A DNA stretch of 64,000 bases. Origin: an uncultured Litoreibacter sp. GTDB lineage: Bacteria; Pseudomonadota; Alphaproteobacteria; Rhodobacterales; Rhodobacteraceae. The DNA lies in contig CANLQL010000001.1 of assembly GCA_947493265.1 (NCBI GenBank), forward strand, positions 868,001-932,000, read 5' to 3'. Within the stretch, counting starts at the first letter, position 1. Each line of letters starts with the position of its first letter. Positions 1-64,000 of the stretch are shown here, piece by piece. The notes under the pieces were generated by a model that made no database searches, was not told the origin of the DNA, and saw only the letters and a list, made by a program, of their open reading frames with translations. The translations under genes were made by a program, and so were the position numbers.

Positions 1-1
1 A

Positions 2-952
2 GATGCACGTATTAGCAATGTGCAAAGGCTAAGGGCAGCTGGCATGACAGGCTCTATCGCTCTGATCCGTACACCGATGTTAAGCCAGGCCGATCAAGTC
101 GTTCGGTCCTGTGAAGCGAGCTATAACACAGAAATATTAGTCATTTCGGCACTGGCCGTCGCCGCGATCCGCAATGGTTCAGTCCACGGTATCATCTTAA
201 TGGTCGAGATGGGCGATCAGCGGGACGGAATATTGCCCGAGAACTTGGCTGACATTACGCAGCAGGTCATGCAAATGCCTGGGGTAGCGTTGAAAGGGAT
301 TGGCACAAACTTTGCGTGCTTAAACGGGCTTGCACCGACTGCGCTGCAATTGGCCGCTTTTTGCGATCTCGCGAATGAGATCGAGGGGGTATGCGGCCCA
401 TTCCTTCAGATCGTTTCCGGTGGCGGGTCCAGCAATCTGCCGTGGGCGCTTGGCGAACACGCGACGGGTCGTGTCAACGACCTCCGTCTGGGTGAGGCGA
501 TACTTTTGGGTGTCGAACCCGTGTCGGGCGACCAGATCGGCGGGATGTACACGGACGCTTTCACGCTTGCTGCCGAAGTTATTGAAACAGATGCAAAACC
601 TACGCCTTTCCCTATCGCCCTGATCGATCCAATACCGAAACGACTTCGCATTGAGCCAACCAGGGGTACCTCTAAGCGCATGATCCTCTCGATGGGACAT
701 CAGGACACTGACATTTTGGGGCTTTCAATGCCTGTTGGAAGCACATTGATCGGTGCAACCAGCGATCATCTTGTCATTGGAACGTCCCGACCTCTGCCAG
801 CGGTGGGTTCCGAGGTGAGATTCCAGATGAATTACAATGCGTTGATGCACGCAATGGCCGCGCCCGACATCAAAGTAAGACTCTTGGGCGTTCACCCCAC
901 AACACCAGCACGGCACACTCAGGGCAAGTCCGACCACTTGGCGCTGGTTTGA
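2..952 (+). CDS. Alanine/ornithine racemase-like PLP enzyme, 5'-partial
   Basis: The frame is open to the left edge of the window, so the N-terminus, including the PLP-binding lysine strand, is missing. The remaining roughly 317 codons have the fold-type III TIM-barrel pattern of the alanine racemase N-terminal family. The stretch with VEMGDQRDG and the later VSGGGSSNLPWAL resembles ornithine/alanine racemase-like proteins (Orr family) more than classical Alr. Family knowledge predicts a PLP-dependent racemase or epimerase acting on a free amino acid in the cytoplasm; the substrate cannot be read from the fragment. A GTG at 20 is possible but lies well inside the domain, so I treat the gene as truncated by the window. 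No operon partner is visible downstream. Confidence 0.75.
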   Translation, partial: DARISNVQRLRAAGMTGSIALIRTPMLSQADQVVRSCEASYNTEILVISALAVAAIRNGSVHGIILMVEMGDQRDGILPENLADITQQVMQMPGVALKGIGTNFACLNGLAPTALQLAAFCDLANEIEGVCGPFLQIVSGGGSSNLPWALGEHATGRVNDLRLGEAILLGVEPVSGDQIGGMYTDAFTLAAEVIETDAKPTPFPIALIDPIPKRLRIEPTRGTSKRMILSMGHQDTDILGLSMPVGSTLIGATSDHLVIGTSRPLPAVGSEVRFQMNYNALMHAMAAPDIKVRLLGVHPTTPARHTQGKSDHLALV

Positions 953-1001
953 AACACCTCGCTTGGTCCAGTCCACCCTAAATCACAAAGGAAACTGAAA
1001 A

Positions 1002-1235
1002 TTGACGAAACTCACAAAAAGCAATCTGTTTAAGATGTATGACTCCAAACCGGAAACCGCGATGGAAAAGACGACGCGTGTCGTCAGACAAATGGTCGAA
1101 GAAGAAACGGAACAACGACTTGCTAAGATCTCTCGGCTACGCAGTACGCGCCTCGAAAGAGAAGCGAACACGCCATCCGAAACGACGGCGAAAACAGCGC
1201 GCAAATTGCGATCCTCAAGAACCGTTTCAAAATGA
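1002..1235 (+). CDS. Small basic hypothetical protein (77 aa)
   Basis: This 77-residue ORF starts with TTG and has an AAGGAAA ribosome-binding site a few bases upstream. It is rich in Lys, Arg, Thr and Glu, with a predicted amphipathic helix around residues 20-50 and an Ala/Lys/Arg-rich tail. No known domain is recognised. The charged composition and the well-placed ribosome-binding site suggest a real small protein, perhaps nucleic-acid or ribosome associated, but that is only a guess. It stands alone between the racemase-like gene and another small ORF. Confidence 0.5.
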   Translation: MTKLTKSNLFKMYDSKPETAMEKTTRVVRQMVEEETEQRLAKISRLRSTRLEREANTPSETTAKTARKLRSSRTVSK

Positions 1236-1365
1236 TGATAGAGCTTCGGCGAAATTGCTTTGGGTCGAGTGCTTGGCTTGGCAACAGGCATTACAATCAG
1301 CATGAAATTGTCTTGCGCTGTTTTCAGAGCTTCCAATCGTCCCAACCGATAGCAAGGATCCATCC

Positions 1366-1647
1366 ATGACAAACGCGGAGTGTTCCCCAGAAAAAATTCA
1401 CTATATCTGCCAGACTTATGTCGAAACGAAGGCTGGGCGCGATGGACAGGCAGGCCTGAAAATTGCCAAGCAATTTGAATATTCCACAGCGTCAGAAGCG
1501 CAAAACAGAGCTGAACGAGAAGCTCAATCTAGCGAATGTGCAGGTGCTGACGCCTACATGGTTGCTGAAGATCCAACTAGTGGAGAAGTCGGTGACCCAA
1601 GCTTCCTTGTAAGGCTAGGCAATGTCCCCGAATTTGACGGTTATTAG
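1366..1647 (+). CDS. Small hypothetical protein (93 aa)
   Basis: This is a 93-residue acidic protein with ATG start and an AAGGA sequence about 8 bases upstream. The middle (about residues 20-55) has alternating charged and alanine residues compatible with helices, and the protein has three cysteines. No signal peptide or membrane segment is visible. I recall similar short proteins of about 90 residues in rhodobacteral genomes, but no function is known to me. It probably forms its own transcription unit. Confidence 0.55.
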   Translation: MTNAECSPEKIHYICQTYVETKAGRDGQAGLKIAKQFEYSTASEAQNRAEREAQSSECAGADAYMVAEDPTSGEVGDPSFLVRLGNVPEFDGY

Positions 1648-1980
1648 ACTCCTGCAAGTAGTCGCGACCTGCCCGAAGGTCGTAATCGACGGCTATTGCT
1701 CGTCCCAAGTCCAGTGCACAAAAAAGCGGTCTTTGGTGCGAGCACAGCGAATTTACACTTTGTCCCGCATTGCGCCATCTAAAGACTTTGCGGCAAAGGT
1801 CCGCTCCGAGCCCAGAGTTCCATATGCTGCAGGCTGATCAATGGCCGCTTCTTTGTCCCGAAGATATTGGAAATGACGGTCCTTTCGATACTGTGTATCA
1901 ATCGAATTGTCATCGCGGCAAAGCCTGGTCACCGTAGAAATACGGATTGGTGTTTGCTCCCACACCTGCGATGAATAGAA
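1648..1980. other. Intergenic region without a supported gene
   Basis: These 333 bases separate the small ORF from the sensor kinase. Short frames exist on both strands but none has a ribosome-binding site or a plausible protein composition. The end of the region must contain the promoter of the two-component operon; no clear sigma-70 hexamers could be placed. Confidence 0.5.
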
Positions 1981-3495
1981 ATGACCGTCACACACCCAAA
2001 GAATTTCTGGCGAAGCGCTTTGCTATGGGCGTGTGCCGTCGTGCTCGCGCTCGGCGGGTTGGCGTTTTATGAACGGCAAAACTTGCTGCGTGAACTGACG
2101 TTCAAAAGTCAAACGTTGCATCGTCTGGCCTCTCAACGCGCGGATCAGCATGATGCGCATTTAACGTCGTTGTCTGCGATTATTGTGGCGGGCGGGGTGG
2201 CGCGGCAGGATTTGTTGCTCGACGTAGCCGCGACGATCAAGCGCTTTTATCCGCGGATTACGTCGGTGAATGTCGTGCCATACGATCCGTCCCAACCCGT
2301 GATAGAAACGCAGCCCGGCCTCACCGCACAGACGCGGGAGCGCGTTGTTGAACTTGCCCGCCGCTCGACCGGGGCATTGCAAATCGGGCAAATGCCAGAC
2401 GTGCCAGATCACTACCTGCTTGTGAAACGCACACCCAATTCTGACGCCGCACAGTATGGATTGGCGCTTGTAATAGACGCCCGTGGGTTGGTCGCCACCG
2501 ACGATCCCTTTTGGGACGCGCCATCGGCGTCTTTGCGTCTTTCCACGCCGGACAGCCAAACGGTATTGGTGGGTCAACTTCAATCACAAGAGGCCGGGTT
2601 CTCCAAGCCGCTTGGCAGTGCGTCTCAGCCGTTGGTGTTTGAGGCATCTTTGGCCGTTGGTCTGTCTGACCTCTTGCCGGTCGGGAAAGTGCTGTCTGTC
2701 ATTGCACTGGTCACGGCGCTCCTTTTGCTGTCAGCTTTCGGTTTCAAACAACGCGCACGCACCAAAGACGCGGAAAACCGCGCCAAGCTCAGTGCTCAGG
2801 AAACCCGGCTGGCCCATGCCTCCCGCGTCAACGCGATGGGTGAAATGGCCAGCGGCATGGCGCATGAACTGGCCCAACCACTGACCGCGATCCTGAGCCA
2901 AGCACAGGCTGGCCGCCATTTGGCGCGGCGGGGTGATGTAGACCGTCTTGGTACGGTGTTGGACGATACGGTTTCCCAAGCACAGCGCGCGGCGAATATC
3001 CTTGAGCGCCTGCGACGGTGGAGTAAACCAAACCGTGCGCCGTCTGAGGTTTGTTCTGTCCATGAAGCCGCGCAAAGCGTTCAAAATCTGTTAGCACTCG
3101 AGGCGAAGACGAAGGGGGCTGCCATTATCCTGTCGCTGCATGGCGATCCGCTCTTTGTTGATGCCGATCCGGTCGAGCTGGAACAAGTTGTGTTCAATTT
3201 GGTGCGCAATGCGCTTGATGCCTCGGACGCGGCACAGGTTACGATCCGCACGCTGGTCGATGGGCGCTTCGTCATATTGGACGTCAGCGATACCGGGCCT
3301 GGGGTGCCTGACGATCTCAAGCCACGCATTTTTGAACCATTCGTCACAGGCAAGCCGGATGGAACCGGGCTTGGCCTCGCGCTGTGCCATAGGCTGGTTG
3401 AGGAAATGGGTGGTGATATCATGCTGCTGGATGACACGGTCCAGACCACGTTCCGTTTGTCCCTGCCTCTATCGAACACGGCGGTGGCACCATGA
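1981..3495 (+). CDS. Membrane sensor histidine kinase (DctB/DctS-like)
   Basis: This 504-residue kinase has an N-terminal membrane segment (about 11-30), a periplasmic sensor of roughly 200 residues, a second membrane segment (about 236-255) and a cytoplasmic kinase core. The phosphoacceptor is H295 in the motif HELAQPL. The N box has N410, the G1 motif DTGPG is at about 437-441 and GTGLG at about 461-465. The topology and the H box are those of the DctB/DctS/FixL-related class, which pairs with FixJ-type regulators. Its stop codon overlaps the start of the regulator gene by four bases (ATGA), so the two are translationally coupled. The ligand is unknown; C4-dicarboxylates are only one possibility from family resemblance. 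Confidence 0.85.
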   Translation: MTVTHPKNFWRSALLWACAVVLALGGLAFYERQNLLRELTFKSQTLHRLASQRADQHDAHLTSLSAIIVAGGVARQDLLLDVAATIKRFYPRITSVNVVPYDPSQPVIETQPGLTAQTRERVVELARRSTGALQIGQMPDVPDHYLLVKRTPNSDAAQYGLALVIDARGLVATDDPFWDAPSASLRLSTPDSQTVLVGQLQSQEAGFSKPLGSASQPLVFEASLAVGLSDLLPVGKVLSVIALVTALLLLSAFGFKQRARTKDAENRAKLSAQETRLAHASRVNAMGEMASGMAHELAQPLTAILSQAQAGRHLARRGDVDRLGTVLDDTVSQAQRAANILERLRRWSKPNRAPSEVCSVHEAAQSVQNLLALEAKTKGAAIILSLHGDPLFVDADPVELEQVVFNLVRNALDASDAAQVTIRTLVDGRFVILDVSDTGPGVPDDLKPRIFEPFVTGKPDGTGLGLALCHRLVEEMGGDIMLLDDTVQTTFRLSLPLSNTAVAP

Positions 3496-4097
3496 CCAAT
3501 CATGTCTACCTCGTTGATGATGATGAGGCCGTCCGGAGCGCCCTGAGCCTGTTATTGGAAACCGTCGGGCTGACTGTGCGCAGCTTTGCGTCACCCGAGA
3601 TATTCTTGGCGCAAGCGGCAGACCATGCGCCGGGGTGTCTGGTCCTCGACATCCGGATGCCTGCGATTTCAGGCTTGAAACTGCAAGAAAGGCTGACGGA
3701 ACAAGGCGTGACTTGGCCCACTGTGATCATCAGTGGCCACGGTGATATCGAGGCCTGCAGGCGCGCGTTTCGCAATGGGGCGATAGATTTCCTCAGCAAA
3801 CCCGTTGACGAACAAGACCTGATCGATGCGATCCAGAAGGGTCATGCAGAACTTGAAGCACAACAACAGGCTTCGGCAGAACGCGCGGAAGCGGTGGCGT
3901 TGGTGCAGCATCTGTCCACGCGGGAACAAGAAGTTCTTGAGATGATTGCAAAGGGGCTGACCACCAAGCAAATCGCGGATGCGTTGGAACTGTCGCCCCG
4001 CACGGTTGAAAGCCACCGTGCAGCGATTGCGGCCAAAGCGGGCACGTCCTCAGCGGCGGAACTCACGCGGTATTGGCTGGATGCACAGGCAGACTGA
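3492..4097 (+). CDS. FixJ/DctR-family response regulator
   Basis: The 201-residue protein has an N-terminal receiver domain with the acidic pocket near residues 9-11, the phospho-acceptor D53 and a conserved lysine in the FLSKPVD motif near 105. A short linker leads to a LuxR/FixJ helix-turn-helix from about residue 133 to the end. It is the partner of the overlapping kinase gene. The next gene, a secreted GlcG/HbpS-like protein, is about 105 bases downstream in the same direction and is a plausible target, although this is inference from position only. Confidence 0.9.
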   Translation: MTNHVYLVDDDEAVRSALSLLLETVGLTVRSFASPEIFLAQAADHAPGCLVLDIRMPAISGLKLQERLTEQGVTWPTVIISGHGDIEACRRAFRNGAIDFLSKPVDEQDLIDAIQKGHAELEAQQQASAERAEAVALVQHLSTREQEVLEMIAKGLTTKQIADALELSPRTVESHRAAIAAKAGTSSAAELTRYWLDAQAD

Positions 4098-4202
4098 CGG
4101 CGGATCAGTAGAACTACGGACACCTTTGCGGATGCTACGAATATCGCGGGTCAGCGCGGCGAACTAGAACCGAAGCATCAGTTCAACAAAAGGAAACACA
4201 CA

Positions 4203-4685
4203 ATGATCCGCTCTATTGCTCTTGCGACCGCTCTGCTGACACCAATCGCAGCTTTCGCCCAAGACCTGCCCACAGCGCCTTACCTGCCGCTCGATATGGC
4301 AACCACAGCCGCCCAAGCCGCTGTTGCTGCATGTTCCGCCGAAGGCCACAACGTCAGCGTCGCAATCCTTGCGCGCGGCGGCGAGACCAAAGTTCTCTTG
4401 CGCGCTGACAATGCAGGCCCGCACACGGTTGGTTCCAGCACAGGCAAAGCGTTCACATCCGCCAGCATGGGCCGTGACACGGCCGGTCTTGCGGGCTTCA
4501 TCGGCGGCAACCCTGAAAATGGCGGTCTGCGGGATATGGATAGCCGTCTGGTGATCCAGGCTGGCGGTCTGCCCGTCCGCATCGGTGGCGCATTGGTCGG
4601 TGGCATCGGTGTCGGTGGTGCGCCCTCCGGCGCAATCGACGAGACATGCGCCCGTGCAGGTCTTGACGCTATCGGTGCTGAGTAA
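4203..4685 (+). CDS. Secreted GlcG/HbpS family protein
   Basis: The 160-residue product has a signal peptide ending in AFA-QD near residue 20 and then the GlcG/HbpS (DUF336) domain, recognisable by the heme/flavin-pocket type pattern with the Ala-rich helix, SVAILARGG, SSTGKAFTSA and the C-terminal GALVGGIGVGG. Members bind heme or corrinoid-like ligands, or accompany glycolate and diol metabolism. In Streptomyces an extracellular HbpS modulates a two-component sensor, so its position directly behind a kinase/regulator pair is suggestive. The ribosome-binding site is AAAAGGAAA. A strong hairpin terminator follows immediately. Confidence 0.8.
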   Translation: MIRSIALATALLTPIAAFAQDLPTAPYLPLDMATTAAQAAVAACSAEGHNVSVAILARGGETKVLLRADNAGPHTVGSSTGKAFTSASMGRDTAGLAGFIGGNPENGGLRDMDSRLVIQAGGLPVRIGGALVGGIGVGGAPSGAIDETCARAGLDAIGAE

Positions 4686-4692
4686 ATCACAC

Positions 4693-4726
4693 GGCCCGTC
4701 CCTTATTGGGGCGGGCCTCTCTCTTT
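4693..4726 (+). terminator. Rho-independent terminator after the GlcG-like gene
   Basis: A stem GGCCCGTCCC / GGGGCGGGCC with a four-base TTAT loop is followed by TCTCTCTTT. It lies 8 bases after the stop codon and separates the GlcG-like gene from the ankyrin gene. Confidence 0.8.
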
Positions 4727-4739
4727 GAAAGGCAACTCC

Positions 4740-5405
4740 ATGCTTCGTTCCCTCCTGTTCGCATTTGCCATCGCCACCGCTGGAAATGCCCATGCACAAA
4801 CGGCCCCATCTGCCTCGGACATCGCGTCTTACACAGGCTTGCACCTTGCTGCCCACGAAGGTGACGTGGATGAGATCAACCGATTGATCGCGGAAGGTGC
4901 CGATGTGGACGTCCGGGATCGGTCACAGCGCACGCCCGCACATGTCGCGGCCTTTGCATCACACGATGCCGCACTGATCGCACTGGCCAATGGCGGAGCG
5001 GACATGAACGCGCTCGAAAATCGCATTTATGACGTGCTGACGATCGCAGCCGTCGCTGACGATCCGGAAATGGTATCACTGGCAATGGAACTCGGAAACG
5101 CGCCGGACCTGATCACCAGCGTTTATGACGGCACAGCCCTGATCGCTGCGGCCCATCTTGGACATCATGAGGTGGTGGCACGTCTGGTGGCGGGTGGCGC
5201 ACCGCTAGATCATATCAACAATCTGGCGTGGACAGCTTTGATTGAAGCGGTCGTCTTGGGTGACGGTGGCCCTAATCACATCAAAACTGTGCAAATTCTC
5301 GTTGATGCGGGTGCAGATAAATCCATTGGAGATCGTGATGGGGTCACGCCACTGCAACACGCAACGTCACGTGGCTACGCTGAAATGGTCGAAATCCTTA
5401 AGTAA
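4740..5405 (+). CDS. Secreted ankyrin-repeat protein
   Basis: The protein (221 residues) starts at the ATG preceded by GAAAGG; an upstream TTG at 4725 lies inside the terminator tail and is less likely. A signal peptide ends in AHA-QT near residue 20. The rest is ankyrin repeats: TGLHLAAHEGDVDEI, RTPAHVAAFASH, TALIAAAHLGHHEVV and VTPLQHATSRGYAEM mark at least four copies. Such periplasmic ankyrin proteins are protein-binding scaffolds; in several bacteria they accompany catalase or peroxide defence, but no such neighbour is present here. It follows the GlcG-like gene in the same direction, separated by a terminator, so partial read-through may link them. Confidence 0.85.
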   Translation: MLRSLLFAFAIATAGNAHAQTAPSASDIASYTGLHLAAHEGDVDEINRLIAEGADVDVRDRSQRTPAHVAAFASHDAALIALANGGADMNALENRIYDVLTIAAVADDPEMVSLAMELGNAPDLITSVYDGTALIAAAHLGHHEVVARLVAGGAPLDHINNLAWTALIEAVVLGDGGPNHIKTVQILVDAGADKSIGDRDGVTPLQHATSRGYAEMVEILK

Positions 5406-5737
5406 GGCGTTTGGCGATGACCCTATCAAGATGTGACATTTTCAGGGCCGCCGCGCTTACCAAACTCGTTGCCACCTTTCCATAGCCGCCGTTGGCGTAA
5501 CCGCAGCGAAAGGGCATTATGTCCCGCATAGCCGACCTCAGCTTGCGCTGCAGCAAATCGCTGCACTGCGGACGAAGCACCGGTTCGCTGCGTCTGCTCC
5601 AATGTCCGCTTCCGAAAATCAGCTCCGTAAAAAACGGTCGTTTGTGGTTAAACTTATGGGCACAACCCTCGCGGGAAGCTCGCATGCTCACAGTGTTGAG
5701 CAAAAAGCACTAGGCTAAGGCAACAATCACGAAGTGT
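5406..5737. repeat. Intergenic region with a degenerate dispersed-repeat copy (about 5497-5620)
   Basis: No gene is supported in these 332 bases. The segment around 5497-5620, read on the minus strand, contains GGAAGCGGACATT, then GCAGTGCAGCG, then TTTCGCTGCG. The same blocks in the same order occur on the plus strand at about 10021-10090. I take both as degenerate copies of a dispersed intergenic repeat. The function is unknown. Confidence 0.4.
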
Positions 5738-6493
5738 TCATCCTCCAGATGAGCAATAGTCCAAGGTGTAAGCTATCTCGTCAGACAATTCCGATACTTT
5801 GGTAGGGTCGTATCCGTGTCCTGCCAATAAACTTATGAATCCGGATTGTGGTAGTGATGGCTCGCCAGCTGCCGCCGCTGCCAAATCAGTAATATCTCCA
5901 GGTAATTCGGGAATTAAAAATAAATCGAGCTGCTTTGCAGCTCGGAAAAAGTCATCTTCAGTACTTCCCTCATCGACAATAAGATCAAAGTGGAAAAAAT
6001 TGTAAAGACCTTCTTCAGCGTCGCTGCTTGGCTGAATTTTAACCGTATGAAAATTTAGCGCATTTGACTTCAGTGCAAGGGCTCCGCGATCTCCTGCCAC
6101 GAAAACCGGCACAAAATTGACGTGCCTTGTCGGCGTATGTGTGTACTGCGGACTACCAGAAAAAAGAGACCGACACGGAGACACAAAGGGTACATTGTTT
6201 GCCTCTGCACTACAGTACTCGCGAGCCATTTCCTGGTACGCACTACCGCCAAGGAACACCACTTGGAGCTTGTACTGAGAAACTTGTAAACTGCGCCCAC
6301 TGCCAACAGGTGAGCAAAATAGTGATAGTCGGCCACTAACATTGCCACCAACCGAGTCTAATGAAGTTGTACTCGTCTCCCCGCGCACGATTTTTTCGCC
6401 CGCCGTAGCAGGCGACGTTCTCTCCCAGGCATATGCGGCATGTGGGCTTAAAAGAGTGAAGAACACCAATACGGCCAATTTTTCAGTCAGCAT
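5738..6493 (-). CDS. Secreted hypothetical protein, paralogue of its neighbour
   Basis: This 251-residue protein has a signal peptide ending in AYA-WE near residue 22 and no recognised domain. Its C-terminal half has the order: a strand ending in a Cys-Pro (LFCSPVG), a beta-rich middle, and DDFFRAAKQLDLFLIPELPGD. The gene directly upstream encodes a protein with the matching blocks DFWCLPIG and WEFFRQAQEFEVTIVPVALDG, so the two are diverged duplicates. The genes overlap by seven bases and form an operon. Base composition is more AT-rich than in the metabolic genes further right, consistent with accessory DNA. An exported, perhaps enzyme-inhibitor or stress protein is possible, but function is unknown. 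Confidence 0.6.
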   Translation of the reverse strand: MLTEKLAVLVFFTLLSPHAAYAWERTSPATAGEKIVRGETSTTSLDSVGGNVSGRLSLFCSPVGSGRSLQVSQYKLQVVFLGGSAYQEMAREYCSAEANNVPFVSPCRSLFSGSPQYTHTPTRHVNFVPVFVAGDRGALALKSNALNFHTVKIQPSSDAEEGLYNFFHFDLIVDEGSTEDDFFRAAKQLDLFLIPELPGDITDLAAAAAGEPSLPQSGFISLLAGHGYDPTKVSELSDEIAYTLDYCSSGG

Positions 6494-7152
6494 TCAGCTA
6501 ACGCTCCATTAAAGCCCCGGGATGACCCGTTGGCGCTGAAATAAAGAGTGATATAGTGGAGCCGCTCATCCAGCTCGGCCAGTCCCGCTCTGATCGATTC
6601 CGCCATGAGGTCATTCAAAGGATTGTTGCGATCCTCTAACATTTGAACATTTTGCTGTCGGGCAGCGCCATCCAATGCTACTGGGACAATGGTCACTTCA
6701 AATTCTTGCGCCTGTCTGAAAAACTCCCAAGTAATGCCTTTGGGAATAGTTGGAAAACTGAGCGTAGTCTTTATCCAAGTTCGATCGGTAGATGACTCGA
6801 GGTAGGAATCTATTGCAACTGTATAGACGCCATTATCGAAGAAAAGAATAACACGACTGGTGTCCTCTACGTTCTTTACCTCCGGGATAATAACTTCGAT
6901 CCAAAAATGCTTCATATTGGTTTTTCCAATAGGAAGGCACCAAAAATCCATCGTTGCATCCAGATCGCTTCTTTCTTCAGCTCGAATGAATGCATTCCCG
7001 TATTCACCTTGCGGTCCAAACTGCCAAACATCCCTTCTTGCCTCCTGTGCCCACACCGATGTGCTTACTCCTGATAGAGCAACAATCAGGGCTGCTGCAG
7101 CGAGCGCAATTCTGTCAAACGATTTCCTGGGACCACGATGCATTGTCATCAC
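6487..7152 (-). CDS. Secreted hypothetical protein, first of a paralogous pair
   Basis: The 221-residue product carries a signal peptide with a hydrophobic core (IALAAAALIVALSGV) and a likely cleavage after VWA-QE near residue 36. The mature part is predicted to be beta-rich, with a single Cys-Pro pair early on, a VILFFDNGVYTVAID strand block and a late amphipathic FFRQAQEFEVTIV block. These blocks reappear in the downstream gene. The general order (an early cysteine, a strand with FD, a W or T-containing strand, an FF helix, a late strand) is also vaguely like the C-terminal half of the lipoprotein at 13431-14648. I do not recognise a family. The start is one of two adjacent ATGs. Confidence 0.6.
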   Translation of the reverse strand: MMTMHRGPRKSFDRIALAAAALIVALSGVSTSVWAQEARRDVWQFGPQGEYGNAFIRAEERSDLDATMDFWCLPIGKTNMKHFWIEVIIPEVKNVEDTSRVILFFDNGVYTVAIDSYLESSTDRTWIKTTLSFPTIPKGITWEFFRQAQEFEVTIVPVALDGAARQQNVQMLEDRNNPLNDLMAESIRAGLAELDERLHYITLYFSANGSSRGFNGALAEC

Positions 7153-7207
7153 TCAAATCTGTTTTCAGTAGAATAGGGTCCTAACACAGAGTGAATCAAT
7201 CCCCTTC

Positions 7208-7215
7208 GACTAACG
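7208..7215. repeat. Left target-site duplication GACTAACG
   Basis: The eight bases GACTAACG abut the left inverted repeat of the insertion sequence and are repeated exactly at 9749-9756 next to the right end. Confidence 0.85.
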
Positions 7216-7236
7216 GGTAGTGGGTCAGTCTGAAAT
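7216..7236 (+). repeat. Left terminal inverted repeat of the insertion sequence
   Basis: It reads GGTAGTGGGTCAGTCTGAAA plus one T. It pairs with 9728-9748, matching 19 of 21 positions. Confidence 0.85.
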
Positions 7237-8127
7237 ATCTTTTTTCACACGCTTCTTATAGGGGCCGCGTTTCTTAGGCGCTGCATCTTCTGCTTTCTCA
7301 ACCAGTGCAACGATATCATCAACAGTCCAAGGCGACGCGACAAGGTTAGCGGCCATAGCAGGCGTGACGCGGAGCGTCTTGTGGATACGGCAGTAATTGT
7401 AGTGCATGAAGTGCATTGCAACCGCGTACGCGTGGTTCTCGGCCTTTTTCGAGAATGCGTTGGTGAGGGGTGTGAAACGGCGCATTCCCATCCGCATTGT
7501 AAGGTTCTGGCGTTCGATGTGGCTGGTGCCAACCTGTTCCAGGTCAGGCTTTCCAAAAATTGCCTCTTTCTTTGGGCCCGTGCATTCGGCCGGGGAATAC
7601 TTGCGCTCGTGGCTTTTCTGGCCTGTAGGGTCGCCGTATTGCTTGATCAACATTGCGTAGTCCACGTCGCCAGAGAAAGCGTCGGTAACCGCCTTGAGGT
7701 ATCCACCGTGCCCGTCTGTGGCCAGCTGGATATGTGTCGCCAAGCGGCCCTCCAAATCAAACATGAACTCACGTGCAGTGTTCTGCGAGCGGTCACCGAC
7801 GGTGTAGGATATCATCAGCTTGCTGTCGCGGTCCATGGCTGTCCATGTCCAGATATCGCCAGTCTCAGAAGGCGCGGATTTAGCGTCTTTCACGTTGCGC
7901 TGTTTCGCGTAGCATAAGGCCCAGATTTCATCGGTCTGCACATGGCTGGCCTCTACGTCGCGCACATTCTCGTCGTGGAACTTTTCGCAGGCCCTACCTG
8001 CATCTTCTAGCAGCCTAGTAACTGTGTTCTTTGATACATCAGCGATACGTGCAGTGGCGCGGATTGAGTTGCCTTCTACCAGAAGGTGGATGATTAGGGC
8101 GCGGGAATTTCTGTCGAGCTTTCTCAT
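7225..8127 (-). CDS. IS1-family-like DDE transposase
   Basis: The 300-residue enzyme catalyses strand transfer of the surrounding element. An N-terminal helix-turn-helix (about residues 8-45, ARIADVSKNTVTRLL) precedes the catalytic core with the likely triad D66 (QTDEIW), D138 (TDGHGGY) and E205 (HIERQNLT). The C-terminal tail is strongly basic (PKKRGPYKKRVKK). I chose the ATG giving MRKLDRNS; the alternative start 27 bases upstream would run into the internal copy of the element end. Length and motifs match alphaproteobacterial proteins annotated as IS1 family transposase. The gene is complete with no frameshift, so the element could be active. Confidence 0.9.
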   Translation of the reverse strand: MRKLDRNSRALIIHLLVEGNSIRATARIADVSKNTVTRLLEDAGRACEKFHDENVRDVEASHVQTDEIWALCYAKQRNVKDAKSAPSETGDIWTWTAMDRDSKLMISYTVGDRSQNTAREFMFDLEGRLATHIQLATDGHGGYLKAVTDAFSGDVDYAMLIKQYGDPTGQKSHERKYSPAECTGPKKEAIFGKPDLEQVGTSHIERQNLTMRMGMRRFTPLTNAFSKKAENHAYAVAMHFMHYNYCRIHKTLRVTPAMAANLVASPWTVDDIVALVEKAEDAAPKKRGPYKKRVKKDISD

Positions 8128-8138
8128 ACCCCAATATA

Positions 8139-8158
8139 AATTCAAACTGACCATTAGT
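8139..8158 (-). repeat. Decayed internal copy of the element end
   Basis: The block TTCAAACTGACC is identical to the right end of the element, but one C is missing after it and the terminal ACC is replaced (ATTAGTC instead of CATTACC). It lies just upstream of the transposase start, where the right end of a simple one-gene IS of about 940 bp would be. I read it as a former end that has lost its terminus. Confidence 0.65.
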
Positions 8159-8183
8159 CAAGATATATCGTCAAGTAAGTGCT

Positions 8184-8240
8184 TTACTATCCTTAGTTTA
8201 GGCCGTACTAAGGATAGTAAGGCGGGAACTAAGGATAGTT
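8184..8240. promoter_or_regulatory. Three ACTA-N4-TAGT dyads before the ATPase gene
   Basis: The unit ACTATCCTTAGT or its complement ACTAAGGATAGT occurs three times, at about 8186-8197, 8207-8218 and 8228-8239. Each has dyad symmetry ACTA-N4-TAGT. The first two form a perfect 14-bp inverted repeat (8184-8197 with 8207-8220). The third ends one base before the ATPase start codon and includes its AAGGA ribosome-binding site. A weaker relative, ACTAAGATAG, lies 4 bases upstream of the small basic gene at 9688-9697. This looks like an operator array. Confidence 0.65.
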
Positions 8241-9485
8241 ATGGCTAAGATGACAGAAGATGATTGGAAGGCCTTAAGATTCCACGTAACGGAACTCTTT
8301 ACCCCGTCCAGCCCGGTTTCAACCACTGAGCTTTTTGCTGGTCGGTCTAAGGAAATTGGCCGCATGGCAGACACAATTGCCGAGCGTGGACGGCACGGAA
8401 TATTGTATGGCGAGCCGGGTGTTGGCAAAACTTCACTGGCGAAGCTGTTGCAGTACTTTATCCCAACCGGACCCAAGAATGTTCAGTACATTCGGAAAGC
8501 AGTTACCAGTAATGACACCTTTACCTCCATCTGGGGTGATATTTTCAAGAAGATTAAGTTTTCCGCCATTCGAGACGGTATCAGGCAAGAGTATACAGTT
8601 GATGACCTTTACCCGAATGAAATAACTCCCACGGATGTTGTGAATGAACTGAACGACTTCGGTGAATCGACGATCCCAATTATTGTTATCGACGAGTTTC
8701 AGCAGCTCGCTGACTCAGAAGCCGCTCGCTTAATGTCTGAAACGGTTAAGTCTGTTTCGGACGAAGGACTTATTGCAACAATCGTCGTCGTGGGCGTCGG
8801 TGACAGCGTTGACGAACTGGTGCAAGGCCACGGTTCGATCATACGCTGCTCAGAAGAAGTCCTTATGCCCAGAATGACCGTTACTGAGATCAAAGAACTA
8901 CTGGAGATCCGGTCCAAACAGCTAGACATGCCGATTCACGGAGATGCCCTTTGGAAAATTATCTCTCTATCAAAGGGCCTACCCTCGTTTGCACACGCCC
9001 TTGGACGAGCTTCATTCTACACATCCATCGAAAACCGCAGAAAATCAGTCAACGAAAACGATGTTGATGCTGGGATTTTGGCTACCATCGAAAGTTCACA
9101 GTATACTCTCAAAAGTGCCTACGAAACAGCAACAAACAGCAACCATGCAAAAGCTACTTTCAAGCAACTAATTACGGCATGCGCATTGGCTAAGCCCGAT
9201 CCTAGTGGGTGGTTTACCCCAAAAGATATCGAAGAGCCGTTCTCTGGAATAATGAAGCAACGGCGCACGATTGAACACTTCAATGATAAATTGAAAGACT
9301 TCGCTTCTGAGAAAAGAGGCTGTATTCTAGATATGAAGGGTATGGATCGAAACTTTAGATTTCGGTTTGCGCAGCCTGCCATGCAACCCTTCGTGCTAAT
9401 GAAAGGAATTGAAGCAGGGCTGATTGATCAAGACGCTATGAACGCTCTTTCTTCGAAGGAGCAGGGGGAGCTTTTTCCGACCTAG
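8241..9485 (+). CDS. AAA+ ATPase, passenger of the insertion sequence
   Basis: This 414-residue protein has a Walker A motif GEPGVGKTS (about 57-65), Walker B IIVIDE (D151/E152) and downstream sensor-like segments. The beginning (LFAGRSKEIGRMADTI) is the pattern of Orc1/Cdc6-type and STAND-like ATPases, and the C-terminal third could hold a winged helix. Family knowledge allows a DNA-binding ATPase that loads or activates partners, including TnsC/MuB/IstB-like transposition regulators. Position inside the transposed unit suggests a role in target choice, element control or host interaction, but this is inference. The AAGGA ribosome-binding site lies in the third operator dyad. The 3' end overlaps the convergent small gene by 50 bases. 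Confidence 0.8.
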   Translation: MAKMTEDDWKALRFHVTELFTPSSPVSTTELFAGRSKEIGRMADTIAERGRHGILYGEPGVGKTSLAKLLQYFIPTGPKNVQYIRKAVTSNDTFTSIWGDIFKKIKFSAIRDGIRQEYTVDDLYPNEITPTDVVNELNDFGESTIPIIVIDEFQQLADSEAARLMSETVKSVSDEGLIATIVVVGVGDSVDELVQGHGSIIRCSEEVLMPRMTVTEIKELLEIRSKQLDMPIHGDALWKIISLSKGLPSFAHALGRASFYTSIENRRKSVNENDVDAGILATIESSQYTLKSAYETATNSNHAKATFKQLITACALAKPDPSGWFTPKDIEEPFSGIMKQRRTIEHFNDKLKDFASEKRGCILDMKGMDRNFRFRFAQPAMQPFVLMKGIEAGLIDQDAMNALSSKEQGELFPT

Positions 9486-9684
9486 TTGCGCCCGCTTTTG
9501 CCGCGATAGCAGATCGCTCTTTAGATGTAAGGGCTCGCGCGCGGGCTTTCCCGCCCTTCAATCCACCTTCGCGCTGGCCGGACGTGTCAGGCTCATACAC
9601 AGGTTCCTCCTCACCCGTCGCTATGTCCACAATGAACTTGGCAAGCTGGTTGGCATCACGGGGTCTTTTGGGTTTATCTGTCAT
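9436..9684 (-). CDS. Small basic KGGKARA-type protein, passenger of the insertion sequence
   Basis: The 82-residue protein is rich in Lys, Arg, Ala and Glu, beginning MTDKPKRPRD and containing ATGEEE and GGLKGGKARARALT. I recall short rhizobial and rhodobacteral proteins with the same KPKRPRDxNQLAK start and GRKGGKARA motif, sometimes annotated as histone-H1-like or RNA-binding. Its function is not established. It converges on the ATPase gene with a 50-base overlap and reads from the far end of the element, so it was carried in together with it. A degenerate ACTAAG-ATAG motif just before the start may tie its control to the ATPase gene. Confidence 0.7.
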   Translation of the reverse strand: MTDKPKRPRDANQLAKFIVDIATGEEEPVYEPDTSGQREGGLKGGKARARALTSKERSAIAAKAGATRSEKAPPAPSKKERS

Positions 9685-9727
9685 GCTACTAAGATAGGCA
9701 CTGCCTCGCGTGAGGGCAAACTATCTA

Positions 9728-9748
9728 ATTTCAAACTGACCCATTACC
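9728..9748 (-). repeat. Right terminal inverted repeat of the insertion sequence
   Basis: On the minus strand it reads GGTAATGGGTCAGTTTGAAA plus one T and matches the left end at 19 of 21 positions. Confidence 0.85.
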
Positions 9749-9756
9749 GACTAACG
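9749..9756. repeat. Right target-site duplication GACTAACG
   Basis: Exact copy of 7208-7215, immediately outside the right inverted repeat. Confidence 0.85.
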
Positions 9757-10101
9757 ACTAGTATAGACATTTCCTCAACTATGTTGCGAACGCTAGAATG
9801 CAGATCAAAACCAGAACAAGACTGCCGGTCAAGACGGGTACTCGAACGAAACTACCGGCGGTAGTCTTGTTGCACGCTGAAGGCGAGTGGGCTTGGGAGA
9901 CAAGTGTCAAAAAAGGTTGTTTCTGTCACAAACGTCGGTTCTCCGAAATCGGTTGAAAGTCTGGTGACACAAACCCTTAGCAAAACCCAATTTGATTTGT
10001 CCCGTTTTTTGTCAACTCTTGGAAGCCGGACATTCGCGCGCAGTGCAGCATCCGACAGTTTGGGCTTTATGCTGACTTTCGCTGCGATTGCGATCTGGCA
10101 C
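9757..10101. other. Intergenic region with imperfect inverted repeat and dispersed-repeat fragment
   Basis: No gene is supported. An inverted repeat (AACAAGACTGCCGGT at 9815-9829 against ACCGGC-GGT-AGTCTTGTT at 9854-9871) forms a 15-bp stem with a three-base bulge. At about 10021-10090 the blocks GGAAGCCGGACATT, GCAGTGCAGC and TTTCGCTGCG repeat those seen on the minus strand at 5497-5620. A GTG-started frame crossing the region from 9904 overlaps the opposite-strand gene and is probably spurious. Confidence 0.4.
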
Positions 10102-10344
10102 CTAGACCGACTTCGCCAACAACCTCGCGAGCAATCGGGACAACTTCAGCTCTTGCGTCCGCAGCCCGTGACTATGCGCTGGATGCTTTTCACCGGATGG
10201 AGCACCGCCTCTCGCACCATGCATCCGGCAAACGCCCCACCCTCGAACGGCAGGGGCCTTGCATCTATCACCTGACCGTTTTGAGATTGCCGTGCATCTC
10301 GGCGCGTCATGCGCGCTTTGCATGGGGTTAACGTCGGTTTTCAT
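10102..10344 (-). CDS. HGGxxPG-type small protein of integrative elements
   Basis: The product (80 residues from the ATG giving MKTDVNP) has a cysteine-containing block CxAISKRSGDRCKAPAVRGW followed by CRMHGARGGAPSG. This is the CxxHG-GxxxG signature of short proteins often annotated as HGGxxPG-domain, found in prophages and P4-like islands near terminase or primase genes. Its role is unknown; metal binding through the Cys/His residues is plausible. The start overlaps the end of the upstream gene by 17 bases; in-frame upstream ATGs would overlap it further. It is probably the last gene of the minus-strand replication operon. Confidence 0.7.
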   Translation of the reverse strand: MKTDVNPMQSAHDAPRCTAISKRSGDRCKAPAVRGWGVCRMHGARGGAPSGEKHPAHSHGLRTQELKLSRLLARLLAKSV

Positions 10345-10891
10345 CAATGGTCCCCCCATGTGCGACATCACCCACGATAGCCTGTCCACCATCATTGACC
10401 GTGACACGCTCTACGCGCACGGTTTGCTGCGCTTTGGCGCGGTGTTTTTTCAACGCATCCATTTGTGCAAGATAGGTACGGCTCAGACGGGTGACAGACC
10501 TCTCTAGGCTCTCACGCGCGGTCCAGTTGGTTAGATCAGCCATCTTCTGAGCCAAGGTCGTCATCGCGACGTGGGTTGCGCCCATTTGGATGATCAGCAT
10601 TGCCTCGACGGCATCGCGTGGCTCCAGCTCTGCATGAAGGGCCGCAATGAACGGGCGGTAGTTGGCACCTTCACGTCCAAGCGCATTCAGCGCGCTTGTG
10701 AGCAACCCGTCAGCCGCATCCTTGGTATCAACGCCAAACAGCTTGAACAAGGTGAGCGGGTCTTCATAGGCGACCTCTACAACCCCTTCTTCGTTCGTCG
10801 TAAAGGTCGGGCGGCTCTTGTGGTACTTTGCTGCCTTTGCCGGGAGTGCATCTGCAATTTCCTTGCTTGTGAACGGTCTCTTCTCTGGCAT
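10328..10891 (-). CDS. Integrative-element hypothetical protein (187 aa)
   Basis: The 187-residue protein is soluble, mostly helical and ends in a segment VRVERVTVNDGGQAIVGDV. I recall that ending (VxVxxGGQAxVGxV) from hypothetical proteins encoded beside HGGxxPG proteins in alphaproteobacterial islands and prophages. The function is unknown; the helical middle with many Ala and Leu residues and the late strand could be an oligomerisation module. It overlaps the HGGxxPG gene and follows the RepA-like ATPase gene by about 110 bases, all on the minus strand. Confidence 0.65.
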   Translation of the reverse strand: MPEKRPFTSKEIADALPAKAAKYHKSRPTFTTNEEGVVEVAYEDPLTLFKLFGVDTKDAADGLLTSALNALGREGANYRPFIAALHAELEPRDAVEAMLIIQMGATHVAMTTLAQKMADLTNWTARESLERSVTRLSRTYLAQMDALKKHRAKAQQTVRVERVTVNDGGQAIVGDVAHGGTIDENRR

Positions 10892-10935
10892 GTCTTTGCT
10901 CCGTTTCCTGCTCTGTCGAAGGTGTTTTGAGAGGC

Positions 10936-11002
10936 GTGTCAGATTGGTCAGGTTGTCAGGTTGGCGGCGTTGAACCTGACAACCTGACAGGTCTGACAGG
11001 GG
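10936..11002. repeat. CCTGACA-rich direct/inverted repeats
   Basis: Between two element genes the pentamer-like units GTCAGGTT, CCTGACAA and CCTGACAG recur at least six times in both orientations over about 60 bases. They could be iterons or protein-binding sites for the RepA-like protein encoded next to them, or a termination structure. No test was possible. Confidence 0.45.
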
Positions 11003-12004
11003 CTAGCCAATTCCACTGTCCAAAGGGACCAGATCATATTCACCGCGCCCGGTTTTGCGGATTTGGCTTTTCTCGACCATCCGTCTGAGCGTCTTGTCGG
11101 TGTTTGATGCTGATAGCCCGGTATGCCTCTGGATTTTCTGCGGTGTATGACACCCGTCCTCCAGAGCTTTGATTATCAACCGCCGTGTATCGCCAACAAA
11201 CACGCTGTCTGGGTCGCCAAGGTATTTCCAACGGCAGCGCTCCTCGTCAAACTCCACAGCATGTTGGAAGCCTTTAATGTCGCGCCCCTTGCCGTAGAGC
11301 GTCACCTCGTTCCCAGTTTCGCCAACCTTACTCGCAAGGATAACAGTCGCATCAGCAGCGCCTGTAAGCCCCGTAGAGCCTGATACCGTATCGTAGACGT
11401 CCTCAGCATCAGCTTTGCGCACGTGATGCACCACGAGGACGCCTACGCGGTGTTCTGAGGCGAGGCGATGCAGTCCCCGCAACGCTGCATAGTCCGCCTT
11501 GTAGTCGTCCTTGCCGCCTTTTGCGGGTCGAACGGTTGCCAGAGTGTCTGCGATGATCAAGCGAGGGTGCGGACACGAGATAATCCAGGCCTCAATACTG
11601 GCAAGCCCACCTTCATCTAGGCGCTGGGCTTCCACCGCAAACTCAAGCCTCGAGGGCCAGCTTGCTTCAGGTTGGATCTTGTTGAGGCGGTCCTGCAAGC
11701 GACGCTGGTTGTCTTCAAGCGCGAGGTACAACACCTCACCTTGATCACAGGACGCTCCCAGGAACTGACCACCCTCAGCAACGGCAAACGCAAGGTCCAA
11801 TGCCGCCCAGCTCTTACCGAGCTTGGGCTTGCCACAGAACAGCGTCAGACCCTCTGGAATGAGGCCTGGCGCAATCCACTGCACCGGCGGGAACTCTTTG
11901 CTCTGCAACTCTTGAGCAGAGAACAACTTAAGCTTGCTGGTATGTTGGGCCTCAGGCGCGCGGGACATCGCATCGATGCTTTCCAGCCAATGGTCATCAG
12001 GCAT
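11003..12004 (-). CDS. RepA-like AAA ATPase/helicase of an integrative element
   Basis: The 333-residue protein is a RecA-fold ATPase of the RepA/AAA_25 type. Walker A is GKPKLGKS (about 58-65), Walker B ends in LIIAD (D153), and VLVVHHVRKA supplies the family's HH-type motif after it. The last 70 residues look like a winged helix (RRLIIKALEDG, TPQKIQRHTGLS). In plasmids and P4-like islands such proteins act as hexameric replicative helicases. The start codon overlaps the stop of the upstream gene (TAATG), so translation is coupled. Between this gene and the next one downstream (10892-11002) are stretches of repeated CCTGAC. Confidence 0.85.
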   Translation of the reverse strand: MPDDHWLESIDAMSRAPEAQHTSKLKLFSAQELQSKEFPPVQWIAPGLIPEGLTLFCGKPKLGKSWAALDLAFAVAEGGQFLGASCDQGEVLYLALEDNQRRLQDRLNKIQPEASWPSRLEFAVEAQRLDEGGLASIEAWIISCPHPRLIIADTLATVRPAKGGKDDYKADYAALRGLHRLASEHRVGVLVVHHVRKADAEDVYDTVSGSTGLTGAADATVILASKVGETGNEVTLYGKGRDIKGFQHAVEFDEERCRWKYLGDPDSVFVGDTRRLIIKALEDGCHTPQKIQRHTGLSASNTDKTLRRMVEKSQIRKTGRGEYDLVPLDSGIG

Positions 12005-12378
12005 TATGCGGCCCTCCCGACAAACTGGTTGTTTGCGTCAACGCGCGCCAAGAAGGCGGCGCGATCATCGCAAGGCAAACTGGACCACAACGTCACCAAG
12101 AGGCGTTTGCGTGCCGTCACCGCGAAGGCACGATGCCCTAAGACCCGTAAGATTGCCCAGAGATAGACCTCCAACTCGCGGGGGCTTGCGCAATCCGCCC
12201 AGAACTTTGCATCTGATCTTACGTCCGCGAACGACGCATAGGGACCGTCGGTTTCCATATCTTCAAGTGCTGCCGCCAATATCTGTGCAGCATCATCGGG
12301 ATAGGTGTTTGCTATCGCTTCGCAAAGCGATCTCGCAGCAAATTTGCGTGCGGGACCGAGGAGAGTCAGATCACTCAT
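12004..12378 (-). CDS. Integrative-element hypothetical protein (124 aa)
   Basis: The likely start is the ATG giving MSDLTLLG, which has a GGAGGGG ribosome-binding site; an upstream start would overlap the preceding small ORF completely. The protein (about 124 residues) is helical, with Trp and Cys residues and no recognised domain. Its stop codon overlaps the start of the RepA-like gene. The position between a tiny ORF and the helicase gene is typical of auxiliary replication or copy-control proteins, but nothing in the sequence proves that. Confidence 0.65.
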   Translation of the reverse strand: MSDLTLLGPARKFAARSLCEAIANTYPDDAAQILAAALEDMETDGPYASFADVRSDAKFWADCASPRELEVYLWAILRVLGHRAFAVTARKRLLVTLWSSLPCDDRAAFLARVDANNQFVGRAA

Positions 12379-12518
12379 TTGACCCCTCCATAGTAAAGCG
12401 CTGCAATCAGCTCGGCACGTTGTGTGCTCAAACCGTGTTGCCAACGGATGCGCCGCTCCTGGCGGGTTTTAAGGGAAGTTTTGTCTACCTGCTCGGCAAT
12501 CAATATCTGTTCGGTCAT
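12375..12518 (-). CDS. Tiny ORF of the replication operon (47 aa)
   Basis: This short frame begins MTEQILIAEQVDKTS and ends in LYYGGVK. Its stop overlaps the next start codon as ATGA, which supports real translation in the operon. Most residues are helix-forming, with an Arg-rich middle (TRQERRIRW). No family is recognised. The candidate plus-strand small RNA would start opposite its first codons. Confidence 0.5.
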   Translation of the reverse strand: MTEQILIAEQVDKTSLKTRQERRIRWQHGLSTQRAELIAALYYGGVK

Positions 12519-12619
12519 GTTATTAGTCCAACCTTGAATAGTTGGATCGAACGCCGTAGGTTCAATGTGCTGAAGAACCTAAGCCCCTGCTCGATCCAAT
12601 GGATTGTGCGGGGGTTTTT
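12516..12619 (+). ncRNA. Candidate small RNA with three hairpins and a terminator
   Basis: On the plus strand, in the gap between two minus-strand genes, three successive stems are visible: TCCAAC/GTTGGA (12527-12546), TAGGTTC/GAACCTA (12557-12581) and a long stem whose base is CCCCTGC/GCGGGGG (12584-12614), followed by TTTTT. The last is a standard rho-independent terminator with no plus-strand protein gene before it. A promoter-like TTGTCT-N17-TATCTG (12481-12509) would start transcription near 12516, opposite the first codons of the 47-residue ORF. An antisense or plasmid-type copy-control RNA is one option. The alternative is a bidirectional terminator behind alpA. Confidence 0.45.
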
Positions 12620-12620
12620 G

Positions 12621-12797
12621 TTAGGCGGTAGCGCGTTGCGCGAGCCAATCCACAATTGATGATTCTGACCATGCGACGGCGCGGCGGCCAATACGCTTCG
12701 GCCTGGGAAATTCACCCCGATCCATCATCGCATACAAAGTTGAGCGGCTAAGACCTGTCGCAGCTTCAACATCTGCCCGTCGATAGTGTTTTTCCAT
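12621..12797 (-). CDS. AlpA-family excisionase-like regulator
   Basis: The 58-residue protein (begins MEKHYRRADVEAATGLS) is a complete MerR-like winged-helix of the AlpA family: helix-turn-helix with TGLSRSTLYAMM, the wing FPRPKRIGRRAVAWSES and the final helix VDWLAQR. AlpA proteins activate excision and integrase genes of P4-like elements or control their replication genes. It is the first gene upstream of the minus-strand replication operon. A nested inverted repeat lies directly before its start codon and includes its ribosome-binding site, suggesting self-control. Confidence 0.85.
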   Translation of the reverse strand: MEKHYRRADVEAATGLSRSTLYAMMDRGEFPRPKRIGRRAVAWSESSIVDWLAQRATA

Positions 12798-12799
12798 CG

Positions 12800-12859
12800 T
12801 TCAATATTCCTATTCTTAATTCGCCCGTTGACGAATTCTTTATTGCTGCGAATATTGAA
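12800..12859. promoter_or_regulatory. Nested inverted repeat upstream of alpA
   Basis: A perfect 10-bp inverted repeat TTCAATATTC (12800-12809) and GAATATTGAA (12850-12859) surrounds a second one, AATTCG (12818-12823) and CGAATT (12832-12837). The near arm ends two bases before the alpA start codon. It is a candidate operator for AlpA or another element regulator. Confidence 0.5.
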
Positions 12860-13430
12860 GACGGTTTGGGAACGCTAATTCAGACCGATTTCGGTTGCCT
12901 CAGCTTGTCCAAGAGCTGGGGCAACCAACCCAGAAAATCGCATTTGTTCCTAGGGTGATTCGAATCTGACGAGCATTCGCCGGAGCGTCAATCTGGATAT
13001 CCTGTGGATTAGGCTAAGCATCTAAAATATCTGGAGTAATTTTGTCTATTTCCTATCTATCACAGACTTTTTCAATGCTGAACGAATAGGAATCTATTCA
13101 AATTCAATTGAAAAACTGAGAGCGTTCCGGGGTCAATTGGTCAGGCAGGTATGCACTTTGCTACCGGTAGTTCGCAGAATTTGATGGATAGCCTGATCAA
13201 ATTGACGGCTCGCAAAAGAAATTTGCCAAAGGCTCTTCGAAGATTGTCGACTTTGCTGCAGCAATTATTTGCTCGAAGCTCGCAAATCTTCAGAGCATTA
13301 GTTAGCTAGACTCTGGTAACCGTTTCACTAGACTGTCTATTCCAAATGGGTGGGTAAAATTAATTACATTTGTCCGTCATATTCGAAGGTTTGATCAGTT
13401 CAAGCCGGTAAAGAGTATAGGAGTTTTTAA
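12860..13430. other. AT-rich intergenic region of the integrative element
   Basis: About 570 bases without a convincing gene on either strand. An imperfect inverted repeat (GCTCT-tcg-AAGATT at 13232-13245 against AATCTT-c-AGAGC at 13285-13296) is visible. The region separates replication genes from the cargo gene and may hold the element's origin or promoter signals. Confidence 0.4.
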
Positions 13431-14648
13431 GTGAACATTTTTCAAGTGGTGCGATTTTCGGCGGTGGTGCTTTTCTCACTTGTTGTAGCAGGTTGCAGGT
13501 TCGAAGATGACCAATACATTTTTGGTTCTGATGAATTTGTTCCTATTCCGGACGAGCTTCTAATTGTCGACAACGGTAGCAAGGTAGTATCGGATGAACT
13601 ATCAGGTGGAACTCTGCGCAGATTTTCGAAAAACCAGTTTGTCTTCACTGGTCCTGCCGGGGAAACAGACGGAAGTGGGTTTTCTTTTGCAAAGCTTCTT
13701 GGCAGTGATGATTTCTGGATAGCACAATGGGGTGTCGTTGATGAAAATGGGAAACAAAAGGGCAAAATATTTTTTGTCTTAGCTAGTTTCAATGATGAAT
13801 CAATGATTGTTAGAGCTCCGTCATTAGAAGCAACTCCGCGCCTTGATAAAAATTTCCCGGTCTTAGAAAACCTGTCAGATTTACAGAGGTATTTTAATGC
13901 CGTTCTTGATCTTCCAGATGAAGATTTTATCGAGATACCTTTTTTCTTCTTTGATGTAACGAAGCCTGATCCAGATGGCTCTCGACTCGCGTCGCTAAAG
14001 GAGAGAATCTCGAAGATCAAAGAAGAAAACAGAGCGGCTGCTGAAGCTCGAAAGCAAAGAAAAGAAGAGGCTGAACTTGCGGAGCGGATCGCAAACGATG
14101 GAAAGCAATATGGCCGGTGGCTCCACCGAATTGAAACGGATATTGTCACTGATGAAACGCAACAGGTTCTATTTGGACTTCCAAACGGAATAAAAGATTA
14201 CCAAGCTGCCAAATTTATTGAGGTTAGCTGCCGCTATGGCGTCGAAAAACATCCCAAGTTTGATGTCGCCGTTCATTGGGGCGAACCGCTTCAAAAGATA
14301 TCTGTTACGGAGGAGAACATTGACCTAACGCGGGTTATTATGCGGTTTGATCAAGATCTCGCAAAGACAACTGGATGGGCAAGAAGTAAGGACAAACAAA
14401 AAACGTATACTGTCGGTGACGTGGTCACTAAGTACCCGAATGCCAAATTAACGTATTTGAAGAATTTGAGTAAGAAGTCAGGTGAGGATCTGGTGGTGAT
14501 TTCGGAATCTTTGCGTGGTGCTCTACTAAAATCAGATCAGGCAATCTTTCGTGGCTTCACAGAAAAAACAGGCGAAGATTTGACGTTCGTTTTCGATACT
14601 ACTGAGTTTGGAAACGCTCTGGAGAACTTCCCGTCGCAATGTAGGTAA
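13431..14648 (+). CDS. Unknown lipoprotein in the cargo position of the element
   Basis: The 405-residue protein has a lipoprotein signal peptide with lipobox LVVAGC (Cys22). A beta-rich N-terminal domain (about 25-180) is followed by a charged coiled coil (about 185-222, many Lys/Glu/Arg/Ala) and a C-terminal domain with a GRW start, a VSC cysteine, a VIMRFD strand, GWARSKD, a basic segment, a late FVFDTTEF strand and a final Cys. That order resembles, weakly, TagO/VasI-type secreted domains. The GTG start has a GGAG-containing upstream stretch (ATAGGAG). The gene is AT-rich compared with the metabolic genes, reads opposite to the neighbouring element genes and lies between the alpA block and the integrase, the place where P4-like elements carry cargo such as defence genes. 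No function is known. Confidence 0.75.
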   Translation: MNIFQVVRFSAVVLFSLVVAGCRFEDDQYIFGSDEFVPIPDELLIVDNGSKVVSDELSGGTLRRFSKNQFVFTGPAGETDGSGFSFAKLLGSDDFWIAQWGVVDENGKQKGKIFFVLASFNDESMIVRAPSLEATPRLDKNFPVLENLSDLQRYFNAVLDLPDEDFIEIPFFFFDVTKPDPDGSRLASLKERISKIKEENRAAAEARKQRKEEAELAERIANDGKQYGRWLHRIETDIVTDETQQVLFGLPNGIKDYQAAKFIEVSCRYGVEKHPKFDVAVHWGEPLQKISVTEENIDLTRVIMRFDQDLAKTTGWARSKDKQKTYTVGDVVTKYPNAKLTYLKNLSKKSGEDLVVISESLRGALLKSDQAIFRGFTEKTGEDLTFVFDTTEFGNALENFPSQCR

Positions 14649-14685
14649 TTTGGTGGTGAAATCTTTTCTAACGATACGATGCCCG

Positions 14686-15909
14686 CTACGAACTTAGGCT
14701 TGAATGCCCAGACCTCAATGGCAAGATTTTAGCCTCATCATCGCTTAGATAACTTGCCCACCGTTGCATAAGGACTTTTCGTTTTTCGAAGTAGTCAGAT
14801 CTCGCGTATGCTGCTTCCGCCTTGTCTTTTACCACGTGGGCAAGCGCGGCCTCAGAGATATCACGCGGGCTGTTAGTCTGCTCTTGCGCCCACGTCTTGA
14901 AAGAGGTGCGGAACCCGTGAACGTGGACGTCATAGCCAAGCTGTTTGACCAGCTTTAGCAAAGTCATATCGGATAGCGGTCTACCTGCGATTGCGCCTGG
15001 AAATGCAAAACCTTCACCAGTTCCCAGCTCTTTCGCTTTCCGCAATATCTCCAAAGCACGGCTAGACAGAGGAACACGATGTTCCTTCCCATTCTTCATC
15101 CGGTCTGCTGGCCGGGTCCAGATAGCCGCCTCTAAGTTGAACTCTGACCAGTCTGCCAGCCTTATCTCTCCAGAACGAGACGCCGTTAGAATAACCAACT
15201 CTAATGCCAGCTTGGTGAATTCCCCGGCACTGGAGGCTTGGATCACCTTGATGCACTCTCCAACTTCACTATAGGGAAGGGCCTTGCGGTTCTTCGTTTT
15301 GCTAACTTCGCGAGGCAACGCGAGCGCATCCCGAGTCGCAGGGTTGTTCGCACACATGCCCTCTGCAATGCCCCACTTGAAAACAAAAGAGACACGGTAG
15401 GTCAGCTTTTTGGCGACACCGGGCGCTTTTTCCCGTGCCGCAAGTATTGCCTTACGAATATCGGAGCTTGTCACTTCGGGAAGTTGAACATCTCCGAAAC
15501 GTGAGAACATATAGGTCTCGAGCGATGCGAGGAACGCGGAGCGGTCCTTTGGGTTCTTCCAAGTATGTGCCAGCTCTGCATGTGTTGCGATTGCAGCATC
15601 TTTGAAGGTCATCACCCTCTTGGCTTTTCGTTTTTCTGCCAACGGGTCGCCCCCTGAAAGCGCAAAACGCTTGTTCTCCTCGGCGACGTGCCTTGCCGCA
15701 GCAAGTGAAACGAACTGGAAGCTGCCTAGGCCAATCTCTCGTCTCTTGCCTCGAATGGTTAAACGTTGAACCCAGAACTTGCCGCCAGCGGGTTTTACTA
15801 AGAGGAACAGGCCGGTTCCACGGCCATCGTGATATTTGCCCGCTTGGCTCATGTTCTTCAAGAAGGCAGCTGTTAGGCTCTTGTTTCTCAGAGCGAGGTC
15901 TTCCAACAT
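14686..15909 (-). CDS. P4-like tyrosine integrase
   Basis: The 407-residue site-specific recombinase has the N-terminal arm-binding DUF4102-like domain (about 10-95), a core-binding SAM-like domain (about 100-190) and the catalytic domain. Catalytic residues are R245 (TASRSGEIR), probably K275, H331 and R334 (HGFR), H358 and the nucleophile Y368 (AAYARSDY). I chose the ATG giving MLEDLALR because GGAGGA lies 7 bases upstream; the longer frame would run through the hairpin at 15925-15949. It catalyses integration and excision of the element. A complete set of catalytic residues suggests activity. It marks the right boundary of the element. Confidence 0.92.
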   Translation of the reverse strand: MLEDLALRNKSLTAAFLKNMSQAGKYHDGRGTGLFLLVKPAGGKFWVQRLTIRGKRREIGLGSFQFVSLAAARHVAEENKRFALSGGDPLAEKRKAKRVMTFKDAAIATHAELAHTWKNPKDRSAFLASLETYMFSRFGDVQLPEVTSSDIRKAILAAREKAPGVAKKLTYRVSFVFKWGIAEGMCANNPATRDALALPREVSKTKNRKALPYSEVGECIKVIQASSAGEFTKLALELVILTASRSGEIRLADWSEFNLEAAIWTRPADRMKNGKEHRVPLSSRALEILRKAKELGTGEGFAFPGAIAGRPLSDMTLLKLVKQLGYDVHVHGFRTSFKTWAQEQTNSPRDISEAALAHVVKDKAEAAYARSDYFEKRKVLMQRWASYLSDDEAKILPLRSGHSSLSS

Positions 15910-15910
15910 G

Positions 15911-16042
15911 GTTGTTCCTCCAATTGTTCCCCCAAAAAGTGGGGGAACATGCCGGAACCTACAAGACCTAACCGGCAAGAAATTGTGAAAATATGATTTT
16001 TTTGCAGAAACTTATAGTTCTTTCTCGGAACTCTCCGGAACA
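15911..16042. promoter_or_regulatory. GTTCC/GGAAC repeat cluster and perfect hairpin beside the integrase
   Basis: A perfect 10-bp inverted repeat TGTTCCCCCA / TGGGGGAACA with a five-base loop occupies 15925-15949. Further GTTCC or GGAAC units occur at about 15914, 15953, 16027 and 16037. Repeats of this kind beside a P4-like integrase gene are candidates for arm-type integrase sites or an integrase operator. The attachment core itself could not be identified. Confidence 0.5.
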
Positions 16043-16046
16043 TGGT

Positions 16047-16069
16047 ATGGCGCTTCCCCAGCGCGCCAT
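16047..16069. repeat. Inverted repeat ATGGCGC/GCGCCAT
   Basis: A 7-bp perfect inverted repeat with a nine-base loop, in the gap between the integrase and the first chromosomal gene. It may belong to the attachment region or be chance. Confidence 0.25.
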
Positions 16070-16170
16070 TTACTCCCACATCTACCAGCTGGAAATGCCC
16101 GCTATTAAATAGCTGGATTGCCTATGTGCGGGGTGGACCTGGGGCTGCAAATGCTCTCAAATCTAGTCGC

Positions 16171-16563
16171 ATGAAGTTTGCATTCCACCATGTCGCCATC
16201 ATCGTTAGCGACTATGAACTGTCGAAGCGGTTCTACACCGAAACGCTTGGTTTTAACGTCATTCTGGAGACGTTTCGTGCTGAGCGGCAGTCCTGGAAGC
16301 TTGATCTGGAAATTCATGGCGGCGGCCAGCTGGAGGTTTTCAGTTTTCCAGAAACCCCGGACAGGCCATCGCGGCCTGAAGCCTGCGGTTTGCGCCATCT
16401 TGCGTTCCGCGTCAGTGATCTGGATGGCGCAATCGACGAATTGGCGAGGAAGGATGTTTCCGTGGAACCAGTCAGAATCGATGAAAACACGGGCTCCAGA
16501 TTTACGTTTTTCGCCGATCCCGACGGTCTTCCGATAGAGATTTACGAAGTTTCTGGCAACTAA
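16171..16563 (+). CDS. VOC-family metalloprotein, YaeR/SMU1112c type
   Basis: The 130-residue protein is a glyoxalase-I-like vicinal oxygen chelate protein. The motifs FHHVAIIVSDYELSKRFY, the SWK..L segment, FSFPETPDRPSRPEACGLRHLAF and FTFFADPDGLPIEIYE match the YaeR subgroup very closely. Metal ligands are expected at the first His (HH), the His of GLRHLAF and the final Glu (IYE). The substrate of YaeR proteins is unknown. The start is the ATG at 16171; the frame is open further upstream but that part shows no family similarity. It is the first gene outside the integrative element. Confidence 0.85.
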   Translation: MKFAFHHVAIIVSDYELSKRFYTETLGFNVILETFRAERQSWKLDLEIHGGGQLEVFSFPETPDRPSRPEACGLRHLAFRVSDLDGAIDELARKDVSVEPVRIDENTGSRFTFFADPDGLPIEIYEVSGN

Positions 16564-16615
16564 TGCTTTGGAATTTCTGAATTAACCAACTTTCCCAAAA
16601 ACGCTCTTGCGAATT

Positions 16616-16648
16616 TGGAACGTTCCAGTAATCTTATGGAACGTTCCA
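16616..16648. promoter_or_regulatory. Twin perfect palindromes TGGAACGTTCCA
   Basis: The 12-bp palindrome TGGAACGTTCCA occurs twice, at 16616-16627 and 16637-16648. The centres are 21 bp apart, two helical turns, and each has the central CG typical of LacI-family operators. They lie 43 bases upstream of the CoA-transferase start, the first gene of the catabolic cluster that contains a LacI regulator at 28257-29261. Confidence 0.7.
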
Positions 16649-16690
16649 AAAGCCCATATCCCAGGGTCAGAGAACGTGGGGGAGGCGCAT

Positions 16691-18262
16691 ATGAGCAAGA
16701 TCGTATCAGTTCGCGATGCCGTTCGTCGTATCGAAGACGGGGCGGTTTTGTCTGTCTCGTCGTCGTCGACGCTTGGCTGCCCTGACGCAGTCCTGAAAGC
16801 GATTGGCGAGCGTTTTGATCACGAAGGCCATCCACGCGATGTAACTGCTTTGCACCCGATTGCTGCGGGGGATGTTTATGGCGTCAAAGGGATGGATCAC
16901 ATCGCGAAGGATGGATTGCTGTCGCGCGTGTTGGCGGGATCGTACCCGTCAGGCCCCTCTAGCGTTGAGATGCCCGAGATCTGGAAAATGATCGTTGAGG
17001 ACCGGGTTGCAGCCTATAACGTGCCGTCCGGCATTATGTTCGACATGCACCGCGAAGCTGCCGCACACCGGCCGGGCGTTCTGACCAAAGTCGGACTTGA
17101 TACGTTTGTGGACCCGACCCGTCAGGGCTGCGCCATGAACAAGCGCGGGGAAGACGCGCCGATTGTCTCGCGCACGGAATTTGCCGGCGAAACCTGGCTG
17201 CATTTTCCCAATGTTGTGCCAACCGTTGCGATCATCCGCGCAACAACTGCTGATGAGCGGGGCAACCTGACGTATGAGCATGAGGGGGCGTATCTGGGCG
17301 GTCTGGAACAAGCGATATGTGTGCGCAACAATGGCGGAATTGTCATTGCGCAGGTGAAGCGGGTCACGGCGAACGGAAGTTTACGCCCGCATGACGTGCG
17401 TGTGCCGGGCCATCTGATTGATTTCGTCGTCGTGGACCCGGATCAAAAGCAGACGACCGAAACGCTTTATGATCCTGCTATTTCGGGCGAAGTCATGCGT
17501 CCATGGGACAGTTTCGCGATGGCGGAATACGGCGTTGAGAAGGTGATCGCGCGCCGTGCTGCGCAAGAATTGCGCCATGGCATGACAGCTAATCTGGGTT
17601 TTGGGATCAGCGCGATGATCCCGCGCGTGCTTTTGGAAGAAGGCCACCCCGATGCGGTGACATGGGCGATAGAACAAGGTGCCGTCGGGGGCGTGCCGCT
17701 AACGGGATTTGCGTTTGGATGTGCGTCCAATGCGGACGCATTTGTGCCATCGCCTCAACAGTTTATCTACTTTCAGGGTGCCGGTTTCGACATGTCGTTC
17801 CTGTCTTTCCTGGAGGTCGATATCGAAGGCAATGTAAATGTCTCGAAGCTTGGTAAGAAACCCTATCTGACTGCCGGTTGTGGGGGGTTTGTCGACATCA
17901 CAGCACGCGCCAAGAATATCGTATTTTCCGGCTGGTTTGAGGCTGGCGCAAAGATCAATCTGACCGAAGACGCGGTGGAAATCGCAGCGCCCGGGAAATT
18001 CACCAAAATGGTGGATGAGGTCGAACACGTCACATTTTCCGGCCGCCGCGCCCGTGAACAAGGCCAAAACGTCATCTACGTGACGGAGCGTTGTGTCATT
18101 CGCCTGACCGGAAATGGGTTGCTTGCCACCGAAATCATGCCGGGGATTGATCCGCAGGACCATATCGTTGGCCCCTCAAAAGGTCGCGTTCAGGTGGCAG
18201 AAAATGCGACCGTTATGCCGAAGTCGCTGCTTTTGGAAGCACCGATGGGGTTGGTGTTGTGA
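16691..18262 (+). CDS. Acyl-CoA:acetate/3-ketoacid CoA-transferase (YdiF type)
   Basis: This 523-residue single-chain class I CoA-transferase fuses the alpha and beta halves. The catalytic glutamate is probably E328 in WAIEQGAVGG, with the first half containing the glycine-rich SVSSSSTLGCPDAVLKA and the second half the GFGISAMIP oxyanion-type segment. It transfers CoA between an acyl-CoA and a short-chain or hydroxy acid, activating the pathway substrate without ATP. The start ATG has a GGGGGAGG ribosome-binding site; the longer upstream frame crosses the operators and is not used. It overlaps the next gene by four bases and heads the cluster. Confidence 0.88.
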   Translation: MSKIVSVRDAVRRIEDGAVLSVSSSSTLGCPDAVLKAIGERFDHEGHPRDVTALHPIAAGDVYGVKGMDHIAKDGLLSRVLAGSYPSGPSSVEMPEIWKMIVEDRVAAYNVPSGIMFDMHREAAAHRPGVLTKVGLDTFVDPTRQGCAMNKRGEDAPIVSRTEFAGETWLHFPNVVPTVAIIRATTADERGNLTYEHEGAYLGGLEQAICVRNNGGIVIAQVKRVTANGSLRPHDVRVPGHLIDFVVVDPDQKQTTETLYDPAISGEVMRPWDSFAMAEYGVEKVIARRAAQELRHGMTANLGFGISAMIPRVLLEEGHPDAVTWAIEQGAVGGVPLTGFAFGCASNADAFVPSPQQFIYFQGAGFDMSFLSFLEVDIEGNVNVSKLGKKPYLTAGCGGFVDITARAKNIVFSGWFEAGAKINLTEDAVEIAAPGKFTKMVDEVEHVTFSGRRAREQGQNVIYVTERCVIRLTGNGLLATEIMPGIDPQDHIVGPSKGRVQVAENATVMPKSLLLEAPMGLVL

Positions 18263-19026
18263 GCGAGGTCAGCTGCACTTACACGGGCGACATCGCCATC
18301 CTGACGCTCAGCAATGAAGCCAAGCTGAACGCGTTGACAACGGACATGCTGCGCGGGCTTGAAGCACATCTGATCGATCTGGATCGTGCGACCGATGTGC
18401 GCGCTGTGATTGTAACCGGGGCGGGGACGCGCGCGTTTTGTTGTGGCGCAGACATCGCCGAATGGGGCGGGCTTTCTGCTGCAGACTTCGCCCGCAACTG
18501 GGTGCGTGACGGACACCGGGTGTTTGACCGTCTTGCGCGACTGTCAAAGCCCACAATCGGCGCTCTGAATGGACATGCCTTTGGTGGTGGTCTTGAGCTT
18601 GCCGCGTGTTGCGACATTCGGGTGATGAGCCCGACAGCGACGCTGGCCTTGCCTGAGGCCAAGGTTGGGATCGTTCCCGGCTGGTCTGGAACGCAACGTC
18701 TGGCCCGACTGATCCCCGAACCTGCGTTGAAGGAAATGGCGTTGTTTGGTCGCCGCCTCCCGGCAGAACGGGGGGTCGCGCTGGGTTTCGTGTCCGAGCT
18801 TTCAGAAGATGCGCTGACTGCCGCACAAGAGATCGCTTCGTCGCTGTCTGATGTCTCACCCCGCGCCAATGAATTGGCAAAAGCCATGATCCATGCGGCT
18901 GTTGGGGAAGACCGTGGTGCTGCCATTGAAGTTCTCGGCAGTGCTGCTGCCGCCGAAAGCGATGATCGCAACGAAGGGGTGCAAGCTTTTCTCGACAAGC
19001 GCGCCCCGAAATTTACTGGAAACTAG
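18259..19026 (+). CDS. Enoyl-CoA hydratase/isomerase family protein
   Basis: The 255-residue crotonase-fold enzyme starts at a GTG overlapping the previous stop (GTGA). The oxyanion-hole segment is CCGADIAEW, and the two glutamates of hydratases are present in GGGLELAACCDI and LPEAKVGIVPGWSGTQRL. It adds water across a 2-enoyl-CoA double bond; a lyase reaction on a hydroxyacyl-CoA (as in the hydroxycinnamoyl-CoA pathway) cannot be excluded. Position between a CoA-transferase and an aldehyde dehydrogenase fits side-chain shortening that releases an aldehyde. Confidence 0.85.
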   Translation: MSEVSCTYTGDIAILTLSNEAKLNALTTDMLRGLEAHLIDLDRATDVRAVIVTGAGTRAFCCGADIAEWGGLSAADFARNWVRDGHRVFDRLARLSKPTIGALNGHAFGGGLELAACCDIRVMSPTATLALPEAKVGIVPGWSGTQRLARLIPEPALKEMALFGRRLPAERGVALGFVSELSEDALTAAQEIASSLSDVSPRANELAKAMIHAAVGEDRGAAIEVLGSAAAAESDDRNEGVQAFLDKRAPKFTGN

Positions 19027-19030
19027 GCCC

Positions 19031-20551
19031 ATGAAAGATTTCGCGATCAACACTGCGATCGATTTCGACCTCCCTGCGCCCTTCATGGGGAGGCATTTAA
19101 TTGCCGGGGCGTGGGTCGAAAGCGCGGAGACATTTGAGCGCCTGTCGCCCTCCCACGGTGTGGTGGTCAGTGTCTCCGCCGCCGGGGATGCCGATGTCAC
19201 CGAACAGGCCATTCACGCGGCGCGGCAGGCTTTTGATTCCGGGGAATGGAGCCGTGCCTCGGGCAAAGATCGCGCTGCGGTCTTGTTGAAAGTCGCTGAT
19301 TTGATTGAGGCGAATGTGGACCGGATCGCGGTTCAGGAAACGTTGGAAAGCGGCAAGCCGATTTCGCAATCACGCGGCGAGGTTGGCGGTGCCGCTGATC
19401 TGTGGCGCTACGCAGCATCGCTTGCGCGCACCAGCCATGGTGACAGTCACAACACGTTGGGCAGCGATATGTTGGGTGTCGTTCTCAAGGAACCGATAGG
19501 CGTGGTGTCGATCATCACGCCGTGGAATTTCCCGTTCTGGATTTTGTCTCAGAAACTGCCGTTTGCGTTGGCGGCAGGGTGCGCAGTTGTGGTCAAACCG
19601 TCCGAGATGACCCCCTCTTCAACCGTGATGATGGGGGAGTTGTTGATCGAAGCGGGGCTTCCCGCCGGTGTGTGCAATATCGTGCTGGGGCATGGCCAGC
19701 CTGTGGGCAGTCTTATGGCGAACCACGACGCGGTCGACATGGTGACGTTCACTGGCTCAACAGCGGTCGGAAAGCTGATCACCCAATCTGCATCAAACAC
19801 CCTCAAGAAGGTCGCGCTGGAGCTTGGTGGCAAGAACCCACAGGTTATCTGCCCTGACGCGGATCTGGACAGCGCGGCGGATGCGGTGACGTTCGGCGTT
19901 TATTTCAACGTTGGTCAATGTTGCAATTCGTCTAGCCGGATCATCGTGCATGAAGACATCGCGGACGATTTCGTCGCGCGCGTCGTGGCGTTGTCGCGGA
20001 AGGTGAAATTCGGTGATCCGCTTGATCCTGACACGCAGGTTGGGGCCATTGTGACTTCGGATCATAATATCAAAATTGACAGCTACGTGCAGGAAGCGTT
20101 GGCCAACGGTGCAAAGCTGGAGCTTGGTGGCAAGGCACTTGCGGTCGGTGGATTGGTCGATCAATTCTACCAACCCACGGTTCTCAGCAATGTCAGCGCG
20201 GATATGGCGATCGCGCGCGAAGAAGTTTTTGGCCCGGTTCTGGTTGTGCTAACCTACCGCGACCTGGAGGAGGCAATCGCCCTCGTCAATGACAGCGAAT
20301 ACGGGTTGTCGGCTGGCATTTGGAGTGAGAATGTTCACACATGTCTGGAATTTGCCCGCCGGGTGGAAGCGGGCACCGTTTGGACGAATACATGGATGGA
20401 CGGTTTTCCGGAGCTTGCTTTCGGAGGGGTAAAACAGTCCGGGCAAGGTCGGGAGATTGGCCGCTACGGATATGACGAATTTCTTGAGGTGAAGTCCCTG
20501 GTGATGCGCGTTGGGCGCAGCCGGGAGCCTTGGGTACAACAGGGCGTCTAA
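19031..20551 (+). CDS. NAD(P)-dependent aldehyde dehydrogenase
   Basis: The 506-residue enzyme oxidises an aldehyde to the acid. The conserved features are TPWNFPFW, the general base E264 (LELGGKNP), the nucleophilic cysteine in GQCC (C298) and the late EEVFGPVLVV segment. The length and sequence type are those of betaine-aldehyde-like family members; the substrate is unassigned. The ATG chosen starts 5 bases after the hydratase stop; the longer frame overlaps that gene. In the cluster it could act on the aldehyde formed by the GMC oxidoreductases or by CoA-thioester cleavage. Confidence 0.9.
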   Translation: MKDFAINTAIDFDLPAPFMGRHLIAGAWVESAETFERLSPSHGVVVSVSAAGDADVTEQAIHAARQAFDSGEWSRASGKDRAAVLLKVADLIEANVDRIAVQETLESGKPISQSRGEVGGAADLWRYAASLARTSHGDSHNTLGSDMLGVVLKEPIGVVSIITPWNFPFWILSQKLPFALAAGCAVVVKPSEMTPSSTVMMGELLIEAGLPAGVCNIVLGHGQPVGSLMANHDAVDMVTFTGSTAVGKLITQSASNTLKKVALELGGKNPQVICPDADLDSAADAVTFGVYFNVGQCCNSSSRIIVHEDIADDFVARVVALSRKVKFGDPLDPDTQVGAIVTSDHNIKIDSYVQEALANGAKLELGGKALAVGGLVDQFYQPTVLSNVSADMAIAREEVFGPVLVVLTYRDLEEAIALVNDSEYGLSAGIWSENVHTCLEFARRVEAGTVWTNTWMDGFPELAFGGVKQSGQGREIGRYGYDEFLEVKSLVMRVGRSREPWVQQGV

Positions 20552-20593
20552 GACCGGCGTCAGAACACGAAAACGCAACTATGGGAGGATACC

Positions 20594-21853
20594 ATGCGTT
20601 CATTTTTGAAAACGAAGACAGCGATTGTACTCGCACTGTCCGTAACGGCCGGGACTGCATCTGCAGACGGCCACGGGGGTGTAGAAGTCCTGCACTGGTG
20701 GACATCTGGCGGGGAAGCTGCAGCACTGAACGTGCTGAAAGAAGACCTTGAAGGCCAAGGCATTGGCTGGACCGACATGCCAGTTGCTGGCGGCGGCGGT
20801 GAGCAGGCGATGACCGTTCTGCGCGCCCGCGTAACCGCAGGCAATGCACCAACAGCCGTACAAGGTTTGGGTTTTGACATCATCGACTGGGCAGAACAGG
20901 GCGCATTGGCGAACCTGAACGACGTTGCAGCGGCAGAAAACTGGGATGCTGTTATTCCGGCTGCCTTGCAGCGATTTGCCAAAGTGAACGGCGAATGGGT
21001 GTCGGCACCTGTCAACGTCCACTCCACCAACTGGGTCTGGGCAAACAAGTCTGTTCTGGATGCCAACGGGATTGCTGTTCCGGAAACATGGGATGATTTC
21101 GTTGCGGCCATGAGCACACTGAAAGCGGCTGGCATCACACCGATCGCTCATGGTGGTCAGGCGTGGCAGGAAGCCACTGTTTTTGACGGTGTCGCAATGT
21201 CCGTTCTTGGGCCAGATGGCTACAAGGCTGCGTTTATCGACCTGGACGAAAGCGTTCTGGGCGGCGACGGCATGAAAGAAGCCTTCGACCGCATGGCGCT
21301 GATCCGTGAAAATGTTGACGACAACTTCTCAGGCCGCGACTGGAACTTGGCTACATCCATGGTCATCAATGGCGAAGCCGGCTTCCAGATGATGGGTGAC
21401 TGGGCGAAAGGTGAATTCCTCAATGCGGGCAAAGTCCCGGGCGAGGATTTCCTGTGCTTCCGTTTCCCAGGCACGTCCGAGCAGGTCACGTTTAACGCGG
21501 ACCAGTTCATGATGTTTGACCAAGGCGGCGCTGTTTCTGATCAGCAAGCTGCATTGGCCACTGCGATCCTGTCGCCATCGTTCCAGTCTGCGTTCAACGT
21601 AGTCAAAGGGTCGGTACCGGCACGCACAGATGTTTCAGACGAGGCGTTTGATGCATGTGGCAAAAAAGGTATGGCCGATCTTGCCGCTGCTGCGTCTTCA
21701 GGCAACCTGTTTGGTTCCATGGCGCATGGTCACGCAAACCCGGCATCCGTCAAGAACGCGATCTATGACGTCGTAACAGCACATTTCAACGGTGAGTATG
21801 ACAGCGCGACAGCTGTTGAAGAGCTCGTCGATGCGGTCTCGATCGCACAGTAA
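20594..21853 (+). CDS. Carbohydrate ABC transporter substrate-binding protein
   Basis: The 419-residue periplasmic protein has a signal peptide ending in ASA-DG near residue 25, then [11 protein letters not shown], the opening of COG1653-type sugar-binding proteins related to glucose/mannose binders. Two lobes follow, with W-rich segments expected in the sugar site. It captures the solute for the permeases encoded downstream. The ribosome-binding site GGGAGGA is strong. A terminator-like hairpin after the gene would lower permease transcription relative to this gene, the usual stoichiometry of such importers. Confidence 0.9.
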
Positions 21854-21865
21854 ATGTATCTGGCC

Positions 21866-21896
21866 GGGGCGGCGCATCTTGCCGCCCCGTCTTTTC
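21866..21896 (+). terminator. Intra-operon hairpin after the binding-protein gene
   Basis: Stem GGGGCGGC (21866-21873) pairs with GCCGCCCC (21881-21888), followed by GTCTTTTC. It likely acts as a partial terminator between binding-protein and permease genes. Confidence 0.7.
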
Positions 21897-21935
21897 TAAC
21901 TGACCCCTGTTAAATTAGCCCAAGGAGGGTGCGTG

Positions 21936-22829
21936 ATGGCCATGTCTGCCAACGCGGATTTCAAGACCCGGCTCCAAACGTGGTTGCCCAAATTGGTGCT
22001 GTCACCATCGTTGGCCATGGTGTTGGTCTTCGTCTACGGGTTCATCCTATTCTCGGTGTATCTGTCGTTCACTGACAGCCGTTTGCTGCCGTCTTTCGGA
22101 TGGGTTGGCTGGGAAAATTACTCCAAACTATGGCGTCTCAGCCATTGGGAAATCTCCCTTAAGAATATGGGCGTTTTTGCCCTTCTTTATATCGGCATCT
22201 GTACGGTACTGGGCCTGAGCCTCGCGATTTTTCTTGATCAGAAGATCCGGGCGGAAGGCTTGATCCGAACGATCTACCTCTATCCGATGGCGCTTAGCTT
22301 TATCGTGACCGGGACCGCTTGGAAGTGGTTTCTGGACCCCGGTATCGGGCTGGAAAACGTCATGCAAAGCTGGGGTTGGGTCAATTTCGAATTTGACTGG
22401 ATCAAAAACAGAGATTTCGCGATCTACACAGTCGTTCTAGCCGCTGTTTGGCAGACCAGCGGGTTTGTCATGGCGATGTTCCTCGCGGGGCTGCGCGGGA
22501 TCGACAATGAGATTCTCAAGGCGGCGCAAATGGATGGGGCGTCGAATTGGAACCTGTACCGACGCATCATTATCCCGCAGCTGCGTCCTGCGTTTCTGTC
22601 CGCCTTCGTGATCCTGAGCCATTTGGCCATCAAGACGTTTGATCTGGTGATTGCGCTGACCGGTGGCGGGCCTGGCCGCGCCACAGAGTTGCCCGCGACC
22701 TTCATGTATTCCTACACGTTTTCGCGCAACCAGATGGGCATTGGTGCGGCGTCTGCGACGATCATGTTGATGACGATTGCAGCGATCATGATCCCCTACC
22801 TCTATGCTGAATTGCGGGAGAAAAAGTAA
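21936..22829 (+). CDS. Sugar ABC transporter permease (MalF/UgpA type)
   Basis: The 297-residue membrane protein has six predicted segments, beginning near LVLSPSLAMVLVFVYGF, and the coupling EAA loop with AAQMDGASNWNLYRRIIIPQLRP around residues 193-215. It forms half of the importer channel. The start is the ATG after AAGGAGGG; a GTG three bases upstream is possible. It ends in TAATG, overlapping the second permease. Confidence 0.88.
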   Translation: MAMSANADFKTRLQTWLPKLVLSPSLAMVLVFVYGFILFSVYLSFTDSRLLPSFGWVGWENYSKLWRLSHWEISLKNMGVFALLYIGICTVLGLSLAIFLDQKIRAEGLIRTIYLYPMALSFIVTGTAWKWFLDPGIGLENVMQSWGWVNFEFDWIKNRDFAIYTVVLAAVWQTSGFVMAMFLAGLRGIDNEILKAAQMDGASNWNLYRRIIIPQLRPAFLSAFVILSHLAIKTFDLVIALTGGGPGRATELPATFMYSYTFSRNQMGIGAASATIMLMTIAAIMIPYLYAELREKK

Positions 22830-23710
22830 TGTCCGTTGCCAGCCAAGATACCGCCATTCGCACCGGGCGCGTCACCCGCACACTGATCTATCTGGTGTTG
22901 CTGCTGTTTGCGCTGTTCTATCTGCTGCCGCTTTACGTGATGGTGGTGAACTCAGTCAAACCGCTGAGTGAGATTACCGGCGGGGGTATGATGAACCTGC
23001 CGGAGGTCTTCACACTGGAGCCTTGGGCAAAAGCCTGGTCATCAGCCCAGATCGGGGTGGAGCCGACTGGCCTTGCGCCGTATTTCTGGAACTCGATCAA
23101 GATGGTGGTGCCTGCGGTGGCGATCTCAACCGTCCTGGGGGCGCTGAACGGCTATGTGCTGACAAAGTGGCGGTTCAAGTATGACACGATTGTTTTCGGC
23201 CTGATCCTGTTTGCCTGCTTCATCCCGTTTCAGATCGTTCTGATCCCAATGGCAAAGATGCTGGGGATTATGGGTATTGCCGGGACGACATGGGGCTTGG
23301 TGCTGGTCCATGTGGTCTACGGCATCGGCTTCACGACGCTTTATTTCCGAAACTACTACGCGGTTTTCCCGACCGAATTGATCCGCGCCGCCCAGATCGA
23401 CGGGGCTGGATTTTTCCAGATTTTCTGGCGCATCCTTTTGCCGTCATCAGGACCTATCGCTGTGGTGTCGATCATCTGGCAGTTTACCAATATCTGGAAT
23501 GACTTTCTGTTCGGCGCGTCTTTTGCTGGGGCGGACAGTCAACCGATGACGGTTGCGCTCAACAATCTGGTGCAGGCCAGCCACGGTGTGAAGGAATATA
23601 ACGTTCACTTCGCCGGCGCGATCCTGGCGGCACTTCCAACACTTCTCGTTTATATCGTCGCAGGCCGCTATTTTGTGCGTGGTTTGATGGCGGGATCAGT
23701 CAAAGGATAA
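22829..23710 (+). CDS. Sugar ABC transporter permease (MalG/UgpE type)
   Basis: The 293-residue partner permease has six membrane segments, the first near LIYLVLLLFALFYLLPLY, and the EAA loop AAQIDGAGFFQIFWRILLPSSGP. Translation is coupled to the first permease through TAATG. It pairs with it and with the ATPase encoded five bases downstream. Confidence 0.88.
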   Translation: MSVASQDTAIRTGRVTRTLIYLVLLLFALFYLLPLYVMVVNSVKPLSEITGGGMMNLPEVFTLEPWAKAWSSAQIGVEPTGLAPYFWNSIKMVVPAVAISTVLGALNGYVLTKWRFKYDTIVFGLILFACFIPFQIVLIPMAKMLGIMGIAGTTWGLVLVHVVYGIGFTTLYFRNYYAVFPTELIRAAQIDGAGFFQIFWRILLPSSGPIAVVSIIWQFTNIWNDFLFGASFAGADSQPMTVALNNLVQASHGVKEYNVHFAGAILAALPTLLVYIVAGRYFVRGLMAGSVKG

Positions 23711-23715
23711 GACCG

Positions 23716-24828
23716 ATGGGCTTTCTCGAAATAGACAACACCACAAAATCCTATGGCGCGGTTGAGGTTCTGCACAACGTCGACATATCCGTTGAAGAAG
23801 GGGAGTTTCTTGTCCTTGTAGGGCCGTCGGGATGTGGCAAATCCACGTTGTTGAACATGATCGCCGGGTTGGAGGATATCACCAGCGGTGAGATCAGGAT
23901 CAAAGACAATCTGATGAACGGGGTCCATCCATCGAAACGCAATATCGCGATGGTGTTTCAATCCTACGCGCTTTATCCGAACATGACCGTCGGCCAAAAC
24001 ATCACCTTTGGTCTGGAAATGCACGGCGTCCCGAAAGCAGAACGGGACAAGGCGATGAACGATGTCGCCAACCTGCTGCAAATCGAACAGCTTCTGGATC
24101 GCAAACCGGGTGCGCTTTCCGGTGGGCAGCGCCAGCGTGTGGCGATGGGGCGCGCCTTGGTCCGTAACCCGGATGTGTTCTTGTTCGATGAACCACTGTC
24201 GAACCTTGATGCGAAACTGCGGGTCGATATGCGCACCGAGATCAAGAAGCTGCACCACAAGCTTGGCACGACGATTGTTTACGTGACCCATGATCAGATC
24301 GAGGCGATGACCTTGTCCACCCGGATTGCCGTGATGAATGGCGGGTATGTCCAGCAATTGGGAACGCCGCAGGAAATCTATGATGCACCTGCGAATATTT
24401 TCGTGGCGACCTTTATGGGATCGCCTGCGATGAATGTCGTCCCGGCCAAGGTTGCAATGGCAAACGGGCGTCCGGTTGCGCATGTGAACTTGCATGACGG
24501 ACAAGTGGCAGAGCTGCCTTTCAGCCAGGACAATCTGGCCGATTGGGCGGGCAAAGACATTCTTCTGGGTATTCGTCCTGAGACCATCACAGATGAAGAT
24601 GCCGCTGACCGCAAATCCTCCAATATCGCGCATATGACCAACCGGATCGTGGTCACGGAGCCTGCGGGCTCGGACACGTTCGTTACCATGAGCCTCGGCG
24701 GCAAAGATGTGATCGCGCGGATGCGCTCGGATGCGAATGTGGCACCGGGGGCAGACTTTATGTTCGCGGTGAATATGGAAAAAGCCGTGGCGTTTGATCC
24801 TGAAACCGAGGTTCGGATTGCACCTTAA
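23716..24828 (+). CDS. Sugar ABC transporter ATP-binding protein (UgpC/MsmK type)
   Basis: The 370-residue ATPase drives import by the two permeases. Walker A is GPSGCGKST (36-44), the signature LSGGQRQR begins at 134, Walker B is VFLFDEP (D158/E159), and the H-loop is VTHD. The C-terminal MOBE/TOBE domain (about 240-370) is of the sugar-importer regulatory type. Its stop overlaps the next start as TAATG, so the importer and the GMC oxidoreductase genes are one operon. Confidence 0.92.
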   Translation: MGFLEIDNTTKSYGAVEVLHNVDISVEEGEFLVLVGPSGCGKSTLLNMIAGLEDITSGEIRIKDNLMNGVHPSKRNIAMVFQSYALYPNMTVGQNITFGLEMHGVPKAERDKAMNDVANLLQIEQLLDRKPGALSGGQRQRVAMGRALVRNPDVFLFDEPLSNLDAKLRVDMRTEIKKLHHKLGTTIVYVTHDQIEAMTLSTRIAVMNGGYVQQLGTPQEIYDAPANIFVATFMGSPAMNVVPAKVAMANGRPVAHVNLHDGQVAELPFSQDNLADWAGKDILLGIRPETITDEDAADRKSSNIAHMTNRIVVTEPAGSDTFVTMSLGGKDVIARMRSDANVAPGADFMFAVNMEKAVAFDPETEVRIAP

Positions 24829-26321
24829 TGGCCCCCGAAATCATCATAATCGGCTCTGGTATGGGCGGTGCGACTTTGGCCGCAGCGCTTGCCCCAACCG
24901 GGCGCAAGATCCTGATCCTGGAACGTGGCGACTTTCTGCGCCCCTCCCCGTTGGACAGGGATGAGGATGCCATTTTTGGCCGGGGTGCGTTCCGCCCGGA
25001 TGAGGTTTGGTTGGATGGCTCGGACGCGCCGTTCAATCCCGGCAACTACTACAATGTCGGCGGGAATTCGAAATTTTACGGGGCTGCGCTGATCCGGTAC
25101 CGCGAAGCTGACTTCAAAGCGCAAGCGCATGACGGTGGAACAACCCCAGGTTGGCCCATCAGCTATGACACGCTTGAGCCAGACTATCAGGCCGCCGAAG
25201 ACCTTTATGCGGTGCGCGGTGTCTTGGGCGAAGATCCGACGGAGCCTGCGCATTCTGGCACTTACCGGTATGACCCGGTCCCTGACGAGCCTGACATCGC
25301 CGATCTGCGCAAACGATTGAAATCTGCAGGCCTAAGCCCTGCGACCATCCCACTTGGTGTCGATATTGATGCCTGGCTCAGCGCTGGGCAAACGACTTGG
25401 GACGCGTTTCCAAATACGTGTGGCGGCAAAATGGACGCGGAAACCTGTGGTCTTCGGTTTGCCTTGTCACATGAGAATGTGGAGCTTCGCACTGGCTGCC
25501 GGGTGACGAAATTGCTTTCAGATGAAGTGGGACAGATCACCAAGATCGTTCTGCGCCAGGGTAACCACACGCAGACACTTGCAGCGCCATTGATCGTTCT
25601 GGCGGCAGGTGCGGTGCAAACGGCGGCACTACTGCTGGCATCCGCCAATGACAACTGTCCGACAGGGCTCGCCAACCGGTCTGACCAAGTGGGTCGAAAT
25701 TTCATGAACCACAATTGCTCTGCGGTGTTGGCGCTACATCCGTTTCGACGCAACCGCGCGGTTTATCAAAAGACGCTGATGGTGAATGATTTCTACCTCG
25801 GATCAGGGGCAACACCGCCGCTGGGAAATATCCAAATGTTGGGGAAGATCACCGGACCAATCCTTGCGGGAAACTCAAAATTGCCGCGGTGGATTGCACA
25901 GGAGATAGCCGCGCGCAGTTTCGATTTCTACGCCATGTCAGAGGATCTTCCCAATCCCGATAGCCGCGTCACGTTAAAGGGCGATCAGATTAAGCTGGAT
26001 TGGCAACGCTCCAATTGGGGGGCGCATCAGCGCCTTGTAGCTACGTTGAAAAAAGCGCTGCGTCGTGCCGGGTTTCCGATCGTCCTTGCGCAAGCCTTTG
26101 ATCGTCGTACCCCGTCGCATCAATGTGGGACCGCGCGTATGGGATCTGATCCGGCAACGAGTGTCGTTGACCCGTTCTGCCGCAGTCATGACCACCCAAA
26201 CCTGTTCGTCGTGGATGCATCGGTATTGCCCACGTCCGCTGCCGTGAACCCGGCGCTGACCATCGCAGCGCTGGCCTTGCGCGCAGGTCGCCATATCCAT
26301 CAGACGGAGTTCGCGGCATGA
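24828..26321 (+). CDS. GMC-family FAD oxidoreductase (first of two)
   Basis: The 497-residue enzyme has an N-terminal dinucleotide-binding GSGMGGATLA motif, the FAD contact NVGGNSKFYGAAL and the C-terminal catalytic segments SHQCGTARMG (His) and NPALT (Asn). GMC enzymes oxidise alcohols or sugars (for example pyranose or glycoside 3-oxidation) and pass electrons to oxygen or quinones. It is less like choline dehydrogenase than the next gene and closer to sugar-oxidising short GMC proteins, so a hexose or glycoside substrate is plausible. The genes overlap on both sides (TAATG and ATGA). Confidence 0.85.
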   Translation: MAPEIIIIGSGMGGATLAAALAPTGRKILILERGDFLRPSPLDRDEDAIFGRGAFRPDEVWLDGSDAPFNPGNYYNVGGNSKFYGAALIRYREADFKAQAHDGGTTPGWPISYDTLEPDYQAAEDLYAVRGVLGEDPTEPAHSGTYRYDPVPDEPDIADLRKRLKSAGLSPATIPLGVDIDAWLSAGQTTWDAFPNTCGGKMDAETCGLRFALSHENVELRTGCRVTKLLSDEVGQITKIVLRQGNHTQTLAAPLIVLAAGAVQTAALLLASANDNCPTGLANRSDQVGRNFMNHNCSAVLALHPFRRNRAVYQKTLMVNDFYLGSGATPPLGNIQMLGKITGPILAGNSKLPRWIAQEIAARSFDFYAMSEDLPNPDSRVTLKGDQIKLDWQRSNWGAHQRLVATLKKALRRAGFPIVLAQAFDRRTPSHQCGTARMGSDPATSVVDPFCRSHDHPNLFVVDASVLPTSAAVNPALTIAALALRAGRHIHQTEFAA

Positions 26322-27913
26322 GTGGGTCAGGGTATGACTTCATTGTCATCGGCGGTGGCTCGGCTGGGTCGGTGATCGCAGCGCGGCTGTCGGAAAATCC
26401 AGAGTGTCAGGTGCTGTTGCTCGAAGCAGGGGGCAGTGACCGCCATCCATTTTTTCACCTACCTGCCGGGTTTGCGAAAATGACCAAAGGGATCGGTGCC
26501 TGGGGATGGACGACGACACCGCAACGCGCCATGCAGGACAAGGTTTTCAACTATACGCAAGCCAAGGTTATTGGCGGCGGCTCGGCGATCAATGCGCAAA
26601 TCTACACGCGCGGTGCCGCTCAGGACTATGACGAATGGCGTCAGATGGGATGCGACGGATGGAGCTACGCTGACGTTCTTCCCTATTTCAAGAAGTCCGA
26701 AGACAATGATGCCTATGACGATGCGTTTCACGGCAAAGGCGGTCCGCTTGGGGTATCCATGCCCGCTGCACCTTTGCCGATTTGTGATGCATTTATCGCC
26801 GCTGCCGGGCAATTGGGCATTCCGGAGACGAAAGACGTCAACGGCCCTAAGCAAGACGGTGCAGGGTACTACCAACTGACCCAGCGCAATGGGCGGCGAT
26901 CTTCCGCGGCGATGGCGTTTCTTGCGCCTGCAAAACGCCGCGCCAATCTGACAATCCAGATGCAGGCCCAGGTTCGCCGGATCATCGTTGAACAAGGGCG
27001 CGCGACCGGCGTGGAAATGGCCGATGGCCGCAAGATCACTGCTACCCAAGAAGTTGTCCTGTCTTCCGGTGCCATCGGCTCGCCCCGGCTGCTCCAGTTG
27101 TCTGGGATTGGCCCTGCGGATGACCTGAAAGCGCTGGGCATTGATGTTATTTATGACCAGCCCTCGGTCGGGGCCAATTTGCAGGATCACCTCGATCTTT
27201 ACGCAATCTGCGAGGTGACTGGCCCGCACACATACGACCGCTTCGCCAAGCTGCACCTGTCGGCTTTGGCGGGCTTGCAATATGTTTTCACCCGGACGGG
27301 TCCCGTGGCCTCAAGCCTGTTTGAAACCGGGGGGTTCTGGTACGCGGATGAAAACGCACGCTCCCCCGATATCCAGATGCATTTGGGACTTGGCACCGGG
27401 ATCGAGGCTGGGGTCGCAGCGATGCCAAATGGCGGCGTGACATTGAATGCCTGCCACTTGCGGCCACGGTCGCGCGGAACGGTGCGCCTGCAAAGCGATA
27501 ACCCGGCCGATATGCCGCTGATCGACCCGAATTACCTGTCAGAAAGCTATGATCGGGAGATGTCGATCCGGGGTTTGAAACTGGTTCAGGAAATTCTGGC
27601 ACAAGACGCACTGAAGCCCTTTATCATGGCAGAACGACTGCCCGGTCCGGACGTGCAGACCGATGAAGACTATTTCAATTTCATCTGCGTGCATTCCAAA
27701 ACCTCGCATCATTGTGCGGGGACATGCCGGATGGGAGGTGACGCTGATGCCGTGCTTGATCCCCGGCTTCGGTTTAACGGGATCGACGGTCTGCGCGTTG
27801 CAGATGCGTCCGTTATGCCAAACGTCAATTCCTCCAACACCAACGCCCCGTCGATCATGATCGGTGAAAAAGCCGCCGATATGATCAAGGGAGACCAAGG
27901 AATGCAGATATGA
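26318..27913 (+). CDS. GMC-family FAD oxidoreductase (choline dehydrogenase-like)
   Basis: The 531-residue enzyme begins with YDFIVIGGGSAGSVIAARL (FAD-binding), has KVIGGGSAINAQIYTRG (the second GMC signature region) and ends with the catalytic pair: His in TSHHCAGTCRMG and Asn in NSSNTNAPSIM. It resembles BetA-like alcohol dehydrogenases. The actual substrate is unassigned; no betaine gene lies nearby. It overlaps the genes on both sides by four bases, showing that the two GMC enzymes and the Dabb protein are made together. Confidence 0.88.
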   Translation: MSGSGYDFIVIGGGSAGSVIAARLSENPECQVLLLEAGGSDRHPFFHLPAGFAKMTKGIGAWGWTTTPQRAMQDKVFNYTQAKVIGGGSAINAQIYTRGAAQDYDEWRQMGCDGWSYADVLPYFKKSEDNDAYDDAFHGKGGPLGVSMPAAPLPICDAFIAAAGQLGIPETKDVNGPKQDGAGYYQLTQRNGRRSSAAMAFLAPAKRRANLTIQMQAQVRRIIVEQGRATGVEMADGRKITATQEVVLSSGAIGSPRLLQLSGIGPADDLKALGIDVIYDQPSVGANLQDHLDLYAICEVTGPHTYDRFAKLHLSALAGLQYVFTRTGPVASSLFETGGFWYADENARSPDIQMHLGLGTGIEAGVAAMPNGGVTLNACHLRPRSRGTVRLQSDNPADMPLIDPNYLSESYDREMSIRGLKLVQEILAQDALKPFIMAERLPGPDVQTDEDYFNFICVHSKTSHHCAGTCRMGGDADAVLDPRLRFNGIDGLRVADASVMPNVNSSNTNAPSIMIGEKAADMIKGDQGMQI

Positions 27914-28218
27914 TCCGCCACATCGTCCTGACGAAGTTCAAACCGGAAACCCCTGAAGACAAAATCTCGGAGATCTATGCGGGCCTGTCTGCGCTGACTG
28001 CAAAGCTGCCCGGGGCGCAAAACTTCACCGGAGGCCGATCTGAAAGTCCCGAACAGATTGAGCGGGGGTATCTGCACGGTTTTATCGTCGATTTCGACGA
28101 TTGGGATGCGTTGAAAACCTATGCGGAAAACTCCGAACATCAGGCGCTGGGCGGCCAGCTTGTCGCGAATGCTGTTGGCGGGATCGATGGGATCCTTGTC
28201 CTTGATCTCGACGTTTGA
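27910..28218 (+). CDS. Dabb (stress-responsive A/B barrel) domain protein
   Basis: The 102-residue protein starts MIRHIVLTKFK and contains the LPGAQNFTGG and YLHGFIVDFDDWDAL segments of the Dabb ferredoxin-like barrel. Dimeric members are small-molecule enzymes or carriers, such as plant olivetolic acid cyclase. In catabolic operons they are of unknown role. The ATGA overlap with the GMC gene supports joint function. Confidence 0.85.
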   Translation: MIRHIVLTKFKPETPEDKISEIYAGLSALTAKLPGAQNFTGGRSESPEQIERGYLHGFIVDFDDWDALKTYAENSEHQALGGQLVANAVGGIDGILVLDLDV

Positions 28219-28256
28219 CCTGCCTCGCCACCCAGTAAGGAAAGCAGAGCGAAAGC

Positions 28257-29261
28257 ATGAAAGATCGGCCCACAATATTGGATGTTGCAAAGAAAGCTGG
28301 CGTGTCGAAGTCGACCGTTAGCCTTGTTTTGCAGGGGTCGAAGGCTGTGAAGGACGCCACGCGCGTGGCCGTCCGCGAAGCAATGGCTGAGATCGGATAT
28401 GTCTATAACCGGTCTGCTGCGACGCTGCGGTCATCCTCTTCCGGCCTGATCGGGTTGGTGATCAACGACTTGCGCAATCCGTTCTTTACGGAATTTGCGG
28501 CGTTGTTTCAGATGGAACTTGCCCGAAACGGATTTGCGACCGTTTTGGCAAACTCGGACGAAGATCCGGTGCTGCAAACGCAGATGATTTCGTCGTTGGT
28601 AGAACATGGCGTTTCCGGGTTTATCATTTCGCCCAGCTATGGTCGCGAAGAAGATGCGCTTGCCGTTTTGCAAGCCTCCAACACGCCGACCATTCAGGTG
28701 TTCCGCTCCCTTGAGGCAAGCAACCCGCAGTTTCCGTTTGTCGCCCCGGATTATGATCGGGGGGGACGTCTGGCGACTGAACACTTGCTTGCAAACGGCT
28801 GTCGGCGTGTGGCGTTTGTTGGGGGGCTTGAAGGGCGCGCCGTCACCGAAGAACGCATGAGCGGCTATTTTTCTGTACTGGCGGAGGCTGGGATCACCCC
28901 TTTGGTGATGACCGGACAAGCGACGCGTGGGTTTGGCAAAGCGATGGCTGCAAAGCTGCATTCGGATCACCCGGATGTCGACGGTGTTCTTTGCTTCAAT
29001 GATCTTGTTGCTTTGGGTGTGTTGTCTGCCGCCCCAGAACTTGGCCTGAGGATCGGTGCGGATCTGCGGGTTGTGGGATTTGATGATATCGAAGATTGCC
29101 GCGACAGTTTTCCTCCGCTGACATCTGTCAGCTGCAACATCCCGGATTTCGCAAAATCCACTGCGGCGCAAATTCTGGCCTGGATCAATGACGGAACTGC
29201 CCCGCCAATGACCTGCCGAAGCCCGGTTCAACTGATCAAACGCGCTTCAAGTGGCGGTTGA
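28257..29261 (+). CDS. LacI-family transcriptional regulator
   Basis: The 334-residue repressor has the N-terminal LacI helix-turn-helix TILDVAKKAGVSKSTVSLVLQG with the hinge helix VYNRSAATLR, then a periplasmic-binding-protein-like effector domain with IVINDLRNPFF and VVGFDDIEDC. It probably binds the paired TGGAACGTTCCA palindromes upstream of the CoA-transferase gene and responds to the pathway substrate. The gene sits inside the cluster, 39 bases after the Dabb gene. Confidence 0.92.
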   Translation: MKDRPTILDVAKKAGVSKSTVSLVLQGSKAVKDATRVAVREAMAEIGYVYNRSAATLRSSSSGLIGLVINDLRNPFFTEFAALFQMELARNGFATVLANSDEDPVLQTQMISSLVEHGVSGFIISPSYGREEDALAVLQASNTPTIQVFRSLEASNPQFPFVAPDYDRGGRLATEHLLANGCRRVAFVGGLEGRAVTEERMSGYFSVLAEAGITPLVMTGQATRGFGKAMAAKLHSDHPDVDGVLCFNDLVALGVLSAAPELGLRIGADLRVVGFDDIEDCRDSFPPLTSVSCNIPDFAKSTAAQILAWINDGTAPPMTCRSPVQLIKRASSGG

Positions 29262-29345
29262 GCAACGACAATCGGAACCGGCTTGAATGAGCGAAAATTA
29301 GAGACAAGACGATGGACCGTTCGAGAACAGCGAAAGGAGAGAGCC

Positions 29346-30509
29346 ATGAAAGAAGTTAAGGTTGCAGTATTGGGCGCATCTGGATGGATGGGCAAAGTGC
29401 ACACGATGGCTTTCCAAACCTTTCCGCATTTCTTTGGCGAAAGCGGGGGGACAGCACGGATCACTGCGCTGGTGTCGTCAAACCCAAATGCTGAGAAAGA
29501 CCTTGGTTTCCGTGCGCCAGGGGTCAAGATATTGAAAACATGGCAGGAAGCTGTTGCTGACCCGGATGTCGATCTGATCGATATCTGCTTGCCAGACAAC
29601 ATGCACTATGATGTGGCCAAGGCTGCACTTCTGGCGGGCAAGCATGTTTTTTGTGAAAAACCTTTGGCCGATACGGCTGTCCAAGCGCGCGAGTTGGCAG
29701 ATATCGCGCGCGAGAAAGGGGTGATCACACGTGTCGGTCACGCCTTCCCGCGCAACCCCGTGCATGACCGCGCCAAAGAGATTATCGAAGCTGGCGAGAT
29801 CGGTGAGATCAAGATGTTCAAAGGATGCCAGCATGTCGATATGTTCGGCGATCCGTTGGCTCCTTACATGTGGCGTGCAAATGGCGATCTGGCTCCCACC
29901 GGGATCGTTGGCGATACCGGCAGCCATGTGTTCAGCTTCATGGAATTTCTTGTCGGCAAAGTCAGTTCGTTGATAGCGGACAATTTCATCGTGACCTCCA
30001 AGCGGCCGGTGATCGAGGGGGCTGCGTTTGGCGAAGAAACCCAGTTGACCGGGGATGAAGACTGGTCGGAAATTACCAATCCGGATGGTTCGAACATTCT
30101 GTGCGCGTTCGAAAACGGCGCGCGGGGTCTGGTGGATTTCAGCCGTGTCGCGACCGGGCGCAAATTCATGCAAAGCTATGAAATATATGGTACAAAAGGC
30201 AGCTTGGCTTATACATATGACGAATTGAGCCGCCTGCGATTTTATACGAATGATGACCGGGTTGGGCGTCGCGGTTACCGCGAAATAGATGTGGGTCCTG
30301 AAAGTGAAACCTACAAAGCCTTCTTGCCGCTGCCGAATTTCGGGCTTGGTTACAATGAAAGCAAGATCATCGAAGCTGCCGAGGTTATCCGCTCCATCGT
30401 AACGGACACGCCGATGTGGCCTACATTTGAGAACGGGCATCATATCTGCCAGATCGTCGATGCCTGCATGGAATCGTCGCGCTTGAAACGTTGGGTAGAG
30501 ATTTCATGA
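29346..30509 (+). CDS. Gfo/Idh/MocA-family oxidoreductase
   Basis: The 387-residue enzyme has a Rossmann start VKVAVLGASGWMGKVH, the family motif CEKPLA and a downstream alpha/beta dimerisation domain. Members oxidise or reduce sugar and inositol hydroxyls with NAD(P), and some catalyse glycoside 3-oxidation in C-glycoside breakdown. The ATG after AAGGAGAGAGCC is chosen over a longer frame. It belongs to the catabolic cluster next to two GMC oxidases, supporting a sugar or glycoside substrate. Confidence 0.88.
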   Translation: MKEVKVAVLGASGWMGKVHTMAFQTFPHFFGESGGTARITALVSSNPNAEKDLGFRAPGVKILKTWQEAVADPDVDLIDICLPDNMHYDVAKAALLAGKHVFCEKPLADTAVQARELADIAREKGVITRVGHAFPRNPVHDRAKEIIEAGEIGEIKMFKGCQHVDMFGDPLAPYMWRANGDLAPTGIVGDTGSHVFSFMEFLVGKVSSLIADNFIVTSKRPVIEGAAFGEETQLTGDEDWSEITNPDGSNILCAFENGARGLVDFSRVATGRKFMQSYEIYGTKGSLAYTYDELSRLRFYTNDDRVGRRGYREIDVGPESETYKAFLPLPNFGLGYNESKIIEAAEVIRSIVTDTPMWPTFENGHHICQIVDACMESSRLKRWVEIS

Positions 30510-30540
30510 CGCTGACCCGATCAAGTGCAAGGCGCGATCA

Positions 30541-32622
30541 ATGAGCCCGTCTGTTCCGCAACATATTCTGGACGCGCTCACGGATGTGGCGATGCCACGC
30601 CTGAACGCTGCACCTGAGGCCTCGGAACAGATTTGCGTTGCTGGGTTCGACATTCCGGTTTTTCGATGTGGGAGTTTGGTGATCGGCAGTGGGGCCGCAG
30701 GTCTTCGGGCGGCTGTGGAAATGAAGCGCCGCGATGTGGATGTCACGGTGATCAGCCAAAGTGCCTGGGGCGGAACCTCTGCATGCTCGGGATCAGACAA
30801 GCAAACGCTTCACACAGCAAATACCAAAGACCAAGGCGATGATTTTCAAGCCATGGCGGCCGCGATCAGGGCTGGCGGCGCAATGGACGAAGACACCGCC
30901 TATATTGAGGCCGTCGGGTCCATCCGGGCGATGGCGTCGCTGCAATATCTGGGCTTGCCCTTGCCGCAAGACGATCTGGGCGGAACACTGCGCTATCAAA
31001 CTGATCACGATGAAGTTGGGCGCGCCACGTCCTGCGGGCCGCGCACCTCCCGTCTGATGGTCAGGGTTCTTGCTGAAGAAGCGATGCGCCTGGATATCCC
31101 GCTTTATAACCACACAACCGCCGTCAAAGTGCTGACCGACGGGCGGGGCGCTACCGCGCGCGTTACTGCGGTGCTGGCCATCCGCCCCAAAACCAGCAGC
31201 GAGGCGAACCCCTACGGCTTGGCGCTGTTTCAATGTTCCGCATTGGTGTTCGCTGCGGGCGGCCCGGGAGAGCTATATCGCGACAGCGTTTTTCCAAATG
31301 GGTGTTTCGGCACTTTGGGGCTGGCGCTTGAAACCGGCCTGGAACTGGTCAACATCACGGAAAGCCAGTTCGGGATTGGCACAAGGCGCGAAGGGTTTCC
31401 GTGGAACCTGTCTGGGACCTATGTGCAGGTGATCCCGCATATTTTTTCAGTGGACGAAACCGGGACAGAGCATCATTTCCTCGCGGATTACTACCGCAGC
31501 ACGCAGGAAATGGCGTCCAACATCTTCCGCAAAGGTTACCAATGGCCGTTTCATGCTAGCCGGATGCTGAATTTTGAATCCAGCCTCGTCGATTTGGCTA
31601 TTTTCCGCGAAGGGCAGAAGGGGCGTCGGGTTTATCTGGATTTCAACCGCAACCTTCTTCCTGTTCCAGGTGACAAAGTGTTTAGTCTGGACAGGTTGGA
31701 CGATGATGTGGCTGCGTATCTGAAGACCTCAGGTGCTGTGCAGGATCGACCCATCGACCGGCTTCGCCATATGAACCCGCTCGCGATTGAACTTTACAAG
31801 CGCTACAAGGTCGACATCGCAGCCGCGCCGTTGGAATTTGCCGTGAATAACCAGCATATGAATGGTGGTATCGCGGTTGATACTTGGGGGCGCACCAATA
31901 TCGCGGGCATTTACGCGGTGGGTGAGGCGGCGGGCACTCACGGGGCCACGCGCCCGGGCGGTTCTGCTTTGAATGCAGGTCAGGTTTTTGGCACGCGGGT
32001 TGCAGAACATGTTGCCGCCAGTGGTCAGGCCAATGATCGACCTGACGCTGATATCTCCGGTTCGGCGGAAGATGCGGTTGGCGCGCTGAACGCGGTTTTG
32101 CAGGCGCAAAGCCCTTGTCATATCAAAGAAATTCGCGCTGAAATCCAAGCCCGGATGAGCGATAAGGCAGGTATCTTGTGCACAGCCAAAGACGTATCCG
32201 TGGCCCGTGCCGAGGCGCGGGAGTTGAACGCGAAAATCCGCAAGAACGGCATTTCCTTTTCCCGCACCAGTGAGGTCGGGCGTGTTTTGCAGTGGCAGCA
32301 AATGGCGCTGGCGTCTGAAGCGGTTTTGGCGGCGTTGGATCACTATATCGCGGCGGGTGGCGGCAGCCGCGGGGCGCGCGCGATTTGCGATCCCAATGGC
32401 GCGGCTATGCCGGAAACGCGGCATGGAGAATTGCCCGAATTCCGGTTCCGTCCCGAAAAGGATGCGGACAAGACTTCGCAACTTCTGGTGCGTTTGCGGG
32501 CCGGTCAAATGGAGGTCACGACGCGTCCCAACCGATCTTTTGACCCGGAAGCAAAATCGTTTTTCGAACGGGATTGGCCCGCATGGCTTACTGGAAGCAT
32601 CTTCGATTTGCCTGAGCGGTAG
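30541..32622 (+). CDS. Large FAD-dependent oxidoreductase (fumarate-reductase flavoprotein-like)
   Basis: The 693-residue protein contains the FAD-binding LVIGSGAAGLRAAV (about 47-60), the SQSAWGGTSACSGSDK segment and, late, the NNQHMNGGIAV and GEAAGTHGATRPGGSALNAGQVFGTR blocks of fumarate reductase/aspartate oxidase/ketosteroid-dehydrogenase-type flavoproteins. It could dehydrogenate or reduce a carbon-carbon bond next to a carbonyl. It is longer than L-aspartate oxidase and lacks the nad neighbours. It ends the plus-strand part of the cluster; the next gene runs in the opposite direction. Confidence 0.82.
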   Translation: MSPSVPQHILDALTDVAMPRLNAAPEASEQICVAGFDIPVFRCGSLVIGSGAAGLRAAVEMKRRDVDVTVISQSAWGGTSACSGSDKQTLHTANTKDQGDDFQAMAAAIRAGGAMDEDTAYIEAVGSIRAMASLQYLGLPLPQDDLGGTLRYQTDHDEVGRATSCGPRTSRLMVRVLAEEAMRLDIPLYNHTTAVKVLTDGRGATARVTAVLAIRPKTSSEANPYGLALFQCSALVFAAGGPGELYRDSVFPNGCFGTLGLALETGLELVNITESQFGIGTRREGFPWNLSGTYVQVIPHIFSVDETGTEHHFLADYYRSTQEMASNIFRKGYQWPFHASRMLNFESSLVDLAIFREGQKGRRVYLDFNRNLLPVPGDKVFSLDRLDDDVAAYLKTSGAVQDRPIDRLRHMNPLAIELYKRYKVDIAAAPLEFAVNNQHMNGGIAVDTWGRTNIAGIYAVGEAAGTHGATRPGGSALNAGQVFGTRVAEHVAASGQANDRPDADISGSAEDAVGALNAVLQAQSPCHIKEIRAEIQARMSDKAGILCTAKDVSVARAEARELNAKIRKNGISFSRTSEVGRVLQWQQMALASEAVLAALDHYIAAGGGSRGARAICDPNGAAMPETRHGELPEFRFRPEKDADKTSQLLVRLRAGQMEVTTRPNRSFDPEAKSFFERDWPAWLTGSIFDLPER

Positions 32623-32658
32623 GCCCCAAAAAGCTGGGGGTCCGCGAAACAGCCATCA

Positions 32659-33876
32659 CTACACCAGTCTTGCGCGGGTCAGTGTCTGGGTGGTCAACCC
32701 TGTGTCACTGCCATCGATCACAGAGCCGACCGTGCGAAAAACTGACAGCGCTTCCATAAGGGCGGCGTTGGTTTCGACACCAACCTTGTCGTGGATCGCC
32801 TGAACCTGATTTCGCACAGTTTTCAGCGACCTGCCGGACGTTTCGGCAATTTGGGTCGGGGTTCGGCCAGCAAGCAAAGCGCTACAAACTTCTGCTTCGC
32901 GCAGCGTCAACTCAAACGTGTCCTGAAGTAGGGTTTCATTGATTGCGTCATCTGATTGCTGACCAACGAAGATCGCAAAAAGACGCTCTTCTTTCAGCAA
33001 GTCCCGATCAAGCTGATTGATATCGCTGGGCGAGGGGCGAAACGGCGTGATGCACAGCGACATAGGCCCGGTTTCGGAACTGATCTGCATCCCGTTTGCA
33101 ACCGGTTGATCCTCCATCTTGCGCAGGCGGGCGACCAAGGCGTCCTCGTCTAGTGCGTCGGCCATCATCAGGCGACCGGCCCCAGTTAGTTTTAGGGGTG
33201 CATTGCGGGCCAGTAGACGCCGACCTGACGCGTTCGCAAACACGAATTCCCGCCGTCCGGTGATCACGGCCATCGGCAGGATCAAAGTGTCCAGAAATCC
33301 CCCCATCACGCTCAGTGCATTGCGCGCCATCGTGAAAGAGCGCGACATTTGCAGCGCGCGAACCGCATGTGGTGCCAGCAGTTTCAACGTGTCGAACAAT
33401 TCGTCATGCGTTGCCGTTTCAACCTCGGGATCGCTGGAGATCACGAAGTTCATGTAGGCACCCCTGTCTTTGTGGGAATCCAGCTTCAGGCTTAGGAAGT
33501 GGTGATATCCAAAGGGTTTGCAGATCCTTTGGTAGAATTCGGACGCAACATAGCTTTCCTCATCCACGTCTTTCATCGAACGTGCGACAAACCCGTTTGA
33601 AGCGCTGAGACTGCCGGACAGGGCGGGCAGGTTGTCTTTGTTTGAGAAATCGACATTGTATCCGGTGGTCTTGAGCAGCCCCGAAAACTTGCCGGTCTCT
33701 GCATAGGTTGGAAGAATATTCTCCCCCTCATGGACAAAGACAAACGCCCCGGTGCCGGGAAAATGCTGCGACATCCGGCCAAGAAACCGCTTCCATTGCG
33801 GGTCTTCAAAGGCGGATTCGTAGATCAAGCCGATTAGGTCGCTCAACTCTTCATGTGACAGCCTCTTGGGGCGCAT
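32659..33876 (-). CDS. LuxR-type helix-turn-helix regulator
   Basis: The roughly 405-residue protein has an N-terminal sensor-like region without a clear family (about 1-330) and a C-terminal LuxR/CsgD helix-turn-helix with LTLREAEVCSALLAGRTPTQIAETSGRSLKTVRNQ. The likely start is the ATG at 33876; a TTG 18 bases upstream is possible. It converges with the FAD gene and lies between it and the small ORF, so it may be a second regulator of the cluster. The signal is unknown. Confidence 0.8.
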   Translation of the reverse strand: MRPKRLSHEELSDLIGLIYESAFEDPQWKRFLGRMSQHFPGTGAFVFVHEGENILPTYAETGKFSGLLKTTGYNVDFSNKDNLPALSGSLSASNGFVARSMKDVDEESYVASEFYQRICKPFGYHHFLSLKLDSHKDRGAYMNFVISSDPEVETATHDELFDTLKLLAPHAVRALQMSRSFTMARNALSVMGGFLDTLILPMAVITGRREFVFANASGRRLLARNAPLKLTGAGRLMMADALDEDALVARLRKMEDQPVANGMQISSETGPMSLCITPFRPSPSDINQLDRDLLKEERLFAIFVGQQSDDAINETLLQDTFELTLREAEVCSALLAGRTPTQIAETSGRSLKTVRNQVQAIHDKVGVETNAALMEALSVFRTVGSVIDGSDTGLTTQTLTRARLV

Positions 33877-34022
33877 TTCCAAACCTTTGAACAAATTCGT
33901 ACGGGTTGGCGAAACCCTATCAGAAGAAAAGGTGGCATGCCTTGGGCAATCTTACCCATGCGCAGGGGCAGAGCCCGATTTAGGTTTTGGGCATCAATCA
34001 TTCTTCCCCACCGGAGGTTACA

Positions 34023-34208
34023 ATGGCAGCACTAACCGAAAAGACAGCCCTGCAAATCGCAGCTTTGCGCGAGACCGCGGGCGGAATTGAAAAGGTTGTC
34101 CAGCAAAGGCCAAAGGTTTCTTGCGGGATGGAGTGGGCGAAGGCCCGTATTGCAACAGTGCTGGGTGTGCCCCGCATTTTGCCCGGTAAAGACGGCTGGT
34201 ACATGTAG
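34023..34208 (+). CDS. Small hypothetical protein (61 aa)
   Basis: The ORF starting MAALTEKTALQ has an excellent CCGGAGGTT ribosome-binding site 4-8 bases upstream. The protein is helical, ends in LPGKDGWYM and contains one Cys (KVSCGMEW). It is divergent from the LuxR-type gene and about 100 bases before the acyl-CoA dehydrogenase start. It could be a small accessory protein of the pathway; no domain is recognised. Confidence 0.55.
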   Translation: MAALTEKTALQIAALRETAGGIEKVVQQRPKVSCGMEWAKARIATVLGVPRILPGKDGWYM

Positions 34209-34310
34209 CGGACCGCCAATCCGGGCCAGGTTTCTGCCGGAATACATCGTTCATTGTTGGTTTGGCGTCTTGGTGGTACCACTTCAGCAAGACCGCCTGC
34301 GAGGGACCTT

Positions 34311-35462
34311 ATGACTTCCGACCATTCCGAATTGCGCGATGCAATTGCCAAGCTTTGTGCGAATTATCCAGCTGACTATTGGCGCAAGCTGGACCGGGAC
34401 AAAGAATACCCGACAGAATTTGTTGAAGAACTTACCCGTGCGGGGTGGTTGTCTGTTCTGATCCCTGACGAATATGGCGGCGCGGGACTGCCGCTGTCTG
34501 CGGCGGCGGCAATTCTGGAGGAAATGCAGGCGCAAGGGTGCAATGGCGGCGCGTGCCATGCGCAAATGTATACGATGGGCACCTTGCTGCGGCATGGATC
34601 TGAGAATCAAAAGCAGACCTATCTGCCAAAGATCGCGTTGGGGGAGCTGCGCCTTCAAGCATTCGGCGTTACCGAACCCACTAGCGGCACTGACACTGGG
34701 GCATTGAAAACCACGGCGGTTCTGGACGGTGACACGTTCGTCATCAATGGTCAGAAAATCTGGACCAGCCGGGCAGAGCATTCCGACCTAATGATCTTGC
34801 TGGCGCGGACGACCCCGCTGCAAGACGGGATGAAGAAAACCCACGGGTTGTCGGTTATTCTGGTCGATATGCGCGATGCGATTGGCAATGGACTGACCAT
34901 CCGCCCGATCCGGACGATGATGAACCACGCCACAACCGAAGTCTTCTTCGACAACCTGCGCGTCCCTGCGAAAAACCTGATCGGCGAGGAAGGGAAAGGC
35001 TTTCGTTATATCCTGAGCGGTATGAACGCAGAACGTATTCTGATCGCTGCAGAATGTGTTGGGGATGCGAAGTGGTTTATCGAAAAATCAGTGGGTTACG
35101 CGAAGGACCGCAAGGTCTTTGACCGTGCAATAGGTCAGAACCAGGGTGTTCAGTTCCCGATCGCGAAAGCGTATGCCAATATGCGTGCGGCTGAGTTGAT
35201 GGTGAAAGAAGCGCTGCGGCTCTATGAGGCCGGCGAAAATCCGGGCGCGGAGGCGAACATGGCCAAGATGTTGGCCGCAGACGCCTCCTTTGAGGCCGCG
35301 AATGTCTGTGTGCAGACCCATGGCGGTTTTGGCTTTGCGGAGGAATTTGACGTGGAACGCAAGTTTCGCGAGACCCGGTTGTACCAAGTCGCGCCTATTT
35401 CGACGAATTTGATCCTGTCATATCTGTCAGAGCATGTTCTTGGCCTGCCAAGATCATACTAA
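34311..35462 (+). CDS. Acyl-CoA dehydrogenase
   Basis: The 383-residue flavoenzyme matches the acyl-CoA dehydrogenase family: TEPTSGTDTGALKT and GQKIWTSRAEHSD in the FAD-binding region, GMNAERILIAAECVG and the C-terminal QTHGGFGFAEEFDVER. It forms a 2,3-double bond in an acyl-CoA, feeding the hydratase encoded at the start of the cluster. The ATG with upstream GAGGGACC is chosen. The position after the regulators suggests it closes the cluster. Confidence 0.9.
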   Translation: MTSDHSELRDAIAKLCANYPADYWRKLDRDKEYPTEFVEELTRAGWLSVLIPDEYGGAGLPLSAAAAILEEMQAQGCNGGACHAQMYTMGTLLRHGSENQKQTYLPKIALGELRLQAFGVTEPTSGTDTGALKTTAVLDGDTFVINGQKIWTSRAEHSDLMILLARTTPLQDGMKKTHGLSVILVDMRDAIGNGLTIRPIRTMMNHATTEVFFDNLRVPAKNLIGEEGKGFRYILSGMNAERILIAAECVGDAKWFIEKSVGYAKDRKVFDRAIGQNQGVQFPIAKAYANMRAAELMVKEALRLYEAGENPGAEANMAKMLAADASFEAANVCVQTHGGFGFAEEFDVERKFRETRLYQVAPISTNLILSYLSEHVLGLPRSY

Positions 35463-35498
35463 AGCGCTGCTAGTTATTCGCGGGGGTTGGTGAGTTGA

Positions 35499-35915
35499 TC
35501 AGGCCTTGCGCAGGCGGATCACCACATCGACTTTCGAAATTTCCATGCCTTTGGGCGCGTGCGGCAGGGCTGCGATTTCAAGCTGTTCTTTGGGCGCGTC
35601 GGACAGTTTGCCGTCCTCTTCCCAGAAGAAATGCGGGTGATCATCGACCCGTGTGTCGAAATAGGATTTCGTCCCGTCGACCATAATCTCGCGGATCAGA
35701 CCGACATCGCAAAAGGCCTTGAGCGTGTTGTAAACGGTTGCCAGTGACACAGGTGCGTCGCTTTGCTTGACCGCATCATGCAGGCTTTCGGCCGTGACAT
35801 GACGGTGCTGGCCATCGCCGATCAACAGATCAGCCAAGGCCACACGTTGACGGGTCGGGCGCAGGCCTGCGCCGGCTAACCAGTCTGTGGGGCGTTGCAA
35901 TTGGGCTGCGCTCAT
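35499..35915 (-). CDS. irr: Fur-family regulator Irr
   Basis: The 138-residue Fur-type winged-helix protein has the AGLRPTRQRVALADLL recognition region, SLATVYNTLKAFCDVGLI and the histidine cluster DDHPHFFWEE. In Rhizobiales and Rhodobacterales Irr is an iron/heme-responsive regulator. It is divergent from fabA, the common arrangement in rhodobacters. Assignment rests on family length, motifs and the conserved neighbourhood; other Fur proteins (Mur, Zur) lack this context. Confidence 0.85.
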   Translation of the reverse strand: MSAAQLQRPTDWLAGAGLRPTRQRVALADLLIGDGQHRHVTAESLHDAVKQSDAPVSLATVYNTLKAFCDVGLIREIMVDGTKSYFDTRVDDHPHFFWEEDGKLSDAPKEQLEIAALPHAPKGMEISKVDVVIRLRKA

Positions 35916-35964
35916 CGGGTCCTAGTCCTTTGTCTCCCTACTTATATGGCGGTTTGTGCTGGTT

Positions 35965-35976
35965 TTTCAATTGAAA
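35965..35976. promoter_or_regulatory. Palindrome TTTCAATTGAAA in the irr-fabA gap
   Basis: A perfect 12-bp palindrome lies 50 bases upstream of irr and about 100 bases upstream of fabA. It does not match the Irr box known to me. It may be an operator for either divergent gene. Confidence 0.4.
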
Positions 35977-36075
35977 TTCAGTCGCAACTGGCCAAGTGCG
36001 GCACTTGCGCAGGGTCAAACGCCAATGCTAGACCTAAACTGAGGTAATTACACGATATATAGGGGGCAGGACCGC

Positions 36076-36585
36076 ATGGCGGATTTTCCGACAAGCTTTG
36101 ATAAGGACGCGCTGATCAAATGCGCCCAAGGGGACCTGTTTGGCCCCGGAAATGCACAATTGCCGATGCCTCCGATGCTTATGATGGACCGGATTACCGA
36201 GATTTCGGGCGATGGCGGGGCGCATGGAAAAGGCCATGTCCTGGCTGAATTCGATATTGATCCCAGCCTGTGGTTCTTCGATTGCCACTTCCCCGGCAAT
36301 CCGATCATGCCGGGCTGTCTTGGCCTGGACGGTCTTTGGCAGCTGACAGGCTTCAACCTTGGCTGGCGTGGCTGGCAGGGGCGCGGTTACGCGCTGGGCG
36401 TGGGCGAGGTCAAGCTGACCGGGATGGTGCGTCCGGATCGCAAGATGCTGACCTACAAGATCGACTTCACCAAAGCCATTCAGACCCGTCGCCTGACGAT
36501 GGGTGTTGCGGACGGTATCGTGGAAGCGGATGGTGAAGTGATCTACCAAGTGAAAGATATGAAAGTCGCGCTCTCTGAGAGCTGA
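36076..36585 (+). CDS. fabA: 3-hydroxydecanoyl-ACP dehydratase/isomerase FabA
   Basis: The 169-residue enzyme dehydrates 3-hydroxydecanoyl-ACP and isomerises trans-2- to cis-3-decenoyl-ACP, the branch point of anaerobic unsaturated fatty-acid synthesis. The active site is visible: H71 in [13 protein letters not shown] and D85 in LGLDGLWQ. It is followed by fabB at 18 bases and then fabI, as in related genomes. The length equals typical FabA. Confidence 0.97.
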
Positions 36586-36603
36586 CAGAAGAAGGAGTAC
36601 GCC

Positions 36604-37833
36604 ATGCGTCGTGTCGTTGTCACCGGATTGGGGATCGTGTCTCCGATCGGCAATACTGCCGATGAGGTTACAGCCTCTTTGAAGGCCGGGAAGTCTGGCG
36701 TAGTGGCCAGCCCCGAGATGGCGGAGCATGGGTTTCGCAGTCAAGTCGCAGGGACGCTGAAGATCGACATCAAAGAACATGTCGACAAGCGCCGTTTGCG
36801 GTTCATGGGGCCGGGGGCCGCCTATGCACATATCGCGATGGAACAGGCGATTGCGGATGCCGGGCTGGACGAAAGCGACGTGGTGAACCCGCGCACGGGG
36901 TTGGTTGCAGGCTCTGGCGGGCCGTCGACATCGGCCATGCTGACCGCGCACCAATCGGTGCTAAGCACGGGGGCCACGAAGCGCATCGGACCTTTCGCGG
37001 TGCCAAAGACCATGAGCTCGACAATCTCGGCGAACTTGTCGACGGCGTTTCAGATTAAGGGGATCAACTATTCGATCACCTCGGCGTGCTCGACCTCGCT
37101 GCATTGTATCGGCAATGCGGCGGAACAGATCATGATGGGCAAGCAGGACGTCATGTTTGCTGGCGGCGGCGAAGAACTGGACTGGACGCTGTCCTGCCTG
37201 TTTGATGCGATGGGGGCGATGTCGTCGAAGTACAATGACACTCCCGAACGCGCGTCGCGCGCCTTTGACGCGGACCGCGACGGCTTCGTGATTGCTGGTG
37301 GCGGTGGCATGGTCGTGCTGGAAGAACTGGAGAGGGCGAAGGCCCGTGGGGCAAAGATTTACGCAGAAGTGACCGGGTTGGGGGCCACATCAGATGGTGC
37401 CGACATGGTGGCCCCGTCCGGCGAAGGTGGCGAACGGGCCATGCGGCTTGCGCTGCAAACAATCCCGGAGGGTCGTTCGGTCAGCTACATCAACGCGCAT
37501 GGCACATCGACCCCCGTTGGGGATGTTGGTGAAGTTGAAGCTGTGCGCCGGGTCTTCGGCGAAGGCTCCACCCCGCCAATTTCGTCAACCAAGTCGATGA
37601 CGGGTCACAGCCAAGGTGCGACCGGTGCGCAGGAGGCGATCTATTGCCTGCTGATGCTTGACGGTGATTTCATAGCCCCTTCGATCAATGTGGAGACTTT
37701 GGACCCCGCCCTGAACCCTGCCGAGATCGCGACCTCGCTGGTTGAAAATGCGGGGCTTGATACGGTGATGACCAACTCTTTCGGGTTTGGTGGCACGAAT
37801 GGATCAATGTTGCTGAGTAAGTTTGAGGGCTAG
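36604..37833 (+). CDS. fabB: Beta-ketoacyl-ACP synthase I FabB
   Basis: The 409-residue thiolase-fold enzyme elongates the cis-decenoyl-ACP made by FabA. The nucleophile is C162 in [10 protein letters not shown]; the two active-site histidines are in [11 protein letters not shown] and TGHSQGATG. The start has the GAAGGAG ribosome-binding site. The next gene fabI starts directly after the stop codon. Confidence 0.96.
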
Positions 37834-38622
37834 ATGATGGGTTCAATGCAAGGCAAGCGCGGCCTGATCATGGGGGTCGCCAACGAACGGTCCATCGCCT
37901 GGGGGATCGCCAAAGCCATGGCAGAAGCAGGTGCCGATCTGGCGTTTTCCTATCAGGGTGAAGGCTTCGGCAAACGGGTAGAACCCTTGGCAGCCAGCGT
38001 CGGGTCCAGTCTGATGGTAGATGTCGATGTGACGGACGATGCGTCGCTTGATGCGTGTTTCGCAAAGCTGCAAAAGGAATGGGGCAGACTGGATTTTATC
38101 GTCCATGCGATTGCTTTTTCAGACAAAAATGAGCTGACCGGTCGATTTGTCGATACCAGCCGGGACAATTTCAAGAACTCGCTCGCGATTTCCTGCTATT
38201 CGCTGATCGATGTGGCGCGCCGGGGCGCTCCGATGATGACGGATGGCGGCACGATCCTGACGCTGACCTATCAGGGGTCAAACCGCGTGACGCCATTCTA
38301 CAATGTCATGGGGGTGGCGAAAGCCGCTTTGGAAAGTTCCGTGCGGTATCTGGCCAATGATCTTGGACCCGATGGGATCCGTGTCAACGCGATTTCACCT
38401 GGGCCAATGAAGACCCTTGCCGGGGCTGCGATTGGTGGGGCACGCAAGACATTCAAACACACCGATGCCAACGCACCGATGCGTGCAAATGCAACGCTGG
38501 AGGCCGTGGGTGGCACAGCGGTTTATCTGGCGTCAGATGCAGGTGCGTGCACCACCGGCGAGATTATTCGCGTCGATGGTGGCTATCATGTTCTGGGGAT
38601 GCCGCAGAGCGAAAACCTGTAA
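37834..38622 (+). CDS. fabI: Enoyl-ACP reductase FabI
   Basis: The 262-residue SDR-type reductase completes each elongation round with NADH. The motifs are GVANERSIAWGIA (cofactor), LTYQGSNRVTPFYNVMGVAKAALE (Tyr/Lys active site) and the substrate-loop region AGAAIGG. It starts at the ATG right after the fabB stop. A second in-frame ATG giving MQGKRGL 15 bases later is possible. Sensitivity to triclosan-type inhibitors is expected from the family. Confidence 0.95.
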   Translation: MMGSMQGKRGLIMGVANERSIAWGIAKAMAEAGADLAFSYQGEGFGKRVEPLAASVGSSLMVDVDVTDDASLDACFAKLQKEWGRLDFIVHAIAFSDKNELTGRFVDTSRDNFKNSLAISCYSLIDVARRGAPMMTDGGTILTLTYQGSNRVTPFYNVMGVAKAALESSVRYLANDLGPDGIRVNAISPGPMKTLAGAAIGGARKTFKHTDANAPMRANATLEAVGGTAVYLASDAGACTTGEIIRVDGGYHVLGMPQSENL

Positions 38623-38646
38623 AACAGCGCCCCCCAGGCCGACGTC

Positions 38647-39024
38647 TTAGACAGAGGTCATGATCCCAAGGGCAGCACCGCCGGGATCGGCGACGATTGC
38701 AATTCGGCCAACGCCTTCAACGTCAAAGGGTGCGCGGTAAATCTGCCCGCCACTGGCTTCGGTTTGCTTGACCGCAGTATCCACATCATCGACGGCCAGA
38801 TAGGTCAGCCAATGGGCGGGTGTGTCGTCCATTCCCGGCATCCCTGTCATGTCCATGACACCTGCGACCATTGTGTCGCCGAGCTTGCCGATGTGATAGT
38901 CGCCTTCTCCCATGTCGACGGTCTCAATCGTCCAGCCGCACATGTCTTTGTAGTATGCCAGTGCCTTGTCCAGATCGCGGGTCATCAACTCGCTCCAGCA
39001 GACGGTTCCATGTGTCTCACTCAT
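38647..39024 (-). CDS. VOC-family protein
   Basis: The 125-residue glyoxalase/bleomycin-resistance-fold protein starts at the ATG giving MSETHGTVCW. The segments LDKALAYYKDMCGW and YRAPFDVEGVGRIAIVADPGGAALGIM are typical of the hydroxylase-like VOC group whose substrates are unknown. It faces fabI convergently and is divergent from the dehalogenase operon. Confidence 0.8.
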   Translation of the reverse strand: MSETHGTVCWSELMTRDLDKALAYYKDMCGWTIETVDMGEGDYHIGKLGDTMVAGVMDMTGMPGMDDTPAHWLTYLAVDDVDTAVKQTEASGGQIYRAPFDVEGVGRIAIVADPGGAALGIMTSV

Positions 39025-39125
39025 GCCAATTCCTCCGTTAGTGATCGGGCGAGCGTAGCACGAATTGGCCGTTTTCCTTAGCCCCTGTCTGTGCCAAGCT
39101 GATCTCAACTGCCAGGAGAAGCGAT

Positions 39126-39803
39126 ATGCCGTTCACCACATATGTTTTCGACGCTTACGGAACCCTGTTTGACGTTGCTGCCGCGGCGCGCGAGGCGTCA
39201 GAAGAACCGGGGCGGGACGCGTTGGCAAAGGTTTGGCAAAAGCTTGCGAGCGATTGGCGTTTGAAGCAGTTGCAATACACCTGGTTGCGGGCGGTCACTG
39301 GGGATCACACCGATTTCTGGGATGTGACGCAAGACGGTCTTGATTGGGCGATGGAGGCTTCGGGACTGGACGACCCCGAACTGCGCGAGCGCTTGTTGCA
39401 GCTTTACTGGGAATTGTCCGCCTACAGGGAAGTGCCAGAAATGCTGGGCCGATTGAAAGCGGCAGGGCATACAACGGCGATCCTGTCGAACGGGTCGCCC
39501 GATATGCTGAACGGCGCCGTGCAATCGGCTGGTTTGGGCGAGGTTCTGGATGATGTCCTCAGCGTGCAGGATGTTGGGGTCTTCAAGCCACATGCATCTG
39601 TGTACGATCTGGTGGGCAAGCGGTTTGGCTGTGCAAAATCCGACGTGTTGTTCGTATCGTCAAATGGCTGGGATGCGGGCTGTGCGACCGGATACGGGTT
39701 TACGACGGCTTGGGTCAATCGCGCCGCGGAGCCTGTGGACAGGCTTCCGTGGGTGCCAAAACACATCCTGTCTAACCTCACCACAATTCCGGAGCTTGCC
39801 TGA
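39126..39803 (+). CDS. Haloacid dehalogenase type II
   Basis: The 225-residue HAD enzyme begins with the nucleophile motif VFDAYGTLFD (D9), has SNGSPDML with the second motif serine, K in VFKPHASVY and SSNGWDAGCATGYGF (the acidic motif with D). The pattern is that of (S)-2-haloacid dehalogenases, which hydrolyse 2-haloacids to 2-hydroxyacids. Marine halogenated acids are plausible substrates, though some HADs of this type act on other compounds. It overlaps the next gene by one base. Confidence 0.85.
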   Translation: MPFTTYVFDAYGTLFDVAAAAREASEEPGRDALAKVWQKLASDWRLKQLQYTWLRAVTGDHTDFWDVTQDGLDWAMEASGLDDPELRERLLQLYWELSAYREVPEMLGRLKAAGHTTAILSNGSPDMLNGAVQSAGLGEVLDDVLSVQDVGVFKPHASVYDLVGKRFGCAKSDVLFVSSNGWDAGCATGYGFTTAWVNRAAEPVDRLPWVPKHILSNLTTIPELA

Positions 39804-40624
39804 TGGCCGAATTTGTCACCTCTGACGGGGTCCGGCTGTATTATGATGAGGTTGGCGAAGGCACGCCACTGCTGTGCCTGTCAGGGCTGACGCGGAACTC
39901 TTCTGATTTCGACTATGCGTTGCCTTTCTTGGATGGTTGTCGCGTGATCCGCTTGGACTACCGTGGCCGCGGGAAGTCGGATTGGGCCCCGTATCAAACC
40001 TATACGATCCCGCGTGAAGCGCTTGATGCGGTAGAGCTGCTGGATCATCTGGGGCTTGAGAAGGCGGCGGTTCTGGGAACCTCACGTGGTGGATTGATAG
40101 CCATGGTCTTGGCCGCGACCGCAAAAGCCCGGCTCAGCGGCGCGTGTCTGGTCGATATCGGACCGGATCTGATGGATGCAGGCCTCGACACCATTCGCGG
40201 CTATATCGGGCGCAATCCTGTGCAAAAGACCTACGCAGAAGCGGTTGAAATGCGCGCGAACCTGATGCCGGGCTTTCACAACGTCCCAGACAGCAGGTGG
40301 GAGGAGGAAGTGCGCAGGCACTACGTGGAAACGGATGCGGGCTTGCAGATAAATTATGATCCGGCACTGCGTGATGCGGTCCTTGAAGCAGGCACGCAGC
40401 CCATGCCGGATCTCTGGCCACTATTTGATGCGTTTGCGGGCCTGCCTTTGGCGTTGATCCGCGGGGAGAATTCAAACCTTCTCAGCGTGGCGACAACCCT
40501 GGAGATGCGCAAACGAAGACCGGACATGATCTTTGCCGATATCCCTGACCGGGCCCATGTACCATTTCTGGACGAGCCGGGGTCGGTCGCCGTCCTTCAA
40601 CAATTTATTGCGGAATTGCCATGA
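39803..40624 (+). CDS. Alpha/beta hydrolase
   Basis: The 273-residue hydrolase has the nucleophile S94 in LGTSRGG and the oxyanion region CLSGLTRNSSD. The likely acid and histidine are near the end (PDRAHVPFLDEP). Its substrate is unknown. The gene overlaps both neighbours (ATGG/ATGA), so it is translated with the dehalogenase and the dehydratase. Confidence 0.82.
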   Translation: MAEFVTSDGVRLYYDEVGEGTPLLCLSGLTRNSSDFDYALPFLDGCRVIRLDYRGRGKSDWAPYQTYTIPREALDAVELLDHLGLEKAAVLGTSRGGLIAMVLAATAKARLSGACLVDIGPDLMDAGLDTIRGYIGRNPVQKTYAEAVEMRANLMPGFHNVPDSRWEEEVRRHYVETDAGLQINYDPALRDAVLEAGTQPMPDLWPLFDAFAGLPLALIRGENSNLLSVATTLEMRKRRPDMIFADIPDRAHVPFLDEPGSVAVLQQFIAELP

Positions 40625-41601
40625 ATATCGACATGATTGAAGCTGCGGCCAAACGCCTGAAGGGGAACGCACGCGTAACCCCACTTCTGTCGTCCCCGTT
40701 TCTGGACGAGATCGCCAGCAGGCAGGTGTTTTTAAAGGTGGAAGCGCTGCAACACACGGGTTCTTTCAAGTTTCGTGGGGGTTGGTCCGCCGTTTCCGCA
40801 CTAACGGATAATGCGCTGAAAGCTGGTGTGATCGCGTTTTCCTCGGGCAATCACGCGCAAGGTGTCGCGCTGGCGGCCCGGGCGCATGGCACAAGCGCTG
40901 TGATCATCATGCCCGCTGACGCGCCACAGTCCAAAATCGACAACACGCGGGATCTGGGGGCGGAGGTTGTGCTTTATGATCGCGCCAGCGAGGACCGGGA
41001 TGAAATTGGGGACAGATTGTCCCGCGATCGCGGTCTGACGCTTATCAAACCCTTTGATGAGCCGCAGGTGATCGCCGGACAAGGCTCCGTCGGGTTGGAA
41101 ATAGCGCAGCAGGCGGCCAATGAAGGCATCACAGAGGCCGACGTTCTGGTGTGTTGCGGTGGCGGTGGTTTGACCTCTGGGGTTGCGCTGGCCTTGGAGG
41201 CGAAAGCCCCCGGTCTGCGGGCGCGCCCGGTAGAGCCGGAAGGCTTTGATGACGTCACCCGGTCGCTGGAGGCGGGGCAGATTTTGCGAAACCCCAAAAC
41301 CTCCGGGTCGATTTGCGACGCGATCATCACACCGCAGCCGGGCGATCTGACATTTCCGATCATGCAGCGCTTGTGCGGACCTGGAATTGTCGTACCGGAA
41401 GACGACTGTCTGCGTGCTATGGCGGCAGCTTTTTCGCGGCTAAAAGTAGTTCTGGAACCCGGCGGGGCGATTGCGTTGGCAGCGGCCCTTTACCATGGCG
41501 ATCAAGTCGCCGGAGACGCCGTGATCGCAGTCGCATCGGGTGGCAATGTAGATGCGGATATGTTCCAGACCGCGCTGACAAAATATGGAGACGGCTCATG
41601 A
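40621..41601 (+). CDS. Threonine/serine dehydratase-like PLP enzyme
   Basis: The 326-residue fold-type II PLP enzyme has the Schiff-base lysine K50 in GSFKFRGGW, the SSGNHAQGVALAA segment and the phosphate loop CCGGGGLTSG. It should deaminate threonine or serine to a keto acid, or racemise a related amino acid. It overlaps the hydrolase gene and the next gene by four bases each. No ACT domain is present, so it is the catabolic (unregulated) type. Confidence 0.86.
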   Translation: MNIDMIEAAAKRLKGNARVTPLLSSPFLDEIASRQVFLKVEALQHTGSFKFRGGWSAVSALTDNALKAGVIAFSSGNHAQGVALAARAHGTSAVIIMPADAPQSKIDNTRDLGAEVVLYDRASEDRDEIGDRLSRDRGLTLIKPFDEPQVIAGQGSVGLEIAQQAANEGITEADVLVCCGGGGLTSGVALALEAKAPGLRARPVEPEGFDDVTRSLEAGQILRNPKTSGSICDAIITPQPGDLTFPIMQRLCGPGIVVPEDDCLRAMAAAFSRLKVVLEPGGAIALAAALYHGDQVAGDAVIAVASGGNVDADMFQTALTKYGDGS

Positions 41602-42785
41602 CAGAATTTTCAATCGCCAGTTTCAATGTCAAAAATCTGATCGGTCCAGAGCAGGAATATTACAAGTTTGAGCAATATACGGTCGAAGAACATGCCTGGA
41701 AGCAGGACTGGTTGTCCGACCAGCTTCTGAGCATGGACGCCGATATCGTTGGGTTTCAGGAAATCTTTGACGAAGGTGCGTTGCAAGCTGTCATTGATGA
41801 TGCTGACCGCAAAGGGGCGATGATCAATGAAGATGTCGTGCCGGACCCGTCCAAGCGCTACGCGCGAAAAGCGATTTTCAGGAAGCTGAAATATGACGGC
41901 TATCGCCATGCAAACTTGGCAATAGCCCCGAACATCAATGACGGTGAACCGGGGCAAAGACGTCCGGGCGTCGCGATCCTGTCGCGGTTTGAATTTGCTG
42001 AACCTCCTGTTGTTATTCAGGATATTTCGCCGGCGGTGCAAATCCCGTTCGGGCTGATGGCTGGAGGGGATGCGGGCAGCTTCACGCTGGATCGGCTGTC
42101 CCGCCCGATCCTCAAAGCCCGCATCAAGGTGGGTGATCAGGTGATCACGGTGTTCAACTGCCACCTGAAATCGAAGCTGGGGGAATTTATTCGTGGCGCA
42201 GATGGTACCGTCCCAGAAGCCGATTTGCTTGACTATGATCCGGTTGGCAGGGCGATGGGGTCGCTGCGGGCGACCGTGCGCCGGATGGCGGAAGCTTGGG
42301 CGTTGCGTCGTCTGATTGTCGAAGAACTTGAACTGGGGCGTCCCGTGATGGCCTTGGGGGATTTCAACGATGGGGAACACGCAGTATCCTCAGAAATTAT
42401 CTCGGGGGAAGTGCCGTTCCGCAATTATTCGTGGATTCGTCGTCACAATGCCAAGCGGGCAAACGATCGATACACCGATGCAGAGAACGTGCAGATCCAA
42501 GCCGCGATGAACCGGGTCAGGATGCAGTCCTGCGAGAAGCTATTTGTGCAGAAATCCTTGCGGGACATGGTGTTTACCACCGCGTTTGGCGGCGTGTTCG
42601 AAAGCATCGACCAGATTTACCTGTCCCCACATTTCACCGGCGGTGTCGGGCAAATTGGCGAGATGGAGTATTATTCGGTTCTAAACGATCACCTGACGGA
42701 TGGCTCCCATCCGGAGGCACCGTACAACAAGCTTGCCTCAGACCACGGACAGATTATGGCGCATCTTCGGCTTTGGAGCGATTGA
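41598..42785 (+). CDS. Endonuclease/exonuclease/phosphatase-family protein
   Basis: The 395-residue protein has the EEP fold: FSIASFNVKNL at the start, GFQEI (the metal-binding Glu), FNCHLKSK (His) and MALGDFND (Asp/Asn), with the final DHGQIMAHL. The ATG overlaps the dehydratase stop (ATGA). Substrate may be nucleic acid or a phosphodiester; no signal peptide is visible. The longer upstream frame belongs to the dehydratase gene in another frame. Its 3' end overlaps the convergent MFS gene by 32 bases. Confidence 0.82.
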   Translation: MTEFSIASFNVKNLIGPEQEYYKFEQYTVEEHAWKQDWLSDQLLSMDADIVGFQEIFDEGALQAVIDDADRKGAMINEDVVPDPSKRYARKAIFRKLKYDGYRHANLAIAPNINDGEPGQRRPGVAILSRFEFAEPPVVIQDISPAVQIPFGLMAGGDAGSFTLDRLSRPILKARIKVGDQVITVFNCHLKSKLGEFIRGADGTVPEADLLDYDPVGRAMGSLRATVRRMAEAWALRRLIVEELELGRPVMALGDFNDGEHAVSSEIISGEVPFRNYSWIRRHNAKRANDRYTDAENVQIQAAMNRVRMQSCEKLFVQKSLRDMVFTTAFGGVFESIDQIYLSPHFTGGVGQIGEMEYYSVLNDHLTDGSHPEAPYNKLASDHGQIMAHLRLWSD

Positions 42786-43971
42786 ACAGGGCGGCAAACA
42801 CAGCCCAGCCTGACAACATCATCGTCATTGCCAGCAAGAAAGCCGCCCCCGGCAGGAACAATGTCTGATCGGGGGCCGTGAAATAAGCAAACACCCAGGT
42901 GAACAGAATGGGCGCCGTGATCATTCCGATGGAATTGATTGACGTCATGACGCCTTGAAGCTCGCCCTGTTGATCCTCGCGCGCTTCTCCGGACATGATC
43001 GCCTGCAGGGCCGGGGCCACGACCGCACCAAATGCGGCTAAAGGCGTCAGCGCCAGCAGGACGATCCCGTTGGAGATAAAGGCCATCATCGTTAATGTGC
43101 AGGCATTGTAGATCAGACCCCAGAAGACCGTTCGCGCTTCGCCGAGTTTGGCAATAACCCAGCGGATCAGAACGGCCTGCGTCACAGCGATGGAGATACC
43201 ATAAATCGCCAGAGACACGCCGATCATGCCGGGCGACCAATTGAACGAGGCTTGGGTGTAATAGGCCCAGATCGCCGGGTAGACCATGTTGGCGATCTGG
43301 TAGAAAAAGTAGACGACCATCAGGGCTGTGAGGCCAGGCAAGGCCCCGATATGCTTGAAGCTGCCGACCGGGTTTGCACGGCTCCACCGAAACGGGCGAC
43401 GTTTTTCTTCCGTGACAGTTTCGGGCAGGACGAAATATCCGAATACGAAGTTCAACGCTGCCAGAATTGCGGCGGCATAAAAGGGTGCGCGGGGCCCAAG
43501 TTCTCCCAGGAGGCCGCCGATCACGGGACCAAGGACAAATCCGACCCCGAAGGCCGCCCCGATCAGTCCGAAATTCTGGGCTTTCTTGTCGCGGGTGGAG
43601 ACATCGGCCATGAACGCGCTGGCCGTGGATTGTGTGGCGGCGGTGATACCGCCGATGACCCGCCCGATCAGCAAAAGCCAGATCGTTCCCGCCAGAGCCA
43701 TCAGAAGATAGTCGAAGGCGGCCACAAGCGTGGAGGTCAGCAAAACGGGTCTGCGACCAAAGCGGTCTGACAGGTTGCCCAGCGTCGGGGCAAAGGTGAA
43801 CTGCATAACAGCGAAAATAGCCGACAGGATGCCGCCCCAAAGTGCCGCCTGACTGATATCGGCACCACGCACATCCATGATTAATTCGGGCATCACGGGC
43901 AGGATCAACCCGATCCCCATCGCGTCCAGAACCACGGTGATCAGGATGAAAGTGACAGCGCTATTTTTCAT
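42754..43971 (-). CDS. MFS transporter, TCR/Tet type
   Basis: The 405-residue protein has twelve predicted membrane segments and the MFS motif A (GNLSDRFGRRPVLL). The pattern TLGNLSDRFGRRP with DAMGIGLILPVMPEL near the start is the TetA-like subgroup of drug exporters. Expression from the pcaB gene through an ATGA overlap suggests it is used with the aromatic pathway, for uptake or export of its intermediates or of an aromatic compound, rather than for tetracycline. Confidence 0.85.
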   Translation of the reverse strand: MKNSAVTFILITVVLDAMGIGLILPVMPELIMDVRGADISQAALWGGILSAIFAVMQFTFAPTLGNLSDRFGRRPVLLTSTLVAAFDYLLMALAGTIWLLLIGRVIGGITAATQSTASAFMADVSTRDKKAQNFGLIGAAFGVGFVLGPVIGGLLGELGPRAPFYAAAILAALNFVFGYFVLPETVTEEKRRPFRWSRANPVGSFKHIGALPGLTALMVVYFFYQIANMVYPAIWAYYTQASFNWSPGMIGVSLAIYGISIAVTQAVLIRWVIAKLGEARTVFWGLIYNACTLTMMAFISNGIVLLALTPLAAFGAVVAPALQAIMSGEAREDQQGELQGVMTSINSIGMITAPILFTWVFAYFTAPDQTLFLPGAAFLLAMTMMLSGWAVFAALFNRSKAEDAP

Positions 43972-45293
43972 GGATTGCGCACAGCTTTTGCGAAGGCGCG
44001 CGCTTGCGCTGGAGCCTCACCCAATTGTGCTTCGGGGGTGAATAACGCTCCGAAATCCTGATCTGGCCAGGCTTTTCTGGCAAGTGTTTCAAGCGATTGG
44101 CCTTTGTCAGTCGCCTCCGTGCACAGGCGTTTTACTTCTGCTTGTGCGTCGGGACGCGGCATCGAATGGGCGAGGTGAAACGACAAGGCCTCTGCGTAGA
44201 TCAGCCCCAGTCCACCGTCGATATTGGTCCGCATCTTGTCTTCGCGCGCAGTGACGGAGCTGCTCAGCGCGACGGCGACACGCGTGGCTTGGCCGGTCAG
44301 CATGCAAAGCTGCGGCAAGCTCAGCCATTCGGTGATCCAAGCTGCGCCGTCGCGTTGTTGCGCATGCAATGCGGCACCCTGGACCGCGCTGTTGGTGGCC
44401 GTCGCCATTTTGGCCAAAGCAACCAAGACCTGCGGCTGTACCGGGTTTTGTTTTTGCGGCATGGTTGATGACCCACCGGATTGGCCAAGGTCTATTTCTG
44501 CAATTTCAGTCTGCGTCATCCGTGACAGGTCTTCGCCGATTTTTCCCAAAGATACAGTCTGTTGCGTCATCCATGCGGCAAGGCTTGTGATCCGGTCGCG
44601 TTCCGCGTGCCAGGACCCGCCGGGGTCAGATAACCCAAGCGATTGCGCCAGGGCTGCGCGGATTGCAGGGCCCTTGGGACCCATCGCGGACAAAGTTCCA
44701 GCGGCCCCTGACAGTGAAACGCACAGCGCGTTTTTCAAACGGGCGCTGTCTTGCTTCAGACGCAGCAAAGGCATCCCCCAACTGGCCACCAATGCGCCAA
44801 AGCTTGTTGGTGTGGCCACCTGTCCGTATGTGCGGCCCGCCATCGGGGTGTCGGCATGCCCGTCTGCCATGTCCGCCAGCTGTGCTAGGATCGTGTCCAG
44901 CCGTTCGTTTTGAATTGCCAGCATCTGCCGCAAGCGCAGCATCAGAGCGGTATCCATGATATCCTGCGATGTCGCGCCAAAATGCAGGTGTTGCGCGTGT
45001 TCAGGGGCTTCAAGTGCTGTGCGCATTGCCGCGACAAGGGCAGGGACCGGCACTGCCGAGCGTCCGGTCTCAGCCGCCAATCCACCAGGATCAATTTGAA
45101 TTTCCATCGACGCCCGGTGAAGAAACGCGCCAGAGACCTCCGGGATCACGCCAAGCTGGCCTTGCACCTTGGCCAATGCGCCTTCAACCAACATCATCGC
45201 GCGAATTTCCGCACTGTCGGAAAACAGCTGCGCTGTCTGCGGATCATGCAGCAGGTCGCGATACAGAAGGCTGTCCAGCGGCGTTGCAGGCAT
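43968..45293 (-). CDS. pcaB: 3-carboxy-cis,cis-muconate cycloisomerase PcaB
   Basis: The 441-residue enzyme belongs to the fumarase/argininosuccinate-lyase superfamily. The signature SGGSSTMPQKQNPVQ and the HFGATSQDIMDTA segment are typical of PcaB. It converts 3-carboxy-cis,cis-muconate to the 4-carboxymuconolactone in the protocatechuate branch. The neighbour pcaD and the upstream pobA support the assignment. The length fits the family. Confidence 0.92.
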   Translation of the reverse strand: MPATPLDSLLYRDLLHDPQTAQLFSDSAEIRAMMLVEGALAKVQGQLGVIPEVSGAFLHRASMEIQIDPGGLAAETGRSAVPVPALVAAMRTALEAPEHAQHLHFGATSQDIMDTALMLRLRQMLAIQNERLDTILAQLADMADGHADTPMAGRTYGQVATPTSFGALVASWGMPLLRLKQDSARLKNALCVSLSGAAGTLSAMGPKGPAIRAALAQSLGLSDPGGSWHAERDRITSLAAWMTQQTVSLGKIGEDLSRMTQTEIAEIDLGQSGGSSTMPQKQNPVQPQVLVALAKMATATNSAVQGAALHAQQRDGAAWITEWLSLPQLCMLTGQATRVAVALSSSVTAREDKMRTNIDGGLGLIYAEALSFHLAHSMPRPDAQAEVKRLCTEATDKGQSLETLARKAWPDQDFGALFTPEAQLGEAPAQARAFAKAVRNP

Positions 45294-45296
45294 CGC

Positions 45297-46085
45297 TCAG
45301 ATATGTCCGGTCGATTTGATGAAGTCTGTCAGAACTCGCGCATATTCATCTGGCTTTTCAACGCAGGGCAGATGTCCAGCACCGCGCACCAGATGGAAGT
45401 CTGACCCTTTGATCAGACCACCGGTTTCGCGCACCAGGTCCGGCGGGGTGGAGCCGTCTTCGCTTCCGGCAATCGCCAGTGTCGGCAGGGTTAGCGTCGC
45501 TGTGGTGTTGTAAAAGTCAGTGCCCGCAATTGCAGCTGAACATCCCAGATAACCCGCAAGCGGCGTCGCAACCAGCATGTCACGCCACCGGGTGATTTCC
45601 GGGGACGCACGAAAACTTTCGGAAAACCAACGCTCCAGAATGGGTCCGGCTGCGGCGTCCAATCCGCTGGCACCGATTGATGCGATCCGGTCATCCCACA
45701 TCTCGCGGGTGCCGATCTTGGCCCCGGTATTGGACAGCACCATCGCGCGGATCAAATCCAGCCGCTTTGCAGCGAGACCCTGCGCGATCAACCCACCGAT
45801 CGAAAGCCCGACAAACAGGCAATCCTTGACCTTCAGGTGGTCCAGAACCTGTTCTGTGTCACTGATCAAAGCACCCATAGAATAGGGACCATCAGGCACG
45901 TCCGAGCCCCCATGCCCCCGTCGATCATAGCGGATGATCCTCAAACCATCTGGAAGAAGCGGAATAATCGGATCCCACATCTCAAGCGTTGTCCCCAAGG
46001 AGTTTGAAAACACAATCGGTGCGCCGTTCGGGTCGCCGTCTTCGCGAGTATTGAGCCGGATATCGCCCAGTTCGACCAATGCCAT
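45297..46085 (-). CDS. pcaD: 3-oxoadipate enol-lactonase PcaD
   Basis: The 262-residue alpha/beta hydrolase hydrolyses the enol-lactone to 3-oxoadipate. The nucleophile is S95 in GLSIGGLIAQ; the residues RYDRRGHGGSD and GAGHLPCVEKP (His) complete the pattern. It lies between pobA and pcaB on the same strand (gaps of 12 and 3 bases). In other genomes pcaC, pcaG and pcaH accompany it; they are not in this window. Confidence 0.92.
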   Translation of the reverse strand: MALVELGDIRLNTREDGDPNGAPIVFSNSLGTTLEMWDPIIPLLPDGLRIIRYDRRGHGGSDVPDGPYSMGALISDTEQVLDHLKVKDCLFVGLSIGGLIAQGLAAKRLDLIRAMVLSNTGAKIGTREMWDDRIASIGASGLDAAAGPILERWFSESFRASPEITRWRDMLVATPLAGYLGCSAAIAGTDFYNTTATLTLPTLAIAGSEDGSTPPDLVRETGGLIKGSDFHLVRGAGHLPCVEKPDEYARVLTDFIKSTGHI

Positions 46086-46097
46086 ACGCTTTGTCCT

Positions 46098-48468
<2,371 letters not shown>

Positions 48469-48469
<1 letters not shown>

Positions 48470-49701
48470 TGCGACTGGAAGCGCTAGATATCATTGTGAC
48501 CTCCCCACCCGCGCCGGGATGGGGCGGACGATACTGGATTTTTGTCAAACTGGTCACGGAATGCGGTCTGACAGGCGTCGGGGAGGTCTATGCCTCGTCC
48601 GTCGGGCCAGAGGCGATGAAAGCTGTTATTTCAGATGTGTTTGAGCGCTATTTCAAAGGGGAAAACCCTGAGAATGTCGAAAGGTTGTTCCGCAAAACCT
48701 ATTCATCCGGTTTCACCCAGCGTCCTGATCTGACGGTGATGGGGGCCTTCTCCGGTCTGGAAATCGCTTGCTGGGATATTGTTGGCAAAGCGCGCGCGCG
48801 CCCTGTCTGGGCGCTCCTTGGCGGCAAGCTGAATGAGCGCATCCGCGCCTACACATATCTGTATCCGTTGCCCCATCATGATGTCGACGCGTTCTGGACC
48901 TCGCCCGACCTGGCGGCGGAGGCTGCGTTGGATGCAGTTGATCGTGGATACACGGCGGTAAAATTTGACCCGGCGGGGCCTTATACGATCCATGCAGGGC
49001 ACCAGCCTGCCATGTCCGATATTTCGCTATCAGTTGCGTTTTGCAAAGCGATCCGCGAGGCAGTCGGCGATAGGGCAGATTTGTTGTTCGGCACACATGG
49101 GCAGTTCAACACCTCTGGCGCAATCCGGCTTGGCAAAGCGCTGGAGCCGTACACTCCCTTGTGGTTCGAAGAGCCAATCCCCCCGGACAATCTGCTTGAG
49201 TTTCAGGCCGTGGCGCAAGCTGTCAGTATTCCCATCGCAACGGGCGAGCGGATGACGACCAAGGCAGAGTTTGCGACCGTGTTGCGTAGCGGTGGGGCGA
49301 AAATCCTACAACCTGCACTGGGACGGGCAGGGGGCATCTGGGAAATGAAGAAGCTTGCTGCGCTTGCGGAGGTTTTCAACGCGGAGTTGGCCCCGCATCT
49401 TTATGCAGGCCCAGTTGAATGGGCGGCAAACATCCAACTGGCGACAACACTGCCCAACTTGTTGATGTGCGAGACAATTGAGACGCCGTTCCACGCAGAT
49501 TTGATCGGCGGGTCGATCAAAGTGGAGGGTGGTTTCATCACACCGTCAGAGAAACCGGGTCTGGGCATTGATCTGGATGAAGACCTGGCCCGTGCACATC
49601 CATACACCGGCGATGGACTGCATCTGCAAATGCAGGACGCGCCGTGTGACTATAAAAACGGTAATAACTTTGTCGGTGGTGCGCCGGTTAAGAAAGTTTA
49701 G
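48469..49701 (+). CDS. Mandelate racemase/muconate lactonizing-family dehydratase
   Basis: The 410-residue enolase-superfamily protein has the capping domain and the barrel residues expected of sugar-acid dehydratases: KFDP, WFEEPIPPDN, GERM and a late ELAPHLYAGP. Galactonate or related acid-sugar dehydration is likely, but such assignments need substrate tests. It shares one base with the alcohol dehydrogenase stop. A GntR regulator lies downstream in the opposite direction. Confidence 0.85.
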
Positions 49702-49709
49702 CTGATTTG

Positions 49710-49744
49710 CTGGGGCGCTGCCCCAGACCCCGAAGTATTTTCGG
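49710..49744. terminator. Hairpin pair after the dehydratase gene, roseobacter-type intergenic element
   Basis: CTGGGGC-GCT-GCCCCAG (49710-49726) is followed by CCGAA-GTATT-TTCGG (49730-49744). The motif is of a kind I recall widely dispersed in roseobacter intergenic regions; it may end transcription from either side. A few bases later come AAGAAG repeats. Confidence 0.6.
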
Positions 49745-49792
49745 CAAGAAGAAGCTGGAAGTGTGAAGAGTACTTGTCTTCTGGGCCGCGCG

Positions 49793-50560
49793 TTACCGCA
49801 GCGTTTCGCTGTCCAGTCGTTGCCGGGCGATCAGTTCGTTTCGGTCGGCGCGATTTTGATCAGACAAGGCGTCTTCCACGAAGTCGAGATGTGCTTCCAC
49901 AGCTTGGCGCGCAGCGGTCGGGTCGCGGTGTTGCAAGGCGTCATTGATGGCGCGGTGTTGGGCCAGTAGGTCGTCGCGGGTTCGGCGCTGCTTGAACATG
50001 ACCTGTCTGTTGTAGAACACCCCTTCGCGCAACATCTGGAACATGGCGCGCATCATATGCAGCATGATGACGTTATGGCTGGCTTCGATAATTGCGAGGT
50101 GGAATTCGGCATCCAATTGCGCTTCTTCGGCGGGATCGCGCAAGGCGTGGGCTTTTTCCATTTTGTCGAAGACCGCTTGAACAACCGCCAGATCGGTGTC
50201 TGATGACTTGACCGCAGCGCGTTCTGCGGCGAGGCCCTCAAGATCCCGGCGAAACGAGATATAGTCGAAAACCGCTTCGTCATGGCGTGCAAAAAGATCA
50301 AGCAGGGAGGACGAGAACGCGGCCCCCGCCATGTCGCCTACGAATATGCCTGCGCCAGCGCGCGCGTCGAGAAGCCCGCGGGATTGAAGCTCTGCAACGG
50401 CTTCGCGCAGGGAAGGGCGCGACACGCCAAGGCGTTCTGCAAGATCACGTTCTGAGGGCAGGCGGTCGCCTGGGCGCAGGATGCCGCGCAGGATCAGCAA
50501 TTCGACCTGGTTGATCACGGAACTGGCCAGTTTTTCAGAATTGATTTTTTGGAAGGGCAT
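49793..50560 (-). CDS. FadR/GntR-family regulator (FCD domain)
   Basis: The 255-residue regulator has a winged helix with LPSERDLAERLGVSRPSLREAVAEL and an FCD effector domain with the metal/ligand residues D..F..AIIEASHN..MLHMM and HRAIND. The ATG giving MPFQKIN is preferred over a GTG nine bases upstream. It resembles LldR/PdhR-type regulators that respond to hydroxy acids. It probably controls the alcohol dehydrogenase/dehydratase operon and itself through the nearby operator-like site. Confidence 0.87.
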   Translation of the reverse strand: MPFQKINSEKLASSVINQVELLILRGILRPGDRLPSERDLAERLGVSRPSLREAVAELQSRGLLDARAGAGIFVGDMAGAAFSSSLLDLFARHDEAVFDYISFRRDLEGLAAERAAVKSSDTDLAVVQAVFDKMEKAHALRDPAEEAQLDAEFHLAIIEASHNVIMLHMMRAMFQMLREGVFYNRQVMFKQRRTRDDLLAQHRAINDALQHRDPTAARQAVEAHLDFVEDALSDQNRADRNELIARQRLDSETLR

Positions 50561-50582
50561 CGCGCACACCTATTTTTGGTAA

Positions 50583-50597
50583 TTTTGTATGACCAAA
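50583..50597. promoter_or_regulatory. GntR-type operator TTTTGTATGACCAAA
   Basis: The 15-bp site fits the FCD-family consensus TTTGGT-ATG-ACCAAA with one mismatch and lies 22 bases before the regulator start. A TTTGGT just upstream (50575-50580) gives a second half-site. Confidence 0.6.
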
Positions 50598-50614
50598 CAG
50601 GTGCCCCGGCAATG

Positions 50615-50646
50615 AAAAACGGCCCGCGCGGGAACACGCAGGCCGT
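50615..50646 (-). terminator. Terminator of the OmpA-family gene
   Basis: On the minus strand ACGGCCTGCGTG-TTCC-CGCGCGGGCCGT is followed by TTTTTC. It lies 23-54 bases after the end of the OmpA-family gene. Confidence 0.7.
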
Positions 50647-50668
50647 CGATTGTCGGACTGGATTGCGG

Positions 50669-51316
50669 TTACGCGTTGGGGCGAATGATGATTTCGACCC
50701 GGCGGTTTTGCGCGGCACCTGATGCGCTGTCATTGGACGCAACAGGGCGGCTTTCGCCGTATCCGATTGTTTCGATCCGGAAGCGGTCGACACCGTTTGC
50801 GACCAACACATTGCCCACGGTTGACGCGCGGCGTTCGGACAGATCGAGGTTATAGGCCTCGGAGCCATCGCTGTCCGTGTGGCCCGCGACGATTACCGAA
50901 GTTTCCGGATAGTCGTTCAGATTTGCCGCCAGAACGGCCAGATCTTCGCGCAGGTCAGGGCGTAAATCAGCGCGGTTGAACGCGAATAGCAAGTCTTGCG
51001 GCATGGTCACACGCAGCTCTTCGCCGGTGTTTACGACGTCGATATTGCCATCAAGGTCCCGGCGCAATTCTGCGGCTTGCTTGTCGAGTTGTTGGCCGAT
51101 AACGCCGCCCACTGCGGCCCCAATGCCTGCGCCTACGACGCCTTTGACAAGCTTGTCATCGCTGGAGGATGCGCCAACCAAGCCACCGATCAGGCCGCCG
51201 ATTACAGCGCCGGTTTGGGTGTTTTGGTTCGGATTGGAATTGCTGATCCCATTTGGATCGGTACAAGCGCCCAGCGCCAGAACGGCGATCAAGCCGCTGA
51301 TATATGTGATCTTCAT
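50669..51316 (-). CDS. OmpA-family lipoprotein with glycine zipper
   Basis: The 215-residue outer-membrane lipoprotein has a lipobox (LALGAC), a glycine-zipper region (GAVIGGLIGGLVGA and GAGIGAAVGGVIG, about 36-82) and a C-terminal OmpA domain with the peptidoglycan-binding motif HTDSDGSEAYNLDLSERRA. It should anchor the outer membrane to peptidoglycan. The length fits YiaD-like proteins. Transcription is independent, with its own terminator. Confidence 0.92.
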   Translation of the reverse strand: MKITYISGLIAVLALGACTDPNGISNSNPNQNTQTGAVIGGLIGGLVGASSSDDKLVKGVVGAGIGAAVGGVIGQQLDKQAAELRRDLDGNIDVVNTGEELRVTMPQDLLFAFNRADLRPDLREDLAVLAANLNDYPETSVIVAGHTDSDGSEAYNLDLSERRASTVGNVLVANGVDRFRIETIGYGESRPVASNDSASGAAQNRRVEIIIRPNA

Positions 51317-51428
51317 TACTCTACTGCCTTATTTTTCTCAGCACTTTGGCCGTGCCTGCAGCTTGAATATACGGGCCCGGGGCGCGTGTTATAAGGCAAA
51401 TTCTCGTGACCGGCGGGAAATTGCCGCC

Positions 51429-52274
51429 CTAACTGGCCTTTGCCGTAACGTCAGCGCGCGCAGATTCGTAGGCAAGAAGCGCGCGTTTTACGGGCAATCC
51501 CCAATGATATCCGCCAAGTGCGCCGGATTTTCGGAGGGCCCGGTGACACGGGATCAGCCAGCTGACGGGATTGCGGCCAACAGCGGTTCCCACCGCGCGC
51601 ACGGCTTTCGGGTTTCCGATGGCTTGGGCAATCTCTGAATAGGTTGTGACGTGGCCGGATGGGATCTGCATCAAGGCCTCCCAGACTTTGATCTGGAATG
51701 GTGCGCCGATCATGTACAAAGGCGTTTCACCTTCGGTTTCGCAATAGGCCGCCTGAACCCAAGGTCGCAGCATGTCCGCGTCTTCGATGTAGGTGGCATT
51801 GGGCCAGCGCGACACAAGGTCTTCCATTGTCGCCTCAGGCGTGGTTTCGGCGGCAAAGCCAATCCCGCAAATCCCTTTTTCGGTGCCCATCACGAGGCTG
51901 GGTCCGAAGGGGCTGTCAAACCACCCCCAGGAAATGGTCAGGTCGGCACCTTTTCGGGCATATTCACCGGGGCTCATGGCTTCCCAGCGGACAAACAGGT
52001 CATGCAGGCGGCCAGAACCTGAGAGGCCCACATTGTCTGCGGTTTCCAACGTCGTGAAATTTGCCTTGAGCAGCGATTTCGCGTGATCAAGTGCCAGATA
52101 TTGCTGATAGCGCTTGGGAGAGACCCCGACCCAGCGCGAAAAGACCCGCTGAAAATGGGCTGGGCTCATCTGCATTTGCTTGGCCAGGCCCTCAAGCGAC
52201 AGGTCGCCGTGCTGGTCAATCAGCTCAATCGCGCGTTTCACAACGCCGTAGTGATATTTTTCGTCGTGAGACAT
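51429..52274 (-). CDS. AraC-DNA-alkyl-cysteine methyltransferase fusion (Ada-like)
   Basis: The 281-residue protein joins an AraC-type helix-turn-helix (about 10-105) to an O6-alkylguanine-DNA methyltransferase domain with the acceptor C243 in IPCHRAL. It repairs alkylated guanine and activates adaptive genes. The N-terminal zinc/methylphosphotriester domain of E. coli Ada is absent, a known shorter form. It is divergent from endonuclease III across about 100 bases. Confidence 0.92.
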   Translation of the reverse strand: MSHDEKYHYGVVKRAIELIDQHGDLSLEGLAKQMQMSPAHFQRVFSRWVGVSPKRYQQYLALDHAKSLLKANFTTLETADNVGLSGSGRLHDLFVRWEAMSPGEYARKGADLTISWGWFDSPFGPSLVMGTEKGICGIGFAAETTPEATMEDLVSRWPNATYIEDADMLRPWVQAAYCETEGETPLYMIGAPFQIKVWEALMQIPSGHVTTYSEIAQAIGNPKAVRAVGTAVGRNPVSWLIPCHRALRKSGALGGYHWGLPVKRALLAYESARADVTAKAS

Positions 52275-52377
52275 ATTGCACCTCTTTGCTTGGTCTCAAG
52301 TTAAGGTTTGCGGGCGGTCCATGCGACCCGAATTTTGCGCATTGCCGAACGGGATTTGAAAAGGCATATCAGGCGTC

Positions 52378-53034
52378 ATGGCAGAGAAACCGGCAAAACA
52401 GCTCGACTATTCGACGATCCACGAGATATTCACCCGGTTTCAGGCGGCAGACGCGGAACCCAAGGGGGAGCTGAACCACACCAATGCTTACACGCTGGTC
52501 GTGGCGGTGGCGCTGTCTGCGCAATCCACAGATGTCGGGGTCAACAAAGCCACGGAAAAGCTGTTTCAGATTGCCGACACGCCAGAAAAGATGCTGGCAC
52601 TGGGTGAAGCCGGTCTGATCGAGCATATCAAGACAATCGGGCTGTATCGCAACAAGGCGAAAAATGTCATCAAGCTGAGCCAGATTCTGGTCGATCAATA
52701 TGGCTCCGAAGTGCCAAATTCCCGTGCCGCGCTGCAGTCATTGCCGGGGGTTGGTCGCAAAACAGCGAATGTCGTTTTGAACATGTGGTGGGGCCATCCC
52801 GCACAGGCCGTCGATACGCATATCTTTCGCATCGGAAACCGCACGGGGATCTGTCCCGGCAAAGATGTCGACGCGGTTGAGCGGTCCATCGAAGATCACA
52901 TTCCCGTAACCTTTCAACACCACGCCCATCACTGGCTGATCCTGCACGGACGCTACGTGTGTAAGGCGCGCAAACCTATGTGCAGCAATTGCCTGATCCG
53001 CGATCTGTGCCCCTTTGAGGAGAAGAACCTGTGA
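52378..53034 (+). CDS. nth: Endonuclease III Nth
   Basis: The 218-residue DNA glycosylase/AP lyase removes oxidised pyrimidines. The HhH motif is LPGVGRKTANVV with K128, the catalytic Asp is D146 (VDTHIF), and the iron-sulphur ligands are C195, C202, C205 and C211 (spacing C-X6-C-X2-C-X5-C). The kinase gene overlaps its end by four bases (GTGA), an operon seen in rhodobacters. Confidence 0.96.
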   Translation: MAEKPAKQLDYSTIHEIFTRFQAADAEPKGELNHTNAYTLVVAVALSAQSTDVGVNKATEKLFQIADTPEKMLALGEAGLIEHIKTIGLYRNKAKNVIKLSQILVDQYGSEVPNSRAALQSLPGVGRKTANVVLNMWWGHPAQAVDTHIFRIGNRTGICPGKDVDAVERSIEDHIPVTFQHHAHHWLILHGRYVCKARKPMCSNCLIRDLCPFEEKNL

Positions 53035-54026
53035 GCAAAACCTTTCAAGTCGTTGGCATCGGAAACGCCATGGTCGATGTGCTGTGGGAATGCCCGGACG
53101 CGTTTCTGGCAGAAAATGGTGTGGAGAAAGGCATCATGCAGCTGACCGATTTGGCCCGGGGGGCGGAGCTTTATGACCGGATCGGCCCTGCCAAGGAAAT
53201 CTCGGGCGGATCTGCGGCCAATACGATTGCGGGCATCGCGCATTTGGGTGGCAAGACGGCCTATGTGGGCAAAGTGAAAGACGACCAATTGGGGGCGATT
53301 TTTGCCCATGATTTGCGCGCACAAGGGGCTGTCTATGAAACGCCCTTGGCGGGCAAAGACCATGAGGCGGAGACCGGGCGTTGTATCGTTCTTGTGACCC
53401 CGGATGGGGAGCGGTCGATGAACACGTATTTGGGCGTGACAGAATTTCTGGGGCCTGATGATGTCGACGCTGCACAATGCGCCAATGCAGACTGGATTTA
53501 TTTGGAAGGCTACCGTTTTGATGGCCCGGACTCAGTGGCCGCGTTCGACAAGGCGATCTCTGCGTGCAAAGGGGCAGGTGGGCGCGTTTCGATCACACTC
53601 AGCGATCCCTTTTGCGTGGACCGGCATCGTGATGCGTTTCGCGCGTTGATCCAGGATCATGTGGATCTGCTATTCTGCAATCGCGCGGAAATGCTGTCGA
53701 TGTACCAGACAGATGATTTTGATGCCGCCTTGGCCAAAGCAGCCTCCGAGGTGGAGGTCGTGGCGTGCACAGACAGCGAAAACGGCGCGCATATTCTGTC
53801 AGGGGATCAGCGTTGGCATGCTCCGGCGATGCCAGTGCAAATCGTTGATGCAACTGGTGCAGGTGATCTGTTTGCTGGTGCGTTTCTGTGGGGGCTAACC
53901 AACGGATACGATCTGGAGACCTGCGGCCGCATGGGTTGTGTTGGCGCGTCCGAGATTATCAGCCATATCGGTGCCCGTCCCGAAGCGGATTTGAAAGCTC
54001 TGTTTCAGCGCGAGGGTCTTCTTTGA
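53031..54026 (+). CDS. PfkB-family carbohydrate kinase (adenosine-kinase-like)
   Basis: The 331-residue kinase has the start VGIGNAMVDVLWE, GGSAANTIAGIAHLGG and the late signature DATGAGDLFAGAFLWG with the catalytic Asp. Adenosine, ribose or a fructose analogue could be the substrate; the motif order is closest to adenosine kinase-type PfkB members, but this is not proven. Overlap with nth indicates joint expression without functional link. Confidence 0.88.
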   Translation: MSKTFQVVGIGNAMVDVLWECPDAFLAENGVEKGIMQLTDLARGAELYDRIGPAKEISGGSAANTIAGIAHLGGKTAYVGKVKDDQLGAIFAHDLRAQGAVYETPLAGKDHEAETGRCIVLVTPDGERSMNTYLGVTEFLGPDDVDAAQCANADWIYLEGYRFDGPDSVAAFDKAISACKGAGGRVSITLSDPFCVDRHRDAFRALIQDHVDLLFCNRAEMLSMYQTDDFDAALAKAASEVEVVACTDSENGAHILSGDQRWHAPAMPVQIVDATGAGDLFAGAFLWGLTNGYDLETCGRMGCVGASEIISHIGARPEADLKALFQREGLL

Positions 54027-54045
54027 CGCTTGCGTAAGGCGAAGT

Positions 54046-54933
54046 TCATTTCGCGCCAGTTCGTTGTTCACCCAGCAATTCGGCGCTGAAGATGTCTTCG
54101 ACCGAATGTCTTAACGCGTCGATAAATAGTGCAACGCGTTTTAGAAGCTGAACTTCCGGGCTGACATGCACATGCAGGACGCGCCGAATCTCACCCTTGT
54201 GGCTTTGCGAGCGTTTTAACGCCGGATCAGCATCACCGAGGCACATTGGCAGAACGCATTGCCCGGCTCCGGCCCGCACGGCGGCCTGCAACACTTGTGC
54301 ATCTGTTGCGGTCAGCCGGACATTTGCATTGGGGTTGATCCGCTTGCGCAATTGTCGCGAAAAGGACGGGCCTTGGGCGATATCATCCTGAAATTGTACC
54401 CAATCATTGGTTTTTTCCGTTCGGTTGCGTGCGTGGTAAGTCGCGTAGGGCACGCTGCAAAGGGGGATCGCCTGATCTGGGGGTGCCGCTGCCGCATCAA
54501 ACCAAAGGGAAACCGTCGGCTCGCTATACACCGACACTGGTGGCAGATGGTTCGACAGCCGAATTTCAAGCCTTGGGTGATGTTCCAACAGGGTCGGCAG
54601 AACAGTTTCTGCCAGCTTTTGCAGCATCCATGTGTTGCCCATCACCCGCAAAAGCCCCACCGCGCCTTCGCGGGCGCTGTCCAGCGTTTCTTGCATCTGC
54701 GCAAGCTGCGTTTCGATTGTTTTGGCATTGTCGATCACGACCTGCCCGGCCTCGGTCGCCGAAAATCCGCTTTTGGCCCGAATGAACAACGGGTTTTCCA
54801 ATTGCGCTTCCAGCGCGCTAAGCCGTCTGCCTGCCGTGGTTTGGTCCATTCCAAGCATATGTGCTGCCGCCGTTAGCGAGCCCGCTCGCGACACGGCAAG
54901 GGCAACTTTCAGATGGTCCCAATCAGCGTCCAT
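54046..54933 (-). CDS. LysR-family transcriptional regulator
   Basis: The roughly 295-residue protein has the LysR winged helix (WDHLKVALAVSRAGSLTAAAHMLGM.QTTAGRRLSALE) followed by a PBP2-type effector domain. The ATG giving MDADWDHL has AGGA 5 bases upstream. No divergent target gene with a clear operator was found; the next gene upstream, a small lipoprotein, is divergent and a candidate target. Confidence 0.88.
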   Translation of the reverse strand: MDADWDHLKVALAVSRAGSLTAAAHMLGMDQTTAGRRLSALEAQLENPLFIRAKSGFSATEAGQVVIDNAKTIETQLAQMQETLDSAREGAVGLLRVMGNTWMLQKLAETVLPTLLEHHPRLEIRLSNHLPPVSVYSEPTVSLWFDAAAAPPDQAIPLCSVPYATYHARNRTEKTNDWVQFQDDIAQGPSFSRQLRKRINPNANVRLTATDAQVLQAAVRAGAGQCVLPMCLGDADPALKRSQSHKGEIRRVLHVHVSPEVQLLKRVALFIDALRHSVEDIFSAELLGEQRTGAK

Positions 54934-55060
54934 AGGAATCCTGCATTTTTGCCTGATAACTATGCATGATTTGTGCTTATCGTCCATCTCGATTTTTTGT
55001 ATTATTCCGAGACGGTTGCGCCACTGCTGCTCGACCGTATTAACTCCAAGGAAAAGTATT

Positions 55061-55375
55061 ATGAGACTTCATACATTAGTTGCGACGGCTGGATTGGCCG
55101 CTTTGGTTGCGGCATGTGGGCAAAATGAAACCACATCGCCAATTTATCCGCAGCCAACTTTTGACAAGTTTGGCGGGGGCGTTTGTGAAGAAGGCTACAC
55201 CTATACGCCCGGAAGCACATCGACACCGACCACCTGTATTCCAGATGATGGTTGTATCCCTGTTTTTGATACGGCGGGGACACAGATTGATTGTCTGCCA
55301 CCTGATGACTTTAGCGAAGAGCGGAACCCAGGCCGCACAGGTCGCTCTCCAACAGGTGCTGCCGGGGTGCCATAG
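55061..55375 (+). CDS. Small lipoprotein (104 aa)
   Basis: The 104-residue product starts MRLHTLVATAG with a lipobox LVAACG (Cys20) and then a Thr/Pro-rich mature part with four further cysteines (CEEGYTY, TTCIPDDGC, DCLPPDD), suggestive of two disulphides. The ribosome-binding site is CAAGGAAAAG. A strong terminator follows. It is a probable outer-membrane surface lipoprotein of unknown role. A longer in-frame reading upstream is on the wrong part of the LysR gene. Confidence 0.7.
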   Translation: MRLHTLVATAGLAALVAACGQNETTSPIYPQPTFDKFGGGVCEEGYTYTPGSTSTPTTCIPDDGCIPVFDTAGTQIDCLPPDDFSEERNPGRTGRSPTGAAGVP

Positions 55376-55402
55376 TCCTGCAGATTAATTTTCACGAGTG
55401 AT

Positions 55403-55435
55403 CGCCTGGCTGTATTTCGCAGCCAGGCGTTTTTT
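55403..55435 (+). terminator. Terminator after the small lipoprotein gene
   Basis: CGCCTGGCT and AGCCAGGCG form a perfect stem around TGTATTTCGC-type loop bases, followed by TTTTTT. Confidence 0.85.
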
Positions 55436-55656
55436 ATGGAGTGAGGCCGAATTGAAGGAGACATTTCGGCAAGAGCAAATGGCAGTTTCGAGCCAAACCT
55501 CTGCGCACTCTGCTGGGTGGTCCGATTGCAGAGACAAACGTGAAGCGAACATTTCTAGTTAGGTGGTAATTGTGGTTCTTGCCGATACAAAATCTCTTTC
55601 ACGCTGTGCTTCTCTTTCTGCGTAAGATCTTAGCAACCAGCCGATCGTGGGTTATC

Positions 55657-56199
55657 CTATGCACGCCCGGCCGATTTTGCATGAAGCTCTGTGGACTCTA
55701 CCATCGTATCCCAATGCAGTACGTGAGATGCTATTTTTCCATTGTTTCCTTGCTCTATACGAAGCGAAATTGCCTCGCCGGGGTTCAGGCTAGCCAACCC
55801 ACCTTTTCGCAAGACGGCACCAGGCAAATAGATGTCATCAGATTCGCCGAAAACATTTGCAAAACCGTAGTCTTTGTTTGGGCAAAACCACTTCGTACGT
55901 GCTGGCAACATGTCCAGGAGCAGTGCTGAGTTGTCATCTGTTCCTTCGAATAGTGGTGCCTTAACCGAGTAGACTTCCAGGGCTTGGTAGCCACGTTCAG
56001 TCTTTATTGCGAGCATATCGATATGGCATCTTTCGCGAATTGAACCTCCGCCCCAAGTCTTGAGTACATTTTGGTGAATTAGAACATCTGAACCACCGAG
56101 ATCTGGGCGAATAAAGCCATAACCTTTAACAGGATCAAACCATTTTACGGTTCCGGTGATGTGAAGCTTTGAGGTCTCGTCGAGATTGGTTTGGTACAT
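55657..56199 (-). CDS. Double cold-shock-domain protein
   Basis: The roughly 180-residue protein begins MYQTNLDE. The first domain has TGTVKWFDPVKGYGFIRPDLGGSDVLIHQ with the RNP1-type KGYGFI and RNP2-type VLIH. The second, more diverged copy has TKWFCPNKDYGFANVFGESDDIYLPGAVL. Such tandem CSD proteins bind single-stranded RNA or DNA and may act as RNA chaperones. A longer frame upstream is rejected because it starts outside the fold. The gene stands alone. Confidence 0.85.
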   Translation of the reverse strand: MYQTNLDETSKLHITGTVKWFDPVKGYGFIRPDLGGSDVLIHQNVLKTWGGGSIRERCHIDMLAIKTERGYQALEVYSVKAPLFEGTDDNSALLLDMLPARTKWFCPNKDYGFANVFGESDDIYLPGAVLRKGGLASLNPGEAISLRIEQGNNGKIASHVLHWDTMVESTELHAKSAGRA

Positions 56200-56349
56200 T
56201 GTATTTCCACTACTGTATAACGACGCTCCGCAAGCAAAAGCTGGGTTCGAATGGGAGGCGGACAAAATTTTTGCTATAAATGAATTCTTTCGAAACGCGG
56301 AAAATCTAACTTCATCAGCTTTGAACCCAATACCGGCAACCTGACTTTG

Positions 56350-56556
56350 CTAGGCCGCTATTCGTAGATCAATCGATGACAAAACCTGCTCAACAGATGG
56401 GAACCGTTCCGTAATCTTTTGCGAAGAAGTTCTGGGCATTTCGAGAGACTTGGAAAGAAAACCTGATTTAGACGATTGCTCGTTTCGAACCGCACCGATG
56501 GCTTGTAAAGCGATCATACGGCGAAGGCGCGCTTTTTCTCCTATTGAAGGTTTCAT
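56350..56556 (-). CDS. Small basic protein (68 aa), tentative
   Basis: The 68-residue ORF has a good GGAGAG ribosome-binding site before its ATG. The product is basic, with Arg/Lys-rich N-terminus (GEKARLRRM) and no domain. It may be real; support is limited to the start signal and position before an AT-rich gap. Confidence 0.45.
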   Translation of the reverse strand: MKPSIGEKARLRRMIALQAIGAVRNEQSSKSGFLSKSLEMPRTSSQKITERFPSVEQVLSSIDLRIAA

Positions 56557-57229
56557 CTGTCTCTCCAGGTCGGTAATCGTGAACGTTTCTTTGACTTGGA
56601 TTATTGCAGCAGGTCGTTGAAGCTAAGTAGAACACCTCGTTCATGTTCGGTTAACAAATGGAGCAACGCATTTACCTGCAATTCGTGCCTTTGGATCGAC
56701 CATTGGAGGAAAACGCTCGACGGAACTCGATCTCCGCTCGGGTAGGGTTTTGAGATTTCAGCGGTGATCATGGCGTTTTAGCGGAGGTTGTGGAGCACCT
56801 GATCATTCGACGCATATATCTAATAAATCATTGATAAATAACAATAATAAATGTGTAGATCTGGTCATTAGACTTAGATACCGACGTAGTTCTTGATCGT
56901 TCAAAAGAATAGTCCCAAAAATTTGAATCAATAGTTTCTCAAGGAACAACTGACTGGAAATGGCTATTCTCGTTTTGAAACGCATCGGTTTATTCATATG
57001 AAAACAGCGGAAAAATTACGTCTTTTGCGTGTCTGGTTACGTGACGTCACATATTGAATGGAATTAATTTTCTAGAGCCCAAAGACCAATTCGGTCGCGA
57101 TATCGTCCACGACAACTCAACCGTCTCCACTATTACTCTCCTACATACCTCGCTCGGAAAAGCGTTGCGGACAGGTTTTGAAAACGTCGGAAACACGCGG
57201 TTCGTCTTGGAGAGGTCAACTGATGCGTG
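56557..57229. other. AT-rich gap without a convincing gene
   Basis: About 670 bases between the small basic ORF and the two-component operon. Frames exist on both strands but have no ribosome-binding site or family pattern. The 3' part, near 57040, contains TACGTGACGTCACATA, a perfect GTGACGTCAC palindrome (CRE-like shape) of unknown meaning. Confidence 0.4.
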
Positions 57230-58588
57230 TCAAGCTGTGACGGCTGGTGCCGCGTCGGTTTGTCGACCGACAGCAAGTAGGGTGATGCAACAGCATAGTC
57301 CGCCCATGCGCTTCGAGCGGCCCAACTCAAGCGAACCTCCATAAGCGCTGGCCAGATCGTTTACAATCGAAAGCCCCAGCCCGGTACCGGGAACCGAAGT
57401 ATCTAGGCGGGAACTTTCTTGCAGAACTGTGTTGCGTTGTTCTTCGGCAATGCCGGGGCCATCATCTTCGACAAGGATTAGGACCAACCCATCCCGTTCC
57501 TCGACTGAAATTGAGACGGCACTCTTGCACCACTTGAAGGCGTTCTCCAGCAGATTTCCTATTATTTCCTCTAGGTCCTGGGCGTCTATTGCGACGGCCG
57601 CTGAAAAGGAAGACACCTCAAATTCAGTCGACTGAGCCTCTGGCAGTGATCGGAACAAGCGCGCTATCCGCTGCACTGCTTGATCCACGTCAGTTCTAAT
57701 GTGAACGGCATTCTCTGCGCTTGCCGCGCGCATCCGTGCCAGCGACCGCACAATCTGTGCGTCAATGCGGTCCAGCGCTTCGAAAAGCGGCGCTGTATCG
57801 TCGACTGTCTGGCTCAAGACAACAAGTTCGTTGCGGAGCGCCGCCGATGGCGTTTTTAGCGCATGTGCGAGGTCCGCTGCCTGGCGACGGCCCCTGTCGA
57901 GAATATCGCGGTTGCGCCCGATCAGCTCATTAATGTCTTTGACAAGCGGGGCGACTTCCGTTGGGTAGTCGTCTGGAATCAAGGCATTTTCGGAATCCCA
58001 TCGGTTTCGGACATCAGCGCCAAGTTTTCGCAAGGGGCCGATCATAACCGTTGTCAGAACGCCGGCCCCCGCAATTCCCAGCAAACCGACAAGGCCAAAG
58101 GCAAACGCAACGCTGCGTCGCATCTCAGCGCGTTCTACAGCCAAAGCGTTCAGACTGGTGGCGACAGAAACGGTCCAGGTAGATCCGTCCACCAGCGTTA
58201 CCCGTTCGCGAATACCACGGACCGTACCATTAGGGCCCGAACCTTCCCAGATTGTCGGTGCCTCGGTGGCGGCCATGTTCTTTGGCAATACGGCATCAAA
58301 TAGGGATGGGGACGTGAAGACGTCACCATTCTCCCCGACGAGTTGCCAATATCGTCCGGAATAGACCCGTCCGAAGGCAGGGTCGGTCACAGCTGCTTCG
58401 ACACTCTGCGGGGATTGCGTGTCTCCGAGAGCCACAATGACTTGTGTGTGGCGTTCGTTCAAAATTTCATTGAATCGCCGGTTGGCGATCTGGTCAAAGA
58501 TAGTGGCCAGCGCAATTCCGCCAATCAGCGTCGCGATAACGGCCCATATGAGACCACCAATAATCACACGTCGTTGTAGCGACCGCAT
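57230..58588 (-). CDS. Sensor histidine kinase (PhoQ/QseC-like)
   Basis: The 452-residue kinase has an N-terminal membrane segment near residues 10-30, a periplasmic loop with paired Trp and Tyr residues (GRYWQLV), a second segment near 172-195, a HAMP-like linker and a kinase core with LAHALKTP (H box), NLLENAF (N box) and DGPGI/GTGLGLSI. Its start overlaps the regulator stop (TGATG). The nearby secreted PepSY-like protein could be its periplasmic partner. Confidence 0.9.
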   Translation of the reverse strand: MRSLQRRVIIGGLIWAVIATLIGGIALATIFDQIANRRFNEILNERHTQVIVALGDTQSPQSVEAAVTDPAFGRVYSGRYWQLVGENGDVFTSPSLFDAVLPKNMAATEAPTIWEGSGPNGTVRGIRERVTLVDGSTWTVSVATSLNALAVERAEMRRSVAFAFGLVGLLGIAGAGVLTTVMIGPLRKLGADVRNRWDSENALIPDDYPTEVAPLVKDINELIGRNRDILDRGRRQAADLAHALKTPSAALRNELVVLSQTVDDTAPLFEALDRIDAQIVRSLARMRAASAENAVHIRTDVDQAVQRIARLFRSLPEAQSTEFEVSSFSAAVAIDAQDLEEIIGNLLENAFKWCKSAVSISVEERDGLVLILVEDDGPGIAEEQRNTVLQESSRLDTSVPGTGLGLSIVNDLASAYGGSLELGRSKRMGGLCCCITLLAVGRQTDAAPAVTA

Positions 58589-59247
58589 CAGTCCAGATCG
58601 ATCTGATAGCCTTGGCCGCGTGCGCTGCTGATCAAGTCTTTGCCAAGCTTTTTGCGCAGACGATTAACGAAAACGGCGATGGTGTTGGAATCGCGATCTC
58701 CGTCATATGCGTAAATGTGCTCGGACAATTCTGTACGTGTCACCATGCGCCCAGCGTTGTGAAACAGGTAAGAGAGAACAGACAATTCTTGTGCCGTCAA
58801 AGGAATAGGCATCCCGTTGTTCAGCACCTTGTTGTTTCGGCTGTCGAAAAACACAGGTCCGCATTGGAAGACAGGATTAAGCTGCCCTGCCTGTCGCCGA
58901 AGCATCGCCCGAATGCGTGCCGAAAGCTCGGGCATATGAAACGGCTTTGTCATGTAGTCGTCAGCGCCTGCGTCGAGCCCGTCAACCCGTTCTGACCAGC
59001 CATCCCGGGCAGTGAGGATCAGCACCGGTGTGGTTACGTCGTTTTTGCGCCATTCTTTCAGGACCGAAATGCCATCGCGTTCAGGCAGGCCGATGTCAAG
59101 CACGACCAGATCGTAGGGTTCTGTAGAGCCAAGAAAAAGCGCGTCTTCACCGTTGGCAACAGTGTCAACCGCGCGTCCCTCATCGGCGAGTGCGCCTTTA
59201 ATTTGCTGGCTCAGCGCCGCGTCATCTTCTGCAATGAGTATTCTCAT
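58588..59247 (-). CDS. OmpR-family response regulator
   Basis: The 219-residue regulator has a receiver domain with the phospho-acceptor Asp in VVLDIGLPERDG and Lys in MTKPFH, then a winged helix with LTAQELSVLSYLF and DSNTIAVFVNRLRKKLG. It is the first gene of the kinase operon. A start just 45 bases from the convergent end of the repeat-containing secreted gene makes that gene a candidate upstream partner. Confidence 0.93.
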   Translation of the reverse strand: MRILIAEDDAALSQQIKGALADEGRAVDTVANGEDALFLGSTEPYDLVVLDIGLPERDGISVLKEWRKNDVTTPVLILTARDGWSERVDGLDAGADDYMTKPFHMPELSARIRAMLRRQAGQLNPVFQCGPVFFDSRNNKVLNNGMPIPLTAQELSVLSYLFHNAGRMVTRTELSEHIYAYDGDRDSNTIAVFVNRLRKKLGKDLISSARGQGYQIDLD

Positions 59248-59292
59248 TCGGCAATCGTTAACGACTTATCGCGGCGATTTTGTGGCGTTAGT

Positions 59293-59835
59293 CTAGTTCT
59301 TGCCGCCGCCATTGCCGCCGCCATTGCCACCGCCATTGCCACCGCCGTTGCCACCGCCATTGCCACCGCCGTTGCCACCGCCGTTGCCGCCGCCATTACC
59401 ACCGCCGTTGCCACCGCCGTTGCCGCCGCCATTACCACCGCCGTTACCGTTACTTTTGTTGTTGCTGGCATTTCCTGCGGAATTGCTCTTTCCGGAGTTT
59501 GTTTTGGCGGCTGCCATAACTTCCTCGCCGACGGTCGATTTGCCTGACATGAACTGTCCGCTGGCCGCATCCAGAATAACTGCACCCAATTTGCCATTGG
59601 TTTGCTTGATCAAGATGCGATAATAAACGGCGTCGGACTTGAAGGCGCGGACATCGACAACTTCGCCGTCAACGCGACTGTTCACAACAGACAAAACACG
59701 TGAAAAGCTCAGGCTTTTGCCTAAGCGAACATTCTCACGAAGCTCATCGCGCGTAAGTTCGCGAATGTCTGCGATGGCTGGAGCAGCCAGAAAGCCTGAA
59801 AGCAATAGGCCGAATATGAGAAATGTACGTTTCAT
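59293..59835 (-). CDS. Secreted PepSY-like protein with GGGN tandem repeats
   Basis: The 180-residue product, from the ATG giving MKRTFLIF, has a signal peptide (AIA-DI near residue 23), a PepSY-type region (about 25-100: LTRDELRENVRLGK, VVDVRAFKSDAVYYRI and VILDAASGQFMSG) and a tail of eleven or more GGGN units. PepSY proteins often modulate peptidases or sensor kinases. Directly after it comes an OmpR regulator, so the pair may sense or respond to this protein. The tandem repeats are encoded by a 12-bp unit and could vary in number between strains. It is divergent from a second repeat protein. Confidence 0.8.
   Translation of the reverse strand: MKRTFLIFGLLLSGFLAAPAIADIRELTRDELRENVRLGKSLSFSRVLSVVNSRVDGEVVDVRAFKSDAVYYRILIKQTNGKLGAVILDAASGQFMSGKSTVGEEVMAAAKTNSGKSNSAGNASNNKSNGNGGGNGGGNGGGNGGGNGGGNGGGNGGGNGGGNGGGNGGGNGGGNGGGKN
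59311..59442 (-). repeat. Eleven 12-bp tandem units encoding GGGN
   Basis: Eleven consecutive 12-bp units of the form RTTRCCRCCGCC occur here, each encoding Gly-Gly-Gly-Asn in the minus-strand gene. Units differ only at synonymous positions. A variable-number locus is likely. Confidence 0.9.
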
Positions 59836-59983
59836 GCATGTCTCATACGTTAAGCAAGTTGAACCGAGGATGAACAACTCGTTGTCGGCTCATTCACGCC
59901 TTCTATGGCCAATTGAATGCTGAGATAGAATCACCGTTTTCGCGAAAACAAGCAGAACGGCACATCGAAATGAGGAGACATTC

Positions 59984-61039
59984 ATGCTTACCGCCACCAA
60001 ATTACTTAGAGCTGCCACGCTTTCAATCGCCCTGCTTGGGAGTGCGGCTGTTGTGGCAACGATCACCATGCCGGACGTCGTATATGCTGGTAACGGCAAC
60101 GGGAACGGTGGTGGAAATGGCAATGGCGGCGGCAACGGGAACGGCGGCGGCAATGGCGGCGGAAACGGTGGTGGCAATGGTGGTGGCAATGGAAATAGCG
60201 GCGGCAACGGTGGCGCCGCTGACCATGACAAAGGCAACAGCGCGTCGTCCAAAGGCGGCGGAAAATCCGACAAAGCTCAGAGATCACGAGGTAGCGGCTT
60301 TCTAAAAGACCTCTTTACCGGCAAGACGCAACGCGCGAAGGCAGAACGCACGAAGACCACGACCCAAAAACGTGTGAAAACTGCGAGCGTTCAAAGGAAG
60401 TCCACGGTTGTAACGAAGTCTCCGAAACCGCGCGGAAACCGCCTGGCAAGAACGCTTGGCGTGCATCCTAGTGAGCTTGGCGCATTGAATGCTGCGAATG
60501 CGTCTCCGCAGGCGCTGGCGAATGCCTCTCCGAACTCCCGTGTTGGCAAACTTGCAATCTATGCCGAGGAAGTTGGTGCCATTCAGTCCATCCAAACAGA
60601 TTTGGATGCTGCGAAGGCTAATTTGGACTCGATTGAAGCGCCAGAACGCAGCATCGAAGAGATTGATCTTGCAACTGAGGCCGCCGCTGCCGAAAAAACG
60701 TCTCTTGAAGAACAACTCGCTGCTCTGGAAGACGATCTGGCTGCAGTAGGTGGCACTGACGAGGAAATCGAAGGCGAGATCGCCAGCGTCTCTGATGCAA
60801 TTGATGCCGCCGACGCTGAGCTTTCCGATCTTGGTCAAGAACGTGCTGACGCAGAGACCTACGCGGCAGCCGAAGAGGACGTTACCCAACTTGAGACCGA
60901 CTTGGCAGATCAAGAAGGCGTCGCCCGCAGCGCACTTGAAGCGGCAGCTAACAAAGAGGTTACTGACGAAATCGAAGCGGCCGTTCAGGCGATGCTTGGC
61001 CTCAGTGTTGAGCCGGGCGAGGCTGAGGACGACATCTGA
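59984..61039 (+). CDS. Secreted Gly/Asn-repeat protein with acidic helical domain
   Basis: The 351-residue protein has a signal peptide (VYA-GN near residue 35), a Gly/Asn repeat tract (about 36-75), a basic Lys/Arg/Thr linker (about 80-150), an adhesive-type middle with ARTLGVHPSELGALNAANASPQAL and a C-terminal acidic coiled coil (about 190-340) of Glu, Asp, Ala and Leu heptads (LEEQLAALEDDLAAV, ISDAIDAADAELSDL). The divergent neighbour shares the Gly/Asn repeat design. A surface or extracellular matrix-like scaffold is plausible, but I know of no assigned function. Confidence 0.78.
   Translation: MLTATKLLRAATLSIALLGSAAVVATITMPDVVYAGNGNGNGGGNGNGGGNGNGGGNGGGNGGGNGGGNGNSGGNGGAADHDKGNSASSKGGGKSDKAQRSRGSGFLKDLFTGKTQRAKAERTKTTTQKRVKTASVQRKSTVVTKSPKPRGNRLARTLGVHPSELGALNAANASPQALANASPNSRVGKLAIYAEEVGAIQSIQTDLDAAKANLDSIEAPERSIEEIDLATEAAAAEKTSLEEQLAALEDDLAAVGGTDEEIEGEIASVSDAIDAADAELSDLGQERADAETYAAAEEDVTQLETDLADQEGVARSALEAAANKEVTDEIEAAVQAMLGLSVEPGEAEDDI
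60088..60215 (+). repeat. Gly/Asn-coding tandem repeats
   Basis: Imperfect 12-bp units of the type GGCGGCGGCAAC alternate with GGCAATGGC-like variants, encoding GNGGGN runs at the start of the mature secreted protein. The design mirrors the opposite-strand repeat at 59311-59442. Confidence 0.8.
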
Positions 61040-61095
61040 TCCTAAACGGGTAATTTTGAGTATCCTTGCGGATCAGGTTCACCCCTGAAATCATC

Positions 61096-61133
61096 GAGAC
61101 CAGCCAGGTAATCTTGCTCGGCTGGTCTCTTTT
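61096..61133 (+). terminator. Terminator after the repeat protein gene
   Basis: GAGACCAGCC (61096-61105) and GGCTGGTCTC (61120-61129) form a perfect 10-bp stem followed by TTTTG. Confidence 0.85.
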
Positions 61134-61658
61134 GACTTTTCAGGAGGATAGCCCGCTATGGCAGTTTGCTTGTTTTCTGAGCAACTGCATCACAGTCTGT
61201 TTGTCGCAATAGTCCATTGCATCAGTGACCCCAGCGGATCAAGCCACTGAACACTTGGGCGGAGTTTTCGATCTAGTGTTCAACTCGACAGTCAACACAT
61301 TGCGCGGAACCTGTTGGCAACGAATTGCAAAGGTAGGTGTGTCCGCAAAGCCGTATTTGAACCAGCAGATATGCTGCGCGACGTTTGAATGTTTGCTTCG
61401 AAGAACTCGCAGTTTCTGGGTTTTGCTGCGCAGGTCCGAGGCGTGTTCCTTGATCTGACCCGATGCCATGACATCCACGACTTCTAATTTCGCCAGCTCG
61501 GAACCGTGGAGTTTGAAGTTGACGCCAGTCAGCGCCCTAACGCAAGATACAACGCTGCCTCACTGATCAGAAGCGTGCCCAAACTTCCAAGGCTCAGTGA
61601 AGCAGCTGATACTGGCTGCGGCTGGGTTATGACGCGAAAGTGTTGCGCCACGAAGCTC
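61134..61658. other. Gap without a supported gene
   Basis: About 525 bases. Frames of 60-80 codons on both strands have no ribosome-binding site and no recognisable protein pattern. A decayed gene or mobile remnant is possible; nothing in it could be assigned. Confidence 0.4.
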
Positions 61659-62225
61659 TTACGATTGGCGTTCAGCTTCAGCCTTTAGCTCAGCGTTGAA
61701 CATTTGATACATCGGCAGCAATCGGGCCACGAAGTTCGCCGCGTAAGGATTGCCCACGATTTCGTCTGATTGGACGAAGAGTGTTCGGTCACCACAAGCC
61801 TCAACCCGATAGAGATGGTTGTCATGGCCACCACCGACGTCTTCTGGAAACGGGTCTGACCAACCAATCACGCTGCCCTCATCGTAGATCAGGGTGTGGG
61901 GGATCGTCATGATGTTGGGTTCGCCATCCTCAGTGGTGCCAAAGATGAAGGTGATCGTCACGCTTCCACCATTTTTGATATCCCCGGTCATGCCTTGAAG
62001 GGTGCCGGAGCTCCACATGGCCATGTCATCAAAATCGGTCAGGATGGCCCAGACTTCCGCTGGGGTGGCGTCAACCAATACGGATGTGTGAACTGTTGCA
62101 TGAGTTTCAGTTACTTGGGCGATGCTGCCTTGCATCATGGTCGCATCGCATGGGGTATCGGCTGAAAGCGGTGTAGAAATGGCAGCTGCAAGAGCATACG
62201 CGACTAAGAGCCTAGAAGGTTTCAT
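61659..62225 (-). CDS. Secreted SRPBCC-family protein
   Basis: The 188-residue protein begins with MKPSRLLVAYAL, a signal peptide ending in LSA-DT, followed by an SRPBCC/START-like hydrophobic-ligand domain (VDATPAEVWAILTDFDDMAMWSSG..., GSVTITFIFG and SVIGWSDPFPEDV). The ligand is unknown. The ATG after GGAGTG is preferred to a GTG six bases upstream. It follows the aldo/keto reductase gene on the same strand by 54 bases. Confidence 0.8.
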   Translation of the reverse strand: MKPSRLLVAYALAAAISTPLSADTPCDATMMQGSIAQVTETHATVHTSVLVDATPAEVWAILTDFDDMAMWSSGTLQGMTGDIKNGGSVTITFIFGTTEDGEPNIMTIPHTLIYDEGSVIGWSDPFPEDVGGGHDNHLYRVEACGDRTLFVQSDEIVGNPYAANFVARLLPMYQMFNAELKAEAERQS

Positions 62226-62279
62226 GATCACTCCATGGTTTTTGGTGGGGGTTGTTTTAATGAGATGTAGCCACAGCGA

Positions 62280-63188
62280 TTATTTGCTGGGGTCGCCAGA
62301 GGCCCAAGCTACCCCGTTGCCGCGATCCATGGTTGCCATTTGCGCCATGTCGGCATTGTCGATCCCAAAAGAAAAGAGGTCGATGTTCTGGCGCATGCGT
62401 TCCGGGTTTAGGCTCTTGGGCAGGACGGCGTAGCCATTCTGGACGCCCCACCGCAACAGCAATTGAGCTTCTGAAACACCATATTTCTCGGCCATGCCCT
62501 TGAAGGCTGCGCCATCTGCCTTCATCTCGTCAGTTTTTGCGCTGTCCTGACCGGGCTTTGTGCGCCAAGTGGAAAGTGGGACAAGGCTGCTATAGGCGAT
62601 TGGCGTGATGTCATGCTTGGCCATGTGGGTCAGCAGGCCCGGTTTTTGGGACCAAGGGTGCAATTCAATCTGATTGGCGTCGGGCATGGGCAACCCTGCC
62701 TCAGCGATCTCATCTAGGTGGCTTTCGTTGAAGTTGCTCACGCCCACTGAGCGCGCCTTGCCGCTGGCTTGCAAATCTAACAACGCACGCCACTGCTCTA
62801 GACGCATGTCGCCACCGTAGGGGGCATGGATCAGATAAAGGTCCACATACTCCAAGCCTAGCCGCAACAGGGTTGCGTCGCACTCCTGGAGTGTTTGCGC
62901 GCCTGATTTGGGCGCATCGCCCCAAGCAGGGTTGCCCGGCCAAAGTTTGGCTGTGACGAACAGATCAGCGCGGGAAAGCCCTTCGGCTTTAAGCCCATCA
63001 CTGATCCCGGCACCGACGGATTCTTCGTTGCGATATCCTGAAGCTGTATCAATGTGCCGATACCCCGCCGCAATCGCAGAACGGATGGCGTCTTCAGCAT
63101 CGTCATTCGAGATCAAATACGTGCCAAACCCGACAGCCGGGATTGCGGTTTTTGTATTCAAGGTAAAGGTGGTTTGTGCTGCAGACAT
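62280..63188 (-). CDS. Aldo/keto reductase
   Basis: The 302-residue NADPH-dependent oxidoreductase contains the Tyr of DTASGYRNEESVG, the Lys of VTAKLWPG and the His of DLYLIHAPYG, the AKR tetrad. The end has NPERMRQNIDLFSFG. It reduces carbonyl compounds; the divergent AraC-type gene is a likely regulator. Confidence 0.9.
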   Translation of the reverse strand: MSAAQTTFTLNTKTAIPAVGFGTYLISNDDAEDAIRSAIAAGYRHIDTASGYRNEESVGAGISDGLKAEGLSRADLFVTAKLWPGNPAWGDAPKSGAQTLQECDATLLRLGLEYVDLYLIHAPYGGDMRLEQWRALLDLQASGKARSVGVSNFNESHLDEIAEAGLPMPDANQIELHPWSQKPGLLTHMAKHDITPIAYSSLVPLSTWRTKPGQDSAKTDEMKADGAAFKGMAEKYGVSEAQLLLRWGVQNGYAVLPKSLNPERMRQNIDLFSFGIDNADMAQMATMDRGNGVAWASGDPSK

Positions 63189-63347
63189 GCGATGCTCCTA
63201 TCAAATGCGTGGTTGATCCGAAGCTATGGTTGCGCTGCTGAAGCGTCCTGCCAGATTCTCCAGTAGTTTTGCCAATTCCTCCGAATATCGGTGTTAATGC
63301 GTGATATTGAGCTACAGGTTTGATAGGGTTTGGAGAGGGAGACGCTG
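63189..63347. promoter_or_regulatory. Divergent promoter gap between the reductase and the AraC gene
   Basis: This 159-base gap holds the promoters of two divergent genes. GGAGAGGGAG before the regulator start is a strong ribosome-binding site. No clear operator was identified. Confidence 0.4.
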
Positions 63348-64000
63348 ATGTCGCTGGAACGTTTAAAATATTTAGCAACAGAGCTGCAGGCCCGCGAAGC
63401 AAAGGTTTCCGACAGGGTTTTGCCCGCTGCGCATATCTTTCAACGGACAGAAATCACTGTATTTGAGGCTGTCGTCTATAACCCTGTCATTTGTCTGATC
63501 CTACAGGGGCGAAAAGAAATGAGCGTCGGACAACAATATGTCGAGCTTGACGAGGGCGATATGCTTTTGGTCAGTCATGATTTGCCCGTGGCCTCGAAAA
63601 TTACACAAGCCAGCGTGGAGCGTCCCTATCAGGCGCTCATATTCTCATTGGATTTGAGCATCCTGCGCGGATTGTACGAACAGGTTGGCGAAGCTGTGTC
63701 CAGCAAAGACCACGCGACATCTTTGGCTGCCAGCAAAGCCGATCCTGGATGGACAGAGCCGATGGTGCGCTATCTGGAATTGATGAATGCCCCCCTTGAT
63801 GCGCAGGTTCTCGGCCCGATGATCTTAAAGGAAATCCACTATCGCCTCCTTCTTTCACCAATTGGAGGCATGTTACGGAAATTGTTGTCAGTGGATAGCC
63901 ATGCCAGCCGTGTTGCCAAATCCATCCAATGGATCAGGGCCAAATTTCGTGAACCTTTGATTGTTGGCGAACTGGCGCAGGTCGCCGGAATGAGCCAATC
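63348..64000 (+). CDS. AraC-family regulator, 3'-partial
   Basis: The ATG with GGAGAGGGAG upstream opens a frame that runs past the right edge of the window (217 codons visible). The N-terminal domain has the cupin-like features of AraC_N (VFEAVVYNPVICLILQGRKEMSVG, LDEGDMLLVSHDLPVASKI), and the frame then reaches the first helix-turn-helix segment (AKSIQWIRAKF, LIVGELAQVAGMSQS) where the window ends. It is truncated by the window, not broken. It is divergent from the aldo/keto reductase gene, which it probably controls. Confidence 0.85.
   Translation, partial: MSLERLKYLATELQAREAKVSDRVLPAAHIFQRTEITVFEAVVYNPVICLILQGRKEMSVGQQYVELDEGDMLLVSHDLPVASKITQASVERPYQALIFSLDLSILRGLYEQVGEAVSSKDHATSLAASKADPGWTEPMVRYLELMNAPLDAQVLGPMILKEIHYRLLLSPIGGMLRKLLSVDSHASRVAKSIQWIRAKFREPLIVGELAQVAGMSQ

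Follow-up and report, generated by a model that had tools for sequence, protein, structure and literature searches.

The locus studied here raises the question of whether an IS1-like element can carry further genes between its ends and, if so, which of them belong to the element and which are freight. At positions 7208 to 9756 of a 64,000-nucleotide stretch of DNA from an uncultured Litoreibacter sp. (hereafter the window), an earlier note had described such an element with an AAA+ ATPase and a small basic protein as passengers, the ATPase being either a transposition regulator or cargo. We assign a probability of about 0.87 to the reading that the element is a fixed frame with an exchangeable cargo slot, and that the ATPase is the cargo of the window's copy.

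The element in the window

The inverted repeats, the exact 8-bp duplication on both sides and the three ORFs between the repeats were all confirmed, and the element (2533 bp) is indeed longer than a plain IS. Its features are as follows.

7208–7215, no strand: target-site duplication, left copy (GACTAACG), exact match to the right copy
7216–7236, + strand: left inverted repeat, 21 bp, 19/21 identical to the right repeat
7225–8154, − strand: IS1-like DDE transposase (Pfam/NCBIfam), frame gene; likely true start at 8127 (MRKLD...), conserved
8139–8152, + strand: second, internal copy of the end's inner portion, immediately upstream of the transposase
8186–8239, no strand: operator-like dyad in which ACTAAGGATAGT (12 bp) occurs three times, in both orientations; marks the left edge of the cargo module
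8241–9485, + strand: AAA+ ATPase with an Orc1/Cdc6-like predicted fold, almost certainly cargo
9436–9684, − strand: small basic KGG-motif protein, 82 aa, frame gene that overlaps the cargo at its C-terminal end
9728–9748, − strand: right inverted repeat, 19/21 identical to the left repeat
9749–9756, no strand: target-site duplication, right copy (GACTAACG), exact match to the left copy

At fixed ends, a duplication of 8/8 is expected by chance with a probability of 4^−8, arithmetically about 1.5 × 10−5. The host genome holds the element in a single copy, the other listed match being a 54-base self-match of the dyad. An empty site, with which a comparison had been proposed, was not found: when the left flank (5700–7215) was compared with 21 genomes of the genus, its own genome was the only match. 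The three-gene element was inserted a second time, independently, in another genus of the same bacterial family. This second insertion is 70% identical in DNA from end to end and has its own exact 8-bp duplication, CCGGCAAC, so that the ATPase and the 82-residue gene recur between the same ends, as the earlier note had suggested looking for.

The transposase scores above the gathering threshold of Pfam DDE_Tnp_IS1 (33.7 bits, cut-off 24.1). Its match to the NCBIfam IS1 equivalog (E-value of 2.5 × 10−18, 66.7 bits) falls under the cut-off of 100, and we therefore consider it a distant branch of IS1. Residues D75, D147 and E214 are invariant across 16 aligned relatives and read as a candidate DDE triad. 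Between the window and its nearest relative L151, the transposase has a dN of 0.049 and a dS of 0.89.

The earlier note had described neither the internal copy nor the dyad before the ATPase. The internal copy retains the inner part of the end without its terminal bases. In eight of 21 elements (the window, L004, L073, L151 and L156–L159) the best match lies at the place of 8139–8152 with 12–14 of 14 positions, and the remaining 13 reach 9–12 of 14, not always at the same place. Because it is strong only in these eight, the internal copy appears to be a trait of one branch. It is a putative autoregulatory site bound by the transposase, which, in the window's branch at any rate, would probably use it to repress itself.

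A probable frame-and-slot design

We delimited 62 elements by the same kind of ends, 48 (including the window) through the transposase and 14 through the ATPase only. Their lengths range from 2182 to 4224 bp. Among 32 elements chosen by end score alone, the duplication was 8/8 in 30, 7/8 in one and 3/8 in one; for the other 30, where the duplication was also scored in the choice, it was 8/8 in 25, 7/8 in three and absent in two. L017 and L126, with two end hits, were excluded by hand and have flanks sharing 6/8 and 2–3/8 bases; counting them, the duplication is exact in 30 of 34.

Eleven of the 32 loci in the class sample did not have both ends and were not counted: L195, L198, L199, L202, L203 and L213 had one end and L216–L220 had none, while the contig stops 0.6–1.6 kb beyond the transposase in L198, L202 and L203. 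Loci of earlier sets that were likewise not counted are L017, L061, L066, L079, L126, L162–L165, L167, L168, L173, L183 and L185–L187. L179 equals L073 in coordinates, length and flanks, and the two were counted once. The transposase matched 22 plasmid records, of which six were taken in, and one phage record showed a 32% match. Outside the 62 stands a plain relative on a Deinococcus plasmid (L174), which is 1178 bp long, has an 8-bp duplication and has the transposase as its sole annotated gene.

An IS1-like transposase was present in 62/62 elements and the small protein in 61/62, which, together with the 30/32 exact duplications, indicates that the frame is fixed and consists of the ends, the transposase and the small protein. 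The small protein is thus a constant part of the frame and not the passenger that it had been taken for. Its gene lies on the transposase strand in 59 elements and is reversed in L205 and L206. We found no name for it in Pfam, NCBIfam or PADLOC; a PHROG with no annotated function matches its KGG part only, and the predicted fold of three helices (pLDDT 70, pTM 0.32) is not interpretable. When plasmids were searched with the 82-aa protein, no match was obtained at 10−5 although L171 is a plasmid copy, which means that such searches are insensitive. The probable role of the small protein is to help with transposition or to regulate it.

In the arrangement that we propose, inverted ends of about 20 bp enclose the DDE transposase, which lies next to the left end, and the small protein, which lies close to the right one, with the main cargo slot between the two genes and, in some members, a second slot between the left end and the transposase. 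Judging by the duplications themselves, these 8-bp repeats would arise on transposition.

Across the 48 transposase-found elements, the main slot is occupied by the ATPase in four, by PD-lambda-2-like genes in 16, by RmrA-like genes in six, by Panacea antitoxins in four and by other genes in 15, and nothing was recognised in it in three (L189, L205 and L206, without cargo matched to a named family). Relatives of defence or toxin-antitoxin genes (PD-lambda-2-like, RmrA-like, Panacea) thus fill it in 26/48. Matches reached 1.8 × 10−51 for PD-lambda-2_B and 3 × 10−191 for RmrA, with RmrT at 1 × 10−97. Further cargo identities include HigB, PemK/MazF, MazE, a BglII endonuclease with an MT-A70 methylase, SocA_Panacea, Abi_2 and GNAT, and many cargo genes have no assigned function. 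Wherever both could be estimated, dN was well under dS, as in the cargo XRE of L151 and L159 (0.027 versus 1.0).

Comparison of close relatives showed that cargo and frame have separate histories. The frame nearest the window's (L151, transposase 91%) carries a PD-lambda-2-like gene and an Abi-like gene. Its left arm is 84–85% and its right arm 80–84% like the window's; the cargo between is unalignable, with similarity ending at both borders, on the left at 8185 or earlier. Two elements of one genome, L196 with the ATPase and L200 with another gene, are 91% alike across their left 1140 bp. L151 and L159 have transposases 70% alike and a cargo XRE-peptidase 95.5% alike, while L158 and L159 have transposases 94% alike and XRE 37% alike; L159 changes parent near position 900. 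In a transposase tree of 37 elements, the window and L151 (100/100) are sisters, as are L004 and L175 (100/98), each pair consisting of one ATPase and one PD-lambda-2 element. The ATPase label requires seven changes on this tree, at least four of them on well-supported branches. Cargo labels are nevertheless clustered (13 changes versus 18.9 in shuffles, with 0/200 as low; 3/500 as low for the ATPase label alone), so exchange would be frequent, yet not free. To judge from the observed mosaics, the simplest route by which cargo is swapped may be homologous recombination within the two conserved arms of the frame.

The ATPase: cargo, regulator or bystander

Orc1/Cdc6, ORC and RuvB head the best 50 of 1836 Foldseek matches of the ATPase (E-value up to 10), which also include RFC and others. 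PADLOC (eight hits at E-values up to 1) contained no described defence protein that matches the ATPase beyond the P-loop, as a known anti-phage system would: seven hits span 19–28 residues at the P-loop, and AriA spans 54. The pairing of the dyad before the ATPase is kept in L004 through a change on both arms. Among the matches listed, 62/80 ATPase relatives have neither a transposase match nor a pair of ends around the ATPase. The earlier note had regarded such stand-alone genes as refuting the element; here they do no harm, since they fit an independently existing ATPase loaded as cargo. Their 118 neighbour genes at 62 loci, searched against Pfam only, revealed no common partner; FAD-binding and oxidoreductase domains lead the best 25 of 177 matched families with at most four members each. 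As for other transposases beside ATPase relatives, one was seen on a Salinibacter plasmid, 2/118 neighbour genes match IS1595, and two of the best 25 of 177 neighbour families are IS1595 transposase domains.

That the ATPase moved with the element, as the earlier note held, is borne out by the second insertion. A plain IS beside a chromosomal ATPase, with an accidental match of the outer repeats, would gain some plausibility from the internal end-like copy at 8139–8152, which might once have served a shorter IS as its right end. However, this copy is missing the terminal bases, the same frame recurs in 62 elements, and another genome holds the same three genes and ends with a different duplication. 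We give such a chance grouping practically no weight, and a plain IS next to a chromosomal gene is rejected by the independent insertions. A regulator of the MuB, TnsC or IstB type, working with the transposase in the ATPase-bearing branches, is improbable too. The AAA+ fold speaks for it, as do a weak TniB match (E-value of 0.011, under its cut-off), the clustered ATPase label and the constant place of the ATPase beside the transposase in 17/41 elements of the first set, which was enriched by ATPase searching. In Tn7-, Mu- and IS21-type systems, such an ATPase is a constant partner with a fold nearest TnsC, MuB or IstB. Here, 44/48 transposase-found elements lack the ATPase, their slot being filled by a different gene or by none that was recognised, stand-alone homologues are common, and none of MuB, TnsC or IstB is among the best 50 structural matches. 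As the nearest transposase relatives hold other genes in the same slot, the window's ATPase is, on sequence comparison, almost certainly cargo and not a MuB/TnsC/IstB-like partner; of the two roles first offered for it, the evidence supports that of cargo, not that of regulator.

What this cargo does is a separate matter. It may be a DNA-binding AAA+ protein that is selfish or neutral, carried incidentally and serving neither defence nor addiction, a view to which we grant somewhat less than an even chance. The confinement of the PADLOC matches to the P-loop region, the lack of a shared partner beside the stand-alone copies and a match to phage family phrog_6841, which has no annotated function (E-value of 1.5 × 10−38), are in its favour. 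It accords less well with the defence or toxin-antitoxin relatives in the same slot, with constraint on the ATPase (dN 0.22 between the window and L004, dS not estimable) and with the operator-like dyad that precedes it. Our guess at the likeliest function is a putative single-gene defence or addiction role. Under the preferred reading of frame and slot, the window's cargo would be a solitary Orc1/Cdc6-like AAA+ ATPase dispensable for transposition, and the frequent toxin-antitoxin or phage-defence cargo of its relatives would favour retention of the element.

Relation to known systems

Members of the IS1 family generally have ends with GG, a duplication of about 8–9 bp, a size of about 0.7–1.2 kb and the transposase only, and in one of the family's subgroups in ISfinder (ISMhu11, a name that matched no paper in our literature search) the length reaches about 4.6 kb. 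The present family shares the IS1-related DDE transposase, the ends starting with GG and the 8-bp duplication, and differs in its size of 2.2–4.2 kb (2533 bp in the window), its second constant gene and its exchangeable cargo. Compared with Tn7-like transposons, it is much smaller, has an IS1-type transposase, requires no TnsC-like partner and carries one or two cargo modules. It resembles them as a carrier of varied defence and toxin-antitoxin cargo, as outlined for Tn7-like elements in PMC8649781. Transporter IS (tIS) are characterised in PMC9330008 and PMC7986276 as IS derivatives with passenger genes inside, and the window's family has such genes; relative to that outline, it differs by a conserved accessory gene and by family-wide cargo exchange, with many defence and toxin-antitoxin loads. 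PD-lambda-2, RmrAT, Panacea toxin-antitoxin (described in PMC8832971), MazEF and R-M occur as cargo in the slots of relatives, and the cargo in the window belongs to none of these systems. In PD-lambda-2 cargo, the order of HigB-like gene, Xre-peptidase and third gene is as presented in PMC9519451.

Passenger-carrying IS are a known kind. We searched the literature for IS1-type elements carrying passengers, defence genes or toxin-antitoxin modules; judged by title or opening of the abstract, none of the matches listed fits, and we found no paper on the present family. Only tentatively, with the odds leaning against it, do we propose an undescribed class of miniature defence-shuttling transposons, in which an IS1-derived two-gene frame has slots repeatedly reloaded with immune or addiction modules; slot genes, including the lone ATPase of the window, might then represent novel systems of defence, with the small KGG protein as a dedicated transposition partner.

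Our results suggest that a general carrier of defence and toxin-antitoxin modules can be barely larger than an IS, with swaps visible between close relatives. They also place a widespread solitary 'ATP-binding protein', the window's ATPase, in a cargo class. With its borders marked exactly by the ends, the duplication and the two frame genes, the slot offers a well-defined site in which to seek new defence genes, and the spread of such modules between genomes becomes directly testable.

Borders of the element and its counterparts

The three genes of the window element lie between inverted repeats that agree at 19 of 21 positions, with GACTAACG immediately outside both. These repeats, the duplication and the genes were all found as the earlier note had claimed. 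The element occurs once in its own genome.

7216-7236: left inverted repeat
7225-8154 (-): IS1-like transposase, an ORF of 309 codons
8139-8152: internal site, just upstream of the probable transposase start
8186-8239: 12-bp dyad in three copies (ACTATCCTTAGT / ACTAAGGATAGT), ahead of the ATPase
8241-9485 (+): AAA+ ATPase
9436-9684 (-): small basic protein with a KGG motif, 82 aa
9728-9748: right inverted repeat
11003-12004: ATPase/helicase-like ORF, named by eye
14686-15978: tyrosine-recombinase-like ORF, named by eye

Because most aligned relatives of the transposase have a Met at MRKL/MNKL, its true start is probably at 8127. The internal site, found in the window's branch, keeps the inner part of an end and lacks the terminal bases. 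The stretch beside the element (10102-15978) looks like a degraded island, and ARAGORN predicted no tRNA in the window.

The earlier note had also proposed that the ATPase and 82-residue genes moved with the transposase. A locus in a different genus (L004, genome G040) bears this out, with the same entire three-gene element, 70% identical in DNA over its full length, and its own CCGGCAAC on either side. The three genes thus move together as a unit, whose true ends are the outer repeats. Near-identical copies with different duplications point to recent transposition: two copies in genome G140 (L156 and L157) are 99.97% identical and differ in their duplications, and the three copies in G591 (L175-L177), 99% identical, each have a duplication of their own, the transposase frame being broken in two of them.

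We then scored ends with a matrix built from 54 ends, which gave no score above 10 bits in 200 kb of random sequence. An exact 8-bp duplication flanked 11 of 11 elements picked by end score alone in one set. In a second set of 32 transposase loci, 21 had both ends and 19 of these had exact duplications (L214, 7/8; L193, 3/8). Two loci with two end hits were left out by hand: L017, a transposase remnant (6/8 flanking bases shared), and L126, a stretch of at least 5.9 kb with parts of two copies (2-3/8). Among the first 30 elements, duplications were exact in 25, 7/8 in three and absent in two; here the duplication entered the pick, making these counts weaker evidence than those from end scores only.

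A constant frame with exchangeable cargo

An ATPase-profile scan of genome contigs gave at least 584 pattern matches, of which 148 were confirmed and the best 80 kept. Transposase, ATPase and small protein were all present at 17 of these 80 loci. No transposase matched at 62, and at none of these 62 was the ATPase enclosed by two ends in the region examined. The remaining locus, L059, is cut by a contig end and has the small protein and right end. Transposase searches matched 17 of 390 genomes (E 1e-30), 18 of 394 with L151 as query and, in a class-wide search, 30 of 385 (E 1e-60); the three samples share some genomes, including the window's own. Matches also occurred in 22 plasmid records, and four of six retrieved held delimited elements (L169-L172). 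The sole phage record matched was Brevundimonas phage vB_BpoS-Gurke (ON529850.1, 174791-175594; 32% identity), with no annotated gene there.

We delimited 62 elements, 48 reachable via the transposase (window included) and 14 via the ATPase only. All carry the transposase and 61 the small protein, which lies on the transposase strand in 59; L097 instead has a 49-aa frame resembling, by eye, the first half of the small protein. Cargo occupies a main slot between transposase and small protein and, in only some elements, a left slot between left end and transposase.

Cargo by slot (main slot: the 48 transposase-found elements)
Main, 16/48: PD-lambda-2-like genes
Main, 6/48: RmrA-like XRE-peptidases
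Main, 5/48: unnamed family, 252-312 aa (L152, L192, L207, L211, L212)
Main, 4/48: SocA/Panacea antitoxins
Main, 4/48: AAA+ ATPase (window, L004, L073, L196)
Main, 10/48: other genes
Main, 3/48: nothing matched to these families
Left, L030: PemK/MazF + MazE
Left, L154: BglII-type endonuclease + MT-A70 methylase (Pfam E 1.4e-48 and 4e-29)
Left, L093, and L016 by similarity: NYN nuclease
Left, L085: Clp-like protease
Left, L153: IrrE-type peptidase
Left, L190: GNAT
Left, L212: Panacea
Left, further elements: unnamed genes

PADLOC checks covered four of the 16 PD-lambda-2-like cases (L151, L153, L171, L193) and five of the six RmrA-like ones (L172, L194, L208, L210, L215), the rest being assigned by similarity. 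RmrT accompanies the RmrA-like gene in L172 and L208. Some cargo copies (L176, L177) are broken. According to Vassallo et al. 2022 (PMC9519451), PD-lambda-2 consists of three genes, beginning with a HigB-like toxin and an Xre-peptidase; L153, L156-L158, L193 and L214 have this order, while HigB was not detected in the other 10 of 16. The L154 element (5627-9335), with an exact 8-bp duplication, reads as a 3.7-kb mobile restriction-modification unit. The 252-312-aa family, recurring in five elements, is a candidate system of a new kind; L152 and L211 gave no Pfam match above cut-off and no PADLOC match. A 421-aa cargo protein in L190 (4580-5845) matches phage family phrog_5990 of unknown function (E 9.8e-83) and nothing in Pfam or PADLOC. 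In L200 (4850-5935), a 361-aa cargo protein opens with the KGG motif of the small protein (HMM E 7e-11), which suggests that this motif is a shared module occurring outside the frame too.

Similarity borders, mosaics and the transposase tree agree on an exchange of cargo between frames. Similarity between the window element and L151 is 84-85% in the left arm and 80-84% in the right, with nothing alignable in the middle; the borders fall at 8162-8185 and 9512-9545, varying with alignment settings, and other pairs have similar break points. L196 and L200, from one genome, are 91% alike on the left, one with the ATPase and the other with another gene. L159 is a mosaic, like L158 to position ~900 and like L151 beyond. 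In the transposase tree (37 sequences), the label for the ATPase changes seven times, at least four on well-supported branches: the ATPase-bearing window and L004 pair with PD-lambda-2-bearing L151 (support 100/100) and L175 (100/98), respectively. All cargo labels require 13 changes (least possible 7; shuffle mean 18.9), and their distribution is non-random. Between L073 and the window, the ATPases are 30% alike and the transposases 66%.

The ATPase, place among known elements and proposed mechanism

The window ATPase matches the general domains AAA_16 and AAA_22, and an Orc1/Cdc6 model weakly, far under cut-off. With its predicted structure (AlphaFold2, 29-row alignment, mean pLDDT 88.6), Foldseek placed archaeal Orc1/Cdc6 top (2qby, E 2.2e-10, TM 0.47-0.52), ahead of ORC, RuvB and others. 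Two motifs are invariant in all 29 relatives: GxxGVGK and the Walker B DE. Between window and L004, dN is 0.22 and dS not estimable. L004 has a similar upstream dyad in which the two arms carry corresponding changes; the best dyad upstream of the gene beat all 15 shuffles for eight of 34 ATPase genes (window, L004, L014, L018, L028, L033, L038, L097; ~2 expected by chance), at most a hint of self-regulation. Given the other slot cargo, relatives at no fewer than 38 loci in viral contigs and a match in phage protein family phrog_6841, the ATPase is a candidate for a defence or addiction role. On Salinibacter plasmid pSR31 (L010, 3249-6218), a relative (33%) stands divergent beside a different annotated transposase (467 aa), and this locus could be another element type loaded with the same ATPase.

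Passenger genes are a recognised feature of certain IS derivatives, termed tIS (PMC9330008, PMC7986276), and defence cargo is already known from larger transposons (PMC8649781). Our elements likewise carry passengers, but additionally have a further constant gene besides the transposase, and their slot is refilled repeatedly. Among the papers listed in the literature searched, which lay outside ISfinder and most subscription titles, none described an IS1-type family whose frame includes such a gene and whose slot has been reloaded many times over by defence or toxin-antitoxin modules; as far as these listings show, the family is new. Long IS1-family members are on record in ISfinder, and parts of the family may therefore be catalogued there already.

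Ends, 8-bp duplications, constant frame genes, varied cargo and mosaics are directly evident at the sequence level. In the mechanism we propose, the DDE transposase would cut both ends with an 8-bp stagger and, in the window's branch, would use the internal site to repress its own gene. The small protein, a constant part of the frame close to the right end, may aid or restrain transposition. Once two elements share a cell, cargo would be replaced through recombination in their shared arms, and immune or addiction cargo may favour retention of the element.
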